Positions 1-64,000 of a DNA stretch of 64,000 nucleotides are shown piece after piece. Every line of letters begins with the position of its first letter. Within the stretch, counting starts at the first letter, position 1. Below the pieces are notes generated by a model, which ran no database searches, was not told the origin of the DNA, and saw only the letters and a program-made list of their open reading frames with translations. The stretch is taken from assembly GCA_016936505.1 (NCBI GenBank), contig JAFGXS010000011.1, positions 62,001 to 126,000 of the forward strand, in the 5' to 3' direction. A program made the position numbers and the translations under genes. This DNA is from Bacteroidales bacterium (GTDB taxonomy: Bacteria; Bacteroidota; Bacteroidia; Bacteroidales; F082).

Positions 1-297
1 TTTAATTTTGAGAGCAATCCCAACACTGCATATTTTGATGTCGAAAAACTGGAATTGCCTCTTACATTACGGCACTGGCAAAACGCTGACAGCTTTATTC
101 CCTTTGGAATGAAAGGTAAAAAATTACTTAGCGATTTCTTTATAGATCAGAAAGTAAATCGGTTTGACAAAGAAAAAATATGGTTGTTGATTTCCGGAGA
201 AACAATTATTTGGGTTGTAGGTTTAAGAAGTTCAGATAATTTTCGTGTTCAGAACAAAACAGAAAAAATTCTGAAAATCACCTACATAAAAAAATAG
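1..297 (+). CDS. tilS: tRNA(Ile)-lysidine synthase, C-terminal part (partial at window edge)
   Basis: Frame open from base 1; C-terminal domain pattern LTLRHWQNADSFIPFGMKGKKLLSDFFIDQKVNRFDKEKIWLL typical of TilS C-terminus. Confidence 0.8.
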   Translation, partial: FNFESNPNTAYFDVEKLELPLTLRHWQNADSFIPFGMKGKKLLSDFFIDQKVNRFDKEKIWLLISGETIIWVVGLRSSDNFRVQNKTEKILKITYIKK

Positions 298-386
298 ACT
301 TTGAACTTTAAGATTTTTTATGAGACAGTGGCTCTCTAACTGTCAATCAACAAGGTTTTTACTCAAAAATAATCCAAAGAAAATTC

Positions 387-394
387 TATTTTTG
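387..394 (+). promoter_or_regulatory. Bacteroidota -7 promoter box TATTTTTG upstream of dsbD-like gene
   Basis: Matches TAnnTTTG consensus, ~70 nt upstream of the ATG. Confidence 0.4.
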
Positions 395-463
395 CATTTC
401 CTGTGGAAAAACTAAATTAGTAAAATTTCATTTTTCAGGGTTCACAACAGAATAATAGATTAC

Positions 464-2494
464 ATGAAAAATAAATATACATCACTGCGTTTGGTTCTGG
501 TTCTGACCTCAATGTTGATACTATGGTCAATAAATACCTCGGCTCAGATACTGACACCAACAAAATGGACTTACCACACAGAAAAAATATCAGATAATGA
601 ATACAACCTTGTGTTCAAAGCAACCATTGACCAGGGCTGGCATTTGTATTCACAAGACATTCCCGAAGCTCCACCGGCAACGACTTTTAAATTTGAAAAA
701 GACAGTACTTCATATCAACTCATTGGTAAAGTAAAAGAACTGGGCAATGTAATTCAGGAATACGACAAGAATTTCCAGATGGAACTCAAGTATTTTACTG
801 ATAGTGTAACTTTTGTTCAAGCAGTAAAATTACTTAAACCCGGAGCAACTGTTAAAGGTGTTGTTAACTATATGAGTTGCGATAACACACAGTGTTTACC
901 TCCTACAGACCTGGATTTTTCATTTGATCTGGGTAAAATAACAACGGTTTCCCAACCAGAAAAGACTCAGATTAGTGCAACCGCAGACAATGACATTACA
1001 GGAAATAAAAAAACACTCTGGGGCTTCTTTATTTTTGCATTTATCGGAGGTTTGCTCGCCATTGTTACTCCATGTGTATTTCCTATGATCCCAATGACCG
1101 TCAGCTTTTTTATGAAAGAGGGCGATGAAAAAGCAAAAGGGAAATTCCAGGCCATATTCTTTGGTTTGAGCATTATTCTAATTTATACTTTTGTTGGCTC
1201 TGTTTTATCCGTAATAGCTGGGCCCGATATTGCCAATTTTCTCAGTACTCATTGGATTCCCAATGTATTATTCTTCATCATTTTTGTTGTTTTTGCCTTT
1301 TCTTTTTTTGGCATGTTTGAAATTACCTTACCACACTGGCTGGTCAACAAAACAGATCAAAAAGCAGACAAAGGAGGTTTCTGGGGACCATTATTTATGG
1401 CATTGACACTTGTTCTGGTTTCTTTTAGCTGCACCGGACCTATTGTGGGAAGTGTTTTAGTTGCTTCGGCAGGTGGCGCCATTATTAAACCTATAGTCGG
1501 TATGTTGGGCTTTTCTTTGGCCTTTGCCTTGCCGTTCACACTTTTTGCCCTGTTCCCCTCATGGTTAAACAATTTGCCAAAATCAGGCGGATGGCTGAAC
1601 TCGGTAAAAGTAGTATTAGGATTCCTTGAGCTGGCATTAGGTCTCAAATTCCTGAGTATTGCAGATCAAACTTACCACTGGCATATTCTAGATCGTGAAG
1701 TTTACCTGGCTTTGTGGATTGTGATATTCTTCCTGTTGGGGTTATATTTATTAGGAAAACTGAAATTTGCTCATGACGATGATGTAAAGCATGTTACCGT
1801 TCCCCGGTTGGTTCTTTCAATTATTACTTTCAGTTTTGTGGTTTACATGATTCCAGGTATGTTTGGTGCACCTTTAAAAGCTTTGGCAGGATATCTACCA
1901 CCTCAAACCACACTGGATTTTGACGTAAATAAAATTATTCGGCAGAACCTGGAAACCTATGCTTTTAATGGCGGCAAGCAACCTGCCGAAGTTTGTGAAA
2001 CGCCCAAATACCATGAGTTTCTACATTTACCTCACGGCCTGAAAGGCTATTTTGACTACAAACAAGCTGTGGCCTGTGCCAAAGAACAGAATAAACCTAT
2101 TTTTATCGATTTCACCGGGCATGGTTGTGTAAACTGTCGTGAGATGGAAGCCAATGTCTGGTCCGATCCAAAAGTACTTAAAATCCTACGCAATGATTAT
2201 GTGATTCTTGCATTGTATGTTGATGATAAATATGAACTTCCCAAATCTGAATGGGTAAAATCAACCTATGACGGAAAATGGAAAAAAACGTTGGGTAAAG
2301 TGGATGCTGATTTTCAAATCAGTAAATTTGGTGTCAATGCGCAGCCTTATTATGTGCTCTTAAATGCCAATGGCGATGTACTGACCCAACCCAAGGCTTA
2401 TGATTTAAACGTAGATCATTTTGTGAATTTCCTTGAAAAGGGACTAGAAAACTTTAAGGAAGGGAAATCCATTCGAAACATCAACAACAAATAA
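464..2494 (+). CDS. dsbD: Thiol:disulfide interchange protein DsbD family (N-terminal domain, multi-TM DsbD core, C-terminal thioredoxin-like)
   Basis: 676 aa; GGLLAIVTPCVFPMIPMTVSFF core and C-terminal GHGCVNCREME motif. Confidence 0.93.
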   Translation: MKNKYTSLRLVLVLTSMLILWSINTSAQILTPTKWTYHTEKISDNEYNLVFKATIDQGWHLYSQDIPEAPPATTFKFEKDSTSYQLIGKVKELGNVIQEYDKNFQMELKYFTDSVTFVQAVKLLKPGATVKGVVNYMSCDNTQCLPPTDLDFSFDLGKITTVSQPEKTQISATADNDITGNKKTLWGFFIFAFIGGLLAIVTPCVFPMIPMTVSFFMKEGDEKAKGKFQAIFFGLSIILIYTFVGSVLSVIAGPDIANFLSTHWIPNVLFFIIFVVFAFSFFGMFEITLPHWLVNKTDQKADKGGFWGPLFMALTLVLVSFSCTGPIVGSVLVASAGGAIIKPIVGMLGFSLAFALPFTLFALFPSWLNNLPKSGGWLNSVKVVLGFLELALGLKFLSIADQTYHWHILDREVYLALWIVIFFLLGLYLLGKLKFAHDDDVKHVTVPRLVLSIITFSFVVYMIPGMFGAPLKALAGYLPPQTTLDFDVNKIIRQNLETYAFNGGKQPAEVCETPKYHEFLHLPHGLKGYFDYKQAVACAKEQNKPIFIDFTGHGCVNCREMEANVWSDPKVLKILRNDYVILALYVDDKYELPKSEWVKSTYDGKWKKTLGKVDADFQISKFGVNAQPYYVLLNANGDVLTQPKAYDLNVDHFVNFLEKGLENFKEGKSIRNINNK

Positions 2495-2548
2495 ATCAAC
2501 TACTTAAAAGATTAAAATAATTATTGATGTAATTTAATAATGGAAATA

Positions 2549-2579
2549 TTTTGAAATGAAAAATATTTCTATACATTTG
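2549..2579 (+). promoter_or_regulatory. Candidate Bacteroidota promoter (TTTTG ... TACATTTG) of the Phe/Tyr operon leader
   Basis: TTTTG at 2549-2553 and TACATTTG at 2572-2579, 18 nt apart, just upstream of the leader ORF. Confidence 0.6.
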
Positions 2580-2602
2580 TTCCAATCTTAAACGACAACG
2601 AG

Positions 2603-2671
2603 ATGAATCATTCAAGCGTGCGTTTTTATACTTTCTTCTTTTACTTTTATTTTAAAAATAAAAGGGGATGA
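2603..2671 (+). CDS. Phe/Tyr-rich leader peptide MNHSSVRFYTFFFYFYFKNKRG of the aromatic amino acid operon (attenuator leader)
   Basis: 22-codon ORF ending TGA; 9 of 10 residues at positions 8-17 are Phe or Tyr; located between promoter and intrinsic terminator upstream of pheA. Confidence 0.85.
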   Translation: MNHSSVRFYTFFFYFYFKNKRG

Positions 2672-2704
2672 CGCATGTATTGATATTTAATGAAAGTATA
2701 TGAT

Positions 2705-2734
2705 GAGCCCCGAAAATTTCGGGGCTCTTTTTTT
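2705..2734 (+). terminator. Intrinsic terminator of the attenuator (GAGCCCCGAAA-A-TTTCGGGGCTC + T7)
   Basis: Perfect 11-bp inverted repeat followed by T7, lying 88 nt before the pheA ATG and not at the end of a long gene. Confidence 0.88.
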
Positions 2735-2821
2735 GAATTTAAATCGATGTAGATGAAATAAGCAATAAGAAAAAGATACCTCGTTGACAAATTCCATCTA
2801 ACCGAAAAAAAATAAATAGAC

Positions 2822-3676
2822 ATGAAAATAGCCATGCAGGGAGTAAGAGGTGCATTCCACGAAATTGCCATTCGAAAATATTTCAAGGGGTCCGAATATG
2901 AAGTAGTGCCTTGTCCTACATTTAACGAACTATTCGAGTCCTTGCAATTTGGGAATGCTGATTATGGAATGGTTGCTATTGAAAATTCAACCGTAGGCAG
3001 TATTCTCCCCAACTATACACTGATGCGCGAATCGGGTTTAAAAATCTTAGGGGAAATTTACCTGAAGATTGAGCAGCATCTGGTAGCCTTGCCGGGACAA
3101 AAAGTAAAAGACATAAAAAAAGTCTATTCGCATCCCATGGCCATTCAACAATGTCGCGAATTTCTAACACCCATGAGACACAAAGGAGTTCAGGTACTGG
3201 ATGCCGAAGATACAGCAGAAAGCGCCCGTTGGATCAGTGAAGAACAAAAAAACAAAGTAGCCGCCATTGCCAGCCGCCTGGCAGCCAAACTTTACGGATT
3301 GGAAATTCTTGAAGAGAGCATTCAAACCAACAAAAAAAACTACACACGTTTTTTAATTGTGTCCAGCGAAGAAAATTATAACAATCGAAAGCTGAACGGC
3401 AGAAAACTAGACAAATCTTCTATTTATTTTGTTCTTCCCCACGAACAGGGAAGGTTATCAGAAGTATTGTCTGTTCTTTCATTTTATAAAATTGACCTTA
3501 CGAAAATCCAGTCGCTGCCTATTGCTGGCCGCGACTGGGAATATTTGTTTTACGTAGACATCACATACGATGACTATGAAAAATACACGCAGGCCTTAAA
3601 TGCTATCAGGCCTCTGCTTAGTGAACTGGAAATATTAGGAGATTATCCGAAAGGAGATAAAGTATATGAGAATTAA
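2822..3676 (+). CDS. pheA: Prephenate dehydratase (with ACT domain)
   Basis: MQGVRGAFHEIAI..., VAIENSTVGSI, NYTRFLIV and ACT-like C-terminus. Confidence 0.93.
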   Translation: MKIAMQGVRGAFHEIAIRKYFKGSEYEVVPCPTFNELFESLQFGNADYGMVAIENSTVGSILPNYTLMRESGLKILGEIYLKIEQHLVALPGQKVKDIKKVYSHPMAIQQCREFLTPMRHKGVQVLDAEDTAESARWISEEQKNKVAAIASRLAAKLYGLEILEESIQTNKKNYTRFLIVSSEENYNNRKLNGRKLDKSSIYFVLPHEQGRLSEVLSVLSFYKIDLTKIQSLPIAGRDWEYLFYVDITYDDYEKYTQALNAIRPLLSELEILGDYPKGDKVYEN

Positions 3677-4820
3677 ACCGGCAGAACGACTGAATTTTGT
3701 CAGCGAATACTATTTTTCACAAAAGCTGAAAGAAATTGACAACATGCGTGCTCAGGGAAAAGATGTCATTAATCTCGGTATTGGAAGCCCTGATTTGCCT
3801 CCTTCGGAAGAAACCATTGAAACACTGGTAACCGAAAGTAGAAAAAGCAACAATCACGCCTACCAGAGTTATACCGGAATTCCGGCTTTACGTGAGGCTT
3901 TCACAAATTGGTATAAGAAATATTTTCAGGTAGATCTGAATCCTGATAAGGAAATTTTGCCTTTGATGGGTTCCAAAGAAGGAATCATGCATGTTTCTAT
4001 GGCATTTTTGAACCCCGGAGATGAAGTTCTGGTTCCCAATCCGGGTTATCCGGCCTACGCAGCTGTCGCACAATTGGTTCAGGCTAATGTAAAGTTATAT
4101 AACTTAAAAGAATCAGACAGTCAGCCAGATTGGGATGCGCTGAACAGCATGGATCTTGGCAAAGTAAAACTCATGTGGGTCAATTATCCGCATATGCCTA
4201 CAGGTAAAAAGGCAACAAAAAAATTGTTTGAGAAACTTGTGGATTTCGGACTAAAAAACAATATTTTGATTGTAAATGATAACCCGTACAGTTTTATTTT
4301 GAATGAAGAACATCTCAGCTTACTTTCTGTTTCACAAGCAAAAGAAATCGCATTGGAATTAAATTCGCTGAGCAAATCGCACAATATGTCCGGATGGCGC
4401 ATTGGCATGTTGGCAGGAAACGAAGAATACATTCAATCGGTATTAAGGGTAAAGAGCAACATGGATTCAGGCATGTTTAAACCCTTGCAGCTTGCTGCAG
4501 CAAAAGCTTTATCAGCCGATGGCAAATGGTACAAAGAGCTGAACCGTGTTTACACAAAAAGAAGAGAAAAGGTTTTTCAACTCTTCGATCTCTTGTCGTG
4601 TAGTTATGATGTGAATCAAACAGGAATGTTTGTCTGGGCTAAGATTCCTGAACCGGCTAAAAGCGCCAAAGAAGTTTCAGATCGTGTTTTGAAAGAAGCT
4701 AACGTGTTCATTACACCAGGATTTATTTTCGGCTCAAATGGAGAGCGTTTTTTGCGCATATCGCTTTGCACAGAAGAAGCCAGACTTGAAGAAGCTGTCA
4801 ACAGAATAAGTAAATTTTAA
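3666..4820 (+). CDS. Pyridoxal phosphate-dependent aminotransferase (aromatic/aspartate class I), overlaps pheA by 11 nt
   Basis: INLGIGSPDLPPS, NPGYPAY, SLSKSHNMSGWRIG lysine motif; operon context. Confidence 0.92.
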   Translation: MRIKPAERLNFVSEYYFSQKLKEIDNMRAQGKDVINLGIGSPDLPPSEETIETLVTESRKSNNHAYQSYTGIPALREAFTNWYKKYFQVDLNPDKEILPLMGSKEGIMHVSMAFLNPGDEVLVPNPGYPAYAAVAQLVQANVKLYNLKESDSQPDWDALNSMDLGKVKLMWVNYPHMPTGKKATKKLFEKLVDFGLKNNILIVNDNPYSFILNEEHLSLLSVSQAKEIALELNSLSKSHNMSGWRIGMLAGNEEYIQSVLRVKSNMDSGMFKPLQLAAAKALSADGKWYKELNRVYTKRREKVFQLFDLLSCSYDVNQTGMFVWAKIPEPAKSAKEVSDRVLKEANVFITPGFIFGSNGERFLRISLCTEEARLEEAVNRISKF

Positions 4821-4839
4821 ATTTAACCAGAAGAAAAAA

Positions 4840-5685
4840 GTGATGAAAGTATGCATTGTAGGACTGGGATTAATAGGCGGTTCAATGTCTCTTGATTTGA
4901 AAAAAAGAGGATTTGCCGATGAAATTATTGGTGTGGATAACAACATTCAGCATGCCAATATTGCCAAATTAAGCGGGCTTGTGGACGAAACTGTTCCATT
5001 AGAAAGTGGAATTGCACAATCTGACCTCATCATTTTAGCAACACCTATTGATGCAACCAAAAAACTTTTACCTCAGGTTTTGGACCTTTGCCTGGGAACC
5101 GAAAAGGTGATCACAGATGTCGGTTCTACAAAAGCAGGAATTATTGACAAAGTAAAGAACCATCCAAACAGGGCACAGTTTGTGGCTTCCCACCCGATGG
5201 CCGGCACTGAATTCTCTGGTCCGCTTGCAGCCATAAGTCGTTTATTTGACTACAAAACTGCCATTATCTGCGAAAAGGATCAAAGTGTAAAAGCAGCTGT
5301 TGAATTGATTGTGAAGATGTATGAAACCTTACACATGAACGTAATCTATATGGACGCCCATCAACACGATGTAAGTGCAGCTTATGTTTCACATATCTCA
5401 CACATTACTTCTTTCGCTTTGTCGCTGGCCGTTCTGGAAAAAGAAAAAGATGAAAAACGCATCCTTGACTTAGCCAGCGGAGGTTTTGCCTCAACTGTCA
5501 GACTTGCAAAAAGTTCGGCAGAAATGTGGGTTCCTGTATTCGATCAAAATGCAAGTTATATTTTGGAAGTACTTGATACCTATATAGAAAAGCTGAACCT
5601 CTTCAAAAAGAATATCGAAGAAAAAAACCTGGATCAGCTGACAGAATTAATTCACGAATCAAATAAAATTCAAAAAATATTATAA
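4840..5685 (+). CDS. tyrA: Prephenate dehydrogenase
   Basis: GLGLIGGSMSLDL Rossmann motif, DVGSTKAGI, SHPMAGTEFSG. Confidence 0.92.
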   Translation: MMKVCIVGLGLIGGSMSLDLKKRGFADEIIGVDNNIQHANIAKLSGLVDETVPLESGIAQSDLIILATPIDATKKLLPQVLDLCLGTEKVITDVGSTKAGIIDKVKNHPNRAQFVASHPMAGTEFSGPLAAISRLFDYKTAIICEKDQSVKAAVELIVKMYETLHMNVIYMDAHQHDVSAAYVSHISHITSFALSLAVLEKEKDEKRILDLASGGFASTVRLAKSSAEMWVPVFDQNASYILEVLDTYIEKLNLFKKNIEEKNLDQLTELIHESNKIQKIL

Positions 5686-5689
5686 GATC

Positions 5690-6784
5690 ATGTTAGAAAA
5701 TCTGAATCTTCTCCCCCTGAACGAATGGGAAGAATATAAAGGAAGACCGTTTATGATTGCCGGTCCATGCAGTGCTGAAACGGAAAAACAAGTGATGGAC
5801 ACAGCCCTCGGATTAAAGGCTCTTGGAAAAGTTGATGTGTATCGTGCAGGAATATGGAAACCCCGCACACGCCCCAATTCTTTCGAAGGAGTGGGATCAA
5901 AAGGTCTGCCCTGGCTGAAAAAGGTCAAACAGGAAACCGGTTTACCGATTAGTACAGAAGTAGCCAATGCAAAGCATGTATACGAAGCCTTAAAATTTGG
6001 TGTCGATATATTATGGATTGGTGCCAGAACCTCAGCCAATCCCTTTGCAGTTCAGGAAATCGCAGATGCCATGAAGGGGGCTGATGTAAGTGTACTTATC
6101 AAAAACCCTGTAAACCCGGATCTTGACCTTTGGATTGGAGCGATGGAACGTATTCATCAGGCCGGGATCAAAAAAATTGGCATGATTCACCGCGGATTTT
6201 CAACCTATGAAAAAATAAAATATCGCAACTTGCCCCAATGGCAAATTCCTATTGAACTAAAAAGCAGATTGCCACAAATTCCACTCTTGGTCGACCCAAG
6301 TCACATTAGCGGAAGAGCTGATCTTGTTTTTGATGTTTCGCAGAGGGCCATGGATCTCAATTTTGACGGACTCATGGTCGAAACCCACATCAATCCGAAA
6401 GTAGCGCTCAGCGATGCCAAACAACAGGTTACCCCTGAGGAACTGGGACAAATTATCGAACAATTGGTGTTGCGTGATCCCAAACCACATAACAATTCAG
6501 AATTAAATATTCTGGGTGATCTTAGACAAAAAATAGACTGGATTGACGATCAATTGCTCGATCTTTTTGAACAACGGATGGAAATTGTAAAACACATTGG
6601 TGAATACAAAAGAGACAACAACATCAGTGTGTTACAAAACAGCCGCTGGGAAGAAATTATTTATACAAGCATCGAAAAAGGAGCAAAAAAAGGTCTGAGC
6701 CGTGAATTCATCAACAACACGTTTAAAGCCATCCATCAGGAATCTATCAACCATCAGATGGAAATTCTGAACAACCGGAAATAG
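5690..6784 (+). CDS. Bifunctional 3-deoxy-7-phosphoheptulonate (DAHP) synthase / chorismate mutase type II
   Basis: MIAGPCSAETEKQV, KPRTRPNSFEGVG, LLVDPSHISGR; C-terminal LRQKIDWIDDQLLDLFEQRM chorismate mutase domain. Confidence 0.93.
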   Translation: MLENLNLLPLNEWEEYKGRPFMIAGPCSAETEKQVMDTALGLKALGKVDVYRAGIWKPRTRPNSFEGVGSKGLPWLKKVKQETGLPISTEVANAKHVYEALKFGVDILWIGARTSANPFAVQEIADAMKGADVSVLIKNPVNPDLDLWIGAMERIHQAGIKKIGMIHRGFSTYEKIKYRNLPQWQIPIELKSRLPQIPLLVDPSHISGRADLVFDVSQRAMDLNFDGLMVETHINPKVALSDAKQQVTPEELGQIIEQLVLRDPKPHNNSELNILGDLRQKIDWIDDQLLDLFEQRMEIVKHIGEYKRDNNISVLQNSRWEEIIYTSIEKGAKKGLSREFINNTFKAIHQESINHQMEILNNRK

Positions 6785-6844
6785 GAAATCCCTTTTTCTC
6801 TAACTTTGAGTGTGGTTTTTTCTGAAAAACTAAAAAGAAGTATC

Positions 6845-8107
6845 ATGAACCTCCTTCACTCCTTGTCTGATGATTTCATTAACTTTATTCTGGTTACCGT
6901 ATTATCATTATTGATCGGGCTGGAACAAAGACGTCGCCACCGGGAAGATAAACCTGAAACTTTGTACGGCACCGATAGAACCTATACGTTTATCGGTATT
7001 CTGGGTTATGTGTTGTATATTCTTTCTCCTGTTAACTTGTTACCCTTTTTAGTTGGAGGAACAGCCATTGTTATATTTCTGAGCATCTTTTACTTAAAAC
7101 GTATAGAAACTCAAAAAAAATTCGGTATTACTTCTATGATTGTGGTTCTGATTACTTACTGTTTGGGACCGTTATTATACATTAAACCCTTATGGCTCTC
7201 CATACTGTTGGTAGTAACTATCTTAATACTTATTGAGTTGAAGCCACAGTTCAGGACACTTACCCAGCGTTTTGGTAACGATGAGTTCATCATTCTGGCC
7301 AAATTTCTTATCATGGCAGGAATTATCTTACCGCTTCTTCCTGATAAAATTATAATTCCTGAAATACCCATTTCTCCCTATAAAATTTGGTTAGCTGTTG
7401 TAGTAATATCCGGTATTTCATATCTCAGTTATCTTGTGGAAAAGTTCATCTTTCCATCAAAAGGATTTATCATAACCGGAATTTTGGGCGGGATGTACAG
7501 CAGCACAGCTACCACAGTTGTACTGGCGAGAAAAAGCAAAGAATCTAAAAACACCGAATCCATATCGACATCTATCATAATGGCTACAGGAATGATGTTC
7601 ATCCGGATCCTGATTCTGGCTTTTATTTTTAATCATCAGCTGGGATTGTCACTTTTTGTTCCATCCCTTTCACTGACATTAATCAGCTTTCTTGTTGCCT
7701 GGTTCCTTCATAAAAAGGAACATAAAACAGAAAACCAATCGGCTCAGGATGTGAGCAGCAAAAACCCGCTGGAATTTAAAACGGCTTTAATTTTTGCTGT
7801 CTTGTTTATCATTTTTGCTTTGGCAACTAAATATGTGCTGAATGAATTTGGCACAAAAGGATTGGATATTCTATCCTGGATTGTAGGGGTAACTGATATT
7901 GACCCTTTCCTGTTGGGAATGTTCACCGGAAAATTTAACATTACACTTTCTATAATTACACATGCCACGTTAATTGCCATGACAAGCAATAACCTGATTA
8001 AACTGGCCTATGCATTATTTTGGAGCAGCAAAAAAATCTGGCCTTTCATTTTAACCGGATTTACAACAATTATTCTGGTAAGCATTATCTTTATTGTTTT
8101 TTGGTAA
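6845..8107 (+). CDS. MgtC/SapB-like DUF4010-family membrane protein
   Basis: LLIGLEQRRRHRED...TYTFIGILGY; many TM helices; ORF track start 6806 is a TTG, ATG at 6845 preferred. Confidence 0.75.
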   Translation: MNLLHSLSDDFINFILVTVLSLLIGLEQRRRHREDKPETLYGTDRTYTFIGILGYVLYILSPVNLLPFLVGGTAIVIFLSIFYLKRIETQKKFGITSMIVVLITYCLGPLLYIKPLWLSILLVVTILILIELKPQFRTLTQRFGNDEFIILAKFLIMAGIILPLLPDKIIIPEIPISPYKIWLAVVVISGISYLSYLVEKFIFPSKGFIITGILGGMYSSTATTVVLARKSKESKNTESISTSIIMATGMMFIRILILAFIFNHQLGLSLFVPSLSLTLISFLVAWFLHKKEHKTENQSAQDVSSKNPLEFKTALIFAVLFIIFALATKYVLNEFGTKGLDILSWIVGVTDIDPFLLGMFTGKFNITLSIITHATLIAMTSNNLIKLAYALFWSSKKIWPFILTGFTTIILVSIIFIVFW

Positions 8108-8168
8108 AACAATTCTTGTTTTATTCTGTTTGCTGATTAAATGCTTTAGTTTTGCAAAAAGCCGAAAA

Positions 8169-9353
8169 ATGAGTTGGTTCAAAAAAGAAAAAGAAAGAGA
8201 ATATTGGTTAATGGCTTCTGTTTGGCTGAACCTTTTTCTTTCAGCAATAAAACTTTTTTGGGGATGGCAGTTTCATTCCACAGTTGTTACTGCTGATGGT
8301 ATTCATAGCATTTCTGATGTTTTTGGAGCCTTTTTTGTTTTTATGGCCCTGCGTTTTGCCGGACACAAGTCCAAGCGATTTCCTTTTGGGCTCAACAAAC
8401 TGGAAGACTTAGCCGCTACGTTAGGTGGAATAGCCATTGTTTTTGCCGGTTACGAAATTATTCGGTCTGCCTTCTTCAGTTCAGGTATTCAGAGTCCTGA
8501 AAATATATGGGGAACCACTTTCTTTATCCTTGTTGTAATTATTATTGAGGCTGCTTTTTATTTTTATGAACGCAAAGCTTCAATCCGCTTAAAATCACCG
8601 GGAGTAAAGACTGATGCTGTCAACTGGTTGGGTGATATTGGTTCAAGCTTTATTGTTCTGGCCGGTATTATAGGATTCCATTTTTCAATCCCCTATGCCG
8701 AAAAAGCTGCTGTTGTTGTAATTGTTGTCATGATCTTTTATGGCGCTTACGGTATTCTTCGAGACGCATTGCTTTCTCTTTTGGAGGCTTCTGTTGATAA
8801 GGAAACCCTCAAGCAGGCACGCGACACCATAAAAAGATATCCCGAGGTTTCACATATTGAAAAACTGTTTATCCGCCGCTCCGGAAGTATTCTTATTGCT
8901 GATATTGTTTTGCAGGTAAAACAAAGAAGCATGCAAAGTGCACACCTTCAGGTTGATAAAATTGAAGGCCAGTTGCGTAAAGAGATTCCTAATCTGGCTC
9001 ATGTTACCATCCATTACGAACCGGAAAAAAAACCTTACTTTAAAATTGCTGTGCTTTTGGATGAAAACACAATAGATATAGCCACTTCGTTTAACAAAAC
9101 CGTTTGGATTAAAATGTTGCGCTATAACGAGAATGGCATACTTTTTCAGGAAGAGGTTTTGCAAAACCCGGTAGCACCTGAAGCCAAAGGAAAGGCCATT
9201 CGCTTGGCGGCCTGGCTCATTAAACAGGATGTGGAAAAAGTTATTTTTAATCCTGAAGATTTACGTGATGATATTAAAACACTATTCTCTGCGATGGGTA
9301 TTGAAATCAAAAAGAATATGCCGGAATATCCTTTAAACCAGAATCAGAAATGA
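8169..9353 (+). CDS. Cation diffusion facilitator family transporter
   Basis: VTADGIHSISDVFGAFFVF, KRFPFGLNKLEDLAAT and C-terminal cytoplasmic domain; ATG at 8169. Confidence 0.88.
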   Translation: MSWFKKEKEREYWLMASVWLNLFLSAIKLFWGWQFHSTVVTADGIHSISDVFGAFFVFMALRFAGHKSKRFPFGLNKLEDLAATLGGIAIVFAGYEIIRSAFFSSGIQSPENIWGTTFFILVVIIIEAAFYFYERKASIRLKSPGVKTDAVNWLGDIGSSFIVLAGIIGFHFSIPYAEKAAVVVIVVMIFYGAYGILRDALLSLLEASVDKETLKQARDTIKRYPEVSHIEKLFIRRSGSILIADIVLQVKQRSMQSAHLQVDKIEGQLRKEIPNLAHVTIHYEPEKKPYFKIAVLLDENTIDIATSFNKTVWIKMLRYNENGILFQEEVLQNPVAPEAKGKAIRLAAWLIKQDVEKVIFNPEDLRDDIKTLFSAMGIEIKKNMPEYPLNQNQK

Positions 9354-9769
9354 AAATATTGATTCTTTGTACCGGAAACACCTGCCGCAGTCAAATGGCT
9401 GAAGCATATTTACAGTCTCTTGATACAACGATAACCGTTGTATCAGCAGGTACTAAACCCGGAGCCGAAGTGCATCCAAAAGCTATTCAGGTAATGGCTG
9501 AAAAGGGAATTAACCTGGTACAGAGTGTTCCAAAATCTGTTAACAGCTTTCTAAACGCCGGTTTTGATTATGTTATTACTGTTTGTGATGGCGCAAAAGA
9601 ATCCTGCCCAGCCTTTACAGGAAGTGTTAAACACCAACTACATATCGGGTTTGAAGATCCTGCTGAGGCTACTGGTTCTGAAGATAAAATACTGGATGTT
9701 TTCAGAAAAGTACGGGATGAAATATTCGATCAGTTCTATACATTTTATGTTCAGGAAATAACTGGCTAA
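9350..9769 (+). CDS. arsC: Low-molecular-weight phosphatase family / thioredoxin-type arsenate reductase
   Basis: ILCTGNTCRSQMAEAYL; VCDGAKESCP. Confidence 0.85.
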   Translation: MKILILCTGNTCRSQMAEAYLQSLDTTITVVSAGTKPGAEVHPKAIQVMAEKGINLVQSVPKSVNSFLNAGFDYVITVCDGAKESCPAFTGSVKHQLHIGFEDPAEATGSEDKILDVFRKVRDEIFDQFYTFYVQEITG

Positions 9770-9788
9770 CCCTACTCAAGACATACTT

Positions 9789-10745
9789 ATGAAAAAGAAA
9801 AGACTGCTTATTATTTTACTCCTTCTTTTAGCGGTCTTATTCATATTCTATCCCACTAAAAACCCATCACCTATTCGATATGTTGACCGTTCGAAGGGTC
9901 TAACCATAACTGAAAAAACCATGGCCGGAACATGGTTATACTGGCTATATAATAACCCTCTGGGTGAACTTACTCTGAATACATTGGTCAAAAGAAAAAT
10001 TGTTTCTGATATTTACGGATGGTACATGAATACAATATCTTCAGCGCAAAAAATCGCTCCGTTTATCAAGGATTACAATATTGACACAAGCCAGTTTGAA
10101 ATGAAACACTTCAACAGTTTCAATGCCTTTTTTATTCGAAAATTGAAACCCGGAGCAAGAAAAATTGATACGGCACAAAATGTTGTTATTTCACCTGCCG
10201 ATGGAAAATGTTTGGTTTATCCCAATATTGATTCAGCTAATTTCCTGGTAAAGGGCACCCGTTTCGATATTGCCACATTTTTAATGAATGATACTCTGGC
10301 TAAGAAATACAAAAACGGTAGTCTTTTGATTTTTCGTCTGGCACCTACCGACTACCACCGATATCATTTTCCGGTTTCAGGTCAACTATCTCCCACTCAT
10401 AAAATTTCAGGATATTATTATTCTGTTAATCCTATTGCTTTATTTAAAGACCCCTTAATTTTTCTGGAAAACAAAAGACAGTACCAAGTCATTCAAAGCC
10501 AGGTTTTTGGAGAGGTTACCATGGTTGAAGTTGGAGCTACAATGGTAGGTAGCATGATCAGCACATTTCTTGGTAATGTCGCCGTTAAGGGTGAGGAAGA
10601 AGGTTACTTTCAATTTGGAGGCTCCACCGTTGTTTTATTATTTGAGAAAGGGAAAATCCGTATTGACACCGATCTGATAAAGAACTCAGAACACCACCTT
10701 GAAACTTCTGTAATTATGGGCGAAGAAGTCGGAGTCAGCTACTAA
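9789..10745 (+). CDS. Phosphatidylserine decarboxylase family protein
   Basis: FIRKLKPGARKID, SPADGKC, DYHRYHFPVSG, FQFGGSTVVLLF motifs. Confidence 0.88.
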   Translation: MKKKRLLIILLLLLAVLFIFYPTKNPSPIRYVDRSKGLTITEKTMAGTWLYWLYNNPLGELTLNTLVKRKIVSDIYGWYMNTISSAQKIAPFIKDYNIDTSQFEMKHFNSFNAFFIRKLKPGARKIDTAQNVVISPADGKCLVYPNIDSANFLVKGTRFDIATFLMNDTLAKKYKNGSLLIFRLAPTDYHRYHFPVSGQLSPTHKISGYYYSVNPIALFKDPLIFLENKRQYQVIQSQVFGEVTMVEVGATMVGSMISTFLGNVAVKGEEEGYFQFGGSTVVLLFEKGKIRIDTDLIKNSEHHLETSVIMGEEVGVSY

Positions 10746-10876
10746 TTATTCTTAAAGCGCTGGTTTATTTTAGAGAAAAAACCTAAGTTTGTAGGAGCAG
10801 TTATTCTTTCACAACCCTTTCAACTGATAAAGAAAACTAGCTAAATTACTGACTCTAAACGTTTAAAATTACAGCC

Positions 10877-12799
10877 ATGACAAACAAAATCACTAACCTG
10901 TCCGAATACCTGAAAGCTTATGAAGAAAGTGTTGCCAACCCTGAAACCTTTTGGTCAAAAATTGCTTCTACTCATTTCTGGAGAAAATCATGGGATCAGG
11001 TGGTAAAATGGAGTTTCGATGGTGATAAAGCACCCGACATTCAATGGTTTGTCAACGGAAAACTAAACATCACTGAAAATATTTTTGAACGCCAGTTGTT
11101 TATGCGCAAAGACCAAACTGCAATTATCTGGGAACCCAACGATCCTAATGAAAAAGAAATTTATCTGACCTATGGCGAACTTTTTGAAAAGGTAAATCAG
11201 TTTGCCAACACGCTGCTCAAACTGGATGTGAAGAAAGGAGATCGTGTAGCAATTTACCTCCCCATGGTTCCCGAACTGGCAATTGCCATGATGGCTTGTG
11301 CTCGTATCGGAGCCATCCATTCCATCATTTTTGCAGGATTCTCTGCTACAGCCCTCAGTGACAGAATTGTGGACGCACAGGCAAAAGTGCTTTTAACCGC
11401 TGACGGAGGGTTCAGAGGAAATAAGGCCATCGCTCTAAAAGAAATTTCTGATGAAGCTTTGGAAACCAGTCCCAGCGTAGAGAACGTCGTAGTTTTAAAA
11501 AGAACCGGGGAACAGTGTACCATGAAAGACGGGCGCGACATCTGGTGGCACGATGCCATTCAGGATGTTTCAACCGAAAATAAAGCTGAAGTTATGGACG
11601 CCGAAGATCCGTTGTTCATTCTTTATACTTCAGGTTCCACCGGAAAGCCAAAAGGTGTGGTTCACACCACTGGCGGGTATATGATTTATTCTGAATACAC
11701 TTTCAAAAATGTGTTCCAGTATAACGAAGGCGACATGTACTGGTGTACTGCCGATATTGGCTGGGTAACCGGCCATTCATACATCATTTACGGACCTTTG
11801 CTGAGTGGTGCAACTACTATTATGTTTGAAGGAATTCCTACTTTTCCGGATGCCGGGCGTTTCTGGGACGTGGTAGATAAATACAAAGTCAACCAGATTT
11901 ACACTGCGCCTACTGCCATTCGGGCATTAATGGCACAAGGCGATGAATGGGTAACCAAACACGATTTGAGTTCGCTCAAAGCGTTGGGAACCGTGGGCGA
12001 ACCAATCAACGAAGAAGCCTGGCGATGGTATCATGATTTGGTTGGGAAAGGCACCTGCCCAATTGTGGACACCTGGTGGCAAACCGAAACCGGAGGTATC
12101 CTGATTTCTCCGTTAGCAGGAATAACGCCTACAAAGCCGACTATGGCAACTTTGCCATTGCCTGGCGTTCAGCCTGTACTTATCGATCAGGAAGGAAATG
12201 AAATTAAAGGCAATGGTGTGCAGGGCATTTTATGTATTAAATATCCGTGGCCGGGAATGCTACGAACCACATGGGGTGACCACGATCGTTGTTACCAAAC
12301 CTATTTTTCGATGTACAAAGGACTTTACCTAACCGGTGACGGAGCCAAGCGCGACGAAGAAGGTTATTACCGCATCATTGGGCGTATAGACGACGTTATT
12401 AATGTTTCGGGTCACCGGATTGGAACCGCTGAAGTAGAAGATGCCATCAACCAACACCCAAAGGTTGTAGAGTCAGCCGTTGTGGGTTATCCGCACCCTA
12501 TTAAAGGTTCAGGAATTTATGCTTATGTAATTGCCGAAGAGGTTGCCGATTCAGAAAAAGACAACCTTGAAAATGAAATCAGGGAAACCGTTAATAAGTT
12601 GATTGGGGCTATTGCCAAACCCGATATTATCCAAATGGTAAGCGGTTTACCTAAAACCCGTTCAGGGAAAATTATGCGCCGTATTTTAAGAAAGATTGGC
12701 GAAGGTGACGCTTCACATCTGGGTGATATTTCTACGCTTCTTGATCCCTCCGTTGTGGAAGATATTATTGCCGGGGCAAAAGTTGAAATCAAAAGATAG
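10877..12799 (+). CDS. acs: Acetyl-CoA synthetase
   Basis: 640 aa; FILYTSGSTGKPKGVVHTTGGY, WWQTETGG, SGHRIGTAEVEDA, TRSGKIMRRILRK. Confidence 0.96.
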   Translation: MTNKITNLSEYLKAYEESVANPETFWSKIASTHFWRKSWDQVVKWSFDGDKAPDIQWFVNGKLNITENIFERQLFMRKDQTAIIWEPNDPNEKEIYLTYGELFEKVNQFANTLLKLDVKKGDRVAIYLPMVPELAIAMMACARIGAIHSIIFAGFSATALSDRIVDAQAKVLLTADGGFRGNKAIALKEISDEALETSPSVENVVVLKRTGEQCTMKDGRDIWWHDAIQDVSTENKAEVMDAEDPLFILYTSGSTGKPKGVVHTTGGYMIYSEYTFKNVFQYNEGDMYWCTADIGWVTGHSYIIYGPLLSGATTIMFEGIPTFPDAGRFWDVVDKYKVNQIYTAPTAIRALMAQGDEWVTKHDLSSLKALGTVGEPINEEAWRWYHDLVGKGTCPIVDTWWQTETGGILISPLAGITPTKPTMATLPLPGVQPVLIDQEGNEIKGNGVQGILCIKYPWPGMLRTTWGDHDRCYQTYFSMYKGLYLTGDGAKRDEEGYYRIIGRIDDVINVSGHRIGTAEVEDAINQHPKVVESAVVGYPHPIKGSGIYAYVIAEEVADSEKDNLENEIRETVNKLIGAIAKPDIIQMVSGLPKTRSGKIMRRILRKIGEGDASHLGDISTLLDPSVVEDIIAGAKVEIKR

Positions 12800-12906
12800 T
12801 TTGGTAATTTTTGCTGAAAACAAATAACAGGATTTAACAATTTCGTTTGTCCTGGTTGCACCCTTCTTTGAGGCAATCTTTGTATTTTTGTATATAAAAG
12901 AAAAGT

Positions 12907-13473
12907 ATGTTTGTCATCGGAATCACAGGAACTTTAGGTGCAGGAAAGGGAACCATTGTCGATTACCTAATCGAAAAAAAAGGATTTGCTCATTTTTCTG
13001 TCAGACAATTTCTCATTGAAGAAATAGAAAAACATGGACTTCCGGTAAACCGGGATACCATGACAACTACAGCCAACGAAATTCGTAAGGAACACGATCC
13101 TGCATACATCATCAAAGTACTTTATGATCAGGCTTTACAAAAAGGCCAAAACGCCATCATTGAAAGCATTCGTACGCCGGGCGAAGTCGAATTTCTAAAA
13201 AATCAAGGAGTCTTTTATTTGTTTGCTGTTGATGCCGACCCTAAAGTAAGATACGGAAGAATCGTAACAAGAGCATCCGAAACAGATCATGTAGATTATG
13301 AAACGTTTCTCTCTAATGAGAAGAGAGAAATGACCACATCAGATCCCAACAAACAGAATCTGGCCCGATGTATTGAGATGGCTGATTACCGTTTCAATAA
13401 TAATGGTTCACAAACAAAACTTTATACAGCTATAGATAATGTGTTGAAGGATATGGAAACAGCTGCAAAATAG
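12907..13473 (+). CDS. AAA-family P-loop nucleotide kinase-like protein (dephospho-CoA kinase/dNMP kinase-like)
   Basis: GITGTLGAGKGTIVDYL Walker A; AIIESIRTPGEVEFL. Confidence 0.75.
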   Translation: MFVIGITGTLGAGKGTIVDYLIEKKGFAHFSVRQFLIEEIEKHGLPVNRDTMTTTANEIRKEHDPAYIIKVLYDQALQKGQNAIIESIRTPGEVEFLKNQGVFYLFAVDADPKVRYGRIVTRASETDHVDYETFLSNEKREMTTSDPNKQNLARCIEMADYRFNNNGSQTKLYTAIDNVLKDMETAAK

Positions 13474-13493
13474 TATAGCAAAACCATAAACCC

Positions 13494-14873
13494 ATGGAAT
13501 CACAGGGCAATTACATTCAATTTTTAGGAGCTTCCGGTACTGTTACCGGCTCCAAGTATCTATTAAAAATAGATGATTTCCATTTTTTAATCGATTGTGG
13601 CATGTTTCAGGGATTGCGCGACTTACGTCGACGTAACTGGATGGATTTTCCTTTTCCTCCTGAAAAAATTGATGCCATTATTCTTACCCACGGACATCTG
13701 GATCACACGGGTTATCTCCCCCGATTGGTAAAACAAGGATTTCACAACCCTATTTACTGTACGGAACCTACAGCAGATCTTACAGAAATTATTTTGCACG
13801 ACAGTGCCAAATTGCAGGAAGAAGATGCTATGCATGCCAATCAGGAAGGTTATTCCAAACACAATCCGGCCATTCCTCTGTACGATCAAAAAGATGTAGA
13901 AAAAACAGTTCCTTTGTTCAAACCTGTTGCCGTAGGAACTTTTATCGAACTCAACAAAGACATTCGGTTCCGTTACCGAAGAAATGCACACATTCCGGGT
14001 GCAGCATTTATCGAAATGGATATCAAAGGAAAACGTTTTGTGTTTTCGGGTGATGTGGGTCGCCCTGAGGATCCTATGCTGACTCACAGAGAGCGTCCGG
14101 AAATGGCAAACTATTTATTGGTGGAATCCACATACGGAGATCGAATTCACACTTCTGAAGAAACAGAAATTGTTCTGAAAAGAATTATTGATGACACTTT
14201 AAGTAAACACGGACCTCTTTTCGTTTCAAGTTTCGCTGTTGACCGTGCTCAGGATTTTATGTATGCCATTTGGAAGTTAAAAAAAGAAAACAAGATTCCT
14301 GACTTACCAGTTTATCTTGACAGTCCTATGGGGCTTGATGTGAGCAAAATTTTTCTAAAATATTCCGACTGGCTTACATTAGATCCGGAAGTTATTGAAG
14401 AAGTATTTGACAATGTAAAGGTTGTTAAATCGATTAAGGAAACTTTAGCCCTTGCCGGAGACAGAAGTCCGAAAATTGTTATTGCCGGAAGCGGAATGAT
14501 GAACGGAGGTCGTATTTTGCATTACCTGGAAAAACAACTGGGAAATTCATCAGCTACTTTCATCTTGCCCGGCTATCAGGCCGAGGGCACCCGTGGCCGT
14601 CAGTTGAGCAACGGGAGTTCTGAAATCAAACTGCACGGAAAGTATTTTCTGGTAAGAGCTGCCATTGAACACATCAGCACTATGTCGTCGCACGCCGACC
14701 AACAGGAGTTACTTTCGTGGATGTCGCAAATTAAGAACAAGCCGAACAAAGTGTTTATTGTTCATGGCGAACCACATCCGGCCGATGCACTTCGGGTAAA
14801 AATTCAGGATCGTTATGGTTGGGATGTACACATACCCAATTATATGGAAACAGTTCCGTTAGAACTGGATTAG
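13494..14873 (+). CDS. MBL-fold / beta-CASP metallo-hydrolase (RNA specificity domain)
   Basis: HGHLDHTGYLPRL, ESTYGDR, HADQQELLSW, VHGEPHPADALR. Confidence 0.93.
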   Translation: MESQGNYIQFLGASGTVTGSKYLLKIDDFHFLIDCGMFQGLRDLRRRNWMDFPFPPEKIDAIILTHGHLDHTGYLPRLVKQGFHNPIYCTEPTADLTEIILHDSAKLQEEDAMHANQEGYSKHNPAIPLYDQKDVEKTVPLFKPVAVGTFIELNKDIRFRYRRNAHIPGAAFIEMDIKGKRFVFSGDVGRPEDPMLTHRERPEMANYLLVESTYGDRIHTSEETEIVLKRIIDDTLSKHGPLFVSSFAVDRAQDFMYAIWKLKKENKIPDLPVYLDSPMGLDVSKIFLKYSDWLTLDPEVIEEVFDNVKVVKSIKETLALAGDRSPKIVIAGSGMMNGGRILHYLEKQLGNSSATFILPGYQAEGTRGRQLSNGSSEIKLHGKYFLVRAAIEHISTMSSHADQQELLSWMSQIKNKPNKVFIVHGEPHPADALRVKIQDRYGWDVHIPNYMETVPLELD

Positions 14874-14906
14874 CCGGTTTTTTTATTCTAATAAATAACA
14901 TTCGCT

Positions 14907-15048
14907 CTGCTTCGGATTACATAAGCATTGCTTCAACATGCATTTGAGTTGCTTCATGCTGCAATCGGCTTGCTTTAGCTTACATATGCTTCACTCTGCA
15001 AATCCATTGCTTCGGGTTACATGAGCTTTGCTTCAAATATATTTTACT
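14907..15048. repeat. Degenerate tandem repeat, 21-bp period, ~7 units (TTGCTTC... )
   Basis: [CTA]TGCTT[CT] at 14907, 14928, 14949, 14970, 14986, 15007, 15028; spacing 21,21,21,16,21,21. Confidence 0.8.
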
Positions 15049-15086
15049 TAGAGCAACCTTTTTTTCGAGTCAAAAGTCAGAATTTA

Positions 15087-15232
15087 GAAGCGGCAGGGAT
15101 GGAAGCGGCAGCCCGCAAGGAACAAACAGCATCAGCGCCCGGTGAGGTCGGGCGACAAAGGAGCCCCGGAAAACCCGTTGGCGCTGCCTGTTTTGTGCCG
15201 AGGACTATAGCAAACAGCCCGAAGAGCCGCCC
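15087..15232. other. GC-rich, foldable intergenic element (candidate structured RNA or mobile intergenic element), orientation unresolved
   Basis: Sharp GC shift; direct repeat GAAGCGGCAG at 15087 and 15102; complementary arms ACAAACAG/CTGTTTtGT, AGCGCC/GGCGCT, CGCCCG/CGGGCG, GCGGC/GCCGC. Confidence 0.45.
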
Positions 15233-15234
15233 AC

Positions 15235-15268
15235 AAAAAAAAGAGGCCTCACACAGGAGACCTCTTTT
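15235..15268 (-). terminator. Intrinsic terminator downstream of groEL (T-run on both strands)
   Basis: AAAAGAGG(C/T)CTC...GAGACCTCTTTT inverted repeat, T8 on minus strand. Confidence 0.8.
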
Positions 15269-15293
15269 GAAATATATGATGTGTAATTAGGGA

Positions 15294-16961
<1,668 letters not shown>

Positions 16962-16976
16962 TTACTGAAGATTTTT

Positions 16977-17255
16977 TTAAATCACTGCCAGAATATCAGA
17001 TTCACTCAGGATAAGATATTCCTGATTATCAATAGTGATTTCTGTACCGCTGAATTTAGCATACAAGACATTGTCGCCAACCTTAACAGAAGGTTTTTTA
17101 TCGTCTTTTGCCTCAGAAACAGCAACTACAGTACCCTGTTGGGGTTTTTCTTTTGCTGAGTCAGGAATAATAATTCCACTTGCGGTTTTTTGTTCTGCCG
17201 GAGCAGGAGCAACCACAACTCTGTCGCCTAAGGGTTTAATATTTACCTTGCTCAT
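16977..17255 (-). CDS. groES: Co-chaperonin GroES (Hsp10)
   Basis: [41 protein letters not shown]. Confidence 0.97.
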
Positions 17256-17293
17256 AGTATATCGTTTTTTAATTTTTTAAACCGCGTTTACTT

Positions 17294-17311
17294 TGTCATA
17301 TTTTGTGCCAA
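17294..17311 (-). promoter_or_regulatory. Candidate sigma54-like promoter (TTGGCACAAAATATGACA) upstream of groES
   Basis: -24-like TTGGCACA with near -12 element (TGAC instead of TTGC), ~40 nt upstream of the groES ATG. Confidence 0.3.
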
Positions 17312-17321
17312 AGCATCAAAC

Positions 17322-17362
17322 AAAAAAAAATGTCAGAACGTTTATGACATTCTGACATTTTT
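17322..17362 (-). terminator. Terminator hairpin downstream of secG
   Basis: AAAAATGTCAGAA (17326-17338) / TTCTGACATTTTT (17350-17362), T-run on minus strand. Confidence 0.8.
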
Positions 17363-17384
17363 CAAGTAATCGCTTTAATACTTT

Positions 17385-17744
17385 TTATTTTTTGTCTTTA
17401 TTCTGATCTGGTGTTGCGGTTGGTTGTTTTACCGGAGGAGCTGTAAAATCAACAGCAGGTTGTTGTGCTTTTCCGGCATTTTCCTGTAACAAAGTATTGG
17501 TTTGATTAGACTGAACTGTTCCACGGGGAATAACAATAGAAGCTGTGAGGGTTAAAACCAACAAAGCAATGGCAAATCCCCAGCTGGCTTTTTCCAGAAA
17601 GTCAGCAGTCTGACGGGCACCCATAAACTGATTACCGCCGCTAAAGTTAGCAGCCAAACCACCACCTTTGGGGTTTTGAACCAAAACAATTAAACCCAGC
17701 AAAACGCTCACGATCAAAATAAGTACTGAAATGAAAATATACAT
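17385..17744 (-). CDS. secG: Preprotein translocase subunit SecG
   Basis: VLLGLIVLVQNPKGGGLAANFSGGNQFMGARQTADFLEKASW. Confidence 0.93.
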   Translation of the reverse strand: MYIFISVLILIVSVLLGLIVLVQNPKGGGLAANFSGGNQFMGARQTADFLEKASWGFAIALLVLTLTASIVIPRGTVQSNQTNTLLQENAGKAQQPAVDFTAPPVKQPTATPDQNKDKK

Positions 17745-17755
17745 CTCTTTACGCT

Positions 17756-18520
17756 TTAATTTTTTAAGTTTCTTTTAGCCTTTTCAATAAGGGGTGCAAA
17801 GTACGTACTTTTTTCCGGAAATTTCAAAATTAATTTTTCATAAATCCTGGCGGCCTTTTCATAGAGCCCCTGATCCATATAAATATTCGCAAGCGTCTCA
17901 CTTACAATATTTTCTTTATCCACAACACTTTCACGGGCCACATCCTCAGCTCTGAAAAAGTCGGTAACCGGTCTTGAGATAGAAGGCTCATTTTCAATAA
18001 ACCGATCAATAATATCAAATGTCGAACTTATTTCCTGCCTGATTAGTTCTTTTTTTCTTCCTTTTTTCTCAGCTTCTATTTCCCTTATTCTTCTTTCAAT
18101 AATTTTTTTCAGTTCCTCAACAGAATAACTCCGGTCATCATCAATGGTTTTGTAATCGGTATCCGAGATCTCAACTTTTTCCTCTTCGATTTCACTACTT
18201 AAAACTGGCTTTGATTTTACCGAAGCCTGGGCTTCTTCTACCTCTTCATGCCCTTCATCAGGCAAAACAATCCGGATAGATTCTTCATTCAGTCTGTCAA
18301 TATGTTTTTTCAACATACGACGGCTTCCCACATAAATAGCTGTTGTTTTAAGTTCTGAACCGTAAAGCACATTTTTATCCTGAAAAAGTTTCAGTGTGAG
18401 CAAAATACGACCTGTCTGGCAATAAGGAAACTCCTTTACCAAATCTGTCATCTCAGCCAAAACGGCTTCATTTAAATCGGATGGATTCATCAAATAACCG
18501 GTAAATTCGTCCTTGTTCAT
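17756..18520 (-). CDS. TPR-containing hypothetical protein in lptE-secG-groESL neighbourhood
   Basis: 254 aa; C-terminal ETLANIYMDQGLYEKAARIYEKLILKFPEKS TPR-like. Confidence 0.75.
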   Translation of the reverse strand: MNKDEFTGYLMNPSDLNEAVLAEMTDLVKEFPYCQTGRILLTLKLFQDKNVLYGSELKTTAIYVGSRRMLKKHIDRLNEESIRIVLPDEGHEEVEEAQASVKSKPVLSSEIEEEKVEISDTDYKTIDDDRSYSVEELKKIIERRIREIEAEKKGRKKELIRQEISSTFDIIDRFIENEPSISRPVTDFFRAEDVARESVVDKENIVSETLANIYMDQGLYEKAARIYEKLILKFPEKSTYFAPLIEKAKRNLKN

Positions 18521-18544
18521 TCTGCGAAGTTAACAAACATTTGA

Positions 18545-19111
18545 TTACCAGTTCACAAGTGCTTTATTGAAAATATCTTCAGACAAACTGGTACAAATCT
18601 CGCCGACAAGCTTGTCTTTTACTGTATTGAAATTCTGATCGGAAGTGTAATCTCGATATTCTGTAAATGAAGTATCAAAGTCTTTTGTATGGTCCTTAGT
18701 GTTGATATACTGAACCTTAACGGTAATAGATAAGCGGTTCAAAGCTGCAGTTTGATTGGCCTGAATGGCCTGAGGAGTAATAGAATAACCCGTAATTTCT
18801 CCTGAAAATTGCAAGTCCCCGTTTTTAGGAACCATTTGCAAATTGGTTTGCGAGTTAAACATATCCCGCAAAGTATTGGTAAAAGTCTGGCTCAGTGTGG
18901 GATCAACCAAAGGCGCCTTATTTGAAAAGTAGCCCACCGAAATAGTTTTGGCATCCGGCGGAATAGACGCTCCCGTAAAGGAATAAATTCCACAGGAACT
19001 GAATAAAAACACAAATACAGATACCATAGCTGCCTTTGCCAGCCAAATCCTTTTATCTTTGAATCCTTTCGGATCAGAATTTACGTTTTGAGTAAACTTC
19101 AACAGCTTCAT
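18545..19111 (-). CDS. lptE: LptE-family LPS-assembly lipoprotein
   Basis: Lipobox FLFSSCGIYSFTGASIPPDAKTISVGYF; ATG at 19111 gives a normal signal peptide (ORF track starts earlier). Confidence 0.85.
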   Translation of the reverse strand: MKLLKFTQNVNSDPKGFKDKRIWLAKAAMVSVFVFLFSSCGIYSFTGASIPPDAKTISVGYFSNKAPLVDPTLSQTFTNTLRDMFNSQTNLQMVPKNGDLQFSGEITGYSITPQAIQANQTAALNRLSITVKVQYINTKDHTKDFDTSFTEYRDYTSDQNFNTVKDKLVGEICTSLSEDIFNKALVNW

Positions 19112-19167
19112 TAGTTTGCTTTTTGCAAAGTTATAACAAAAAACCATTTTTAGGAAAGAAGGAAACG

Positions 19168-20631
19168 ATGGAAAAAAAATCAAGAAACCGGCTTAAAATC
19201 GAAGATATGTATATTAAATCAAGTTCATTTTTTTTGCTCTTATTTATTCTCTTTTTTGTAACTGCCTGTAACAACACTCCGCCTACAGAAACAAGCCAAA
19301 AACAACCCGTCATCCCCATTAAAGTTAAGCCTGGAACCGTTGTCAGCAAAGTTCCATGTTATACAGACTCAACCAAATCCTACGCCGTTTACCTACCTTC
19401 AGATTATACCCCTAAACATACTTTTCCCGTAGTTTTCTTTTTCGATGCACATGCCAGAGGGGACCTGGTAGTGAAAAAATATAAAAATGTGGCTCAGGAA
19501 TTCGGCTTTATTCTGGCAGTTTCCAACAACTCAAAAAACGGCCAGACTAATAATTTGATGAATAAAATTCTTTACAATTTTATGCAGGATGTGGAAGAAC
19601 GATTTTCCGTTGATCCCCTGCAAATTTACACTGCCGGTTTTTCAGGCGGAGCCAGAGTAGCAGCAGGAATTGGACTGTTTAATAAGAACGTGGCAGGAAC
19701 TATCGGTTTGGAAGCAGGTTTCCCGGCTGTTCAACAAATTCCCGATATGCATCTTACATGGGTTGGTGTAGTTGGAAACACCGATTTTAATTATCTGGAG
19801 ATGAAAAATCTTGCCAAACAACTTAATGCAATGGGCATGCAAAACCTGCTCCTTGTTTATCCAGGCAAACATGAATTACCCCCGCCAACCATCTTCAAAA
19901 AGGCTTACGAATTTCTTTTACTTAGTGCCATGAGAAAGCAAACTGTTCCAATCAATCAGGCGTTAATTGATACGGTAAAAAATCAATACGATCAGATCCG
20001 ATTATTGGCTCAAAAAAAAGATGATTGTATACAGCAATTGGAAGCGGACAAGGATTTGGTAAAAAACCTGGAAGGATTGACCGATATTTCTCAATACTTA
20101 AGTGAAATAAAAAAGCTTTCGGCAAACCATGACTGTCAACTCAGGCAAAAAGAAATAGCAGCCCTGGTGGAAACAGAAATATTTTACCAGCAGAAGTTTG
20201 ACAGATCAATGAATACTGAAAATTCAGGATGGTGGAAAGAACAAATTGAAGAAATATACCGGAAAAAGAATGTTACCCGCGACAACAGGGTAAAACTGAT
20301 GTATCAGCGACTGTTGAATTACCTGAGCCTTACCTCGTATCTCTATGCTAACAACAGTCTGAAAAACGGGCAAATGGAAGCTACCAGTAAGTTTCTCATG
20401 ATTTACCAGATGGTTGACCCTGACAATCCGGAAGTGTATTTTATGAAAGCAGAATATTATGCGGTTCAGAACCATGACGACAAGGCCATCCAATCATTAC
20501 AGGATGCCGTTGATCATGGATTTAACGATATGAGCAGAATAAAAAACAACAAATATTTTCTGAACCTGAAAAGTTCATCCCAATTTGCTAAAATTCTCGA
20601 AAAAACCAAATCCATGAAACAGGCTGACTAA
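19168..20631 (+). CDS. Lipoprotein with alpha/beta-hydrolase (esterase-like) domain and TPR-like C-terminal half
   Basis: Lipobox FFVTACNN; YTAGFSGGARVAAGIG nucleophile elbow; C-terminal TPR-like repeat. Start could be 19168 or 19207. Confidence 0.75.
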   Translation: MEKKSRNRLKIEDMYIKSSSFFLLLFILFFVTACNNTPPTETSQKQPVIPIKVKPGTVVSKVPCYTDSTKSYAVYLPSDYTPKHTFPVVFFFDAHARGDLVVKKYKNVAQEFGFILAVSNNSKNGQTNNLMNKILYNFMQDVEERFSVDPLQIYTAGFSGGARVAAGIGLFNKNVAGTIGLEAGFPAVQQIPDMHLTWVGVVGNTDFNYLEMKNLAKQLNAMGMQNLLLVYPGKHELPPPTIFKKAYEFLLLSAMRKQTVPINQALIDTVKNQYDQIRLLAQKKDDCIQQLEADKDLVKNLEGLTDISQYLSEIKKLSANHDCQLRQKEIAALVETEIFYQQKFDRSMNTENSGWWKEQIEEIYRKKNVTRDNRVKLMYQRLLNYLSLTSYLYANNSLKNGQMEATSKFLMIYQMVDPDNPEVYFMKAEYYAVQNHDDKAIQSLQDAVDHGFNDMSRIKNNKYFLNLKSSSQFAKILEKTKSMKQAD

Positions 20632-20762
20632 CCTGCACCTTTTTCCCTCTCTGGTCCCCGTCACAGAAGATGATGGATTTTTCTGAACATTTGAAATGTT
20701 GAATAAAAAACAGTTTTTTACAAAAAAACAATCATCTGCAAACTAATTTTTAGCAACCCTGT

Positions 20763-21461
20763 TTACCCATTTTGTAAAGGTTTTAATAAAAAAGTTCTCA
20801 ATATTAGCACCAGAGTTCCTGACAACAATATGGTTTTTATCCAAAAATTTTGTGGCAGAACACATAACGCAATGATGCTGAATAAACCAAATAACAATAT
20901 ACGGGCTTTATATTCTTTCAAAGAAATGAGTCTTTTTTGTATGATAATCATTAAAAAACTGATTATTCCAACAACCCCGATAAAGAACGAAAGATTACGA
21001 CTTAAACCATCTTCTTTTATCCAGAAGAAAGGAATAGCTGTATAAATAAGAGAAAGGAAAAAGCCCGTTATCAATGAAATCCGATCAGGGTTGAAACTTT
21101 GTTTCGAATTAATTTTTTGTAAAAACTTATCTTGCTCAGCATCCTTGAAATCTTTTTCAGAAACCGGCTTAGCTACAAGCACTTTTTTAAACAAATCCAA
21201 TAAAATACCTGGAAAATATTCTCTAAAGGAGTAATAAACTATTATAAACTCTTCTTGCTTTTTTTCATCTAAACGTATTCTTGTGTGATACGGAAATCCA
21301 TAAAAGAAGGACAGGTTTTGTCCTTCTTTTACTTCAACAACCTGAGTTTCTCCAACACTTAGCTCCGCAATTTTATGACCACCTGAACGCACTCTTAATT
21401 TCATTCCAATATCCAGGTAAAAACTTACAAGAAAAAAAAATTTAATATGAACCTTCTTCAT
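20763..21461 (-). CDS. Hypothetical membrane protein (multiple C-terminal TM helices)
   Basis: ~233 aa ORF; ATG at 21461 4 nt after preceding stop; 5 or so hydrophobic segments. Confidence 0.65.
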   Translation of the reverse strand: MKKVHIKFFFLVSFYLDIGMKLRVRSGGHKIAELSVGETQVVEVKEGQNLSFFYGFPYHTRIRLDEKKQEEFIIVYYSFREYFPGILLDLFKKVLVAKPVSEKDFKDAEQDKFLQKINSKQSFNPDRISLITGFFLSLIYTAIPFFWIKEDGLSRNLSFFIGVVGIISFLMIIIQKRLISLKEYKARILLFGLFSIIALCVLPQNFWIKTILLSGTLVLILRTFLLKPLQNG

Positions 21462-21465
21462 AAGT

Positions 21466-22229
21466 CTAATCAATCATTGATGCTACAGCTGCACTACCAA
21501 GAATCACGCCAAAATAACCCCAAGGTCCAAAAACCGCAGCCGTTGTTGCTACTCCAGACACTACAGAAGCTCCTGCTCCTCCAACATCACGATAAACCCA
21601 ACTGGGCAATTCATCTTGCACAGCATATCCTGATTTAAAAGAACCATTTCCTGTTGACCAATATTCGCGAGATGATTTTGCTATTGCCATAACACATTGT
21701 AACTGTTCTTTTTCTGTATCTAACATGTTATTAGCATCATCTAATTTCTTTTGGTACTGTTTTATTATGCTGATAACTGTATCAGGATATGATAAATAAG
21801 GTTCTATTGCATCATAAAATTGAACGATAAACAGATATTCAGCTTCACTGTATTTTCCTTCTTGATATAAGCTATTTATAACCTCATAATTTTTCTGAAA
21901 TGTATAAGCTGATGAAGATAATTGCCTAATATTTAAAAGAATACCTGAATCTTTTTGAACAATTTCGCTAAATAATGGAGTAATTCCTTTCCCTTTGAAG
22001 TATTTATCGACAACAGCAATCTTTTCATTTATACTGACTTCTTCTTTCGTTCCAAACTTATAGTGAGAGTAATACAAATCAAGAATCTGATTATGCATAG
22101 GGCCAATATTTTCCAAATTGATAGATTTATTATCTGTTCCTATTTCAGTACCATTTTTTTTGTACATCCAGACATAAAAATTGTAACCCCTATAAAAGTA
22201 ATTAAAGTGAATATAATTTTTGTTTTCAT
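21466..22229 (-). pseudogene. Hypothetical lipoprotein with signal peptide out of frame (A8 tract frameshift); mature ORF 21466..22167
   Basis: MKTKIIFTLITFIGVTIFMSGCTKK starts at 22229, but A8 at 22161-22154 puts it one base out of frame with NGTEIGTDNKSINLENIG...; one extra A restores a single ORF. Confidence 0.7.
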
Positions 22230-22708
22230 TTTTTTTGATTTATCTGATTGGTCTAATTATCTATTAGGTTTTTATTATTGTTGATTCTGTTTCGAACCTT
22301 CCATCACCAACGGAATGTTCAGGTAAATAAATATTTTAATACTTTTGCCGGCTACCTCCTTTCTTTGTATTATAGATTATTACTCGCATGATAATTTTGT
22401 TTCATTGATAGGAGGTTTTTTCTCCTCTCGTTTTTCTACAAAAAATCCTTTGAAAAATTCAATCAGGTTTGTCAGGATTTTCTTCTTGTTAATTGTTTCA
22501 CCAAAATTAAAAAAAATAGCCGCCACACATTTAGAATAATTCTAAATGCCCCGCCTACAAATGAATTCTTTCCCATTAGAATCATCTCAATTATTTCCTG
22601 AAAAAAGAGTTAAAATTTCTGTGTTTTTAGCAGCAGTTTAGTTATTTTTGAACAACTAGTTTTTCAATCCTCCCAGATTGTCTTTTAACCAATACTAAAC
22701 TGACTGCC

Positions 22709-24283
22709 ATGAAAAAATTTGTTGTCCATCAAATCCTCAACCACGCGTTGATCACCCATCCCGAACAGAAAATTGTTTCCGACGGAAAAACTTTTACTTA
22801 CCGAGAATTTTATTCCCGAGTTCTTAAACTGGCCAACTGTTTGAAAGCAAAAGGAATAAAAAAAGGTACCGTGGTCGGTGTGCTGGATGTAAACACGCAC
22901 CGCTTCCTCGAAATGCACTATGCCTGTTCCATGCTGGGAGCCGTGCTCCACACCATCAATTTCCGGCTGGCTCCGGAACAAATGGTGTATTCTATGGTTC
23001 ATGCCGGAGATGAATGGATTTTTGTTTCCGATATTTTTGTCCAGGCTGTAAAACCGTTATTCGGCAAATTCCCCAACTGGGTGCTGATGAGCGATAACAC
23101 CGATCAGCCGTTGCCCGAAGCAAAACAAGCTTTTAATTTTGAAAAACTGGTAGAAGAAGGCGAAGAAAAAGAATTGCCTGAAGCCGACGAGATTCAGGAA
23201 GACGATGTGTTTTCCATTTTTTATACCACCGGAACCACAGGCAGTCCCAAAGGCATTCAGTACGAACATCGCACCATGCTGACCGGTGCAATACAATTAT
23301 TTCACCACATGGCTTTGCACAAATACGGTGCCCGGCTCAGCAACCGCGATGTATTTATGCCGCTGATCCCGTTTTTCCATATCCATGCCTGGGGAACGGC
23401 TTTCTTTCCCATTTATCTTGGCGCCAAATTGGTGTTGCCGGGAGCCGCTGATGCTGCCGGACAATTGGCCCTTATCCAAAAAGAAAACGTCAGTTGGATG
23501 AATATGGTGCCAACCCAGTTGCAGATGCTGCTGGAACAGGAAGGTTTTGGGAACATCAAAGTGCTGACAGGCGGCAGTCCGTTTGCTTCGGGCATCGCCC
23601 AGCGGGCAGCCAAAGCCGGGGTGGAATTCAGCCTGATCTACGGAGGTTCCGATCAGCTGGGAACCGCTATTTCAGTGGTGCCCGAAGATGTGGAACCCGA
23701 CACCGACGAAGCGCTGGAATGGCGCAGGGTGGGCATGCGTCCTTTCCCACTGGTGGAAATTTCCATCCGCGATAAAGAAGGCAACGAAGTACCCCACGAT
23801 GGCAAAACACTGGGGTCCGTCTGGGTGCGGAGTCCCTGGCTACCCAAAGGTTATTACAAAGATCCCGAAACCACCAACAAACATTTTATCAATGGCTGGT
23901 TCCGAACCGGTGATTTAGGTTATTTCCATAAGAACCACGCCATTTACGTTGCCGACCGCGAAGGCGATGCCATTAAAAGTGGTGGAGAATGGATCCCCAC
24001 CGGCGTGCTGGAAGCCCTGCTTTCAGAACACGATGCCGTGCAACAGGTGGCCGTCATTCCCTTCCACGACGAACAATGGGGACAACGACCGTTAGCCGTG
24101 ATCAAATCCAAAGCTGAAGTTTCCGAAAAAGAGCTGAGCGATTTTCTCTTAGCCAAAGTCCCCGAAGGCAAACTGGCCAAATTCTGGATACCAGACCGTT
24201 ATGTTTTTGTGGATGAGATTCCGCTCACCAGCGCCGGGAAATTGAATAAGAAAGTCTTGAAGGAAGAATATTCAAAATTGTAA
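22709..24283 (+). CDS. Fatty-acyl-CoA synthetase (AMP-dependent ligase)
   Basis: IFYTTGTTGSPKGIQYEHRTML, GWFRTGDLG, LTSAGKLNKKVLKEEY. Confidence 0.92.
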   Translation: MKKFVVHQILNHALITHPEQKIVSDGKTFTYREFYSRVLKLANCLKAKGIKKGTVVGVLDVNTHRFLEMHYACSMLGAVLHTINFRLAPEQMVYSMVHAGDEWIFVSDIFVQAVKPLFGKFPNWVLMSDNTDQPLPEAKQAFNFEKLVEEGEEKELPEADEIQEDDVFSIFYTTGTTGSPKGIQYEHRTMLTGAIQLFHHMALHKYGARLSNRDVFMPLIPFFHIHAWGTAFFPIYLGAKLVLPGAADAAGQLALIQKENVSWMNMVPTQLQMLLEQEGFGNIKVLTGGSPFASGIAQRAAKAGVEFSLIYGGSDQLGTAISVVPEDVEPDTDEALEWRRVGMRPFPLVEISIRDKEGNEVPHDGKTLGSVWVRSPWLPKGYYKDPETTNKHFINGWFRTGDLGYFHKNHAIYVADREGDAIKSGGEWIPTGVLEALLSEHDAVQQVAVIPFHDEQWGQRPLAVIKSKAEVSEKELSDFLLAKVPEGKLAKFWIPDRYVFVDEIPLTSAGKLNKKVLKEEYSKL

Positions 24284-24321
24284 TCAATTTTTATAAAAAA
24301 TAACCTTAAAAAATTAATCTC

Positions 24322-25575
24322 ATGTCAATGAATGTATTAATGACCGACGAAGACAGAACGCTACAGCAAAGAGCGCAGGACTTTACCAAATGGGTACCAA
24401 CCCAGTTGCTGCTGGACATGGATGCCGAAAAAGTGCGGTATCCGACAGAATTCATCCGCGAAGCAGGAAAAAGAAATCTGCTGGGACTTCGGTTCGACAA
24501 AAAATGGGGCGGCTCAGGCATGCCCTGGAGCAGTGAAATGATTGCCTTAGAAGAAATCGGGGTACTGGGCACATCGCTTGGCTGCTTGTATTCGCTGTTT
24601 TCCATCGTGGGCGAAGCCATCCATGTGTTCGGCACTGAAGAACAAAAAGAACGTTTTCTCATTCCCATGCTCAAAGGAGAAATCGGCGTGGCTGAAGGGC
24701 TTACTGAACCCCGTGGCGGTTCCGACTTTTTTGCGGCCACCACCAAAGCCAAACGCGTAGGCGACACCTTTTACCTCAACGGACAAAAGCGTTTTGTCGT
24801 TGGTGCCGAAGGCGCTGACCTCATTTTAGTCTATGCCATTGTGGAAGGTATCGACGATCCAAAAAAAGCCATGACCGCTTTCCTGGTGGAAAGAGGCCCC
24901 GGTGTGGAAGTGGAACATGTATATGGCCTGATGGGAACCCGTGGTGGCGGCACCGGACGATTAGTATTCAAAGATGCGAAGGTGCCATTGAAAAATGTAT
25001 TAGGAGGTGAGGCCGGCATTGGCAACGGAACCAAAGTTTTCCACCAAATGATGGTTCCCGAAAGATTGACTTCAGCCGGTGGCGCTGTGGGCATGGCTCG
25101 CGGTGCACTGGAAGTAGCAGCCCGCTATGCTGACAAGCGCAAAGCTTTCGGCCAAAAAATCCGCGCATTTGAAGCCGTCAGCGCCAAAGTTTCCGACAGT
25201 CTCACCCTGCTGGATGCTTCCCGCGCCATCAACTATCTGGCAGCAAACACTGCTGACGCTCCGGTATCGGCAGGAAAAATCCGGCGGCTGGTTTCCGAGT
25301 CCAAGAAATTCTCCACCGAATCGGCATGGAAAGTAGTGAACCACGCCATGCAAATCATGGGCGGCATCGGTTACACCAATATTTATCCCGTGGAAAAAAT
25401 GCTCCGCGATGTACGGCTCATCACCATTTGGACCGGTACCAACGAAATCATGGATTTGGTAATCCAGCATGAATTCTACAAGGAATTTTTGAATCAAAAG
25501 CTGAACAGCCGCGACACCGAACCCGATGCCGAAGGCGCAACTTATAAAGAAGAAAAAGTGTACAACGACGATTAA
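24322..25575 (+). CDS. Acyl-CoA dehydrogenase
   Basis: [69 protein letters not shown]. Confidence 0.93.
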
Positions 25576-25587
25576 AATTTTTGTGTT

Positions 25588-27264
25588 ATGGAACCTTACA
25601 AAGAAGTCAGAGGAATGAATTTTTTTAGCACCGACAAAATGCTGCTTGATTTTCTCAGGGAATATGACGTTGCTTTTCTGGAACGCAACCAACAACATCT
25701 TTCCGACTTCGGCCTCTGGGTAGGCAACGAAGTGGATGAAGAAGCCGAATATTCAGACCGGTACGCTGAACCGAAACTGGAAGCTTTTGAAAAATACGGG
25801 AACAAAACCAACCACATTGTGTTTAATCCCCGGTACAAAAAAGCACATGCAGAAACTTATGCAAGAGGCATCATTGGACAGGCGTATGGAGAAAATCCGG
25901 AACCGCACCTGATCAGCTTTGTAATGGGTTATTTATTATCACATACTGATATTTCCATCCATTGCCCTGTTACCATGACCGGGGCAGTGGCATATGTGCT
26001 CAACACTTTGGCTCCCGAAGCCGTCAAAGACAAATATCTTTATGAACTCATCCGCATGGACGGAAAAGCCCTGTCTGGAGGAACCTGGGCCACCGAACTG
26101 CACGGAGGTTCCGATGTAGGGGCCACAACCACCGTTGCTAAAAAATCAGGAAATGCTTTTCAACTGACCGGTTTGAAATGGTTTACCAGTAATGCCGATT
26201 CAGGATTAGCCGTAGCCACTGCCCGCCCCGATGAAAGCATTTATGGAAGCAAAGGATTGGGATTTTACCTGGTACCCAGCCATCTGGATGATGGCAGTGA
26301 AAACAACTACCACATTCGCAGGTTAAAAGAAAAAATCGGCACCAGGGCACTGGCCACAGGAGAGATTGATCTCGAAGGCGCTTTTGCCGAAGAAATTGTA
26401 CCGCCGCCATACGGACTCAAAGCCATGATGGAAGCGCTGGAATACAGTCGAATTCACAACACCGTTAGTGCCAGCGGCAGCCACCGAAGAGCATTTCTTG
26501 AAGCCATGGCCTGGACCCGGCAACGGGAAGCTTTTAGCCACAATATCCTTCAATATCCTATGGTTCAGGATGAACTACTGAAAATATTGTTTTATCTCGA
26601 AGCTTCTTTTGCGCTTTCCTTTGAATCGGCCCGCTATTTTGACAAAGCGCTGGCAGACGAAACTAACCGCCCCTGGCTGCGACTGGCCACGGCTCTGGCC
26701 AAATACCAAACCGCCGAATGGGCTGTACAGGCTGCCAAGGACAGTATGGAAATCATCGGAGGTAATGCCTACACTTATGAGTTTCCCATGTCTCGGATCA
26801 TGCGCGATGTGTACAGCCTCATTCTTTGGGAAGGCCCGGCCAACATCCAGGCCATTGAAGTTGCCCGCATGTGTACCGGTAAAAACCTTACTGCTTATGA
26901 TGAATACCGCAAAAAAATAACGGAACTTATTCAGCTGTCTGCTTCCACCTGGAAACAGGAAACAGAATACGTTAACCAACAAATGCAACTCATAGAAAGT
27001 TTTGTGAATGCCATGCAAACCGATCCGTCAGCTATTCAATTGTATTCAAGAAAAACCATGGCTGCCATGAGCCGGACACTGGCAGCTGCCCTGTTACTCG
27101 ATAAAGCCTATCGGGCTGTAGAACATGACAATAATTTCAGAATGTATTTGGTAGCGAAAGGATATATTGATCATTTGCAGCAAGTTACAGCTCCGGGAAG
27201 TGAAGCCCTGAACAGAAAACACTTTAAAGCCATATTATTTTATGAACCCGTTTCCCGGTTATAA
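25588..27264 (+). CDS. Acyl-CoA dehydrogenase family protein (large, FadE/AidB-like)
   Basis: TMTGAVAYVLNTLAP, SGGTWATELHGGSDVGATTTVAKK, MEIIGGNAYTYEFPMSRIMRDVYSLILWEGPANIQ. Confidence 0.9.
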   Translation: MEPYKEVRGMNFFSTDKMLLDFLREYDVAFLERNQQHLSDFGLWVGNEVDEEAEYSDRYAEPKLEAFEKYGNKTNHIVFNPRYKKAHAETYARGIIGQAYGENPEPHLISFVMGYLLSHTDISIHCPVTMTGAVAYVLNTLAPEAVKDKYLYELIRMDGKALSGGTWATELHGGSDVGATTTVAKKSGNAFQLTGLKWFTSNADSGLAVATARPDESIYGSKGLGFYLVPSHLDDGSENNYHIRRLKEKIGTRALATGEIDLEGAFAEEIVPPPYGLKAMMEALEYSRIHNTVSASGSHRRAFLEAMAWTRQREAFSHNILQYPMVQDELLKILFYLEASFALSFESARYFDKALADETNRPWLRLATALAKYQTAEWAVQAAKDSMEIIGGNAYTYEFPMSRIMRDVYSLILWEGPANIQAIEVARMCTGKNLTAYDEYRKKITELIQLSASTWKQETEYVNQQMQLIESFVNAMQTDPSAIQLYSRKTMAAMSRTLAAALLLDKAYRAVEHDNNFRMYLVAKGYIDHLQQVTAPGSEALNRKHFKAILFYEPVSRL

Positions 27265-27288
27265 AAGAACGTTTTAAATCTGATTTGT

Positions 27289-27696
27289 ATGGAAAATTTG
27301 TTTGAATTTGGAGCAGGCATTTTAAATGCGCAGCCTTTCAGTCAACTGTTGGGTGTAAAACTAGTCCGTTTTGAACCCGGTAAAGCAGAAATGGCTATGG
27401 AAATTGATGAAAAGCACAAACAACAACATGGTTTTGTACACGGAGGGGTTATCAGTTACCTTGCCGATAATTGCCTGACATTTGCAGGAGGATCGGTTTT
27501 AGGGGATTCACTAACAGTTGAATATAAAATCAATTATCTAAAACCGGCAAAAGGAGAAAAATTAATTGCACGGGGTTCCGTAATTTCATCAGGAAAAACA
27601 CAAGCTGTTTCCGAATGCAAAATTTATTCGTTAAACGGCAATGAAGAAAAACTGATTGCAGCAGCCCAGGGAACAATTGTTTCCGTAAAACACTGA
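27289..27696 (+). CDS. PaaI-family hotdog thioesterase
   Basis: HKQQHGFVHGGVISYLADNCLTFAGGSVLGDSLTVEYKINYLKPAKGEKL. Confidence 0.9.
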   Translation: MENLFEFGAGILNAQPFSQLLGVKLVRFEPGKAEMAMEIDEKHKQQHGFVHGGVISYLADNCLTFAGGSVLGDSLTVEYKINYLKPAKGEKLIARGSVISSGKTQAVSECKIYSLNGNEEKLIAAAQGTIVSVKH

Positions 27697-27804
27697 TATT
27701 GTTATATTAATACATTTGCAAAACCATTAGGGCGATTTGTCTCAAAACTCCCATGAACTATGTATTTCTTGTTAAATAATACTAATTGACAAACCGTTAT
27801 TTTT

Positions 27805-27830
27805 ATATGTTCGTATATTTGCGAACAAAT
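27805..27830 (+). promoter_or_regulatory. Inverted-repeat operator overlapping -7 promoter box of ArsR-family gene
   Basis: ATATGTTCG-tatatttg-CGAACAAAT: 8/9 matching arms; centre is a TATATTTG -7 box. Confidence 0.65.
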
Positions 27831-27839
27831 AAAATAAAG

Positions 27840-28142
27840 ATGCCTGACGAATTCCAATTTACAAATGAAACCATACAAGCCTCACGGCTGGCAAAAGCTT
27901 TCAGTCATCCCGTAAGGTTATACATATTAAAACAACTATCGCAAGACAAGTGTTGCTACAGCAGTGACTTATCGACCATTCTACCTATTGCAAAGTCAAC
28001 ACTTTCACAACATCTGAAAGAACTTAGAGATGCCGGTCTTATTCATGGCACAATCGAATCCCCCAAGATCAAATACTGTTTGAATAAAGAGGTTTGGGAA
28101 TTGGCCCGATCTTTTTTTCAGGATGTATTCCAGTTGTCTTAA
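27840..28142 (+). CDS. ArsR-family winged-helix transcriptional regulator
   Basis: LAKAFSHPVRLYILKQLSQDKCCYSSDLSTILPIAKSTLSQHLKELRDAGLIHG; ATG at 27840. Confidence 0.9.
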   Translation: MPDEFQFTNETIQASRLAKAFSHPVRLYILKQLSQDKCCYSSDLSTILPIAKSTLSQHLKELRDAGLIHGTIESPKIKYCLNKEVWELARSFFQDVFQLS

Positions 28143-28221
28143 AATCTTCATATCATATTTTGTAAGGTTTTCTTTTTTCATCCGTCAAAAGAAACAAAAC
28201 AGTACAATAAAACATTAAAAA

Positions 28222-28686
28222 ATGACACGAGAAAAATCAGAAATAAAAGTTGTGGTAGAGGGAAAATCAGAAACCCCCACAAGAATTAACATAAAATCAG
28301 GAAAATTCAGCATGACCATTGATGAACCGGAGCAAATGGGGGGAACCGATTTGGGTCCGACACCAATGCAGGCTCTTTTAATGGCTCTGGCAGGATGTCT
28401 TAACATCACAGGAAATTTTGTTGCCCGACAAAAAAACATGGAAATTAACAATATGAGTGTCCGTATTGAAGGAACCATGAATCCAAGTGTTTTTATGGGT
28501 ATGTCATCTGACGGCCGTGCCGGATTTAGCGAAATAGAGGTTCATATTGATGCAGATTTCCCCAATTCAACAGATCAGGAAATTGATGAATGGGTCAGAG
28601 AAACCGAAAAACGCTTCCCTGTAACTGACAATATCAAAGACAAAACAAGAATTGTGGTTCATACAAGGGAACTCAATAATAAATAA
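28222..28686 (+). CDS. OsmC-family protein
   Basis: DLGPTPMQALLMALAGCLNITGNFVARQKNMEINNMSVRIEG. Confidence 0.88.
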   Translation: MTREKSEIKVVVEGKSETPTRINIKSGKFSMTIDEPEQMGGTDLGPTPMQALLMALAGCLNITGNFVARQKNMEINNMSVRIEGTMNPSVFMGMSSDGRAGFSEIEVHIDADFPNSTDQEIDEWVRETEKRFPVTDNIKDKTRIVVHTRELNNK

Positions 28687-28776
28687 TCTATTTCTCAACC
28701 AAACTAATATCATCATACTAATCTGGCTGATGAATTTTTCTTGTTATTTTTACAATCTTGTGAAAAGAACAAGAAA

Positions 28777-29601
28777 ATGGAAATTTCCTCAACTCAGGCT
28801 AAGGTTAAAGAATGGGGCTATACACTCGTTATATCAACCATATCGGGTCTTTTTGCCTATCTACTTCTACACTTACTAACCGGACTTTCGGTTCTATACT
28901 TCAGCTACGACCTGAATATAAAAGCTGTTCTTGAAACAAAAGGAATTCTGTTTTTGAACACTCCAGGAAATTCAGATTGGACCAAAGACGCCACCATCAC
29001 CGTTTTTTTGGTAAAGCCCATACTCAACCTGCTGTTGGCAGTAATCAGCATGATTATTTACACATTAATTAAAAACAAAAGTCAGTCCTTCTCCTTCTTC
29101 ATCATCTGGATTATCGTTTTTGGTCTGAACAATATGTTTGGAACCCTTGCCGAAAATGGCCTGATGAAAACCGGAATTTACAACGTGGTTGAGGTTATGA
29201 ACCTTGGAACCATAGCCTTTGTGTTGGTACTGGGTATATCGGTTTATTTTCTTTATATTTCGGGGATTGGAACCGGAAAAATTATACTTCTCACTCTGGC
29301 CAATAAAAACAAAACCAATAACCACATCCACCTTTTATATTTAATCATAGCCTATTTAATCCCCTGGACATTAATTTTTTGGCTTACTTTTTCATTTAGT
29401 GACCTTAACATCAAAATTGCCTATTTGTTTGGAAGCATTATTCTGGTTTCCACATTAAGATCAAAGGGACCTGAAAATGAAGGAATTCACTTAAACCCTC
29501 TCCCTGGTTTCTTCTGGTTTGATGTCGTAAGCACATTACTCTTTATAATAGGCATCTTCTTTATGTTGCAACTGTTCTCCATGAATATTCAGTTACACTA
29601 A
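28777..29601 (+). CDS. Hypothetical multi-pass membrane protein
   Basis: ~275 aa with repeated hydrophobic segments; ATG at 28777. Confidence 0.7.
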   Translation: MEISSTQAKVKEWGYTLVISTISGLFAYLLLHLLTGLSVLYFSYDLNIKAVLETKGILFLNTPGNSDWTKDATITVFLVKPILNLLLAVISMIIYTLIKNKSQSFSFFIIWIIVFGLNNMFGTLAENGLMKTGIYNVVEVMNLGTIAFVLVLGISVYFLYISGIGTGKIILLTLANKNKTNNHIHLLYLIIAYLIPWTLIFWLTFSFSDLNIKIAYLFGSIILVSTLRSKGPENEGIHLNPLPGFFWFDVVSTLLFIIGIFFMLQLFSMNIQLH

Positions 29602-29689
29602 CTTACATTCATTTCATGCTTATTTAAAATCCTTTTAATTTGGATTTTATTTAATTTTATCCGAAAAATTTCTCACTAAACAAATTAAC

Positions 29690-32600
29690 ATGAAACAAAT
29701 TTTCTCTACCAAAATCATGTTGCTTTTACTTTCACTCCTGCTCGGAATTACAACAGCAGAAGCAAAGAAGAAAAAAGAAGCACCAAAAGATGACACTCCA
29801 AAAGCCTCTGTATTTAATGGCCTTAAATGGAGAAGTATTGGACCCGCGGTAACTTCTGGAAGAATAGCCGATTTTGCTGTTAATCCTAATGATTACAGCC
29901 ATTTTTATGTTGGTTCTGCCTCAGGTGGCATCTGGGTTACCAACGACAACGGAACCACATTTAAATCGGTATTTGACCATTATGGCGCATATTCCATTGG
30001 ATGTCTGGCTATGGACCCCAACAACCATCATGTGGTTTGGGCAGGTACAGGTGAAAACAATCACCAAAGGGCTTTAGGTTATGGTAACGGTGTTTGGAAA
30101 ACTACCGATGACGGCAAAACATGGAAAAATATGGGGCTGAAGAACTCGCGCCAGATTGGTAAAATTCTGATTGATCCCCGAAACTCAGATGTGGTTTATG
30201 TAGCTGCAGAAGGTTCTGCCTGGGGTCCAGGTGATGAACGCGGTTTGTACAAAACCACCGACGGTGGGAAAACATGGACAAGAATACTGTTCGTTTCTGA
30301 CAATACCGGTGTAGCCAATATGAGTTTCGAACCGGGAAACCCTGATGTAATTTATGCCGGAGCAGAACAACGCCGCCGACGTCAGTTTACTAAGATTGGT
30401 GGCGGTCCTGAGTCAGCATTTTACAAATCCACCGATGGTGGGAAAACATGGAACAAACTTACCAATGGAATTCCTAATGTGGACAAAGGAGGTATGGTCA
30501 TTGCCGTTTCTCCTGTTAATCCCGACATCGTTTATGTTATGTTTGAAGCTTCAAATGGAAAAGGTGGTTTTTACCGTTCAACAAACCGCGGAGCGTCATT
30601 CAATAAGATGAGTGATTATTACAGTAGCGGACAATACTACAGCGAAATTTATCCCGATCCAAAAGATGCCAACAAGGTTTATTCTGTTGATACTTATGGA
30701 AAAGTAACAACCGATGGAGGAAAAACATGGAAAAACATGGGAAATTATAAACGCCACGTCGATGATCATGCCTATTGGATTGATCCAAAAGACACCAAGC
30801 ATATGCTGATTGGCTGTGATGGCGGGGTATACGAAACCTGGAACGGAAATAAAACCTTTGATTTCAAAAACACTTTACCTGTAACCCAATTCTATCGTGT
30901 TTTTGCAGATAACTCATTGCCCTTTTACTGGGTTTATGGAGGAACACAGGACAACAATAGCTTGGGCGGACCTTCTCAAAACCTGAAAACAGGTGGTGTT
31001 ACCAATGGAGAATGGATCACCACATTAGGCGGCGATGGTTTCTGGCAGGCTGCCGACCCTTTTAATCCAAATATTGTGTATTCTGCTTATCAGTATGGTA
31101 ATATTTATCGCTACGACAAAAAATCAGGTGAACGACTGAAGATTAAACCGATGCCAAAACAAGGTGAAAATACCTTCAGATGGAACTGGGATGCCCCCTT
31201 TGTTTTGAGCACTCATCAGAATACCCGCCTTTACATAGGGGCCAATAAACTGTTTGAAAGTGAAGACAGAGGAAACACCTGGAAAGAAATCAGTGGCGAT
31301 CTGACCCGTAATGAAGACCGAAATCAGTTTAAAGTCATGGGGAAATACTGGCCCTCTGATGCCGTTGCCAAAGACGTTTCAACTTCCCAGTGGGGAACCA
31401 TTGTTTCACTGGCCGAATCTCCTGTTAAGGAAGGCCTTGTTGTTGTCGGAACCGATGACGGCGTTGTTCAGGTTACAGATGATGATGGAAAAACATGGAC
31501 AAAAACCACAAGTTTTCCCGGTGTACCAGAATATACTTACGTAAGCGATGTATTCCCATCCAACTTTGATGAAAATGTAATTTTTGCTTCATTTAACAAC
31601 ATCAAAAGCGATGATTTCAAGCCTTATTTAATGAAAAGTACCGACAAAGGAAAAACCTGGACTTCAATCGCAGCCAATCTGCCTAACGAAAGTGTTCATA
31701 CAGTAGCCCAGGACCCTGTAGTTAAAAACCTGCTTTTTGTTGGAACCGAATACGGATTTTATTTTTCTCTGAATGGTGGTCAAAACTGGATCAAATTGAG
31801 TAGCGGGTTACCCGATATCGCTGTTCGTGATATTGCTTTCCAGAAAAGAGAAAAAGATCTGGTAATTGCTACTTTTGGCCGGGGTTTTTATATTCTTGAC
31901 GATTACTCCTCTTTGAGAGGACTTACATCAGATGAACTGAATAATACAGAAGCCAAACTTTTTAATATGAAAGATGCACTGATGTACATACAGCAGGAAG
32001 ATCGTTACGGTACAGGATCTAATTTCTTTCAGGCTAAAAATGCACCATTTGGGGCAACGTTAACCTATTACGTTAAAGATGTTCCTGAAACATTAAAGGC
32101 TCAACGACAAAAAAAGGAAAAAGAGTTGTTTAAAGAAGGAAAACCAATTCCACAACCCGATCGTTCAGAATTATTGAAAGAAGAAAATGAAACCGGGCCT
32201 TACTTCGAATTTACAGTTACCGACTCAAAAGGAACTATTGTTCGCAAAATGTATCAGACAGCAGCCAAAGGATTCAACCGGGTTACCTGGGATCTGAGAT
32301 ACTTGCTACCAAGTCCGATACGTTTAAAAGATAATAAATTTGACCCGATGAACAATGGTCGTAATGGCATTCTGGCTCTTCCGGGAAAATACACTATTGC
32401 ACTTTCACTGTATCATAATGGTATATCAAAACCTTTGGGCGAACCGGTAAATTTTGAAGCAAAAGTCTTGAACAATACTACTCTTCCGGCTGAAGACAGA
32501 ATGGCTCTGACTGCATTCTTTGATAACTTATCTGACCTCTGGAGAACCATGAGTGGTGCCGAAAGATATTTGAACAGCCTTTATACAAGGACGTCTTATG

Positions 32601-32968
32601 TACAACAAGCCATTCAAATTACCGACGGTTCAACTTTGGACATGAAAAACAATGCTCAGAGTATTAAAGATGAACTGGAAGAAATAACATACTTACTGGA
32701 CGGTACACCTGCAAAGGCAAGCTTTGAAGAAGTACCTCCGGAAGCTATGCCATTGTCAAACAGAATAAACGAGGCAGTGTTCGCCTCATGGGAATCCACA
32801 TCTGCACCGACAGCAACTCAAAAAATGAATTATGAAATTGTGAAGAATGCCTTACCTGACCTTTTGGCACGACTGCAAAAAGCCAATGATGGCCTGAAGG
32901 AACTGGAAAAGCAACTCGATAATTTGAAAGCTCCTTATACACCAGGACGCTTTCCTTTATCCAACTAA
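29690..32968 (+). CDS. Secreted sortilin/VPS10-like BNR beta-propeller protein (glycosyl hydrolase-like)
   Basis: Signal peptide; repeated DGGKTW/DRGNTW Asp-box motifs (KTTDDGKTWKN, KTTDGGKTWTR, KSTDGGKTWNK...). Confidence 0.9.
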   Translation: MKQIFSTKIMLLLLSLLLGITTAEAKKKKEAPKDDTPKASVFNGLKWRSIGPAVTSGRIADFAVNPNDYSHFYVGSASGGIWVTNDNGTTFKSVFDHYGAYSIGCLAMDPNNHHVVWAGTGENNHQRALGYGNGVWKTTDDGKTWKNMGLKNSRQIGKILIDPRNSDVVYVAAEGSAWGPGDERGLYKTTDGGKTWTRILFVSDNTGVANMSFEPGNPDVIYAGAEQRRRRQFTKIGGGPESAFYKSTDGGKTWNKLTNGIPNVDKGGMVIAVSPVNPDIVYVMFEASNGKGGFYRSTNRGASFNKMSDYYSSGQYYSEIYPDPKDANKVYSVDTYGKVTTDGGKTWKNMGNYKRHVDDHAYWIDPKDTKHMLIGCDGGVYETWNGNKTFDFKNTLPVTQFYRVFADNSLPFYWVYGGTQDNNSLGGPSQNLKTGGVTNGEWITTLGGDGFWQAADPFNPNIVYSAYQYGNIYRYDKKSGERLKIKPMPKQGENTFRWNWDAPFVLSTHQNTRLYIGANKLFESEDRGNTWKEISGDLTRNEDRNQFKVMGKYWPSDAVAKDVSTSQWGTIVSLAESPVKEGLVVVGTDDGVVQVTDDDGKTWTKTTSFPGVPEYTYVSDVFPSNFDENVIFASFNNIKSDDFKPYLMKSTDKGKTWTSIAANLPNESVHTVAQDPVVKNLLFVGTEYGFYFSLNGGQNWIKLSSGLPDIAVRDIAFQKREKDLVIATFGRGFYILDDYSSLRGLTSDELNNTEAKLFNMKDALMYIQQEDRYGTGSNFFQAKNAPFGATLTYYVKDVPETLKAQRQKKEKELFKEGKPIPQPDRSELLKEENETGPYFEFTVTDSKGTIVRKMYQTAAKGFNRVTWDLRYLLPSPIRLKDNKFDPMNNGRNGILALPGKYTIALSLYHNGISKPLGEPVNFEAKVLNNTTLPAEDRMALTAFFDNLSDLWRTMSGAERYLNSLYTRTSYVQQAIQITDGSTLDMKNNAQSIKDELEEITYLLDGTPAKASFEEVPPEAMPLSNRINEAVFASWESTSAPTATQKMNYEIVKNALPDLLARLQKANDGLKELEKQLDNLKAPYTPGRFPLSN

Positions 32969-32982
32969 AAACTATTGACAAT

Positions 32983-33014
32983 AAAAAAGCTGCTTCGTTT
33001 GAAGCAGCTTTTTT
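32983..33014. terminator. Bidirectional intrinsic terminator
   Basis: Perfect AAAAAAGCTGCTTC-GTTT-GAAGCAGCTTTTTT between convergent genes. Confidence 0.9.
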
Positions 33015-33031
33015 ATTGTATCATAAATCCA

Positions 33032-34084
33032 CTATTTCACCTCACGAATGAGCACCACAAAAACCGGGAAGTGATCGCTATATCCACCCTGCCATGCGCC
33101 ACCGGCAAACGAGCGAAAAGGATATCCTTTATATTTTCCGTCTTTTTGCAGCAAAAAAGGTTTGTTGAATACTTCAACCTTAAAAAATTCCCAGGTAGAA
33201 TAATTTTTACTCAACAATCCCGGCGATAACAACATCTGGTCAAATAAGCTCCAGGTATCGCGCCAGGCTGTTGTTCCAATTCCACTTTTGTACAACTTAA
33301 ACATTGGATTATAAAAGTCATTCCCTTTCATATCGCGTTCATTACCTACAGCCCTCATAATCTTCAGAACACTTTCGTTATTCGGATTATCATTTAAATC
33401 GCCCATAGCAATAATTTTAGCTTTGGGATTCATCGCCATAATAGAGTCTGCAATATGGCGTGTTAAAGCTGCTGCTGCATCACGTAACGGACGCGAACGT
33501 TTTTCACCGCCATATCTTGAGGGCCAGTGATTAACAATAAAGTAAATATTTTCGCCCAGTAACGAACCTTCAACTACCAGTTGATCGCGGGTACGAAAAT
33601 GGGGCATTCCCTCAACATGAAGGCGAACACTTTTAGTATGAAGAACCTTCAAATATTTGGGATTGTATATAAGCGCAACATCTACACCTCTTCGGTCGGG
33701 TGAATTATAGTGAACAATTTGATAATTCCTGTCCTTTAATGCCGGTTGACTTACCAGATCTTCTATCACCTTTTTATTTTCAATCTCTGAAATCCCCAAA
33801 ACCGCTAATCCGTCGGGATTAAAGCTTAGCCCAACCTTACTTATAGCCTCCGACATATGTTTGAGTTTATGCTCATACTTCGCCGTGTTCCAACGGTTTG
33901 TTCCATCGGGCAGAAACTCTTCATCATTAATTTTAGGATCATTAATGGTATCAAACAGGTTTTCCTGATTATAAAACCCGATCACTGCCGATTGAAACGT
34001 CTTCTTTTTCTGAGCCCATACCGGGTGAAAACTAATGGCCAGTAAAAAAAGTACCAACCCTGAGTTAAGTAATAATTTCTTCAT
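33032..34084 (-). CDS. Secreted endonuclease/exonuclease/phosphatase (EEP) family protein
   Basis: Signal peptide MKKLLLNSGLVLFLLAISFHPVWA; GFYNQENLFDTIND, GISEIENK, IVNHWPSRYGG, AMGDLNDNPN, YSDHFPVF; ATG at 34084. Confidence 0.88.
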   Translation of the reverse strand: MKKLLLNSGLVLFLLAISFHPVWAQKKKTFQSAVIGFYNQENLFDTINDPKINDEEFLPDGTNRWNTAKYEHKLKHMSEAISKVGLSFNPDGLAVLGISEIENKKVIEDLVSQPALKDRNYQIVHYNSPDRRGVDVALIYNPKYLKVLHTKSVRLHVEGMPHFRTRDQLVVEGSLLGENIYFIVNHWPSRYGGEKRSRPLRDAAAALTRHIADSIMAMNPKAKIIAMGDLNDNPNNESVLKIMRAVGNERDMKGNDFYNPMFKLYKSGIGTTAWRDTWSLFDQMLLSPGLLSKNYSTWEFFKVEVFNKPFLLQKDGKYKGYPFRSFAGGAWQGGYSDHFPVFVVLIREVK

Positions 34085-34451
34085 TTTATATATTTCCAAT
34101 TAAATACAGCTAAAGTTTAATGCAAAGTAAAAGCATAATTTTTTTCAAATCAACATTTTGAGTTAGTTTTTATTGCTTTCAGAAACCAGGGTGCAAACTA
34201 CATCTTTTTTTCACAAAATAATTTGAAGAAAAAATGTACAACACAATTTTGAATTAAATGACACCTGTTTGTTGCTATTTGCTAAAAGTTGTGGCTTAAC
34301 AATTTTCAAACATCCATTTATACCAAATATGGATAATAAAACAGAATAATTTGACAGGTTATAATGTAACCCTTGTATTATCATTAAGTTAATATACAAC
34401 TTTACACTACGGCAAAACTAACATTTAGTAAGACTTTTTAAGATTATTTAA

Positions 34452-34459
34452 TACTTTTG
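34452..34459 (+). promoter_or_regulatory. Bacteroidota -7 promoter box TACTTTTG upstream of TonB-dependent receptor
   Basis: TAnnTTTG consensus ~78 nt upstream of ATG 34537. Confidence 0.4.
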
Positions 34460-34536
34460 CGCGGATAATTTTTTGTAAAAAAAGAATTATCAATTTAGCT
34501 TTTTTAAAAGGTTTATTGTTATACAAAAATTTTCAC

Positions 34537-37062
34537 ATGAGAAAAATCACTACTTTTTTAGTGGTATTGTTTTTTGCTTCGAACCTGGTGTACGGGCAAA
34601 CTGTAAGCGATACCACAAAGCTCAACAAAGAGAGCAACAATATTCCTACCTTCACTCTTACACAGTCCGATCTCTCATCAGAGGACGAAGGACAAGAAGA
34701 CATTTCAGGCTTGTTACAGGCATCACGTGATGTTTTTGTATCAACAGCAGGCTATGTTTTCGGTCCGGCACGTTTTAGAATCAGAGGTTACGATACCCGT
34801 AACATTTCTGTTATGATGAACGGTGTTCCGATGAGCGATCCCACAACAGGACGTGCCTATTTTTCAAGTTGGGGAGGTTTGAATGATGTTACCAGGAATC
34901 AAATTATTCAGTTTGGTGTTGCTTCTTCACCGGTAAGTTTTGGCGGTGTTGGTGGAGTAACGGACATTATTACTCGGCCTTCTACTTTCAGAAAGCAAAC
35001 CAGTGTGTCATATGCTTTATCCAACAGAAGTTACAATAACAGAGTAGCCGCTACCTATTCAACAGGTCAAATGACTAACGGTTGGTCATTTGTTTTTTCA
35101 GGTTCACACCGTTGGGCACAACAGGGTTACGTTGAAGGCACCTTTTATGATGCATGGGCTTATTTTATTGGTGTTGAGAAAAAAATCAATAAAAACCAGA
35201 GCCTCTCATTTACTGCTTTTAGCGCTCCTACCAAAAGAGCATCTGCAGGAATGGCAGTTCAGGAAGCCTACGATTTAACCGGAAACAACTTTTACAATCC
35301 CTATTGGGGCTATCAGGATGGAAAAGTCAGAAACTCGCGTATAAGCCAGTACAACCAACCCATGCTTACACTAACCCATTACTGGAATATTTCAGAGAAA
35401 ACCAAATCTCAGGCTTCTGTTTCCTACTGGTTTGGACGCGGCGGAAGCACTTCTTTAAACTGGGTTGAAGCCAACGACCCCCGTCCCGATTACTACCGCA
35501 ACCTCCCAAGCTGGTATGCCGCACAAGACAATACTGCTATGGCCGACTATTATACACAAATGTGGGAAAACGATCCTGCTTTCAGACAGATTAACTGGGA
35601 CGCCATGTATTTCGCCAACAGCAAATACCTTTTTACTGTGAATAATGTTGACGGAACCGGAAACAGTGTTACCGGAAACCGTTCTAAATATATTCTCGAA
35701 GACCGTAGAAACGACAAAAGTCAGTTCCAGTTCGACTGGCATTTTACTTCTTTTGTTAATGACAACATTACTGTTAGCGGAGGAGTTGAAACCAGTTGGT
35801 TCAGAGGACATCAGTTTAAAACTGTTGCTGATCTTTTAGGTGGAGATTACTGGCTCGATATTGATAAATTCGCTGAAACCAGTCCGTTGGGAAATACCGA
35901 TGCCGCACAAAGCGATTTGAACCATCCGAACAGGATTGTTAGAGTAGGTGATATTTTTGGATATAACTATTATGCCAACATCAATACACAAACCATACAC
36001 GGAGAAGCTGACTTTAATTATGGCAAAGTTGATTTCTTTGTTGGTATGAAACTTTCGCATACAACATTTTGGAGAACCGGTTTAATGAAGAATGGATTAT
36101 TTCCCGATAATTCCTATGGCGACAGCCCTAAAAACAGCTTCTCAAATTACGGATTAAAAGCCGGATTAACTTACAAAATTGATGGAAGAAACTATATTGT
36201 TCTTGACGGAATGACTATGACACAGGCTCCTTATTTCAGAGATGCTTATGTTTCGCCCCGTACCCGCGACTTTATCGTTAATCCTCTCAAAAATGAACAA
36301 ATCTATTCGGCTGACCTCAGCTATATTTTGCGTTCACCAACGGTAAAAGCCAGAATCACGGCTTACTACGCCCAGTTCAAAGACCAGACTTTTTCGCGGA
36401 GTTTCTACCACGACGTGCTGGCCACTTTTGTTAACTACATCATGACCGGTGTTGACAAACAAAGTATGGGACTCGAATTTGGCTTAGAAGCCAATGTAAC
36501 GCCAACCATCACTGTTAATGCTATGGCCGGTTTGGGTCAATATATTTATAACTCAAATCCATCGGTAACCATTGTACAGGATAACAATTCAAATATTATT
36601 GCAACTGACAGAACCGTTTATTTCAAAAACTATTATGTGGGCGGTATGCCCCAAACTATTGCTTCTGTCGGTTTTCGTTACAACGACCCCAAATATTGGT
36701 TTATTGGTATCAACGGAAACTACTTTGGAGGAAACTATCTGGAACCAAACCCCGACAGACGGACTGCCGAAGCTTTAGCCGGAATGTACGAAGGAGATAT
36801 TCGTATCGATCCTATTTTGGAAATGACTGAGTTGCCCTCAGCCACCACCTTTGATTTCTTCGGAGGCAAATCTTGGCGTTTACAACACAAATATACTTTA
36901 GGCTTAACACTGAGTATAAACAACCTATTGAATAATAAAAATATTCCGATCTTCGGATACGAGCAATTGCGTTACGATCCTACCGACATCAATAAGTATC
37001 CTCCAAAATATGCTTACATGTACGGAACTACTTTCTTTTTAAATATCTACTTAAGAATGTAA
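34537..37062 (+). CDS. TonB-dependent outer membrane receptor
   Basis: Signal peptide, plug domain (RFRIRGYDTRNISVMMNGVPMSDPTTGRAYFSSWGGLNDVTRNQ), beta-barrel ending in aromatic-rich strand. Confidence 0.92.
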   Translation: MRKITTFLVVLFFASNLVYGQTVSDTTKLNKESNNIPTFTLTQSDLSSEDEGQEDISGLLQASRDVFVSTAGYVFGPARFRIRGYDTRNISVMMNGVPMSDPTTGRAYFSSWGGLNDVTRNQIIQFGVASSPVSFGGVGGVTDIITRPSTFRKQTSVSYALSNRSYNNRVAATYSTGQMTNGWSFVFSGSHRWAQQGYVEGTFYDAWAYFIGVEKKINKNQSLSFTAFSAPTKRASAGMAVQEAYDLTGNNFYNPYWGYQDGKVRNSRISQYNQPMLTLTHYWNISEKTKSQASVSYWFGRGGSTSLNWVEANDPRPDYYRNLPSWYAAQDNTAMADYYTQMWENDPAFRQINWDAMYFANSKYLFTVNNVDGTGNSVTGNRSKYILEDRRNDKSQFQFDWHFTSFVNDNITVSGGVETSWFRGHQFKTVADLLGGDYWLDIDKFAETSPLGNTDAAQSDLNHPNRIVRVGDIFGYNYYANINTQTIHGEADFNYGKVDFFVGMKLSHTTFWRTGLMKNGLFPDNSYGDSPKNSFSNYGLKAGLTYKIDGRNYIVLDGMTMTQAPYFRDAYVSPRTRDFIVNPLKNEQIYSADLSYILRSPTVKARITAYYAQFKDQTFSRSFYHDVLATFVNYIMTGVDKQSMGLEFGLEANVTPTITVNAMAGLGQYIYNSNPSVTIVQDNNSNIIATDRTVYFKNYYVGGMPQTIASVGFRYNDPKYWFIGINGNYFGGNYLEPNPDRRTAEALAGMYEGDIRIDPILEMTELPSATTFDFFGGKSWRLQHKYTLGLTLSINNLLNNKNIPIFGYEQLRYDPTDINKYPPKYAYMYGTTFFLNIYLRM

Positions 37063-37102
37063 CAACAAATTCATCACAAGAAATATACAATACATTACGA
37101 AT

Positions 37103-38305
37103 ATGAAAAAATTAGCATTAATTATTGCAGGTAGTTTTCTTCTCATTTTTTCTTCCTGCGTGAAGCAAAATTTTGAAACACCACCTATTAGCGTGTTACC
37201 TACAGGAACAATATATACCATTGCCCAGCTCAAACAAATGCGTGCAGATTCCGGATCATTTACCTATCCTGATAGCGCCTCCGTTTTTGGTGTCATTACG
37301 ATGGACGAGACTTCGGGCAACATCTATAAAAGTGCTTACATGCAGGATGCAACTGGTGCCGTAAATTTAAGACTAACCCAGTCAGGCGGACTCCGTGTAG
37401 GAGATTCTATCAGGGTTTACCTGAAAGGAATTTATCTTTCTGAATATGGTGGCATGTTCCAACTCGACAGTGTTCAAAACGATTCAAATATTGTTATCCT
37501 CGCAACACAAAAATATATTCAGCCAATAACAGCCACAATTTCTGATCTGGATGCCGGTCTTTATCAGGGAATGCTGGTTAAACTCGACAGCGTTCAGTTT
37601 GTCAGCAGCGAACTGGGTTATTCTTATGCAGATGCCGACGCAACTACAAACCGTACCCTCGAAAACAGCGATGGTAAAACATTAATTGTTCGTACAAGTA
37701 ATTATGCCAGCTTTGCCAGCACTTTACTTCCTCAGGGTAACGGCAGCATTGTTGGTATTGCCGGGGTTTTTAATACCCCTCAGCTTTATATACGTTCACT
37801 CTCTGAAGTTGACATGACCGGTGGCCGCTACTTCATTGAAAATTTCACCACCACTCTTGGTAGCTTTAATACCTTTAGCGATGCAGGTGCTCAAGTTTGG
37901 AAATGGGGAATTTACGACAATGGTTGCGCCGTTATGAGTGGATATAGTGGTTCAAACTATGCAAATACTGACTGGTTAGTTTCTCCGGCTATTGACCTGA
38001 CTAATAACACAGGAACTGTTTTAGTTGTTAACCAAGCCGCAAAATATGTATATGACCAATGGCAAAATATTAAGATTCTGATCTCCTCAGATTATGACGG
38101 AACCAGTAGTCCTTCTGTCAGCGGCACATGGACAGAACTTACTGCTCCCAATATGCCCAGCGGTAACGACTTTAACTTTGTTAATTCAGGAGATATTGAT
38201 ATTTCTGCCTACGATGGACAAAGCCACGTTTACATTGCTTTTAAATATGTTTCAACCACCTCCAATGCCTGCACATGGGAAATAGGACGTGTTGTAGTGA
38301 AATAA
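37103..38305 (+). CDS. DUF5689-type lipoprotein with C-terminal choice-of-anchor-like beta domain
   Basis: Lipobox LLIFSSCVKQNF; TIAQLKQMR...SVFGVITMDETSGNIYKSAYMQDATGAVNLRL. Confidence 0.82.
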   Translation: MKKLALIIAGSFLLIFSSCVKQNFETPPISVLPTGTIYTIAQLKQMRADSGSFTYPDSASVFGVITMDETSGNIYKSAYMQDATGAVNLRLTQSGGLRVGDSIRVYLKGIYLSEYGGMFQLDSVQNDSNIVILATQKYIQPITATISDLDAGLYQGMLVKLDSVQFVSSELGYSYADADATTNRTLENSDGKTLIVRTSNYASFASTLLPQGNGSIVGIAGVFNTPQLYIRSLSEVDMTGGRYFIENFTTTLGSFNTFSDAGAQVWKWGIYDNGCAVMSGYSGSNYANTDWLVSPAIDLTNNTGTVLVVNQAAKYVYDQWQNIKILISSDYDGTSSPSVSGTWTELTAPNMPSGNDFNFVNSGDIDISAYDGQSHVYIAFKYVSTTSNACTWEIGRVVVK

Positions 38306-38323
38306 TTATAAACTTATACCAAC

Positions 38324-38359
38324 AAAAAAAGAGGCTTTCAAATGAAAGCCTCTTTTTTT
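38324..38359 (+). terminator. Intrinsic terminator
   Basis: Perfect AAAAAAAGAGGCTTTC-AAAT-GAAAGCCTCTTTTTTT. Confidence 0.9.
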
Positions 38360-38364
38360 ATGTC

Positions 38365-38705
38365 CAATTTTGATCTATTTTAAAATGCATCTTCTAAGGT
38401 ATTATTATTATCTATTAAAATAATTTTATGAAATTTTTAAATATTATTACTAATTATTGAGTTAAAAACATATATAATTAAAATATTACTGATTTAAAAT
38501 AAACTAATTTATATGCTTATTAAGTGTATAATTATTTAAAATAAATGAATAAATAATTAAAGTAAATAAACTCTAATTTACTTTAGAACTATAATATTCT
38601 TAAGTAATGGAATATATATTCTAAGAAAAAGATTATATATTTAAAATAAAGAATATAATATTTATTTTAAGCGATTAGAACCTAAATATAAATATTAAAT
38701 TGTCT
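38365..38705. other. Extremely AT-rich intergenic tract with repeated ATTTAAAATAAA motif
   Basis: ~340 bp nearly devoid of G/C, ATTTAAAATAAA near 38492, 38534 and 38639. Confidence 0.75.
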
Positions 38706-38745
38706 AACTTTAGCAACAAATAATAACTCTTAAAAACCCAAAACC

Positions 38746-39108
38746 ATGTTACAGTACAATTTCGACAGAATTTTTAAAGCAAAAGGAATCGAAAAACCCT
38801 TTAGCTATCTTCGGCAGGCCGGGTTCTCTGCCAATTTTGCAACAAAAGTGAAGCAAAACAAAATCAACAGATTATCGCTCGACTTATTGGAACGTCTTTG
38901 CATTGCATTAATCTGTACCCCCAACGACTTTATGGAATGGACTCCCGATAAAAATCAGTACACGGACAAAAATCATCCGTTATATGAGTTAAAAAGAGCC
39001 GATAAGCTTATGGATTTAACCAAAACATTAAACGCATTGTCTCTTTCTAAACTCGAAGAGTTAGAGAAATTAATCAAGGATAATACACAGGAAAGTTCAC
39101 CTGTCTGA
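38746..39108 (+). CDS. Cro/C1-type helix-turn-helix protein
   Basis: KPFSYLRQAGFSANFATKVKQNKINRLSLDLLERLCIALICTPNDFMEW. Confidence 0.8.
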   Translation: MLQYNFDRIFKAKGIEKPFSYLRQAGFSANFATKVKQNKINRLSLDLLERLCIALICTPNDFMEWTPDKNQYTDKNHPLYELKRADKLMDLTKTLNALSLSKLEELEKLIKDNTQESSPV

Positions 39109-39121
39109 AAAAGTAAGTTCC

Positions 39122-40879
39122 TTATTTTTTTTGTGTCACCACTTTCAAGCTAAGCTCTTCCAACTGTTCATGCGAAATAGTTGATGGAGAATCAATCATC
39201 ATATCGCGCCCGGCATTGTTTTTCGGAAAAGCAATAAAATCGCGAATAGAATCCTTACCTGCAAATATGGCTGCAAGCCTGTCAAATCCTAAAGCAATTC
39301 CACCATGAGGAGGAGCACCGTACTGAAATGCATTCATCAAAAACCCAAACTGATTTCTGGCTTCCTCTTCTGTAAATCCAAGAGCCTCAAACATGCTCTT
39401 CTGTAAGCCCTCATTATGAATACGAATAGAACCGCCACCTATTTCCACACCATTAATTACCATATCGTAAGCATTGGCATGAACCGCACCGGGATCGGAT
39501 TCCAGTAAATGAGCTTCTTCAGCTTTGGGCGACGTAAACGGATGGTGCATGGCATGAAAGCGTTTAGTGTCTTCGTTCCATTCAAGCAAGGGAAAATCAG
39601 TTACCCATAAAGCTTTATATTCATCAGATTTACGAAGTTCTAACTGGTCGCCCATTTCGAGCCGTAATGCCGACAACTGCACTCTAACCTGATCTTTATG
39701 TCCTGATAAAATCAGCATTAAATCGCCCGGTTTTGAACCAAAAACCTCTACCCATTGTTTCAATGCGGCTTCATCAAAGAACTTGTCAACTGACGATTTC
39801 AGACTGCCATCTACATTATATTTTACATACACCAAACCTTTGGCTCCCACCTGCGGACGTTTCACAAAATCTGTCAATTGGTCCAGCTGCTTGCGTGTAT
39901 AGTTAGAAGCACCCGAAACATTAATTCCCACAACCAGTTCTGCCTGATCGAAAACACCAAAACCTTTCCCCTGTGCCCACTCATTCAGTTCAACAAACTC
40001 CATCCCGAAACGCAAATCAGGTTTGTCTGAACCGTATTTTTTCATAGCTTCCTCATAAGACATTCTTGGAAACTCAGGCAATTTAATGCCTTTAATGGTT
40101 TGGAACAGATAACGCATCATGCCTTCAAAAGTGTTCAACACATCTTCCTGCTCCACAAAAGCCATTTCACAGTCAATTTGGGTAAACTCAGGCTGACGGT
40201 CGGCACGCAAATCTTCATCGCGGAAACATTTTACCAGCTGATAATACCGGTCGTATCCGGCAACCATCAACAATTGTTTAAAGGTTTGAGGCGATTGCGG
40301 CAAAGCATAAAATTCACCGGCATTCATACGTGAAGGAACAACAAAATCGCGGGCGCCTTCAGGTGTCGATTTAATCAGATAAGGAGTTTCCACCTCAACA
40401 AATTCCTGACTATCTAAATATTTTCTGGTTTCGAGCGAAAGCTTATGGCGCAACAGTAAATTATTCTTCAACGGATTTCGTCTCAAATCCAGGTAGCGGT
40501 ATTTCATTCTGAGTTCTTCACCGCCATCGGTTTCATCTTCAATAGTAAATGGAGGAATTTTTGAAGCATTCAACACCTGCAAACCGGTCAGGTCAATTTC
40601 AATATCACCGGTGGCGAGCTTTGGGTTTTTTGAAACGCGTTCAATCACATTTCCCTCGGCTTTAATTACAAACTCTCTTCCCAAAGTACGAGCAGTTTCA
40701 ATCAATTCAGAAGAAGAGCGGCCTTCTTCCAGCAACAATTGTGTAATTCCGTAGCGATCGCGCAGGTCAATCCAAATCAATCCTCCTTTATCACGCATAC
40801 GCTGAACCCAACCGGTTAAACCAACCCGGGTTCCTACATGCTCTATTCTCAAAGCTCCACAAGTGTGTGTCCGCAACAT
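39122..40879 (-). CDS. aspS: Aspartyl-tRNA synthetase
   Basis: 585 aa; [77 protein letters not shown]. Confidence 0.97.
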
Positions 40880-41052
40880 ATTCTTTTTCTTTTGGTTTAA
40901 TATTTTGAAATCGTTTAATTTCAGGCTGCGAAATTACGAAAGTTCAGGTGAATTACAGCCTATGATTTACAATCAATTTTAAATCAACTGCCTTCAGTTT
41001 TTTACTAACTTTGTTTAGTAACTTCCGGTTAACGAACATAAATTATTGAACC

Positions 41053-43800
41053 ATGAAGAAATTTAAAAACGCAATCATTGTTTTTGTTGTACTCGCTTTT
41101 CTTGTTTATCTATTCGGACTATTTATTGACTATTACGGCGACTGGCTTTGGTTCCGACAACTGGGTTACAGCACAGTTTATGACACCATGATTTTTTCAC
41201 AGGTTGTATCTTTCATTATCTTTTTTGTGATTTTTGTCCTGTTTGCCGGATTGCATGTCAGGCTGGCATACAAATGGGGAACACAAAGCCGCAATTCAAG
41301 TTTTTTACCCGATGATGATCCCCGGCAGCTTATCATGCCAATATACAAAGGAAAAACTGTTTTCTGGATTTGGACTATGCTGGTTTTGTTTTTTGGAGTA
41401 ATTATGGGTTCCACAGCCACAGGGCACTGGAATCAGTTTCTTCAATTTACTCATGCTTCATCATTCGGAATTAAAGAACCCATTTTTAATCTGGATGCAG
41501 GATTTTATGTATTTAAGCTCCCTGTTTACGAATTTATTGTAAGCTGGTATCTGTCTATGGTTTCTCTGACAATTGTTGCTGTTTTGCTGTCTTATTATTT
41601 AGACAGTGCCTTTTCTTTTACAGGTGGTAATTTCAGGATCTCCAAAAATGTAAAACGACACTTAACTTTATTAGGTGCATTCTTCATGCTGGGTATTACA
41701 GGTGTTTTCGCCATTAAATTGCTCAACACATTGTATTCATCGCATGGCGTGGCCTATGGGCCATCTTATATGGATGTTCATGCTCAGATTCCTGCTTACT
41801 GGACTATTCTATTTACTACATTTATTATTTCACTTCTGTTGTTTTTCTATCCGCTGTACCAAAAGAAAAAAGTTGTTTTGGGCACGATAGGTGTTTGGGC
41901 CTTTATACTGATCGGATTTGTGTGGATCTATCCCGGCATCATCCAGCAATATGTTGTCAAACCCAACGAACTGCAAAAAGAAACCCCATATATATTAAAC
42001 AACATCAAATTTACACGTGATGCTTTCGGGCTCAATAAGGTGCAGGTCAAAGACTTTCCTGTAAATGACAGCCTCACTTATCAGGATATTAAAGACAATC
42101 ATCATACCATAGAAAATGTACGTTTGTGGGATCGCAGGCCATTGATCAGAACCTACAAACAATTACAGGAGATCAGATTGTATTACGACTTTAAAAGCGT
42201 ACAGGTTGACCGTTATCATTTTAATAAATATACAGAAGTGGCCCTGGCGGCGAGGGAACTACCCTACACTGAAATTCCAATCAGAGCTCAGACCTGGGTA
42301 AATAAACATTTGATTTTTACCCATGGCTACGGTCTTGTTATGAACCCGGTAAATCAAATTTCACCTAACGGAATGCCCGAATTTATTGTTCGTGACATCC
42401 CCCCCGTTGCCACTGTTCCGCTGAACCTGAAACAAATGGGCATCTATTATGGAGAAGAAACCTATCAGTACGTTCTGGTCAATACCAAAACCAAAGAATT
42501 TGATTATCCCAAAGCCAATGAAAACGTTTATACTAATTATTCTGGCAGAGGTGGTGTACGCATCTCCAACTGGTTCCGCCGATTTGTTTATGCCTGGAAA
42601 CTTTCAGATATTAAGATCCTGCTAACAGGATATCTGACCGATAAAAGTCGTATCATGTTGTACCGGGTTATCACCGAGCGCGATAAAATACTGGCTCCAT
42701 TTTTATCATACGACACTGAACCCTATCTTGTAGTTGGGAAAAACGGAGACTTGTACTGGATACACGATGCTTACACAACCAGCAATATGTTCCCTTATTC
42801 TGAACCGGTATTTCAGAATGTAGCCCAACGTGGGATCAATTACATCAACAATTCTGTAAAAGTGGTGATTGATGCATACAACGGTGATGTTACCTATTAT
42901 GTGATCCATCCTGACGATCCTTTGATTAAGACGTATGAAAAAATTTATCCGAAACTGTTTAAACCGTTTAGTGAAATGCCCGATTTCCTGAAATCGCATA
43001 TACGTTATCCCACCGATCTGTTCAATATACAAACCAAAATGTACAATGTGTACCACATGACAGATCCGAAAGTATTCTATAACCAGGAAGATTATTGGCA
43101 AATTCCAAACGAGATTTACAATACAGGGCAGCAAAAAATGTTTCCTTACTACATTATCATGCGATTACCCCAAACCCAAAAAGAAGAATACATACTTATG
43201 ATTCCTCTAACCCCCTCAAACAAGGACAATATGATTGCCTGGATGTGTGCCCGTTGTGACGCCCCAAATTATGGTGAGCTAATTCGTTATGCCTTACCAA
43301 AAGACAAACTGATATACGGGCCTATGCAAATTGAAGCCCGGATTAATCAAAAACCAGATATTTCTGCAGAGCTGACCTTATGGGGCCAGGAAGGTTCACA
43401 GGTTATTAAAGGAAATCAGCTGGTTATTCCCATCAAAAACTCTTTCATTTATGTGGAACCGGTTTATTTACAATCAGAAGAGGGCCAGATTCCTGAACTC
43501 AAACGGGTAATAGTAGCCTACAAAGATCAGATAGAAATGAAGCCTACACTTGATGAGGCTTTACAAGCTGTGTTCGGAGTTACCGTTAACAACCAAAATA
43601 CAGCCCAGGAAAGCGTAACACAAGCCGTGCTGCAAAAATCCCCTTTATCTGACCAGGCAAAACAGGCATTAACCCATTACAATAACGCATTGAATTATTT
43701 AAAAAATTCGGACTGGGCAGGTTACGGAAAAGAAATGGATACTGTGAAAAAGATTCTTTCCCGCATGGCTCAGACCCAAAAAGAAGAAACAAAGAAATAA
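41053..43800 (+). CDS. UPF0182 family membrane protein
   Basis: 915 aa; DWLWFRQLGYSTVYDTMIFSQ; FTRDAFGLNKV; IRYPTDLFNIQTKMYNVYHMTDPKVFYNQEDYW. Confidence 0.92.
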   Translation: MKKFKNAIIVFVVLAFLVYLFGLFIDYYGDWLWFRQLGYSTVYDTMIFSQVVSFIIFFVIFVLFAGLHVRLAYKWGTQSRNSSFLPDDDPRQLIMPIYKGKTVFWIWTMLVLFFGVIMGSTATGHWNQFLQFTHASSFGIKEPIFNLDAGFYVFKLPVYEFIVSWYLSMVSLTIVAVLLSYYLDSAFSFTGGNFRISKNVKRHLTLLGAFFMLGITGVFAIKLLNTLYSSHGVAYGPSYMDVHAQIPAYWTILFTTFIISLLLFFYPLYQKKKVVLGTIGVWAFILIGFVWIYPGIIQQYVVKPNELQKETPYILNNIKFTRDAFGLNKVQVKDFPVNDSLTYQDIKDNHHTIENVRLWDRRPLIRTYKQLQEIRLYYDFKSVQVDRYHFNKYTEVALAARELPYTEIPIRAQTWVNKHLIFTHGYGLVMNPVNQISPNGMPEFIVRDIPPVATVPLNLKQMGIYYGEETYQYVLVNTKTKEFDYPKANENVYTNYSGRGGVRISNWFRRFVYAWKLSDIKILLTGYLTDKSRIMLYRVITERDKILAPFLSYDTEPYLVVGKNGDLYWIHDAYTTSNMFPYSEPVFQNVAQRGINYINNSVKVVIDAYNGDVTYYVIHPDDPLIKTYEKIYPKLFKPFSEMPDFLKSHIRYPTDLFNIQTKMYNVYHMTDPKVFYNQEDYWQIPNEIYNTGQQKMFPYYIIMRLPQTQKEEYILMIPLTPSNKDNMIAWMCARCDAPNYGELIRYALPKDKLIYGPMQIEARINQKPDISAELTLWGQEGSQVIKGNQLVIPIKNSFIYVEPVYLQSEEGQIPELKRVIVAYKDQIEMKPTLDEALQAVFGVTVNNQNTAQESVTQAVLQKSPLSDQAKQALTHYNNALNYLKNSDWAGYGKEMDTVKKILSRMAQTQKEETKK

Positions 43801-43809
43801 AACCAATTT

Positions 43810-44622
43810 ATGATTCAAAACCTTGTTTTTATTTTATCAGCTGTATTCTTTATTGTTACACTGCTGATCATTTACTTTTTTGTGCTCAAACCAAGAAAAG
43901 CACACCCCGAATTATTGAAAAAACCTTTTCCTGAACCTTACAAAAGGATTTTGAAAAAAAGAGTTTTGTTTTACAGAAACCTTCCGGCAGAAAAGAAAAC
44001 AGAGTTCGAAAGGAGAATTCTATTATTCATGGCCGAAAAAGACATCCTTGGTGTTGAAACACAAATTGATGATACGGACAGGCTTTTGGTTGCAGCCAGT
44101 GCAGTAATTCCAATGTTTGGGTACGATTACTTCAGGTATCCAACGGTAAAGGAAGTTTTAATTTATCCCCATTCGTTTGATAAAGAGTTCCAAACAGACG
44201 ACATGGCCCAACAGAAAAATATTTTGGGTATGGTTGGAGACGGGTTTATGCGTGGAAGTGTTGTACTATCAAAACCTGATCTGGAAGCCGCATTTGACGG
44301 AACCCGGCACATACATAATGTTGGCATTCATGAATTCACTCATTTAATTGACGGAGCCGACGGGGCAACTGACGGAGTTCCGGAGATTCTGATTGAACAT
44401 TCCTTTGTAATGCCCTGGCTGAAGGAGATCAGGAGAGAAATGGAAAAAATAGTTAGCCATCATTCAGATATTAATCCTTATGGTTTAACCAATAATGCAG
44501 AGTTTTTAGCTGTGGTAAGCGAATACTTTTTTGACGACCCAGAAAAAATGAAAAGCCGTCATAAGGAACTATACGATATTATGGTTCAGATTTTCCACCA
44601 AAAACCAGACGATTATGTTTAG
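43810..44622 (+). CDS. MtfA-like zinc-dependent peptidase family protein
   Basis: VGIHEFTHLIDGADGATDGVPE HExxH-type motif; N-terminal TM. Confidence 0.85.
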   Translation: MIQNLVFILSAVFFIVTLLIIYFFVLKPRKAHPELLKKPFPEPYKRILKKRVLFYRNLPAEKKTEFERRILLFMAEKDILGVETQIDDTDRLLVAASAVIPMFGYDYFRYPTVKEVLIYPHSFDKEFQTDDMAQQKNILGMVGDGFMRGSVVLSKPDLEAAFDGTRHIHNVGIHEFTHLIDGADGATDGVPEILIEHSFVMPWLKEIRREMEKIVSHHSDINPYGLTNNAEFLAVVSEYFFDDPEKMKSRHKELYDIMVQIFHQKPDDYV

Positions 44623-44711
44623 TTAAAACAATACCCATCAACACTTTTTCTTATAAATTACAGGTGAGGACGTCATTGGTTGTTACAACACTCTATCATG
44701 AACAGGAATAG

Positions 44712-44743
44712 CCATTCACCGACAGGCTTCCGCCGTTCACCGA
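44712..44743 (+). promoter_or_regulatory. Candidate LytTR response-regulator operator: two direct repeats CC[A/G]TTCACCGA, 21-bp period
   Basis: CCATTCACCGA at 44712-44722 and CCGTTCACCGA at 44733-44743, 30 bp upstream of TATATTTG -7 box (44774-44781). Confidence 0.7.
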
Positions 44744-44773
44744 TTTTTGTTTCCCCACAAGAACATTGCAACT

Positions 44774-44781
44774 TATATTTG
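44774..44781 (+). promoter_or_regulatory. Bacteroidota -7 promoter box TATATTTG for the LiaF-like/micro-protein/LytS-LytTR cluster
   Basis: TAnnTTTG consensus, 29 nt upstream of ATG 44811. Confidence 0.55.
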
Positions 44782-44810
44782 CATTGAAATTCATTCCAAA
44801 GACTAAAAAA

Positions 44811-45530
44811 ATGGAAAACTATTCAAACAGACACAGTGCTTCAAAAGATGGAAAATTTATCATCGGAGGCATATTAATTATTATCGGATTCCTTGCTATG
44901 CTAGGAAACTTCGACTTTATCGACGGTAGTATTTCTCACTACATATTTAACTGGAAAAGCATATTAATTTTTATCGGACTTTACCTGTTGGCAGCACGTC
45001 CTCATAAAAAATCAGGATATATTCTTATAGGTATTGGTGTTATATTCTGGTTACCCGAAATTTTCGGGCAAAGCATTTACCTGCATCAGGTGTTCTGGCC
45101 ATTGGTACTGATTGGTGTTGGGTATCTTTTAATAAGAAGACACCTTAACTCTGACCAGCACCACTCGGGAGAACCTCATGAAAAAGGCGCCGACGGATTC
45201 CTGGAAGACGCCTCAATTTTTGGTGGCGGCATAAAAGTAATTCAGTCCAAAAACTTTAAAGGAGGAAATATCACAGCAATTTTTGGCGGATCAGAATTTG
45301 ATATGCGTGATGTAGAAATGGCAAATGATATAGCTATTATTGATGTATTTACCATCTTCGGGGGAACCAAAATCATTGTTCCTGAAAGCTGGTCTGTTCA
45401 ATCAGATGCTTTCGCAATGTTCGGTGGACTTTCAGACAAAAGAAGAATCAGCATTAAAGATCAGGCAGGAAATAAGTTAATTATTAAAGGACTGGTAATT
45501 TTCGGCGGAGTTGAGATCAAAAGCTTTTAA
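44811..45530 (+). CDS. LiaF-like / DUF5668-type transmembrane protein
   Basis: N-terminal TM repeats followed by beta-rich ...ASIFGGGIKVIQSKNFKGGNITAIFGGSEFDMRDVEMANDIAIIDVFTIFGGTKIIVPESW. Confidence 0.8.
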   Translation: MENYSNRHSASKDGKFIIGGILIIIGFLAMLGNFDFIDGSISHYIFNWKSILIFIGLYLLAARPHKKSGYILIGIGVIFWLPEIFGQSIYLHQVFWPLVLIGVGYLLIRRHLNSDQHHSGEPHEKGADGFLEDASIFGGGIKVIQSKNFKGGNITAIFGGSEFDMRDVEMANDIAIIDVFTIFGGTKIIVPESWSVQSDAFAMFGGLSDKRRISIKDQAGNKLIIKGLVIFGGVEIKSF

Positions 45531-45565
45531 ATCAAACAAGCATAATCACTTATAATACTAATGTC

Positions 45566-45721
45566 ATGAAAGCAAAATCATTCACATCCATAAAATTTCA
45601 GCAAGGTTTATTTTCGAACCAAAGAAATCAAACCAGAAGAAACAATCCAAACAACCTGATGACCGGTTCTCCGGAGTTATCAGCAAACTGGATGAACCGC
45701 AGTAACTTCTTTGACAGTTAA
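45566..45721 (+). CDS. Tandem micro-protein family member 1 (51 aa): MKAKSFTSIKFQQGLFSNQRNQTRRNNPNNLMTGSPELSANWMNRSNFFDS
   Basis: Aligns ungapped over 51 aa with members 2 and 3. Confidence 0.68.
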   Translation: MKAKSFTSIKFQQGLFSNQRNQTRRNNPNNLMTGSPELSANWMNRSNFFDS

Positions 45722-45800
45722 ATCAGACTTCGTTGCTTAATTTCTGTAACTAAAAAAGACCAAAACAGTCATATTAGTAAAACACAAAAAATTTAAAGTC

Positions 45801-45956
45801 ATGAAAACAGATGCAAAGAGTTCCTTAAGATTTTACCCGGGTTATTTCAATGCCCCCAGGAATTACCAAAGAAAAGGCAAAAATCGCCTGGCCATGACAG
45901 CCTGCCATCCAAACCTCAGGAGCTGGTTAAATCCACAAAATCTGTTCGATCTTTAA
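45801..45956 (+). CDS. Tandem micro-protein family member 2 (51 aa): MKTDAKSSLRFYPGYFNAPRNYQRKGKNRLAMTACHPNLRSWLNPQNLFDL
   Basis: Same length and pattern F-x-P-G-Y-[FY], [ML]TACHP, SWLN, LF as member 3. Confidence 0.78.
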   Translation: MKTDAKSSLRFYPGYFNAPRNYQRKGKNRLAMTACHPNLRSWLNPQNLFDL

Positions 45957-46013
45957 TTGTTACGGATTCATTAAATACTAAAACAGGCTTTAAAAACGAC
46001 TAAATTCAGAATC

Positions 46014-46169
46014 ATGAGAACAAATCAGACATATGAATTCAGATTCTTTCCGGGTTACTATTCAAAACCCGGAAATTATCAGAACAACGAGAATAAACGT
46101 CGTGTTCTTACAGCCTGTCATCCTTCCGTCTGGAGCTGGCTTAACAGCAAAACTCTATTTACTCATTAA
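46014..46169 (+). CDS. Tandem micro-protein family member 3 (51 aa): MRTNQTYEFRFFPGYYSKPGNYQNNENKRRVLTACHPSVWSWLNSKTLFTH
   Basis: As member 2. Confidence 0.78.
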   Translation: MRTNQTYEFRFFPGYYSKPGNYQNNENKRRVLTACHPSVWSWLNSKTLFTH

Positions 46170-46193
46170 CAATAATCACTAAAAAAACTTATC

Positions 46194-46343
46194 ATGAAAT
46201 CACTGGCCAATTCATTCAAATTCTACACCGGATACTTTCGGTCTCCGAGAGTAGAACAAAGAAAAAACCACTCAAGACATTCATTAACCAGTTGCTGCTG
46301 TTCCAAATGGCGCTGGGGCAGCGAATCTTTTTTTAACTTGTAA
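46194..46343 (+). CDS. Tandem micro-protein family member 4 (49 aa, CCC variant): MKSLANSFKFYTGYFRSPRVEQRKNHSRHSLTSCCCSKWRWGSESFFNL
   Basis: Shares SFKFYTGYF, LTSC, W and FF motifs with the other members. Confidence 0.73.
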   Translation: MKSLANSFKFYTGYFRSPRVEQRKNHSRHSLTSCCCSKWRWGSESFFNL

Positions 46344-46408
46344 AATTTGCATCATGAACAATTTTACAGAACATTGTTACCCGTCTAACCTGTGAAAACC
46401 CTTTTTAA

Positions 46409-47464
46409 ATGACTACGCTGAACCCCGTATCGCAAAACAAGAATTATCTGATTACCTACCCTATGGTTTGGACAGTTATTGTAGCACTTCACATGCTGGT
46501 TCTGAATTTGTTTTACGATGTCAACAGCCTGGTCAGCTTTACCGATGCACTGGTATTCAATGTCCTTTTTATGATCATTGGATACAGTCTTTGGTTTGTG
46601 ATCCGGTTTAATCTTAAAGAAAAACCTTCCATTTTTGATATCGTTTTCAATCATTTACTGGTAGCTCTTGTCGTCATCGCCATTTGGCTAGCTGCCGGAT
46701 ATTTTATTCTTTCGTACCTCTTCACCAACAATAACGATTATCTTTCGTTCCTGCGCATTACACTTCCCTGGCGTGCCGTCACAGGTTTCTTTTACTATCT
46801 GATTTTTGTTTTGTTTTACTACCTGCTCATTTATAATGACGATCTACAGGAAAAGTTAAGAATGGAAAACGAATTGCAAAAACTGGTTACTGAGGCCGAG
46901 CTTAATGCCTTGAAATCACAAATTAACCCTCACTTTTTATTCAATAGTCTGAACTCTATCAGCTCGCTTACCATCAGCAATCCCGATAAGGCACAGGAAA
47001 TGGTAATCAAACTTTCCGACTTTCTCAGGTATTCATTAAGCCATGATAAGAATGAACAAACCAGTTTAAAAGAAGAATTTGAGAACCTGTTGCGCTATCT
47101 CGAAATTGAAAAGGTACGTTTTGGCAAGCGCCTGAACTTTATTCACAACATACCTGAACAGTGTTTTGAGGTTCATATTCCCAATATGATTTTACAGCCG
47201 CTTATTGAAAACTCTATTAAACACGGGGTATACAACAGTTCGGAGGAAACCGAAGTTGAAATAAAATGTACCGATAATAATAACTACCTTGTAATAGAAA
47301 TTACAAACGATTATGATCCAGATACCAAAAAACCCAAAGGAGAAGGTGTAGGACTTAAAAACATAAAAAAGCGGCTACAGCTGATATACGGACGAAGTGA
47401 TTTGTTGGAAACAATTGCCGAAAAAATGGTATTTAAAGCTATATTAACCATACCAAAACAGTAA
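46409..47464 (+). CDS. LytS/YehU-type sensor histidine kinase (His_kinase PF06580-like), 4 TM
   Basis: EAELNALKSQINPHFLFNSLNSISSLT; IPNMILQPLIENSIKHGV; GEGVGLKNIKKRLQLIYG. Confidence 0.93.
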   Translation: MTTLNPVSQNKNYLITYPMVWTVIVALHMLVLNLFYDVNSLVSFTDALVFNVLFMIIGYSLWFVIRFNLKEKPSIFDIVFNHLLVALVVIAIWLAAGYFILSYLFTNNNDYLSFLRITLPWRAVTGFFYYLIFVLFYYLLIYNDDLQEKLRMENELQKLVTEAELNALKSQINPHFLFNSLNSISSLTISNPDKAQEMVIKLSDFLRYSLSHDKNEQTSLKEEFENLLRYLEIEKVRFGKRLNFIHNIPEQCFEVHIPNMILQPLIENSIKHGVYNSSEETEVEIKCTDNNNYLVIEITNDYDPDTKKPKGEGVGLKNIKKRLQLIYGRSDLLETIAEKMVFKAILTIPKQ

Positions 47465-47467
47465 GTT

Positions 47468-48229
47468 ATGGAACAAACATTGCGCATTATCATCATTGAA
47501 GACGAACAACCTGCCAGAGAACTGGTTAAAGCCTATCTGAAATCTTATGAGAACCTGGAGCTTATAGCTGAATGTGAAAATGGTTTTGAAGGGATTAAAG
47601 CCATTCAGGAACATCAGCCCGATTTGGTTTTTCTGGATATTCAAATGCCCAAACTCACCGGATTTGAAATGCTGGAACTACTCGACGATGTTCCTGAAAT
47701 CATTTTCACTACAGCATACGACCAATTTGCAATAAAAGCTTTCGAACTTAATGCTATTGATTATCTGATGAAACCTTTTTCCAGAGATCGTTTCCATCAG
47801 GCACTGAATAAAGCATTTGAACGCATGCGAAACAAAACTGCTGAAGAGTCGAAACCGGCACTGGAAAAACTGAAAGAAAGCATCCGTGAGAAATCGGGTC
47901 CGCTGGAACGCATTTTCGTTAAAACAGGCAGCCATATCGACATGATTCCGGTTCCTGATATTTTTTACATTCAGGCGCAGGACGACTACGTTGAATTACA
48001 CAGCCCTAATGGTAGATTTCTAAAAAAAGAAACCATGGGCAGCATTGAAAAACAATTGCCTGAAGGACAGTTTCTCAGGGTACACCGCTCATCCATCATC
48101 AACACCAAGCAAATCGAAAAACTTGAGAAATACGGAAAAGAAAGTTATGTCGTTATTTTAAAAGACGGAACCCGCGTAATCGTAAGCAAAAGCCGGGTGA
48201 AGACTTTGAAAGAACAGTTGGGAATATAA
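47468..48229 (+). CDS. LytTR-family response regulator (receiver + LytTR DNA-binding domain)
   Basis: IIEDEQPARELVKAYL, DLVFLDIQMPKLTG, IFVKTGSHIDMIPVPDIFYIQAQDDYVELH, FLRVHRSSIINTKQIEKLEKYGKESYVVILKDGTRVIVSKSR. Confidence 0.95.
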   Translation: MEQTLRIIIIEDEQPARELVKAYLKSYENLELIAECENGFEGIKAIQEHQPDLVFLDIQMPKLTGFEMLELLDDVPEIIFTTAYDQFAIKAFELNAIDYLMKPFSRDRFHQALNKAFERMRNKTAEESKPALEKLKESIREKSGPLERIFVKTGSHIDMIPVPDIFYIQAQDDYVELHSPNGRFLKKETMGSIEKQLPEGQFLRVHRSSIINTKQIEKLEKYGKESYVVILKDGTRVIVSKSRVKTLKEQLGI

Positions 48230-48265
48230 AATTTGCGCCACCCCTTGATAACAAAATAACAAACT

Positions 48266-48844
48266 ATGAGTGAGTACATAAAGATCGGACTTATAGTTAT
48301 CTGGTTGCTGTTCTTAAGTTATTGGATTATTTTGGCACAGGTTACCAAAAAAGTTAAAAGCCAGGAACCCCTCTTACCAAGGTTTTTAAAATACTGGCTT
48401 CCTATTATCATTGCAGCTTACCTTTCAGGACCCGGAGAATGGTTTGGACATACATGGATAAGAGAAAATTTTGTTCCGCACTCCAATCAGGTTGGACTCA
48501 TCGGGATCTCAATTTGTTTTGTCGGATTAGTTACAGTAATCTGGTCACGTTATAATCTAGGAAAAAACTGGAGCTTTTCAGTCCAGGTAAAAGAAGATCA
48601 CGAGTTAATTCAAAACGGAATATACAAAATAATCAGGCATCCTATCTACACAGGTCTTCTGTTACTTTTTATAGGAAACACGTTGATTAATGGGGATTAC
48701 CGGGGAATCATTGCCGTAGTAATCGTATCTATTTCGCTTTGGTTTAAGATTAAAAAAGAGGAAAAATTACTCTTTGAGATTTTTGGCAAAGATTATATCG
48801 AGTATAAAAACAAAACAAAGGCTTTAATTCCTTTTGTTATTTGA
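48266..48844 (+). CDS. Isoprenylcysteine carboxyl methyltransferase-like (ICMT/PEMT) membrane protein
   Basis: LIQNGIYKIIRHPIYTGLLLLFIGNTLINGDYRG...KKEEKLLFEIFGKDYIEYKNKTKALIPF. Confidence 0.85.
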   Translation: MSEYIKIGLIVIWLLFLSYWIILAQVTKKVKSQEPLLPRFLKYWLPIIIAAYLSGPGEWFGHTWIRENFVPHSNQVGLIGISICFVGLVTVIWSRYNLGKNWSFSVQVKEDHELIQNGIYKIIRHPIYTGLLLLFIGNTLINGDYRGIIAVVIVSISLWFKIKKEEKLLFEIFGKDYIEYKNKTKALIPFVI

Positions 48845-48860
48845 ACATCGGAAATACTAT

Positions 48861-49808
48861 TTATTTGTTGATATACAGGTTTTTAACTTTTTCCACGAGT
48901 GTATTGGCCAGTTTCCAGTTGGACTCGTGTGTCCATCCGGCAATATGTGGTGACAAAACTACCTGATCCATATCTATCAGATCCGCAAAAGCCTGTGGCA
49001 GTTGTTTGGCATCCAGATGCTCGAACGACAGTCCTTCAAATTCAAGAACATCAAGACAGGCTCCGCGAACTTTTCCTGTTTTGAGATTCTTTACCAAATC
49101 AACCGTGTTCACAATTTTACCCCGGGCCGTATTAACAACAAAAACAGGTTTTTTAAATTTATTGATAAACTCATCGGTAACCAGAAAACGGGTTTCTTCA
49201 GTCAGCGGCAAATGTAAACTCACAACATCACACTGCTCAAAAAGTTCGTCCATTGTACTCTCGGTAACAAACTCGTCGCTAAAACCTTTTTTGTACTTGT
49301 CGTAAGCTAAAACATTTACATTAAAACCAAAAAGTTTGCGTGCAAAGGCACCTCCTGTATTACCATAACCGATAATTCCAATGGTTTTGCCTTCCAATTC
49401 AAGGCCCCTGTTTTCTTCTCTTTTCCAAATTCCTTTACGCACTTCTTCATCTGCCCGTCTCAGATTATTAAACAACATCAGCAACATCCCCACAGCCTGT
49501 TCTCCAACAGCATTTCGGTTTCCTTCGGGTGCGTTCAGACATATAATATTTTTGTTTTCAGCAAATGCAACATCAATATTTTCCATTCCGGCTCCCACAC
49601 GTCCAATAAATTTCAACTGTTTAGCCTTAGATAATATTTCTTCATCCAGCTTAATTTTACTTCTGATAATTATCCCTTCATATTCATTGATGATATTCAA
49701 AAAATCCGGTCTTTGATAACCCGGAAACGAATCGCACTGAAATCCTGCTTTTTCTAATCCTTCAACTAAATAAGGATGCGTTGTATCAACAAACAAAACT
49801 TTCTTCAT
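48861..49808 (-). CDS. D-isomer-specific 2-hydroxyacid dehydrogenase (phosphoglycerate dehydrogenase-like)
   Basis: GKTIGIIGYGNTGGAFARKL; VNTARGKIVNTVDLV; LSPHIAGWTHES; ATG at 49808. Confidence 0.9.
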   Translation of the reverse strand: MKKVLFVDTTHPYLVEGLEKAGFQCDSFPGYQRPDFLNIINEYEGIIIRSKIKLDEEILSKAKQLKFIGRVGAGMENIDVAFAENKNIICLNAPEGNRNAVGEQAVGMLLMLFNNLRRADEEVRKGIWKREENRGLELEGKTIGIIGYGNTGGAFARKLFGFNVNVLAYDKYKKGFSDEFVTESTMDELFEQCDVVSLHLPLTEETRFLVTDEFINKFKKPVFVVNTARGKIVNTVDLVKNLKTGKVRGACLDVLEFEGLSFEHLDAKQLPQAFADLIDMDQVVLSPHIAGWTHESNWKLANTLVEKVKNLYINK

Positions 49809-50028
49809 AGTTACTGTATTTAAGGTCGGAACAAAGGTCATAAAAAAACCATTGGGCAGAAAAGACAGAAGTTTGTTTTACAGCTTAAAACATCATAAAA
49901 ATGCCCGAAACATTATTTTGCCCTAAGCAAAACAAATCTTACCTTTGTCCTCTTGTTTTTAGAATTTTGATTTTTCACAACAATATTCTGGACAATTTTT
50001 TATATTTTTCGGTGATTATTAAAAAGTT

Positions 50029-52443
50029 ATGTGGCAATTTTTAGTGAGGTTCATCCTTAGAAACAGACTGACAATTTTAATAGTAATTGGTTTGCTTACT
50101 GTTTTTATGGGATACGAAGGTTCCAAAGTAAAACTATCGTATGAATTGGCTAAAATGTTGCCTTCAACCGATCCCACAAGTATTGAATACAACAAGTTCA
50201 AGAAAGAATTCGGGCAAACCGGCGACGGAAGCGTAACTTTTGTTGCCGTTAAGGACCCACAACTTTTCACGTTATCTCATTTTACCGAATGGTATGACAT
50301 CACTCAGGAGCTCAGAAAAATAAAAGGAGTGAAACAGGTTGTTTCTTCTGCACGGGTATTTTCACTGGTTCGAAACGACAGCCTCCACAAATTTGAGTTC
50401 GTGAACCTTGTGCCTTTTAAACCTACAACACAACAGCAGGTTGATTCCATCAAAAACAAACTGTATAACCTGCCGATGTACGCTAACAGGCTTTATAACA
50501 GAGGGAATCATGTTCAAATGATTATGATTACTGTCGATAAAGACATCCTGAACTCAAAGAAACGCATCCCAATGATGCAAAAAATCACTGAAACGGTGAA
50601 CCAGTATGGTAATATGTTTCATGTTGACATGCGTTATTCAGGACTTCCTTATATCCGTACCATTCAAAGTAAGTTGATTCTGAATGAATCTTTCTTTTTT
50701 ATTTTTCTTTCCGCTTTTATCACATTTGTGCTTCTGTTTATCTTGTTCCGATCACTAAGAGCTGTTTTTTTTGCGATGGTTGTGGTGATTGTAGCCGTAA
50801 TATGGACCTTGGGAAGTATTACTTTATTAGGATATAAATTCACCATTCTTACCGGTGTATTGCCACCGCTTCTGATTGTTATCGGTGTGGAGAACTCCAT
50901 ATTCCTGTTAAACAAATATCTGGATGAAATCCGTCTGCACGGAAACAAAACCAAAGCTCTTTCTAGAATGATTACCCGCATTGGAAAGGCAAATCTGTTA
51001 ACCAATGCTACTACTGCGGTTGGTTTTGGTTCATTCATTATTACTTCCAATACATTCCTGGTTGAGTTTGGCATTGTAGCTACCATCAACATTCTGGCAA
51101 TTTATGTTCTGTCTATGTTGTTGTTGCCCATTCTTTTCAGTTATTTTCCGGTTCCCAAGGCCAAACATTTGAGACATCTGGAAAATGAAAAAGGCTTTAC
51201 TACAATTTTTGTAAAGAAAGTAACACACGTGGTTTTGAATTACAGAACCGTAACTTATATTGTCACCTTCTTATTGGTAGGTGCCGGAATTTATGGAGCC
51301 ACCTTACTCCGGACTACCGGATCAATTGTTGACGATTTATCAAAAAACAGCAAAATCAGAAAAGATCTCAGGTTTTTTGAACATAATTTTAAAGGGGTTA
51401 TGCCACTTGAAATTACTATTAACACAGAAAAACCCAACGGTGTTTTAAGATTATCCACCCTCAGAAAGATTAACCAGCTTCAGGACACACTAGCGTTGTA
51501 CCCCCAATTTGCACAACCTATTTCCATTGTTGAAATAGTTAAAGCTGCTAAACAGGCATTTTACCGTGGAAACCCAAAAATGTATACACTTCCCAATAGT
51601 CAGGAAAAGAATTTTATTATGTCTTACATCCCTGATTTTAGCAACAAAAAGAACAATCTGTTGAGTTCATTTGTGGATTCAAATTATCAGATTGCAAGGA
51701 TCTCGGTTCAAATGGAAAATGTGGGAACCAATGAAATTGACAGTATTTTACAGACCATAAAACCTAAAATAGATAAAATCTTTCCCCCTTCACATTACAA
51801 GGTTCATCTTACGGGAACCAGTGTTGTATTCTTGAAAAGCACAAACTATCTGGTTAAGAACTTATTTACCAGTTTATTGTTGGCCATATTTGCCATAACA
51901 CTGTTAATGTCGGTGATATTTTCATCATTAAAAATGATCATCATATCACTCATACCCAATGCTATACCCCTTATCTTAACCGCAGGTATGATGGGATATT
52001 TTGGCATCTCCATAAAACCCTCAACCATTATTATTTTTAGCATTGCTTTGGGGATCAGCGTGGATAATACCATTCATTTCCTTTCTCGCTACAGGCTTCA
52101 TTTAAAGTCGAACCGATGGAAAATTAAAGAGTCCGTTCTGGATGCGCTTAAAGAAACAGGCCACAGCATGATTTTTTCGGCAATCGTTTTGTTTTTTGGA
52201 TTCTTTATCTTCACGTTATCATCGTTTGGAGGAACACAGGCGTTAGGCTATCTGGTTTCCATCACCCTGTTAGTAGCCCTGTTTACAAACCTGATTGTGT
52301 TGCCGTCACTACTTATCACACTCAACAAATGGTTACTGACTTCCTCGTTCAAAAAGCCAGGGAAGATATCTATTGAGAGCGAACCCGAAGAAAACGATCA
52401 GATTGAAAAAATTGTAGAAGAAGAACTGGACAAAAAAGAATAA
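50029..52443 (+). CDS. MMPL/RND-superfamily exporter
   Basis: 804 aa, two blocks of TM helices; GVENSIFLLNKYLDE, GISVDNTIHFLSRYR. Confidence 0.92.
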   Translation: MWQFLVRFILRNRLTILIVIGLLTVFMGYEGSKVKLSYELAKMLPSTDPTSIEYNKFKKEFGQTGDGSVTFVAVKDPQLFTLSHFTEWYDITQELRKIKGVKQVVSSARVFSLVRNDSLHKFEFVNLVPFKPTTQQQVDSIKNKLYNLPMYANRLYNRGNHVQMIMITVDKDILNSKKRIPMMQKITETVNQYGNMFHVDMRYSGLPYIRTIQSKLILNESFFFIFLSAFITFVLLFILFRSLRAVFFAMVVVIVAVIWTLGSITLLGYKFTILTGVLPPLLIVIGVENSIFLLNKYLDEIRLHGNKTKALSRMITRIGKANLLTNATTAVGFGSFIITSNTFLVEFGIVATINILAIYVLSMLLLPILFSYFPVPKAKHLRHLENEKGFTTIFVKKVTHVVLNYRTVTYIVTFLLVGAGIYGATLLRTTGSIVDDLSKNSKIRKDLRFFEHNFKGVMPLEITINTEKPNGVLRLSTLRKINQLQDTLALYPQFAQPISIVEIVKAAKQAFYRGNPKMYTLPNSQEKNFIMSYIPDFSNKKNNLLSSFVDSNYQIARISVQMENVGTNEIDSILQTIKPKIDKIFPPSHYKVHLTGTSVVFLKSTNYLVKNLFTSLLLAIFAITLLMSVIFSSLKMIIISLIPNAIPLILTAGMMGYFGISIKPSTIIIFSIALGISVDNTIHFLSRYRLHLKSNRWKIKESVLDALKETGHSMIFSAIVLFFGFFIFTLSSFGGTQALGYLVSITLLVALFTNLIVLPSLLITLNKWLLTSSFKKPGKISIESEPEENDQIEKIVEEELDKKE

Positions 52444-52458
52444 CAAACCTATAAACCC

Positions 52459-53319
52459 ATGAAAGGCATTATTTTAGCCGGAGGATCAGGCACTAGACTT
52501 CATCCCTTAACATTGGCCGTTAGTAAACAGCTTATGCCCATTTATGACAAGCCAATGATTTATTATCCACTTTCCATTTTATTGATGGCCGGAATAAAAG
52601 ACATTCTGATTATTTCCACACCACACGACACTCCCAATTTTAAATTACTCTTGGGCGATGGTTCACGGATAGGATGCAATTTTGAATATGCCGTTCAGGA
52701 AGTTCCCAATGGTTTGGCTCAGGCCTTTGTTATTGGAGAAAAGTTTATTGGAGATGATAAAGTAGCTCTGGTTTTGGGCGACAATATTTTTTACGGAAGA
52801 GGACTGCATCAATTACTGATGGACAGTACTGATCCTTATGGAGGTCTGGTTTTTGCTTATCATGTTAAAGATCCTGAAAGATATGGTGTTGTTGAATTTG
52901 ATGATGACATGAACGCCCTTTCCATTGAAGAAAAACCTGTAAATCCCAAGTCCAGCTATGCTGTTCCAGGATTGTATTTTTATGATAACTCTGTCGTTGA
53001 GATTGCAAAAAATTTGGAGCCCAGTGCCAGAGGAGAATACGAAATTACTGATGTCAACAAACATTACCTGAAAGAAGGAAAACTTAAAGTCGGACTTTTA
53101 AGTCGTGGAACGGCCTGGCTCGACACCGGAACATTTGCTTCTCTTACTCAAGCTTCACAATTTGTTGAAGTGATTCAGGAAAGACAAAACCAGAAAATTA
53201 GCTGTATTGAAGAAATTGCTTACAAAAAAGGCTTCATCACCAAAGACCAACTTCGTGAAATTGCCCAACCTTTAATCAAAAGTGGTTACGGTCAGTATTT
53301 AATTGACTTAATTAAATAA
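52459..53319 (+). CDS. rfbA: Glucose-1-phosphate thymidylyltransferase
   Basis: [59 protein letters not shown]. Confidence 0.96.
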
Positions 53320-53321
53320 TT

Positions 53322-54308
53322 ATGGCAAAACAAATGTATACGTTCGAAGAGCTTTACACCATCTTCTCGGAAGAGCTTAAAAAGCAAAACTTCAGCAAAA
53401 GCCCGAAAGAACTATACGAACCCATTATTTACACCATTTCACAATCGGGTAAGCGGCTACGACCCATCTTTACTTTAATGGCTTGTGATTTGTTTGGTTG
53501 CGACATCAACAAGGCTATGAATCAAGCCATAGCCATTGAACTTCTGCACAATTTTACATTGATTCACGATGACATTATGGACGAAGCACCTGTAAGACAC
53601 GGACAGGAAACTGTGCATATGAAATGGAATCAGAATCTTGCAATTTTAGCCGGAGATACCATGTATGCCCTGGCCTACAAATATGCTTTGAATGCTGAAT
53701 TGAATATTTTACCTACGTTGATGCACACCTTCAATAACACAGCCCTAGAAGCTTGTGAAGGGCAACAGATGGACATCAATTTTGAAAAAAGAGAAATTGT
53801 TTCGCTTGACGAATACCTTTTAATGATCAAGTATAAAACTGCTGTTCTTTTTGGTGCCAGTATGCACATTGGCGGAATCATTGCCAAAGCTGAAGATGAA
53901 GATATTGAACATCTTTACCAGTACGGCTTAAATATTGGATTAGCTTTTCAGCTGAAAGACGATTTGCTTGATTTGTATGGACAAACTGCAAACTTTGGTA
54001 AAAAAACAGGAATTGACATCATTGAAGGAAAGAAGACCTTTTTATATATTAAAGCACTTGAACTGGCTGACGAAGAAACCAGAAAGCAACTGACTCATCA
54101 CTATCGTAACGCTCACCCGGATCGGGAACAAAAAATAGCCGATGTCAAAAATATTTTCGATCAACTTAATATCGAAGACATTACCCAGAAAACAATAGAG
54201 GATTACTTAAACAACAGCTTATTTCATCTGGAACAGGTAAACAGACCCAAAGAAAACAAGCTGATACTTGAAAATCTGGCTAAAAAACTTATGTTCAGAG
54301 AAAAATAG
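53322..54308 (+). CDS. Polyprenyl diphosphate synthase
   Basis: SGKRLRPIFTLMA; LIHDDIMDEAPVRHGQETVH; FQLKDDLLDLYG. Confidence 0.93.
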   Translation: MAKQMYTFEELYTIFSEELKKQNFSKSPKELYEPIIYTISQSGKRLRPIFTLMACDLFGCDINKAMNQAIAIELLHNFTLIHDDIMDEAPVRHGQETVHMKWNQNLAILAGDTMYALAYKYALNAELNILPTLMHTFNNTALEACEGQQMDINFEKREIVSLDEYLLMIKYKTAVLFGASMHIGGIIAKAEDEDIEHLYQYGLNIGLAFQLKDDLLDLYGQTANFGKKTGIDIIEGKKTFLYIKALELADEETRKQLTHHYRNAHPDREQKIADVKNIFDQLNIEDITQKTIEDYLNNSLFHLEQVNRPKENKLILENLAKKLMFREK

Positions 54309-54310
54309 AG

Positions 54311-56236
54311 TTAAAACTTTTCCAGTTTTGTATGAACCTCTTCCCAGGAAAGATAGTATTGTTCAATATCTTTCTGAACACGGGCATGTTCTTGATACAA
54401 GCTGCCATCAGCAATCTCATCAGAATATTTCTCCGGGTCAGATAGTTTGTTATTGAGTTTTTCTAGTAATAACTCACTATTTTCAATTTGCTGTTCAATT
54501 TTTTCCAGTTCACCTTGAAGTTTCCTACGGGCACGTTCCTTTTCCTTTCTTTCCTGCCAGTCATTTTTGGTATTGGAAGAATTACCGTTTTCTTCTTTAG
54601 CTTCCGGTTTTTGATCCTGAATGTTTAACTCATTTCTTTTCTTTTCAAGGTACTGTTCAAACCCCCCTCTGAACTCTTTGATCTTGTGATTTCTGAACTC
54701 ATACATACGTTCTGTCAAACCCTGAATAAAGTCACGATCATGGGAAACCAGAATCAGGGTTCCGTCATATTCAATTAAAGCCCTTTTTAAAATATCCTTT
54801 GACAACAAATCGAGGTGGTTTGTCGGTTCATCCAGCACCAGCAAATTATGAGGTTCTAACAATAGCTTGGCCAGTGAAAGTCGGGCCTTTTCACCCCCCG
54901 ACAAAACAGAAACCTTTTTGTCTGTATCTTCTCCACTAAATAAAAAAGATCCCAAAATTGACTTAACATGCTTCCTGACCTCTCCTACGGCCAAATCATC
55001 CAGCGATTCAAAAATTGTTTTTTGAGGATTTAACATTTCCCACTGATCCTGGGCATAATACCCCATGGAAACATTATGCCCGAATTTCAGGTCTCCATCA
55101 AAATCCAATTGCTTCGCAATAATCTTAAGCAGCGTTGTTTTCCCTTCACCATTTCGGCCAACAAAAGCCACTTTCTCATTTTTCAGAATATGAAACTCCA
55201 GTTGATCCAAAACAAGCTTACTTCCATATAACTTAGAAACCGAATTTCCTTCAACAACTACTTTTCCACTTCTGGGAGCCGGGGGAAAACGAAAATGCAT
55301 TCCCGAATGATCCAACTCATCCGGAGTAAGATCATCAAGCTTTTCGAGCATTTTTATTCTGGATTGTACCTGTTTAGCTTTAGTTGATTTATACCTGAAC
55401 CTGTCTATAAAATCTTCCGTGTCCTTGATATACTTTTGTTGGTTGTTATAAGCTGCTTTTTGCTGTTCCTGTCGTTCCTCTCTTAACTCGAGATATTGCG
55501 AATACGGAACCTTATAATCATATATTTTCCCATTATTGATCTCCAGTGTTCTGTTGGTCAGGTTATCCAGAAAAGTACGATCGTGCGAAACAAGCAACAC
55601 CGAATAAGGATAATTACTCAGGAATTGCTCCAGCCACTGAATAGCATCAATATCAAGGTGGTTTGTGGGTTCATCAAGCAAAAGCAAATGGGGTTGCAAC
55701 AACAGTAACTTTGCTAACTCCATACGCATTTGCCATCCGGGACTAAAGATTTGAACCGGTTTCGATAGTTCCACCTCCTGAAATCCCAAACCTTTGAGCA
55801 CCTTTACAGCCATTCCTTCGAGTCTGCTTTCATCGTGATGCGACAACTGCTGCTGGATCACATCCATGTGTTCTATCAGTTTCAGGTAACCTGCACTTTC
55901 GTAATCTGTTCTTTCAACCAGTTCATTTTGCAGTTTTTCATACTCCTTTTTAAGCTTCACTACAAAATCAAAAGCCGTGAGTGTTTCATCCAGAACACTT
56001 TTTTCGCTTTTAATCATTTTTTCCTGAGGAAGATACCCCATCAAATTGCCTTCAGGAAAAGAAACCATACCCGATGTTGGTTCCATTTCTCCGGACAGAA
56101 TCCGCAGCATAGTTGTTTTTCCAGCCCCGTTTTTTCCTGCGAGACCAATTCTTTCTTTCGGAGAAACCGTAAAAGAAATCTGGTCGAAAAGAGCCGATCC
56201 GCCAAATTCAACCCTAAGATTTTCAACTGAAATCAT
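54311..56236 (-). CDS. ABC-F family ATP-binding protein
   Basis: Two ABC cassettes: GKNGAGKTTMLRIL, LLLDEPTNHLDIDAIQWLE; GRNGEGKTTLLKII, LSGGEKARLSLAKLL. Confidence 0.95.
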   Translation of the reverse strand: MISVENLRVEFGGSALFDQISFTVSPKERIGLAGKNGAGKTTMLRILSGEMEPTSGMVSFPEGNLMGYLPQEKMIKSEKSVLDETLTAFDFVVKLKKEYEKLQNELVERTDYESAGYLKLIEHMDVIQQQLSHHDESRLEGMAVKVLKGLGFQEVELSKPVQIFSPGWQMRMELAKLLLLQPHLLLLDEPTNHLDIDAIQWLEQFLSNYPYSVLLVSHDRTFLDNLTNRTLEINNGKIYDYKVPYSQYLELREERQEQQKAAYNNQQKYIKDTEDFIDRFRYKSTKAKQVQSRIKMLEKLDDLTPDELDHSGMHFRFPPAPRSGKVVVEGNSVSKLYGSKLVLDQLEFHILKNEKVAFVGRNGEGKTTLLKIIAKQLDFDGDLKFGHNVSMGYYAQDQWEMLNPQKTIFESLDDLAVGEVRKHVKSILGSFLFSGEDTDKKVSVLSGGEKARLSLAKLLLEPHNLLVLDEPTNHLDLLSKDILKRALIEYDGTLILVSHDRDFIQGLTERMYEFRNHKIKEFRGGFEQYLEKKRNELNIQDQKPEAKEENGNSSNTKNDWQERKEKERARRKLQGELEKIEQQIENSELLLEKLNNKLSDPEKYSDEIADGSLYQEHARVQKDIEQYYLSWEEVHTKLEKF

Positions 56237-56383
56237 TCAAAAAAGTTTTATGCAAAAATACCAATTCAATTCAAGCAACAGGTTCTAAAAAAAGGATAAA
56301 AAAACCATTCAAATCAACCTGACCCTGCAACTGTCACAAAAAATAAACTAAATTTGAAGCAAATTTATTAATCAATCAAAGAG

Positions 56384-56764
56384 ATGAACATTCCTGAAAA
56401 TTTAAAGTACTCAAGAGATCACGAATGGATCAAAGTTGAAGGCGATGAAGCCTTTATTGGCATCACTGATTTTGCCCAAAAAGAATTGGGTGATATCGTA
56501 TTCGTAGAAGTTGAAACCGTTGAGGAAACCCTGGATAAAGAAGAAGTTTTTGGAACCGTGGAAGCAGTAAAAACAGTTTCTGACTTGTTACTTCCTGTAA
56601 GCGGAACCATTCTGGAGTTAAACGAAGATCTGGATAACGAACCCGAACTGATCAACAAAGACCCCTACGGTAAAGGCTGGATCATTAAAATGAAAATCAC
56701 TGATCCGTCAGAATTAGATGATTTGCTTGATGCAACCGCATACAAAGAACTTACCGAAGCATAG
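56384..56764 (+). CDS. gcvH: Glycine cleavage system H protein
   Basis: [52 protein letters not shown]. Confidence 0.97.
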
Positions 56765-56769
56765 ACCTG

Positions 56770-57180
56770 ATGCTTAAGAAATTATGGCCGGCAACATTAT
56801 GTTCCTTATTAATCCTGATATTAACTGGAATGCCTGGGAACTATATTCCCCACATCAGTAACTTCTGGGAATGGATTAGTATCGACAAGCTTGTGCATCT
56901 TTTTATTTTTGGTGTTCTTGTTTTTTTAATTCTTTACGGTTTCAGAGATCAGTATTTTAGCAGTACCAAAAAATATTTATTTGGCATAATTTCTGTAGTA
57001 ATAACTTCGTTGTATGGAATGATTACTGAGATACTGCAACATTACGTTTTTACAGGCCGCAGTGGTAATCGGTTTGATTTTTATGCTGATGCAACAGGAG
57101 CTCTCATCGGATGGCTGGTATTTTATCTGTTGTTTCGAAAAAAAAATCAACGCCTTACAAAGCAAAGAAAAATAAATTGA
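56770..57180 (+). CDS. VanZ-family membrane protein
   Basis: SIDKLVHLFIFGVLVFLIL; EILQHYVFTGRSGNRFDFYADATGALIGW. Confidence 0.85.
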   Translation: MLKKLWPATLCSLLILILTGMPGNYIPHISNFWEWISIDKLVHLFIFGVLVFLILYGFRDQYFSSTKKYLFGIISVVITSLYGMITEILQHYVFTGRSGNRFDFYADATGALIGWLVFYLLFRKKNQRLTKQRKIN

Positions 57181-57221
57181 TTAATTTAGCCCCGGAAAAT
57201 AATTGACTAAAGTAAAAAACG

Positions 57222-57896
57222 ATGGATTCGAGAAAATCTCTAAAAGCTGATCTGGAAGCCAAAAAAGCCATTTTCTTTGAAATTGGCCTCGTTGTTGTAT
57301 TAGCACTCGTTTATTTCTCATTAAACGCTAAAAGCTATGAACAACGTAAAGCAGTCCTTGTTCAGCAACAGGTTCAAAAAGCGCCGGAGGAAATGGTTCC
57401 TATTACCGAGCAGAAAGTTAAACCACCTCCACCACCTCCTCCAAAGCAAGTTACTCAGATTAAAATCGTAAGTAACGATGTTAAAATTGACGACAATGTT
57501 GACATTGATGTTAATGCTGATATGAATACAAAAGTTGCTCAATACACACCTCCAATGCAGGAAGAAGATGTTCAGGAACAACCTATTTTTACTGTTGTTG
57601 AAGATAAACCTTCATTCCCTGGTGGCGAAGGTGCATTAATGAAATATCTGGCTACACATATTCAATACCCTTCTTTAGCCAAAGAAAGTGGTATTCAGGG
57701 TCGTGTATTTATCAGCTTTGTTGTTGAACCTTCCGGTATGATCGATCACGTAAAAGTGCTTCGTGGTATTGGTGGTGGATGCGATGAAGAAGCTATAAGA
57801 GTTGTAAAAAGCATGCCTAAATGGGTTCCGGGTAAACAACGTGGAAAACCTGTCAGGGTTGCCTTTACACTGCCTATCAACTTTAAACTTGAGTAG
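57222..57896 (+). CDS. tonB: Energy transducer TonB
   Basis: N-terminal TM, PPPPPPPKQV proline segment, C-terminal FPGGEGALMKYLATHIQYPSLAKESGIQGRVFISFVVEPSG. Confidence 0.93.
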   Translation: MDSRKSLKADLEAKKAIFFEIGLVVVLALVYFSLNAKSYEQRKAVLVQQQVQKAPEEMVPITEQKVKPPPPPPPKQVTQIKIVSNDVKIDDNVDIDVNADMNTKVAQYTPPMQEEDVQEQPIFTVVEDKPSFPGGEGALMKYLATHIQYPSLAKESGIQGRVFISFVVEPSGMIDHVKVLRGIGGGCDEEAIRVVKSMPKWVPGKQRGKPVRVAFTLPINFKLE

Positions 57897-57914
57897 TCAG
57901 TCTTTTGAAAATAT

Positions 57915-57950
57915 AAAAAAAATACCGGTCATATGGCCGGTATTTTTTTT
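57915..57950 (+). terminator. Intrinsic terminator after first tonB
   Basis: AAAAAAATACCGG...CCGGTATTTTTTTT. Confidence 0.85.
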
Positions 57951-58104
57951 ATACCCATACTAACAAGATTTTTTTAATATTCCTGCCATTTTACCTTAAC
58001 ATTATATTATTTATGAACTGGTAAAAAATACCGAATACAATATTCTGACAACTAAATGCGTTATAGATGAACAGTTTACCTATTGTTCAACCAAAATTAC
58101 AACC

Positions 58105-58773
58105 ATGAACCCAAGAAAATCTCCTTCGGCAAACCTAGAAAACAAGAAAGCAATCTTTTTTGAAATTGGTTTAATCGTTGTTTTGGCCATGATTTATTTT
58201 TCTTTAAATGCCAAAAGCTATAAGACCTACAAACCTGTGTTAGCTGATCTGCACGTTCATAATATGACTGAAGAAATGGCTCCAATAACAACACAGCAAG
58301 AGAAAAAGCCTATACTCGCCCCAAAGCAATTCATGCAAATCAGAATTGTAGACAATAATGTAAATGCAGACGATAAGGTTATTATTGATGCAGGCGTATA
58401 CGATGATACAAGAGTACCAGACTATGCACCGACTTCTGAAGAAAATGTTGCCGAGAAACGTATTTTTATTGCAGTTCAGAAAAAACCAACATTCCCTGGC
58501 GGTGAAGCTACTTTAATGAATTATCTCAGTTCACATATCAACTACCCTGAACTTGCAAGAGAAACCGGTGTTCAGGGTAAGGTATATCTTAAATTTGTAG
58601 TAGAACCCAACGGAAAAATATCAAATGTTGAAGTAATCAGAGGGATTGGAGCGGGCTGCGACGAAGAAGCGATACGTGTTGTAAAAAATATGCCCAGATG
58701 GAATCCGGGAATGCAAATGGGAAAACCTGTCAGAGTAGCTTTTTCCCTTGCCGTAAATTTCAGACTACAATAA
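58105..58773 (+). CDS. Energy transducer TonB paralogue lacking the proline-rich segment
   Basis: Aligns end-to-end with upstream TonB (LENKKAIFFEIGLIVVLAMIYFSLNAKSY; FPGGEATLMNYLSSHINYPELARETGVQGKV). Confidence 0.9.
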   Translation: MNPRKSPSANLENKKAIFFEIGLIVVLAMIYFSLNAKSYKTYKPVLADLHVHNMTEEMAPITTQQEKKPILAPKQFMQIRIVDNNVNADDKVIIDAGVYDDTRVPDYAPTSEENVAEKRIFIAVQKKPTFPGGEATLMNYLSSHINYPELARETGVQGKVYLKFVVEPNGKISNVEVIRGIGAGCDEEAIRVVKNMPRWNPGMQMGKPVRVAFSLAVNFRLQ

Positions 58774-58784
58774 AGTAATGAAAT

Positions 58785-58811
58785 AAAAGGGGTTCCGCTG
58801 GCCCCCCTTTT
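58785..58811. terminator. Terminator hairpin between convergent tonB paralogue and uvrC
   Basis: AAAAGGGG...CCCCTTTT. Confidence 0.7.
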
Positions 58812-60609
58812 ATTTATTATGAAAGTACTGATAAACTATTGCTGCAGAAGACTTTCCTACAACAGGTATTAACTCTTTCTCATTTGCCTTACTAATATTT
58901 TTTACCGATTTAAATTTCCACAACAACTTTTTTGCTGTCATTTCGCCTACACCAGGAATAGATGTAAGTTCCGATTTCAAAGTACCGGTTTGCCTCCTTT
59001 TTCTGTGGTGGGTTATTCCAAAGCGGTGGGCTTCATCTCTTAACTGTTGAATAATCCTGAGTGTTTCCGATTTCTTATCCAGATACAAAGGAAACGGATC
59101 ATTCGGATAATACAATTCTTCCAGCTTTTTCGCAATACCAATAATAGTTACTTTGCCATACAAATTCAGCTTTTTCAAACTTTTCACGGCTGAGCTCAAT
59201 TGCCCTTTGCCACCATCCACAACAATAAGCTGAGGCAATGGTTTTTCTTCATTCAACAAACGTCCGTAACGCCGCAGAATAATCTCCTCCATAGAAGCAA
59301 AGTCATTCGGCCCTTCAACGGTTTTGATATTGAAATGACGGTATTCTTTTTTATTTGGCTTACCATTCACAAACTGAACCATAGAGGCTACCGGATATGA
59401 ACCCTGAAAATTGGAATTGTCGAAACACTCAATAGTTACAGGAAGCTCGTTCATTCTTAAATCTTCCTTCATCCTTTCCAGCACTTTATTGGCATATTTC
59501 TCCGGATCAAGCCACTGTTGCTGTTTAATGCGTTCTAAACGATAATATCCGGCATTTCTTTCACTCAAATCCAACAATTGCTTTTTGTCGCCACGTTGAG
59601 GAACAGTAATCTTAACATCAAAAGGCAATTCCAATTCAAAAGGTAATATAATCTCACCCGACGTATTCCCAAATCTTTCCCTCAAATCCACAACCGAAAA
59701 TTGAAGCATTTCTTCAGGAGATTCATCCAGCTTTTTCTTTACTTCAACAGTATGAACCTGAACAACAGAACCCTGAACAACACGCAGAAAATTTACGTAA
59801 GCTGTATCAGAATCAGCAACAATAGAAAACACATCCACATTACTGATTTTTGGATTAACAATTGTAGACTTACTTTTATAGCGTTCAAGTATTTCAAGCT
59901 TTTCCTTTACCTGTTGGGCTTTCTCAAACTCCATATTACCGGAAAACTGCATCATAAGTTTTTGCAACTCCCCGATTACTTCATTCAGGTTTCCCTTAAT
60001 TATTGCACGAACCTGATCAATCGTTATTTGATAGTCTTCCAGTGTTTGCAATCCCTCACAGGGGCCTAAACAATTACCTAAATGATATTCAAGACAGACC
60101 TTATACTTTCCCTTATCAATATTTTTCTGATCCAGGTTAAGGTTACAGGTACGTATTGGATACAACTGCCGGGTAATATCCAGCAGTGTTTTCATCATTT
60201 TAACAGAAGCATACGGACCAAAATATTCAGAACCATCATTTATCGGATGTCGGGTAGAAAAAACGCGGGGAAAAGATTCTTTTTTGATGCAAATCCATGG
60301 AAAGGTTTTGTCATCTTTCAGCATAATATTATAACGCGGCTGATGTTTCTTAATCAGATTATTTTCCAGCAACAATGCATCCAGCTCTGTTTCTGTTATT
60401 ATATACTGAATATCGGCTATCTTTTTAACCAGAACCCGCACTTTTCCGCTTTCCGGTTCTTTATTAAAATAACTTGAAACCCTTTTTTTTAGATTCTTGG
60501 CCTTTCCGACATAAATAATCTTTCCGGTTTTATCATAATAGCGGTATACTCCCGGTTTTCCGGGAAGTGTTTTTAAGATAGCCATTAATGATTCTGAAAG
60601 GTCTTTCAC
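58810..60609 (-). CDS. uvrC: Excinuclease ABC subunit C
   Basis: LPGKPGVYRYYDKTGKIIYVGKAKNLKKRVSSYF; RDEAHRFGITHHR; helix-hairpin-helix C-terminus. Confidence 0.96.
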   Translation of the reverse strand: MKDLSESLMAILKTLPGKPGVYRYYDKTGKIIYVGKAKNLKKRVSSYFNKEPESGKVRVLVKKIADIQYIITETELDALLLENNLIKKHQPRYNIMLKDDKTFPWICIKKESFPRVFSTRHPINDGSEYFGPYASVKMMKTLLDITRQLYPIRTCNLNLDQKNIDKGKYKVCLEYHLGNCLGPCEGLQTLEDYQITIDQVRAIIKGNLNEVIGELQKLMMQFSGNMEFEKAQQVKEKLEILERYKSKSTIVNPKISNVDVFSIVADSDTAYVNFLRVVQGSVVQVHTVEVKKKLDESPEEMLQFSVVDLRERFGNTSGEIILPFELELPFDVKITVPQRGDKKQLLDLSERNAGYYRLERIKQQQWLDPEKYANKVLERMKEDLRMNELPVTIECFDNSNFQGSYPVASMVQFVNGKPNKKEYRHFNIKTVEGPNDFASMEEIILRRYGRLLNEEKPLPQLIVVDGGKGQLSSAVKSLKKLNLYGKVTIIGIAKKLEELYYPNDPFPLYLDKKSETLRIIQQLRDEAHRFGITHHRKRRQTGTLKSELTSIPGVGEMTAKKLLWKFKSVKNISKANEKELIPVVGKSSAAIVYQYFHNK

Positions 60610-60668
60610 AGCAATTGCCTTTTATTAAGGAGCAAAATTAAAGAAATTGGTGAATTGATAAGCCCAGG

Positions 60669-61439
60669 TTAGGCTTCCTGGCTTTCTATATATTGAGTCA
60701 ATTGAACAAAGTCAGCAACACTGAGTTGCTCAGCCCTTTTATCAAACAGCGCATGTTGCAATATAATGCCTGCCGTAAGAGGTTTCAAAGCATTGCGCAA
60801 AGTTTTTCGGCGCTGACCAAAAGCTGTTTTAACTACTTTAAAAAAAAGTTGTTCATTACAATCCAGTTGTTCCACATTATTCCTTTGAAGTTTTATAACC
60901 GCAGACTTAACTTTTGGAGGAGGATTAAAAACGTGCTCGGGCACCGTAAAACAATACTCAATAGTATACCAGGCCTGCAGCAACACACTGAGAATGCCAT
61001 ACGTTTTTGAACCCGGTCCGGCAGCAATCCGCTCGGCGACTTCTTTTTGAATCATGCCAACCACTTCCGGAACCAAATTTCTATTTTCCAGTACCTTGAA
61101 AAAGATCTGACTCGATATGTTATACGGAAAGTTACCTATGAGAGCAAAAGGTTGAACTGAAATTTCGGTTAAATTCATTTTCAGAAAATCCCGTTCAAAG
61201 ATATTTAGTCTTGAATCTGAAAAATTAGTCTGCAAATATTCTACCGATTCGGAATCAATTTCAACTAACTTCAGGCTTGTAAGATTTGAACGCTCTAACA
61301 AAAACTCAGTCAAAACTCCTGTTCCTGGGCCCAATTCGCAGATTACAGGATTATCCTCATTCAGGCACAAAGTTATTTTGCGGGCAATATTTTTATCGAT
61401 TAAAAAATGCTGTCCCAGATGTTTTTTTGGCCTGACCAT
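60669..61439 (-). CDS. rsmA: 16S rRNA (adenine1518-N6/1519-N6)-dimethyltransferase
   Basis: KKHLGQHFLIDKNIARKI; ELGPGTGVLTEFLL; IGNFPYNISSQIFFKVL. Confidence 0.95.
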   Translation of the reverse strand: MVRPKKHLGQHFLIDKNIARKITLCLNEDNPVICELGPGTGVLTEFLLERSNLTSLKLVEIDSESVEYLQTNFSDSRLNIFERDFLKMNLTEISVQPFALIGNFPYNISSQIFFKVLENRNLVPEVVGMIQKEVAERIAAGPGSKTYGILSVLLQAWYTIEYCFTVPEHVFNPPPKVKSAVIKLQRNNVEQLDCNEQLFFKVVKTAFGQRRKTLRNALKPLTAGIILQHALFDKRAEQLSVADFVQLTQYIESQEA

Positions 61440-61450
61440 TGAAAAAAGAG

Positions 61451-62722
61451 TTAGTCGATCAATTCGAAACCGGTGTAACGTTGTAATGCTTTGGGAATAA
61501 GAATTCCATCATCCGTTTGATTGTTTTCAAGCAAAGCTGCCACAATTCTGGGAAGAGCCAAGGCGCTACCGTTTAAAGTGTGAGCCAAACGGGTTTTTCC
61601 GGATTCATCCTTAAATCTTAACTTCATACGGTTACTCTGGTAAGACTCAAAGTTAGAAACCGAACTTACTTCCAGCCAACGTTTCTGTGCAGCAGAATAC
61701 ACCTCAAAATCGAAAGTTAGTGCAGAAGTAAAACTCATATCACCACCACACAAACGCAAAATACGGAATGGAAGTTCCAGCTTACGCAACAACCCGGCAA
61801 CGTGTTCTTTCATTTCTTCCAATGTTTCGTATGATCTGTCAGGATGTTGAATTTGCACAATTTCAACCTTGTCAAACTGGTGTAAGCGGTTCAGACCGCG
61901 AACATCTTTTCCATAAGAACCCGCCTCACGACGAAAACAATTGGAATAAGCCACATTCTTAATAGGCAAATCACCTTCTGTCAACATAACATTTCTGTAA
62001 ATATTGGTGATCGGAACCTCTGCAGTAGGAATCAAATACAGTTTATCTTCTCCAACATAATACATTTGGCCCTCCTTATCAGGAAGCTGACCGGTACCAA
62101 ATCCAGAATCCTCATTAATTAATAATGGGGGTTGATATTCCAGATATCCTGAATCCAAAGCTTCATCGAGAAAGAAATTAATTAATGCACGCTGCAAACG
62201 CGCACCTTTACCCCGGTAAAAGGGGAAACCTGCACCGGTAACTTTACTACCCAGGTTAAAATCAATGATCTGATATTTATCTGCCAGTTCCCAGTGAGGC
62301 AAGGCGTCTTCGTCCATCGTTGGAATTGTTCCTTCTTCATGAACCTTTTCGTTATCATCAGCACTTTTACCCGTTGGAACAGATTCGTGCGGCATATTGG
62401 GTAACTCAACCAAACGACCATTTAAACGCTCAACTATTTGATCCAGTTCATCAGACAAACTTTTCGATTTAACCTTCAGTTCTGAAGTTTCTTTCTTTGC
62501 CTCTTCAGCTTTTTCCTTTTGACCCGATTTAAAATACTGACCAATTTCTTTAGCCAGTTTATTGGACAAAGCCAGTGTATCGTCCAGTTCTTTCTGGAGA
62601 TTTCTTCTTTCCTGATCCAGAGCAATAATCTCATCTACTGTTGCAACAGCATCTAAATTTTTTACAGCGAGCCTTTCAATAACAAAAGCCCTGTTTTCGC
62701 GAATGGTTTGCAGTTCGAGCAT
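61451..62722 (-). CDS. serS: Seryl-tRNA synthetase
   Basis: N-terminal coiled coil; FRREAGSYGKDVRGLNRLHQFDKVEIV; EVSSVSNFESYQSNRMKLRFKD. Confidence 0.97.
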   Translation of the reverse strand: MLELQTIRENRAFVIERLAVKNLDAVATVDEIIALDQERRNLQKELDDTLALSNKLAKEIGQYFKSGQKEKAEEAKKETSELKVKSKSLSDELDQIVERLNGRLVELPNMPHESVPTGKSADDNEKVHEEGTIPTMDEDALPHWELADKYQIIDFNLGSKVTGAGFPFYRGKGARLQRALINFFLDEALDSGYLEYQPPLLINEDSGFGTGQLPDKEGQMYYVGEDKLYLIPTAEVPITNIYRNVMLTEGDLPIKNVAYSNCFRREAGSYGKDVRGLNRLHQFDKVEIVQIQHPDRSYETLEEMKEHVAGLLRKLELPFRILRLCGGDMSFTSALTFDFEVYSAAQKRWLEVSSVSNFESYQSNRMKLRFKDESGKTRLAHTLNGSALALPRIVAALLENNQTDDGILIPKALQRYTGFELID

Positions 62723-62848
62723 GCCAATAATTTTTTTACAAAGATAATGAACAACCTTAAAGCAAGGGTTCAGAAAATAAAAAAGTAAAACAAAAAAAGT
62801 CCGGCAGAAAAACTACCAGACTCTTAACTCAATATCTTGTGAATACTG

Positions 62849-63115
62849 TTATTCTACAGCATCAACCGGAATAACGCTTACATAAGAACGGTCGTTCTTT
62901 CTTTTGCGGAATTCCACGGTTCCATCAGTTAAAGCAAACAGGGTATGATCTTTACCCATACCAACATTGATACCGGCATGGTGAACTGTACCTCTTTGTC
63001 TGACAATAATATTTCCTGCAGCAGCAAACTGGCCACCGTAAATTTTAACACCTAATCGTTTACTTTCGGATTCACGCCCGTTGTGCGAGCTACCCATTCC
63101 TTTTTTATGAGCCAT
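62849..63115 (-). CDS. rpmA: 50S ribosomal protein L27
   Basis: [42 protein letters not shown]. Confidence 0.98.
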
Positions 63116-63133
63116 TTTTCAGTAATTTTTGCG

Positions 63134-63445
63134 TTAAAAAGTAATTTTTTCAATGAGTACCTTACTCAAATCCTGACGATGACCGGATTCCTTCTGGTAA
63201 CTTTTTCTTCTCTTCTTTTTGAAGATTTTCACTTTTTCACCTCTGGTGTGTGCTACGATTTTTACATCAACGTTAGCACCTTCAACAACAGGGGTTCCTA
63301 CTTTAACCTGTCCATCCTGATCAACCAGTAAAACCTGGTTGAAAGTAATATTAGCACCTTCTTCACCTTCTAGTCTGTGAACGAAGATTTCCTGACCTTC
63401 TTCCACTTTGAATTGTTGTCCGGCTATTTCTACAATTGCGTACAT
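63134..63445 (-). CDS. rplU: 50S ribosomal protein L21
   Basis: MYAIVEIAGQQFKVEEGQEIFVHRLEGEEGANITFNQVLLV; KKRRKSYQKESGHRQ. Confidence 0.97.
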   Translation of the reverse strand: MYAIVEIAGQQFKVEEGQEIFVHRLEGEEGANITFNQVLLVDQDGQVKVGTPVVEGANVDVKIVAHTRGEKVKIFKKKRRKSYQKESGHRQDLSKVLIEKITF

Positions 63446-63523
63446 TCGTTTTTTGTCTTTAAATACCGTAAATTTTGGAGGGGCAAAAATACTAAAAAAA
63501 TGTAATTAACAAGTCATTGTTAT

Positions 63524-64000
63524 TTATTTTTTCCAAAATAAAATTCTTGATGCCAAATTTAACTTTGCATAAGGCCTTGCATTTACCAGAAAAACCCCAC
63601 CCAAAATTAATAAAATCCACAATACGTATGAAACAGTAAATTTCTCCCCATCAATTACTCCCCACAAAATTGCAACAATCGGAATCAAATAGGTTACCGA
63701 TGAGGCAAATACCGGATTACTCCATTTAATCAGCTGATTATAAGCAATCAGTGCCACTCCGGTTCCAAAAACAGACAAAATAGACAAATAGCCTATTCCC
63801 TCCCAAACATGGGGTGTGGACCAAAGCATATGCGGAACCCTGCTAAAAAATACAATATAAATTAGTACAGGAAAACCTATAAAGAAGAAAGTTAATACTG
63901 TAATATCCAATGAACTGATTCCCTGAAAATAGGTTTTTACCAGATTTACATTTATTGCATATAAGATGGAGGCTAAAACCACAAGCGATGCATAAAAAAT
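63524..64000 (-). CDS. EamA/DMT-family transporter (partial, N-terminus beyond window)
   Basis: Frame open to window end; YLSILSVFGTGVALIAYNQLIKWSNPVFASSVTYLIPIVAILWGVIDGE. Confidence 0.85.
   Translation of the reverse strand: MFYASLVVLASILYAINVNLVKTYFQGISSLDITVLTFFFIGFPVLIYIVFFSRVPHMLWSTPHVWEGIGYLSILSVFGTGVALIAYNQLIKWSNPVFASSVTYLIPIVAILWGVIDGEKFTVSYVLWILLILGGVFLVNARPYAKLNLASRILFWKK

Follow-up and report, generated by a model that had tools for sequence, protein, structure and literature searches.

A conserved direct-repeat element and candidate operator of a LiaF-LytS-LytTR envelope-stress system in Bacteroidales and more distant bacteria

Organization of the locus

The window analysed here is a 64,000-nucleotide stretch of the genome of a Bacteroidales bacterium, and the features discussed below lie on its forward strand (Table 1). 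An operon opens with a gene for a LiaF-like membrane protein, continues with four genes for micro-proteins of about 50 residues, and closes with genes for a LytS-type membrane histidine kinase and a LytTR response regulator. Directly upstream, on the same strand at 43810-44622, is a gene for a protein with an HEFTH metallopeptidase motif, which looks MtfA-like by eye.

In front of the operon lie two 11-bp direct repeats that are identical at 10 of 11 positions, or at 11 of 12 when the preceding G is counted, and whose starts are 21 bp apart. They are followed by a T-rich stretch, which stands in place of the Bacteroidota -33 element, and then by a -7 box. The first ATG, at 44811, is 68 bp downstream of the second repeat and starts the LiaF-like gene. 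The repeats were found just as the first-pass annotation had described them, and its spacings were also borne out (30 bp to the -7 box and about 70 bp to the ATG). It had further placed the operator upstream of a micro-protein cluster; this cluster does belong to the same operon, although the first gene is LiaF-like and not a micro-protein.

The regulator has a receiver domain (Response_reg, 4e-24) and a C-terminal LytTR domain (1.5e-26), and, as had been claimed, it is encoded by the only LytTR gene in the window. Residues 202-208, FLRVHRS, match the FhRhHRS DNA-contact motif that has been defined for LytTR domains (PMC4227749), and R204, H206 and R207 are invariant across 22 homologues. A search of the PDB with the regulator returned mainly receiver-domain matches; for the LytTR domain only 3d6w aligned well, and no DNA complex was matched.

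Table 1. Features of the operator, the operon and the predicted regulon. Strand is given for features of the window.
Feature	Position or locus	Strand	Remarks
Operator half-site 1, CCATTCACCGA	44712..44722	+	Conserved core YTYACCGA at 44715-44722; footprint in 39 orthologous operators
Operator half-site 2, CCGTTCACCGA	44733..44743	+	Core at 44736-44743; 21 bp (two helical turns) from half-site 1
T-rich stretch (tttttgTTT) abutting operator	44744..44753	+	Conserved columns 33-42, by column information content
-7 box TATATTTG (Bacteroidota TAnnTTTG)	44774..44781	+	30 bp past half-site 2
LiaF-like membrane protein, 239 aa	44811..45530	+	LiaF-TM, LiaI-LiaF-like_TM1, LiaF-like_C; opens operon
Micro-protein 1, 51 aa	45566..45721	+	KFQQGLFS..NWMN type
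Micro-protein 2, 51 aa	45801..45956	+	dN/dS 0.13 against sister species; purifying selection
Micro-protein 3, 51 aa	46014..46169	+	
Micro-protein 4, 49 aa	46194..46343	+	dN/dS 0.06
LytS-type membrane histidine kinase, 351 aa	46409..47464	+	His_kinase PF06580
LytTR response regulator, 253 aa	47468..48229	+	Response_reg and LytTR; FLRVHRS motif; proposed operator ligand
TolC-TetR-membrane-fusion (RND-type) efflux operon	L010		Strong site, window's genome
PspC-LiaF/Toastrack operon	L011		Strong site, window's genome; most widely shared target
Micro-protein locus	C16:8212		Strong site; two micro-proteins 47 bp behind -7 box
Micro-protein locus	C22:10579		Strong site at contig end
'EEEAYIDDIPFNT'-repeat loci	L193, L196, L199, L202, L205-L207, L211 (three in tandem), L213, L215, L217-L219, L223, L224, L227, L228		

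Conservation of the element in relatives

Taken alone, the repeat pair is barely above chance. The window holds 8 positions with at least 10/11 identity at a 21-bp period, and significance at the level of the window was judged insufficient. The exact repeat word, with no mismatches, occurs twice in the window, both times at the operator, and across the 3.04-Mb genome, with up to 3 mismatches allowed, there are 3 matches to the two-repeat pattern and 0 to a reversed-pattern control. The operator is regarded as non-random because it is conserved across orthologous loci, not because of the repeat itself.

Of 60 relatives, 43 have an orthologue of the regulator, and the DNA around these genes was compared. 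Besides the window, 39 loci extended far enough to judge, giving an aligned set of 40 operons. The gene order LiaF-kinase-regulator is conserved in relatives. The element is present upstream of LiaF in 39 of the 40 (38 relatives and the window), always with the 21-bp period, so that the conservation on which the first-pass annotation had staked its reading is borne out. The one exception, L107, has only a doubtful match. A fragmentary second locus of one genome (L110, G052) has no recognisable kinase or LiaF. In another genome (G045, L108) LiaF is encoded downstream of the regulator, and the element is found in front of the relocated LiaF.

The element takes the form YTYACCGA-N13-YTYACCGA, followed after 30 bp by a TAnnTTTG -7 box. 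Across the columns of the 39 operators the footprint consists of C-Y-R-Y-T-Y-A-C-C-G-A twice, the T-rich stretch and TAnnTTTG, with nothing else of note, and ACCGA marks the strongest half-site positions. The -7 box begins exactly 30 bp after the second repeat in 34 of the 39 operators and 31 bp after it in two more.

Distant LiaF-LytTR loci

A search of named genomes returned 80 loci, in 63 of which the kinase and regulator genes come after a LiaF-like gene. The 800 bp upstream of LiaF were searched for half-site pairs with at most 2 mismatches in total at spacings of 15 to 29 bp. Pairs at 21 bp occur in 48 of the 63 loci, compared to 0-4 at every other spacing in that range and 0.1 in shuffled sequences. 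The -7 box of these loci is found at 30 or 51 bp (30+21), in constant helical register, and several loci contain a third half-site, which is also in register.

The matching loci include many titled as Bacteroidota (Pedobacter, Mucilaginibacter, Cyclobacterium, Chitinophagaceae and others), together with loci titled as Acidobacteria and Proteobacteria (Janthinobacterium and beta-proteobacterial MAGs); some MAG labels could be mistaken. Of the named LiaF loci, three labelled Acidobacteria and one labelled Massilia reach a match only at 3 mismatches, and two labelled Proteobacteria (L294 and L307) have no half-site pair match. The 17 LytTR loci without a LiaF hit contain no pairs at up to 1 mismatch in up to 12 kb, and three at 2 mismatches; likewise, no close match to the element lies within 1.5 kb of the other LytTR genes of the window's genome. 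The element follows the LiaF-LytTR operon across phyla.

The predicted regulon

A scan for the pattern together with the -7 box, at up to 3 mismatches, covered 150 genomes of the family. The 70 regulator-bearing genomes contain 288 sites, or 4.11 each (reversed control 1.10), compared to 74 sites, or 0.93 each (control 0.44), in the 80 genomes without the regulator, most of which belong to one genus (g14), so that this contrast counts few independent losses. One genome in the latter group (G065, L229) is only an apparent case of absence, as its contig stops after the LiaF gene.

Five strong sites are present in the window's genome, one of them at the operon described above. The genome scan that the first-pass annotation had proposed recovers a regulon with separate micro-protein loci (Table 1). 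The conservation and the regulon give good support to the idea of a regulator that acts on its own cluster and on the micro-proteins within it, but at least five promoters carry the element, not that of the cluster only. Two weaker candidates were treated as chance matches: C25:3530, with 3 mismatches, and C3:136309, with 1 mismatch and no -7 box match.

In a related genome (G025, L214) the element heads the same type of TolC-TetR-RND efflux operon. In sister genera it is found before an outer-membrane beta-barrel protein, a LiaF-ComB pair and an SppA-like peptidase, and very often before secreted 'EEEAYIDDIPFNT'-repeat proteins, alone or with an ABC transporter. These repeat proteins are small and secreted-looking, about 90-170 aa long, have no confident Pfam match and are encoded directly behind the operator and promoter; an ABC transporter operon sometimes lies downstream of them. 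The members of the regulon serve envelope functions.

The micro-proteins

The four micro-protein reading frames of the window form one family, with the pattern MK-x-SxKFxxGYFS...R...NWMNxSNLF. Where dN/dS against the sister species is computable, it points to purifying selection (Table 1). The family has seven members in the window's genome and about nine in that of the sister species. Every assembled copy sits behind the element or inside an operon headed by it. No convincing copy was found in the ten other congeners searched, 8 of which have a 72-aa gene, TM2-like by eye, in the micro-protein slot. The micro-proteins are a late addition to an old envelope-stress regulon, confined to two sister species. 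In one congener (L073, G011) a 330-aa gene for a YhcG/DUF1016-like nuclease (by eye) lies between kinase and regulator.

In both species the assembly is interrupted where micro-protein copies are near-identical (L341, G000 C22; L342, G007 C24), and the true copy number is therefore probably higher than counted. These operator-bearing contigs were considered as a circular element, which was rejected: they have no terminal overlap, and the breaks fall at the near-identical copies.

The micro-proteins are cationic and have no obvious signal peptide, and structure prediction gave no fold (pLDDT 57). A low-confidence guess is that their site of action is the inner side of the membrane under stress, or that they exert feedback on LiaF and the kinase.

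Proposed mechanism and alternatives

The element at 44712-44743 is very probably the operator of a LiaF-LytS-LytTR envelope-stress system, at which the regulator would bind and activate transcription. Phosphorylated regulator, as a dimer, would bind the two head-to-tail YTYACCGA half-sites, which are separated by two turns and would face the same side of the helix. Held at a fixed 30 bp upstream of TAnnTTTG, it would take the place of a good -33 element and recruit RNA polymerase. At its own promoter this would result in positive autoregulation of the liaF-like gene, the micro-proteins, the kinase and the regulator, with LiaF probably restraining the kinase and envelope stress presumably serving as the signal. 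At the sibling promoters it would switch on the TolC-TetR-RND efflux operon, the PspC-LiaF-Toastrack operon and further micro-proteins.

The same regulator could instead be a repressor, with the repeat overlapping the region upstream of the -7 box and blocking polymerase until stress occurs. Repression by a LytTR protein is known from CoxC, whose direct repeats overlap the -35 box (PMC11347149), and the operator described here abuts a weak -33 region. However, it lies wholly upstream of the -7 box, its offset (30 bp, or 51 bp with one extra period) is of the fixed kind typical of activator-polymerase contact and not of occlusion, and the LytTR operators that offer a precedent upstream of -35 are sites of activation (PMC6193735). 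Repression is accordingly considered improbable.

It is more doubtful still that another transcription factor, of the AraC type or another LytTR protein of the genome, binds the repeats and that the neighbouring regulator is coincidental. AraC-type activators also use direct repeats two turns apart, and the genome has five other LytTR-domain hits; yet the element follows the operon across phyla, moves with a relocated LiaF, has no counterpart beside LytTR genes that lack LiaF or beside the genome's other LytTR genes, and is scarce in regulator-less genomes. A chance repeat without function, which the eight comparable pairs of the window might suggest, is refuted by the footprint, with its deep conservation and invariant geometry, and has almost no probability left.

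Relation to known systems

LytTR operators of the AgrA, ComE, AlgR and HdrR/BrsR type consist of a short direct-repeat pair with a period of about 21 bp (PMC4227749, PMC6193735, PMC11347149). The element resembles them in its direct repeats with a period of about 21-22 bp just upstream of a promoter, in its proximity to a LytTR gene and in the FhRhHRS motif of the regulator, and differs from them in its core, YTYACCGA, and in its tie to a Bacteroidota TAnnTTTG promoter at a fixed 30 bp. The textbook LytTR half-site is [TA][AC][CA]GTTN[AG][TG], which copy 2 fits at 7 of 9 positions and copy 1 at six. Agreement with the classical GTT core, to which the first-pass annotation had fitted the repeat, is only partial, and GTT is not conserved: the conserved core is TYACCGA, and at the G of GTT the family shows A and G equally often.

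In Bacteroides thetaiotaomicron, an LRS-like operon (Zou et al. 2018, Table 3) encodes a Toastrack/DUF2154 membrane protein and a LytTR regulator; immediately before its TGTA-19-TATCTTTG promoter are direct repeats of 11 bp, separated by a spacer of 11 bp (PMC6193735). The two operons share the Toastrack-domain membrane protein, the LytTR regulator, the 11-bp repeats and the promoter type. However, the B. thetaiotaomicron regulator is a membrane-anchored LytTR protein with no receiver domain or kinase, and its repeats, TCCGGTATTCA/ACCGGAAATCA with a period of 22, differ from the operator described here (PMC6193735). LRS regulators are LytTR proteins without phosphorelay, with a membrane inhibitor as sole partner, while the system described here has a receiver domain and a LytS-type kinase.

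The LiaFSR / VraTSR and PSP envelope-stress systems (PMC11237479) likewise combine a membrane protein of the LiaF family with a kinase and a response regulator, and LiaFSR has a similar logic. Here, however, the kinase is of the LytS type (PF06580) and the regulator is a LytTR protein, whereas LiaR is of the NarL/LuxR type; the operon showed no PspA/LiaH. In Flavobacterium johnsoniae, antibiotic-coevolution mutants that had lost susceptibility carried parallel mutations in an adjacent histidine kinase/LytTR pair, and separate hits in tolC of an efflux system (PMC10197871). The same pair of functions is linked here, which is a suggestive lead at the level of function.

Significance

A literature search, with most subscription journals outside its scope, found no report of a YTYACCGA operator or regulon. 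Few regulators of Bacteroidota have a known binding site, and the element would give a readable code of operator plus promoter. On a wider reading, which is likely though less secure than the assignment of the operator itself, it would belong to a regulon for envelope stress that spans phyla and has a conserved cis-code of its own, YTYACCGA-N13-YTYACCGA, which can be lengthened by steps of 21 bp and keeps a fixed phase to the promoter. A variable output slot of this regulon would be filled by lineage-specific small proteins, such as the cationic micro-proteins of about 50 aa in the lineage of the window and the secreted DDIPFNT-repeat proteins of sister genera. Such a regulon would connect efflux pumps and PSP-type membrane proteins with an envelope-stress system that is apparently widespread, would make two families of undescribed small proteins outputs of that system, and may be read directly from genomes.

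Follow-up and report, generated by a model that had tools for sequence, protein, structure and literature searches.

What are the four small open reading frames (ORFs) that stand in tandem, with a LiaF-like gene on one side and a LytS/LytTR gene pair on the other, in the genome of a Bacteroidales bacterium, and what might they do there? In the window, i.e., the whole 64,000-nucleotide stretch of DNA analysed here, a gene for a LiaF-like membrane protein (44811..45530; Pfam LiaF-TM PF22570, 2e-14, and LiaF-like_C PF09922, 4.8e-7) is followed by micro-protein genes 1 (45566..45721; 51 aa, type A-like, charge +5), 2 (45801..45956; 51 aa, +7), 3 (46014..46169; 51 aa, +5) and 4 (46194..46343; 49 aa, type B with a CCC-x2-W motif, +7), then by a LytS-type sensor histidine kinase (46409..47464; PF06580, 5e-30) and a LytTR response regulator, the presumed operator binder (47468..48229; PF04397, 1.5e-26, and PF00072, 4e-24), all on the + strand. 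A sequence-only reading of this DNA had listed four ORFs, the first three exactly 51 codons long and the last coding for 49 aa, with F11, G14, N21, T33, W42, N44 and F49 identical in members 1-3. All four were found, each with an ATG start, the lengths and residues are as listed, and Pfam confirms the LiaF-like, LytS and LytTR neighbours it had named. Six columns (M1, F11, G14, T33, W42, and F49) are invariant across the four peptides, and the pairwise local scores (z = 5.2 to 24.9 against 1000 shuffles) place every pair above the best of its shuffles; the four are thus homologous beyond chance. A terminator-like hairpin with a T tract lies at 46296-46323, inside the 3-prime end of gene 4, and could reduce LytSR expression relative to the peptides; hits of this type are no more frequent than in shuffled sequence.

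Judged by their substitution pattern, the four ORFs are genuine proteins under purifying selection. The sister genome G007 has a syntenic array in the order LiaF-four peptides-LytS-LytTR, with orthologues of peptides 1-4 that are 55, 86, 65, and 82% identical to those of the window. Pooled dN/dS against that array is 0.12 (bootstrap 0-0.20; silent sites nearly saturated at a dS of about 1.4) in frame vs 1.1 and 1.6 in the shifted frames of the DNA of peptides 2-4, which argues that the proteins are real. Selection on the peptides had been proposed from the letters alone, with dN/dS across homologues as its check, and the value found against the sister species is far from 1. The ORFs could instead be non-coding or spurious, whether as an RNA element or as duplicated DNA in decay that is open by chance, as would suit their lack of support from any curated protein family, but the contrast between frames already contradicts this, the ORFs are intact in all 15 complete copies from the two species, with a common start context (typically A-rich, then GTCATG), and the region has no Rfam match, so that no known RNA element accounts for it. 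We consider a spurious origin extremely unlikely.

The family, with members of 44-51 residues, is dispersed over several chromosomal loci, often as tandem copies, and comprises at least seven genes in the window genome and eight in G007. Additional copies elsewhere in the same genome were invisible to the sequence-only reading: contig C16 carries a peptide pair (at 8326 and 8501) between hipBA and the his leader/hisG, and C22 has one peptide gene at the contig edge. Besides the syntenic array, G007 has a pair at 52 kb of C53, another at the start of C24 and, where that contig ends, a gene cut off after seven codons. Type A peptides (44-45 aa) read ...VKFQSGxFSxSRKSRR...PVxxxxWMN..., and type B peptides carry a ...SCCCSxW... 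motif. No credible homologue was obtained in the other 171 genomes of the taxonomic family, nor by profile searches in samples of 393 genomes of the order and 396 of the phylum (sets that overlap in part and amount to more than 700 other Bacteroidota genomes); the one-contig congener G005 has zero copies, and tblastn of phage and plasmid records and one viral-contig scan returned nothing. That no named family was recognised at first agrees with the libraries, as the peptides have no credible match in Pfam, NCBIfam, PHROGs, Rfam, or PDB sequences. Pfam metallothionein 11 (7e-4) and ET module (3e-3) each matched one member only, most likely through cysteine-rich composition. Also rejected were a weak partial profile match inside a 1031-aa frame (order and phylum searches), three partial matches with E-values of 0.002-0.01 in the search of the family (173 genomes), and a weak match in the window genome itself, at C79, within an elongation-factor-like GTPase gene. 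To judge by the libraries and genomes searched, this is a micro-protein family with no described relative that occurs in two sister species only.

The copies appear mosaic, and type A genes vary independently in their heads and tails about the RKSRR block. Within the window genome, the second C16 gene and the C22 gene are 95% identical over the first 39 nt past this block and 65% before it, while the C22 gene and the first C24 gene of G007 are identical before the block and unlike just past it. The copies may recombine. The starts of C22 and C24 (L013:1-87 and L104:1-87) have exactly 87 nt in common, as have the ends of C22 and C45 (L013:10594-10680 and L105:1-87), and these overlaps fall inside peptide genes or their leaders. 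Given that the title of the public record states k87, both carrier genomes probably derive from one metagenome assembly, whose graph was broken at shared 87-mers; they are thus not independent samples. The shared 87-nt words are likely real, and they suggest that there are array copies beyond those assembled. The independent variation of heads and tails also bears on the earlier proposal of RiPP-like precursors, in which a conserved N-terminal leader reaching to the SRKSRR block would precede a variable core of 20 residues. Against it, the identity on the 5-prime side is confounded by the contig-edge k-mers, the tail is conserved too (PVxxxxWMN), NCBIfam and Pfam gave no precursor match, and the arrays share no maturation enzyme, all of which makes RiPP precursors very improbable.

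LytS comes after LiaF in all 12 genomes of the genus, and in eight of them the gap between the two holds a 72-aa TM2-domain gene (Pfam 9.7e-20 for the one gap gene scanned), whereas it is merely short in G001 and G010 and is filled by the peptide array in the window genome and G007. Genome searches found the TM2 gene nowhere in these two carriers, and it was present in both congeners tested alongside them. The expectation that relatives would have the array next to LytS/LytTR is therefore not borne out in ten congeners, which have the TM2 gene or nothing in the gap. Of the supposed link to LytS/LytTR, adjacency is kept in one sister species only; what holds is a shared predicted LytTR operator (see below). 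Since the array occupies the slot of a gene that both carriers lack, the peptides might be feedback modulators that bind LytS or LiaF, set the gain of the system and replace TM2. Yet such feedback needs neither their multiplicity nor their spread to loci where no kinase adjoins the dispersed copies, and the peptides have no transmembrane segment, so we hold this to be unlikely.

Upstream of LiaF lies a predicted LytTR operator, the direct repeat CACCGAC-N14-TCACCGATTT in a 21-bp register (44717..44746, +), which is kept at this position in all 12 genus genomes, and 27 nt past it a -7 box, TATATTTG (44774..44781, +), that follows the Bacteroidota consensus TAnnTTTG (PMC7366714). Read upstream of LiaF across the genus, the operator consensus is ACCGAY...RCCGAW in the 21-bp register, then TAnnTTTG. 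Known LytTR sites are mostly 9 bp - 12 bp - 9 bp, e.g., ACCACTTAT-12-ACCGCTTAT, and several of their repeats start with ACC (PMC6193735); the repeat described here matches them in register and in its ACC-type half-sites. The -7 box at 44774 is the only TAnnTTTG on the + strand within 44600-46500, which fits a single transcript that spans LiaF, the peptides and LytSR. The pattern YACCGAY-N14-YRCCGAWTT has 27 sites in the 12 genus genomes, and the reversed control pattern has none in any of the 12. A promoter is linked to 23 of the 27 sites, i.e., those of 12 LiaF operons, five PspC operons, one OEP efflux gene, and five peptide arrays. The five array-linked sites are confined to the two carrier genomes, in which every promoter-linked site other than those of LiaF, PspC and the efflux gene leads into a peptide array: two precede complete pairs (C16 and G007 C53) and one the gene truncated after seven codons (end of C24), these three running straight into the peptide ATG, and two (the C22 end and G007 C45) are cut by the contig edge within a C24-type leader, their downstream genes being assigned from the identical leader. 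The C45 site lies beside hipBA, as does the one at C16. Thus a direct repeat in 21-bp register by a promoter, as expected of a LytTR regulon, is found at 44717-44746 and likewise before every dispersed array whose upstream side is assembled. Membership of the peptide arrays in the predicted LytTR regulon is well supported by these sites.

Sites occur in 13 of the 16 genera of the family, although the ones in the large genus g14, where the control pattern is not clean, look like chance. Family-wide, 68 of the 90 distinct sites are followed by the -7 box after exactly 27 nt (0.05 expected). In other genera the operator lies upstream of PspC plus LiaF-like, small LiaF-like, and SppA genes. Its second conserved target across genera is a PspC-domain gene with a LiaF-like gene behind it (own genus, L041, L042, L045, L050, and L054; other genera, L079, L094, L097, L099, L100, L114, L116, L126, L136, L137, and L139). 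In genus g10 (L081-L083) the operator precedes an SppA-type (Peptidase_S49) gene, without the canonical TAnnTTTG at 27 nt. Operator and -7 box also precede secreted-looking acidic proteins in other genera (L112, L120, L124, L129, and L138) with repeated E-E-x-Y-[IV]-D-D-I-P-F-[ND]-T motifs, apparently a further small effector of the regulon. In the window genome, from L107:3240 onward, the operator stands before an outer-membrane efflux (OEP) operon that, by reading, continues with TetR-like, membrane-fusion, and RND-type proteins. Taken as predictions, operator and spacing outline a LytSR envelope-stress regulon (LiaF, PspC, and secreted repeat proteins) in most genera of this Bacteroidales family, of which we found no description in the literature searched.

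As for the peptides themselves, they are cationic (+5 to +8) and aromatic-rich, with a GRAVY of -0.19 to -1.38 and a best 19-residue window of at most 0.54 (13 peptides computed); by hydropathy they have no transmembrane segment such as a type I toxin would have. The suggestion that they are secreted fared poorly, inspection of the sequences showing neither a signal peptide nor a double-glycine leader. AlphaFold gave one short helix and no confident fold (pLDDT 57, 8-row alignment). The neighbours of the arrays vary (HipBA/his operon, beta-lactamase-like protein, TPR/AraC regulator, arylsulfotransferase), and operator plus promoter are the sole feature that the arrays have in common, which favours stand-alone effectors of envelope stress acting in trans over RiPPs or clustered bacteriocins.

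Peptides of this kind, small (44-51 aa), cationic, aromatic-rich, without a leader by inspection, tandem and multi-locus, could be antimicrobial or signalling molecules like leaderless bacteriocins, LytTR-induced as in streptococci; LytTR-family direct repeats govern bacteriocin genes of S. mutans (PMC6193735), and the copies are mosaic and fast-diverging. A CAAX-type (Rce1-like) membrane protease beside one array points the same way; it lies with an arylsulfotransferase-like protein between two peptide arrays of G007 (L104:828-3577). But no transporter or immunity gene recurs by the arrays: translation and selected Pfam scans of the DNA beside the arrays of the window, C16, C22, and G007 C24 and C53 revealed no apparent ABC transporter or immunity gene. 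Leaderless bacteriocins have a compact helical (saposin-like) fold; the model, of low confidence, is nearly helix-free, with one short helix, and to that extent seems unlike them. We therefore see bacteriocin-like peptides as a rather doubtful reading. Also improbable, in our estimate, is a stress-induced, multi-locus, mosaic peptide arsenal, antimicrobial or serving as a signal between cells, under LytTR control like that of streptococcal bacteriocins, whose modules would be exchanged between co-resident sister species.

The explanation that we favour, with somewhat better than even confidence, is that the peptides are lineage-specific, LytSR-induced, membrane-proximal envelope-stress micro-proteins that were recruited into an old LytS/LytTR regulon. 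LytS, restrained or tuned by LiaF, would sense a disturbance of the envelope; phospho-LytTR, which we infer to be both operator binder and activator, would bind the ACCGAY direct repeat beside the promoter; and LiaF-peptides-LytSR, the PspC/LiaF-like operon, and the dispersed arrays would be induced together. Being cationic, rich in aromatic residues, and probably flexible, with no visible export signal, the peptides most likely act inside the cell, and we infer that they do so at the stressed membrane, on its inner side, or on membrane-proximal partners such as LiaF, PspC or LytS. For such binding the AlphaFold model at pLDDT 57 gives no structural support, and the rapid divergence of paralogues and the mosaic genes would also fit an exported, diversifying peptide. 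An orphan micro-protein family is here linked with a particular regulator and a defined promoter code, which makes its function testable, and it offers an example of young small proteins joining an old stress circuit.

Among known systems, aureocin A70 and garvicin KS are multi-peptide leaderless bacteriocins, made of tandem paralogous small cationic peptides without a leader. The peptides described here resemble them in these traits, but differ in that no transporter/immunity cluster was seen and the low-confidence model has hardly any helix, in their dispersed loci and in their Gram-negative bearer. With HdrRM/BrsRM of S. mutans (PMC6193735) the locus has in common an autoregulated operon of a membrane partner and a LytTR regulator, 9-bp direct repeats, spaced by 12 bp, immediately before the promoter, and small-peptide genes in the regulon; here, in contrast, a LytS kinase and a LiaF-like protein take part, the promoter is of the Bacteroidota type, and the peptides come without bacteriocin leaders or dedicated export genes. 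As in LiaFSR/Psp systems (PMC11237479, PMC9239133), a LiaF-type protein, PspC, a kinase, and a regulator are under common control, the LiaF-LytSR and PspC plus LiaF-like operons sharing the predicted operator. Unlike in LiaFSR, the kinase is of the LytS type (His_kinase, PF06580) and the regulator a LytTR protein, not LiaS/LiaR. We know of no micro-protein counterpart in the Lia or Psp systems. In types of kinase and regulator the pair resembles BtsS/BtsR of E. coli, the window LytTR protein matching the BtsR model at 4.4e-55, yet below the model cut-off. The BtsR site, too, contains ACC half-sites set about 21 bp from each other. BtsSR, however, responds to pyruvate (PMC5552118), whereas the target genes found here are those of envelope stress.
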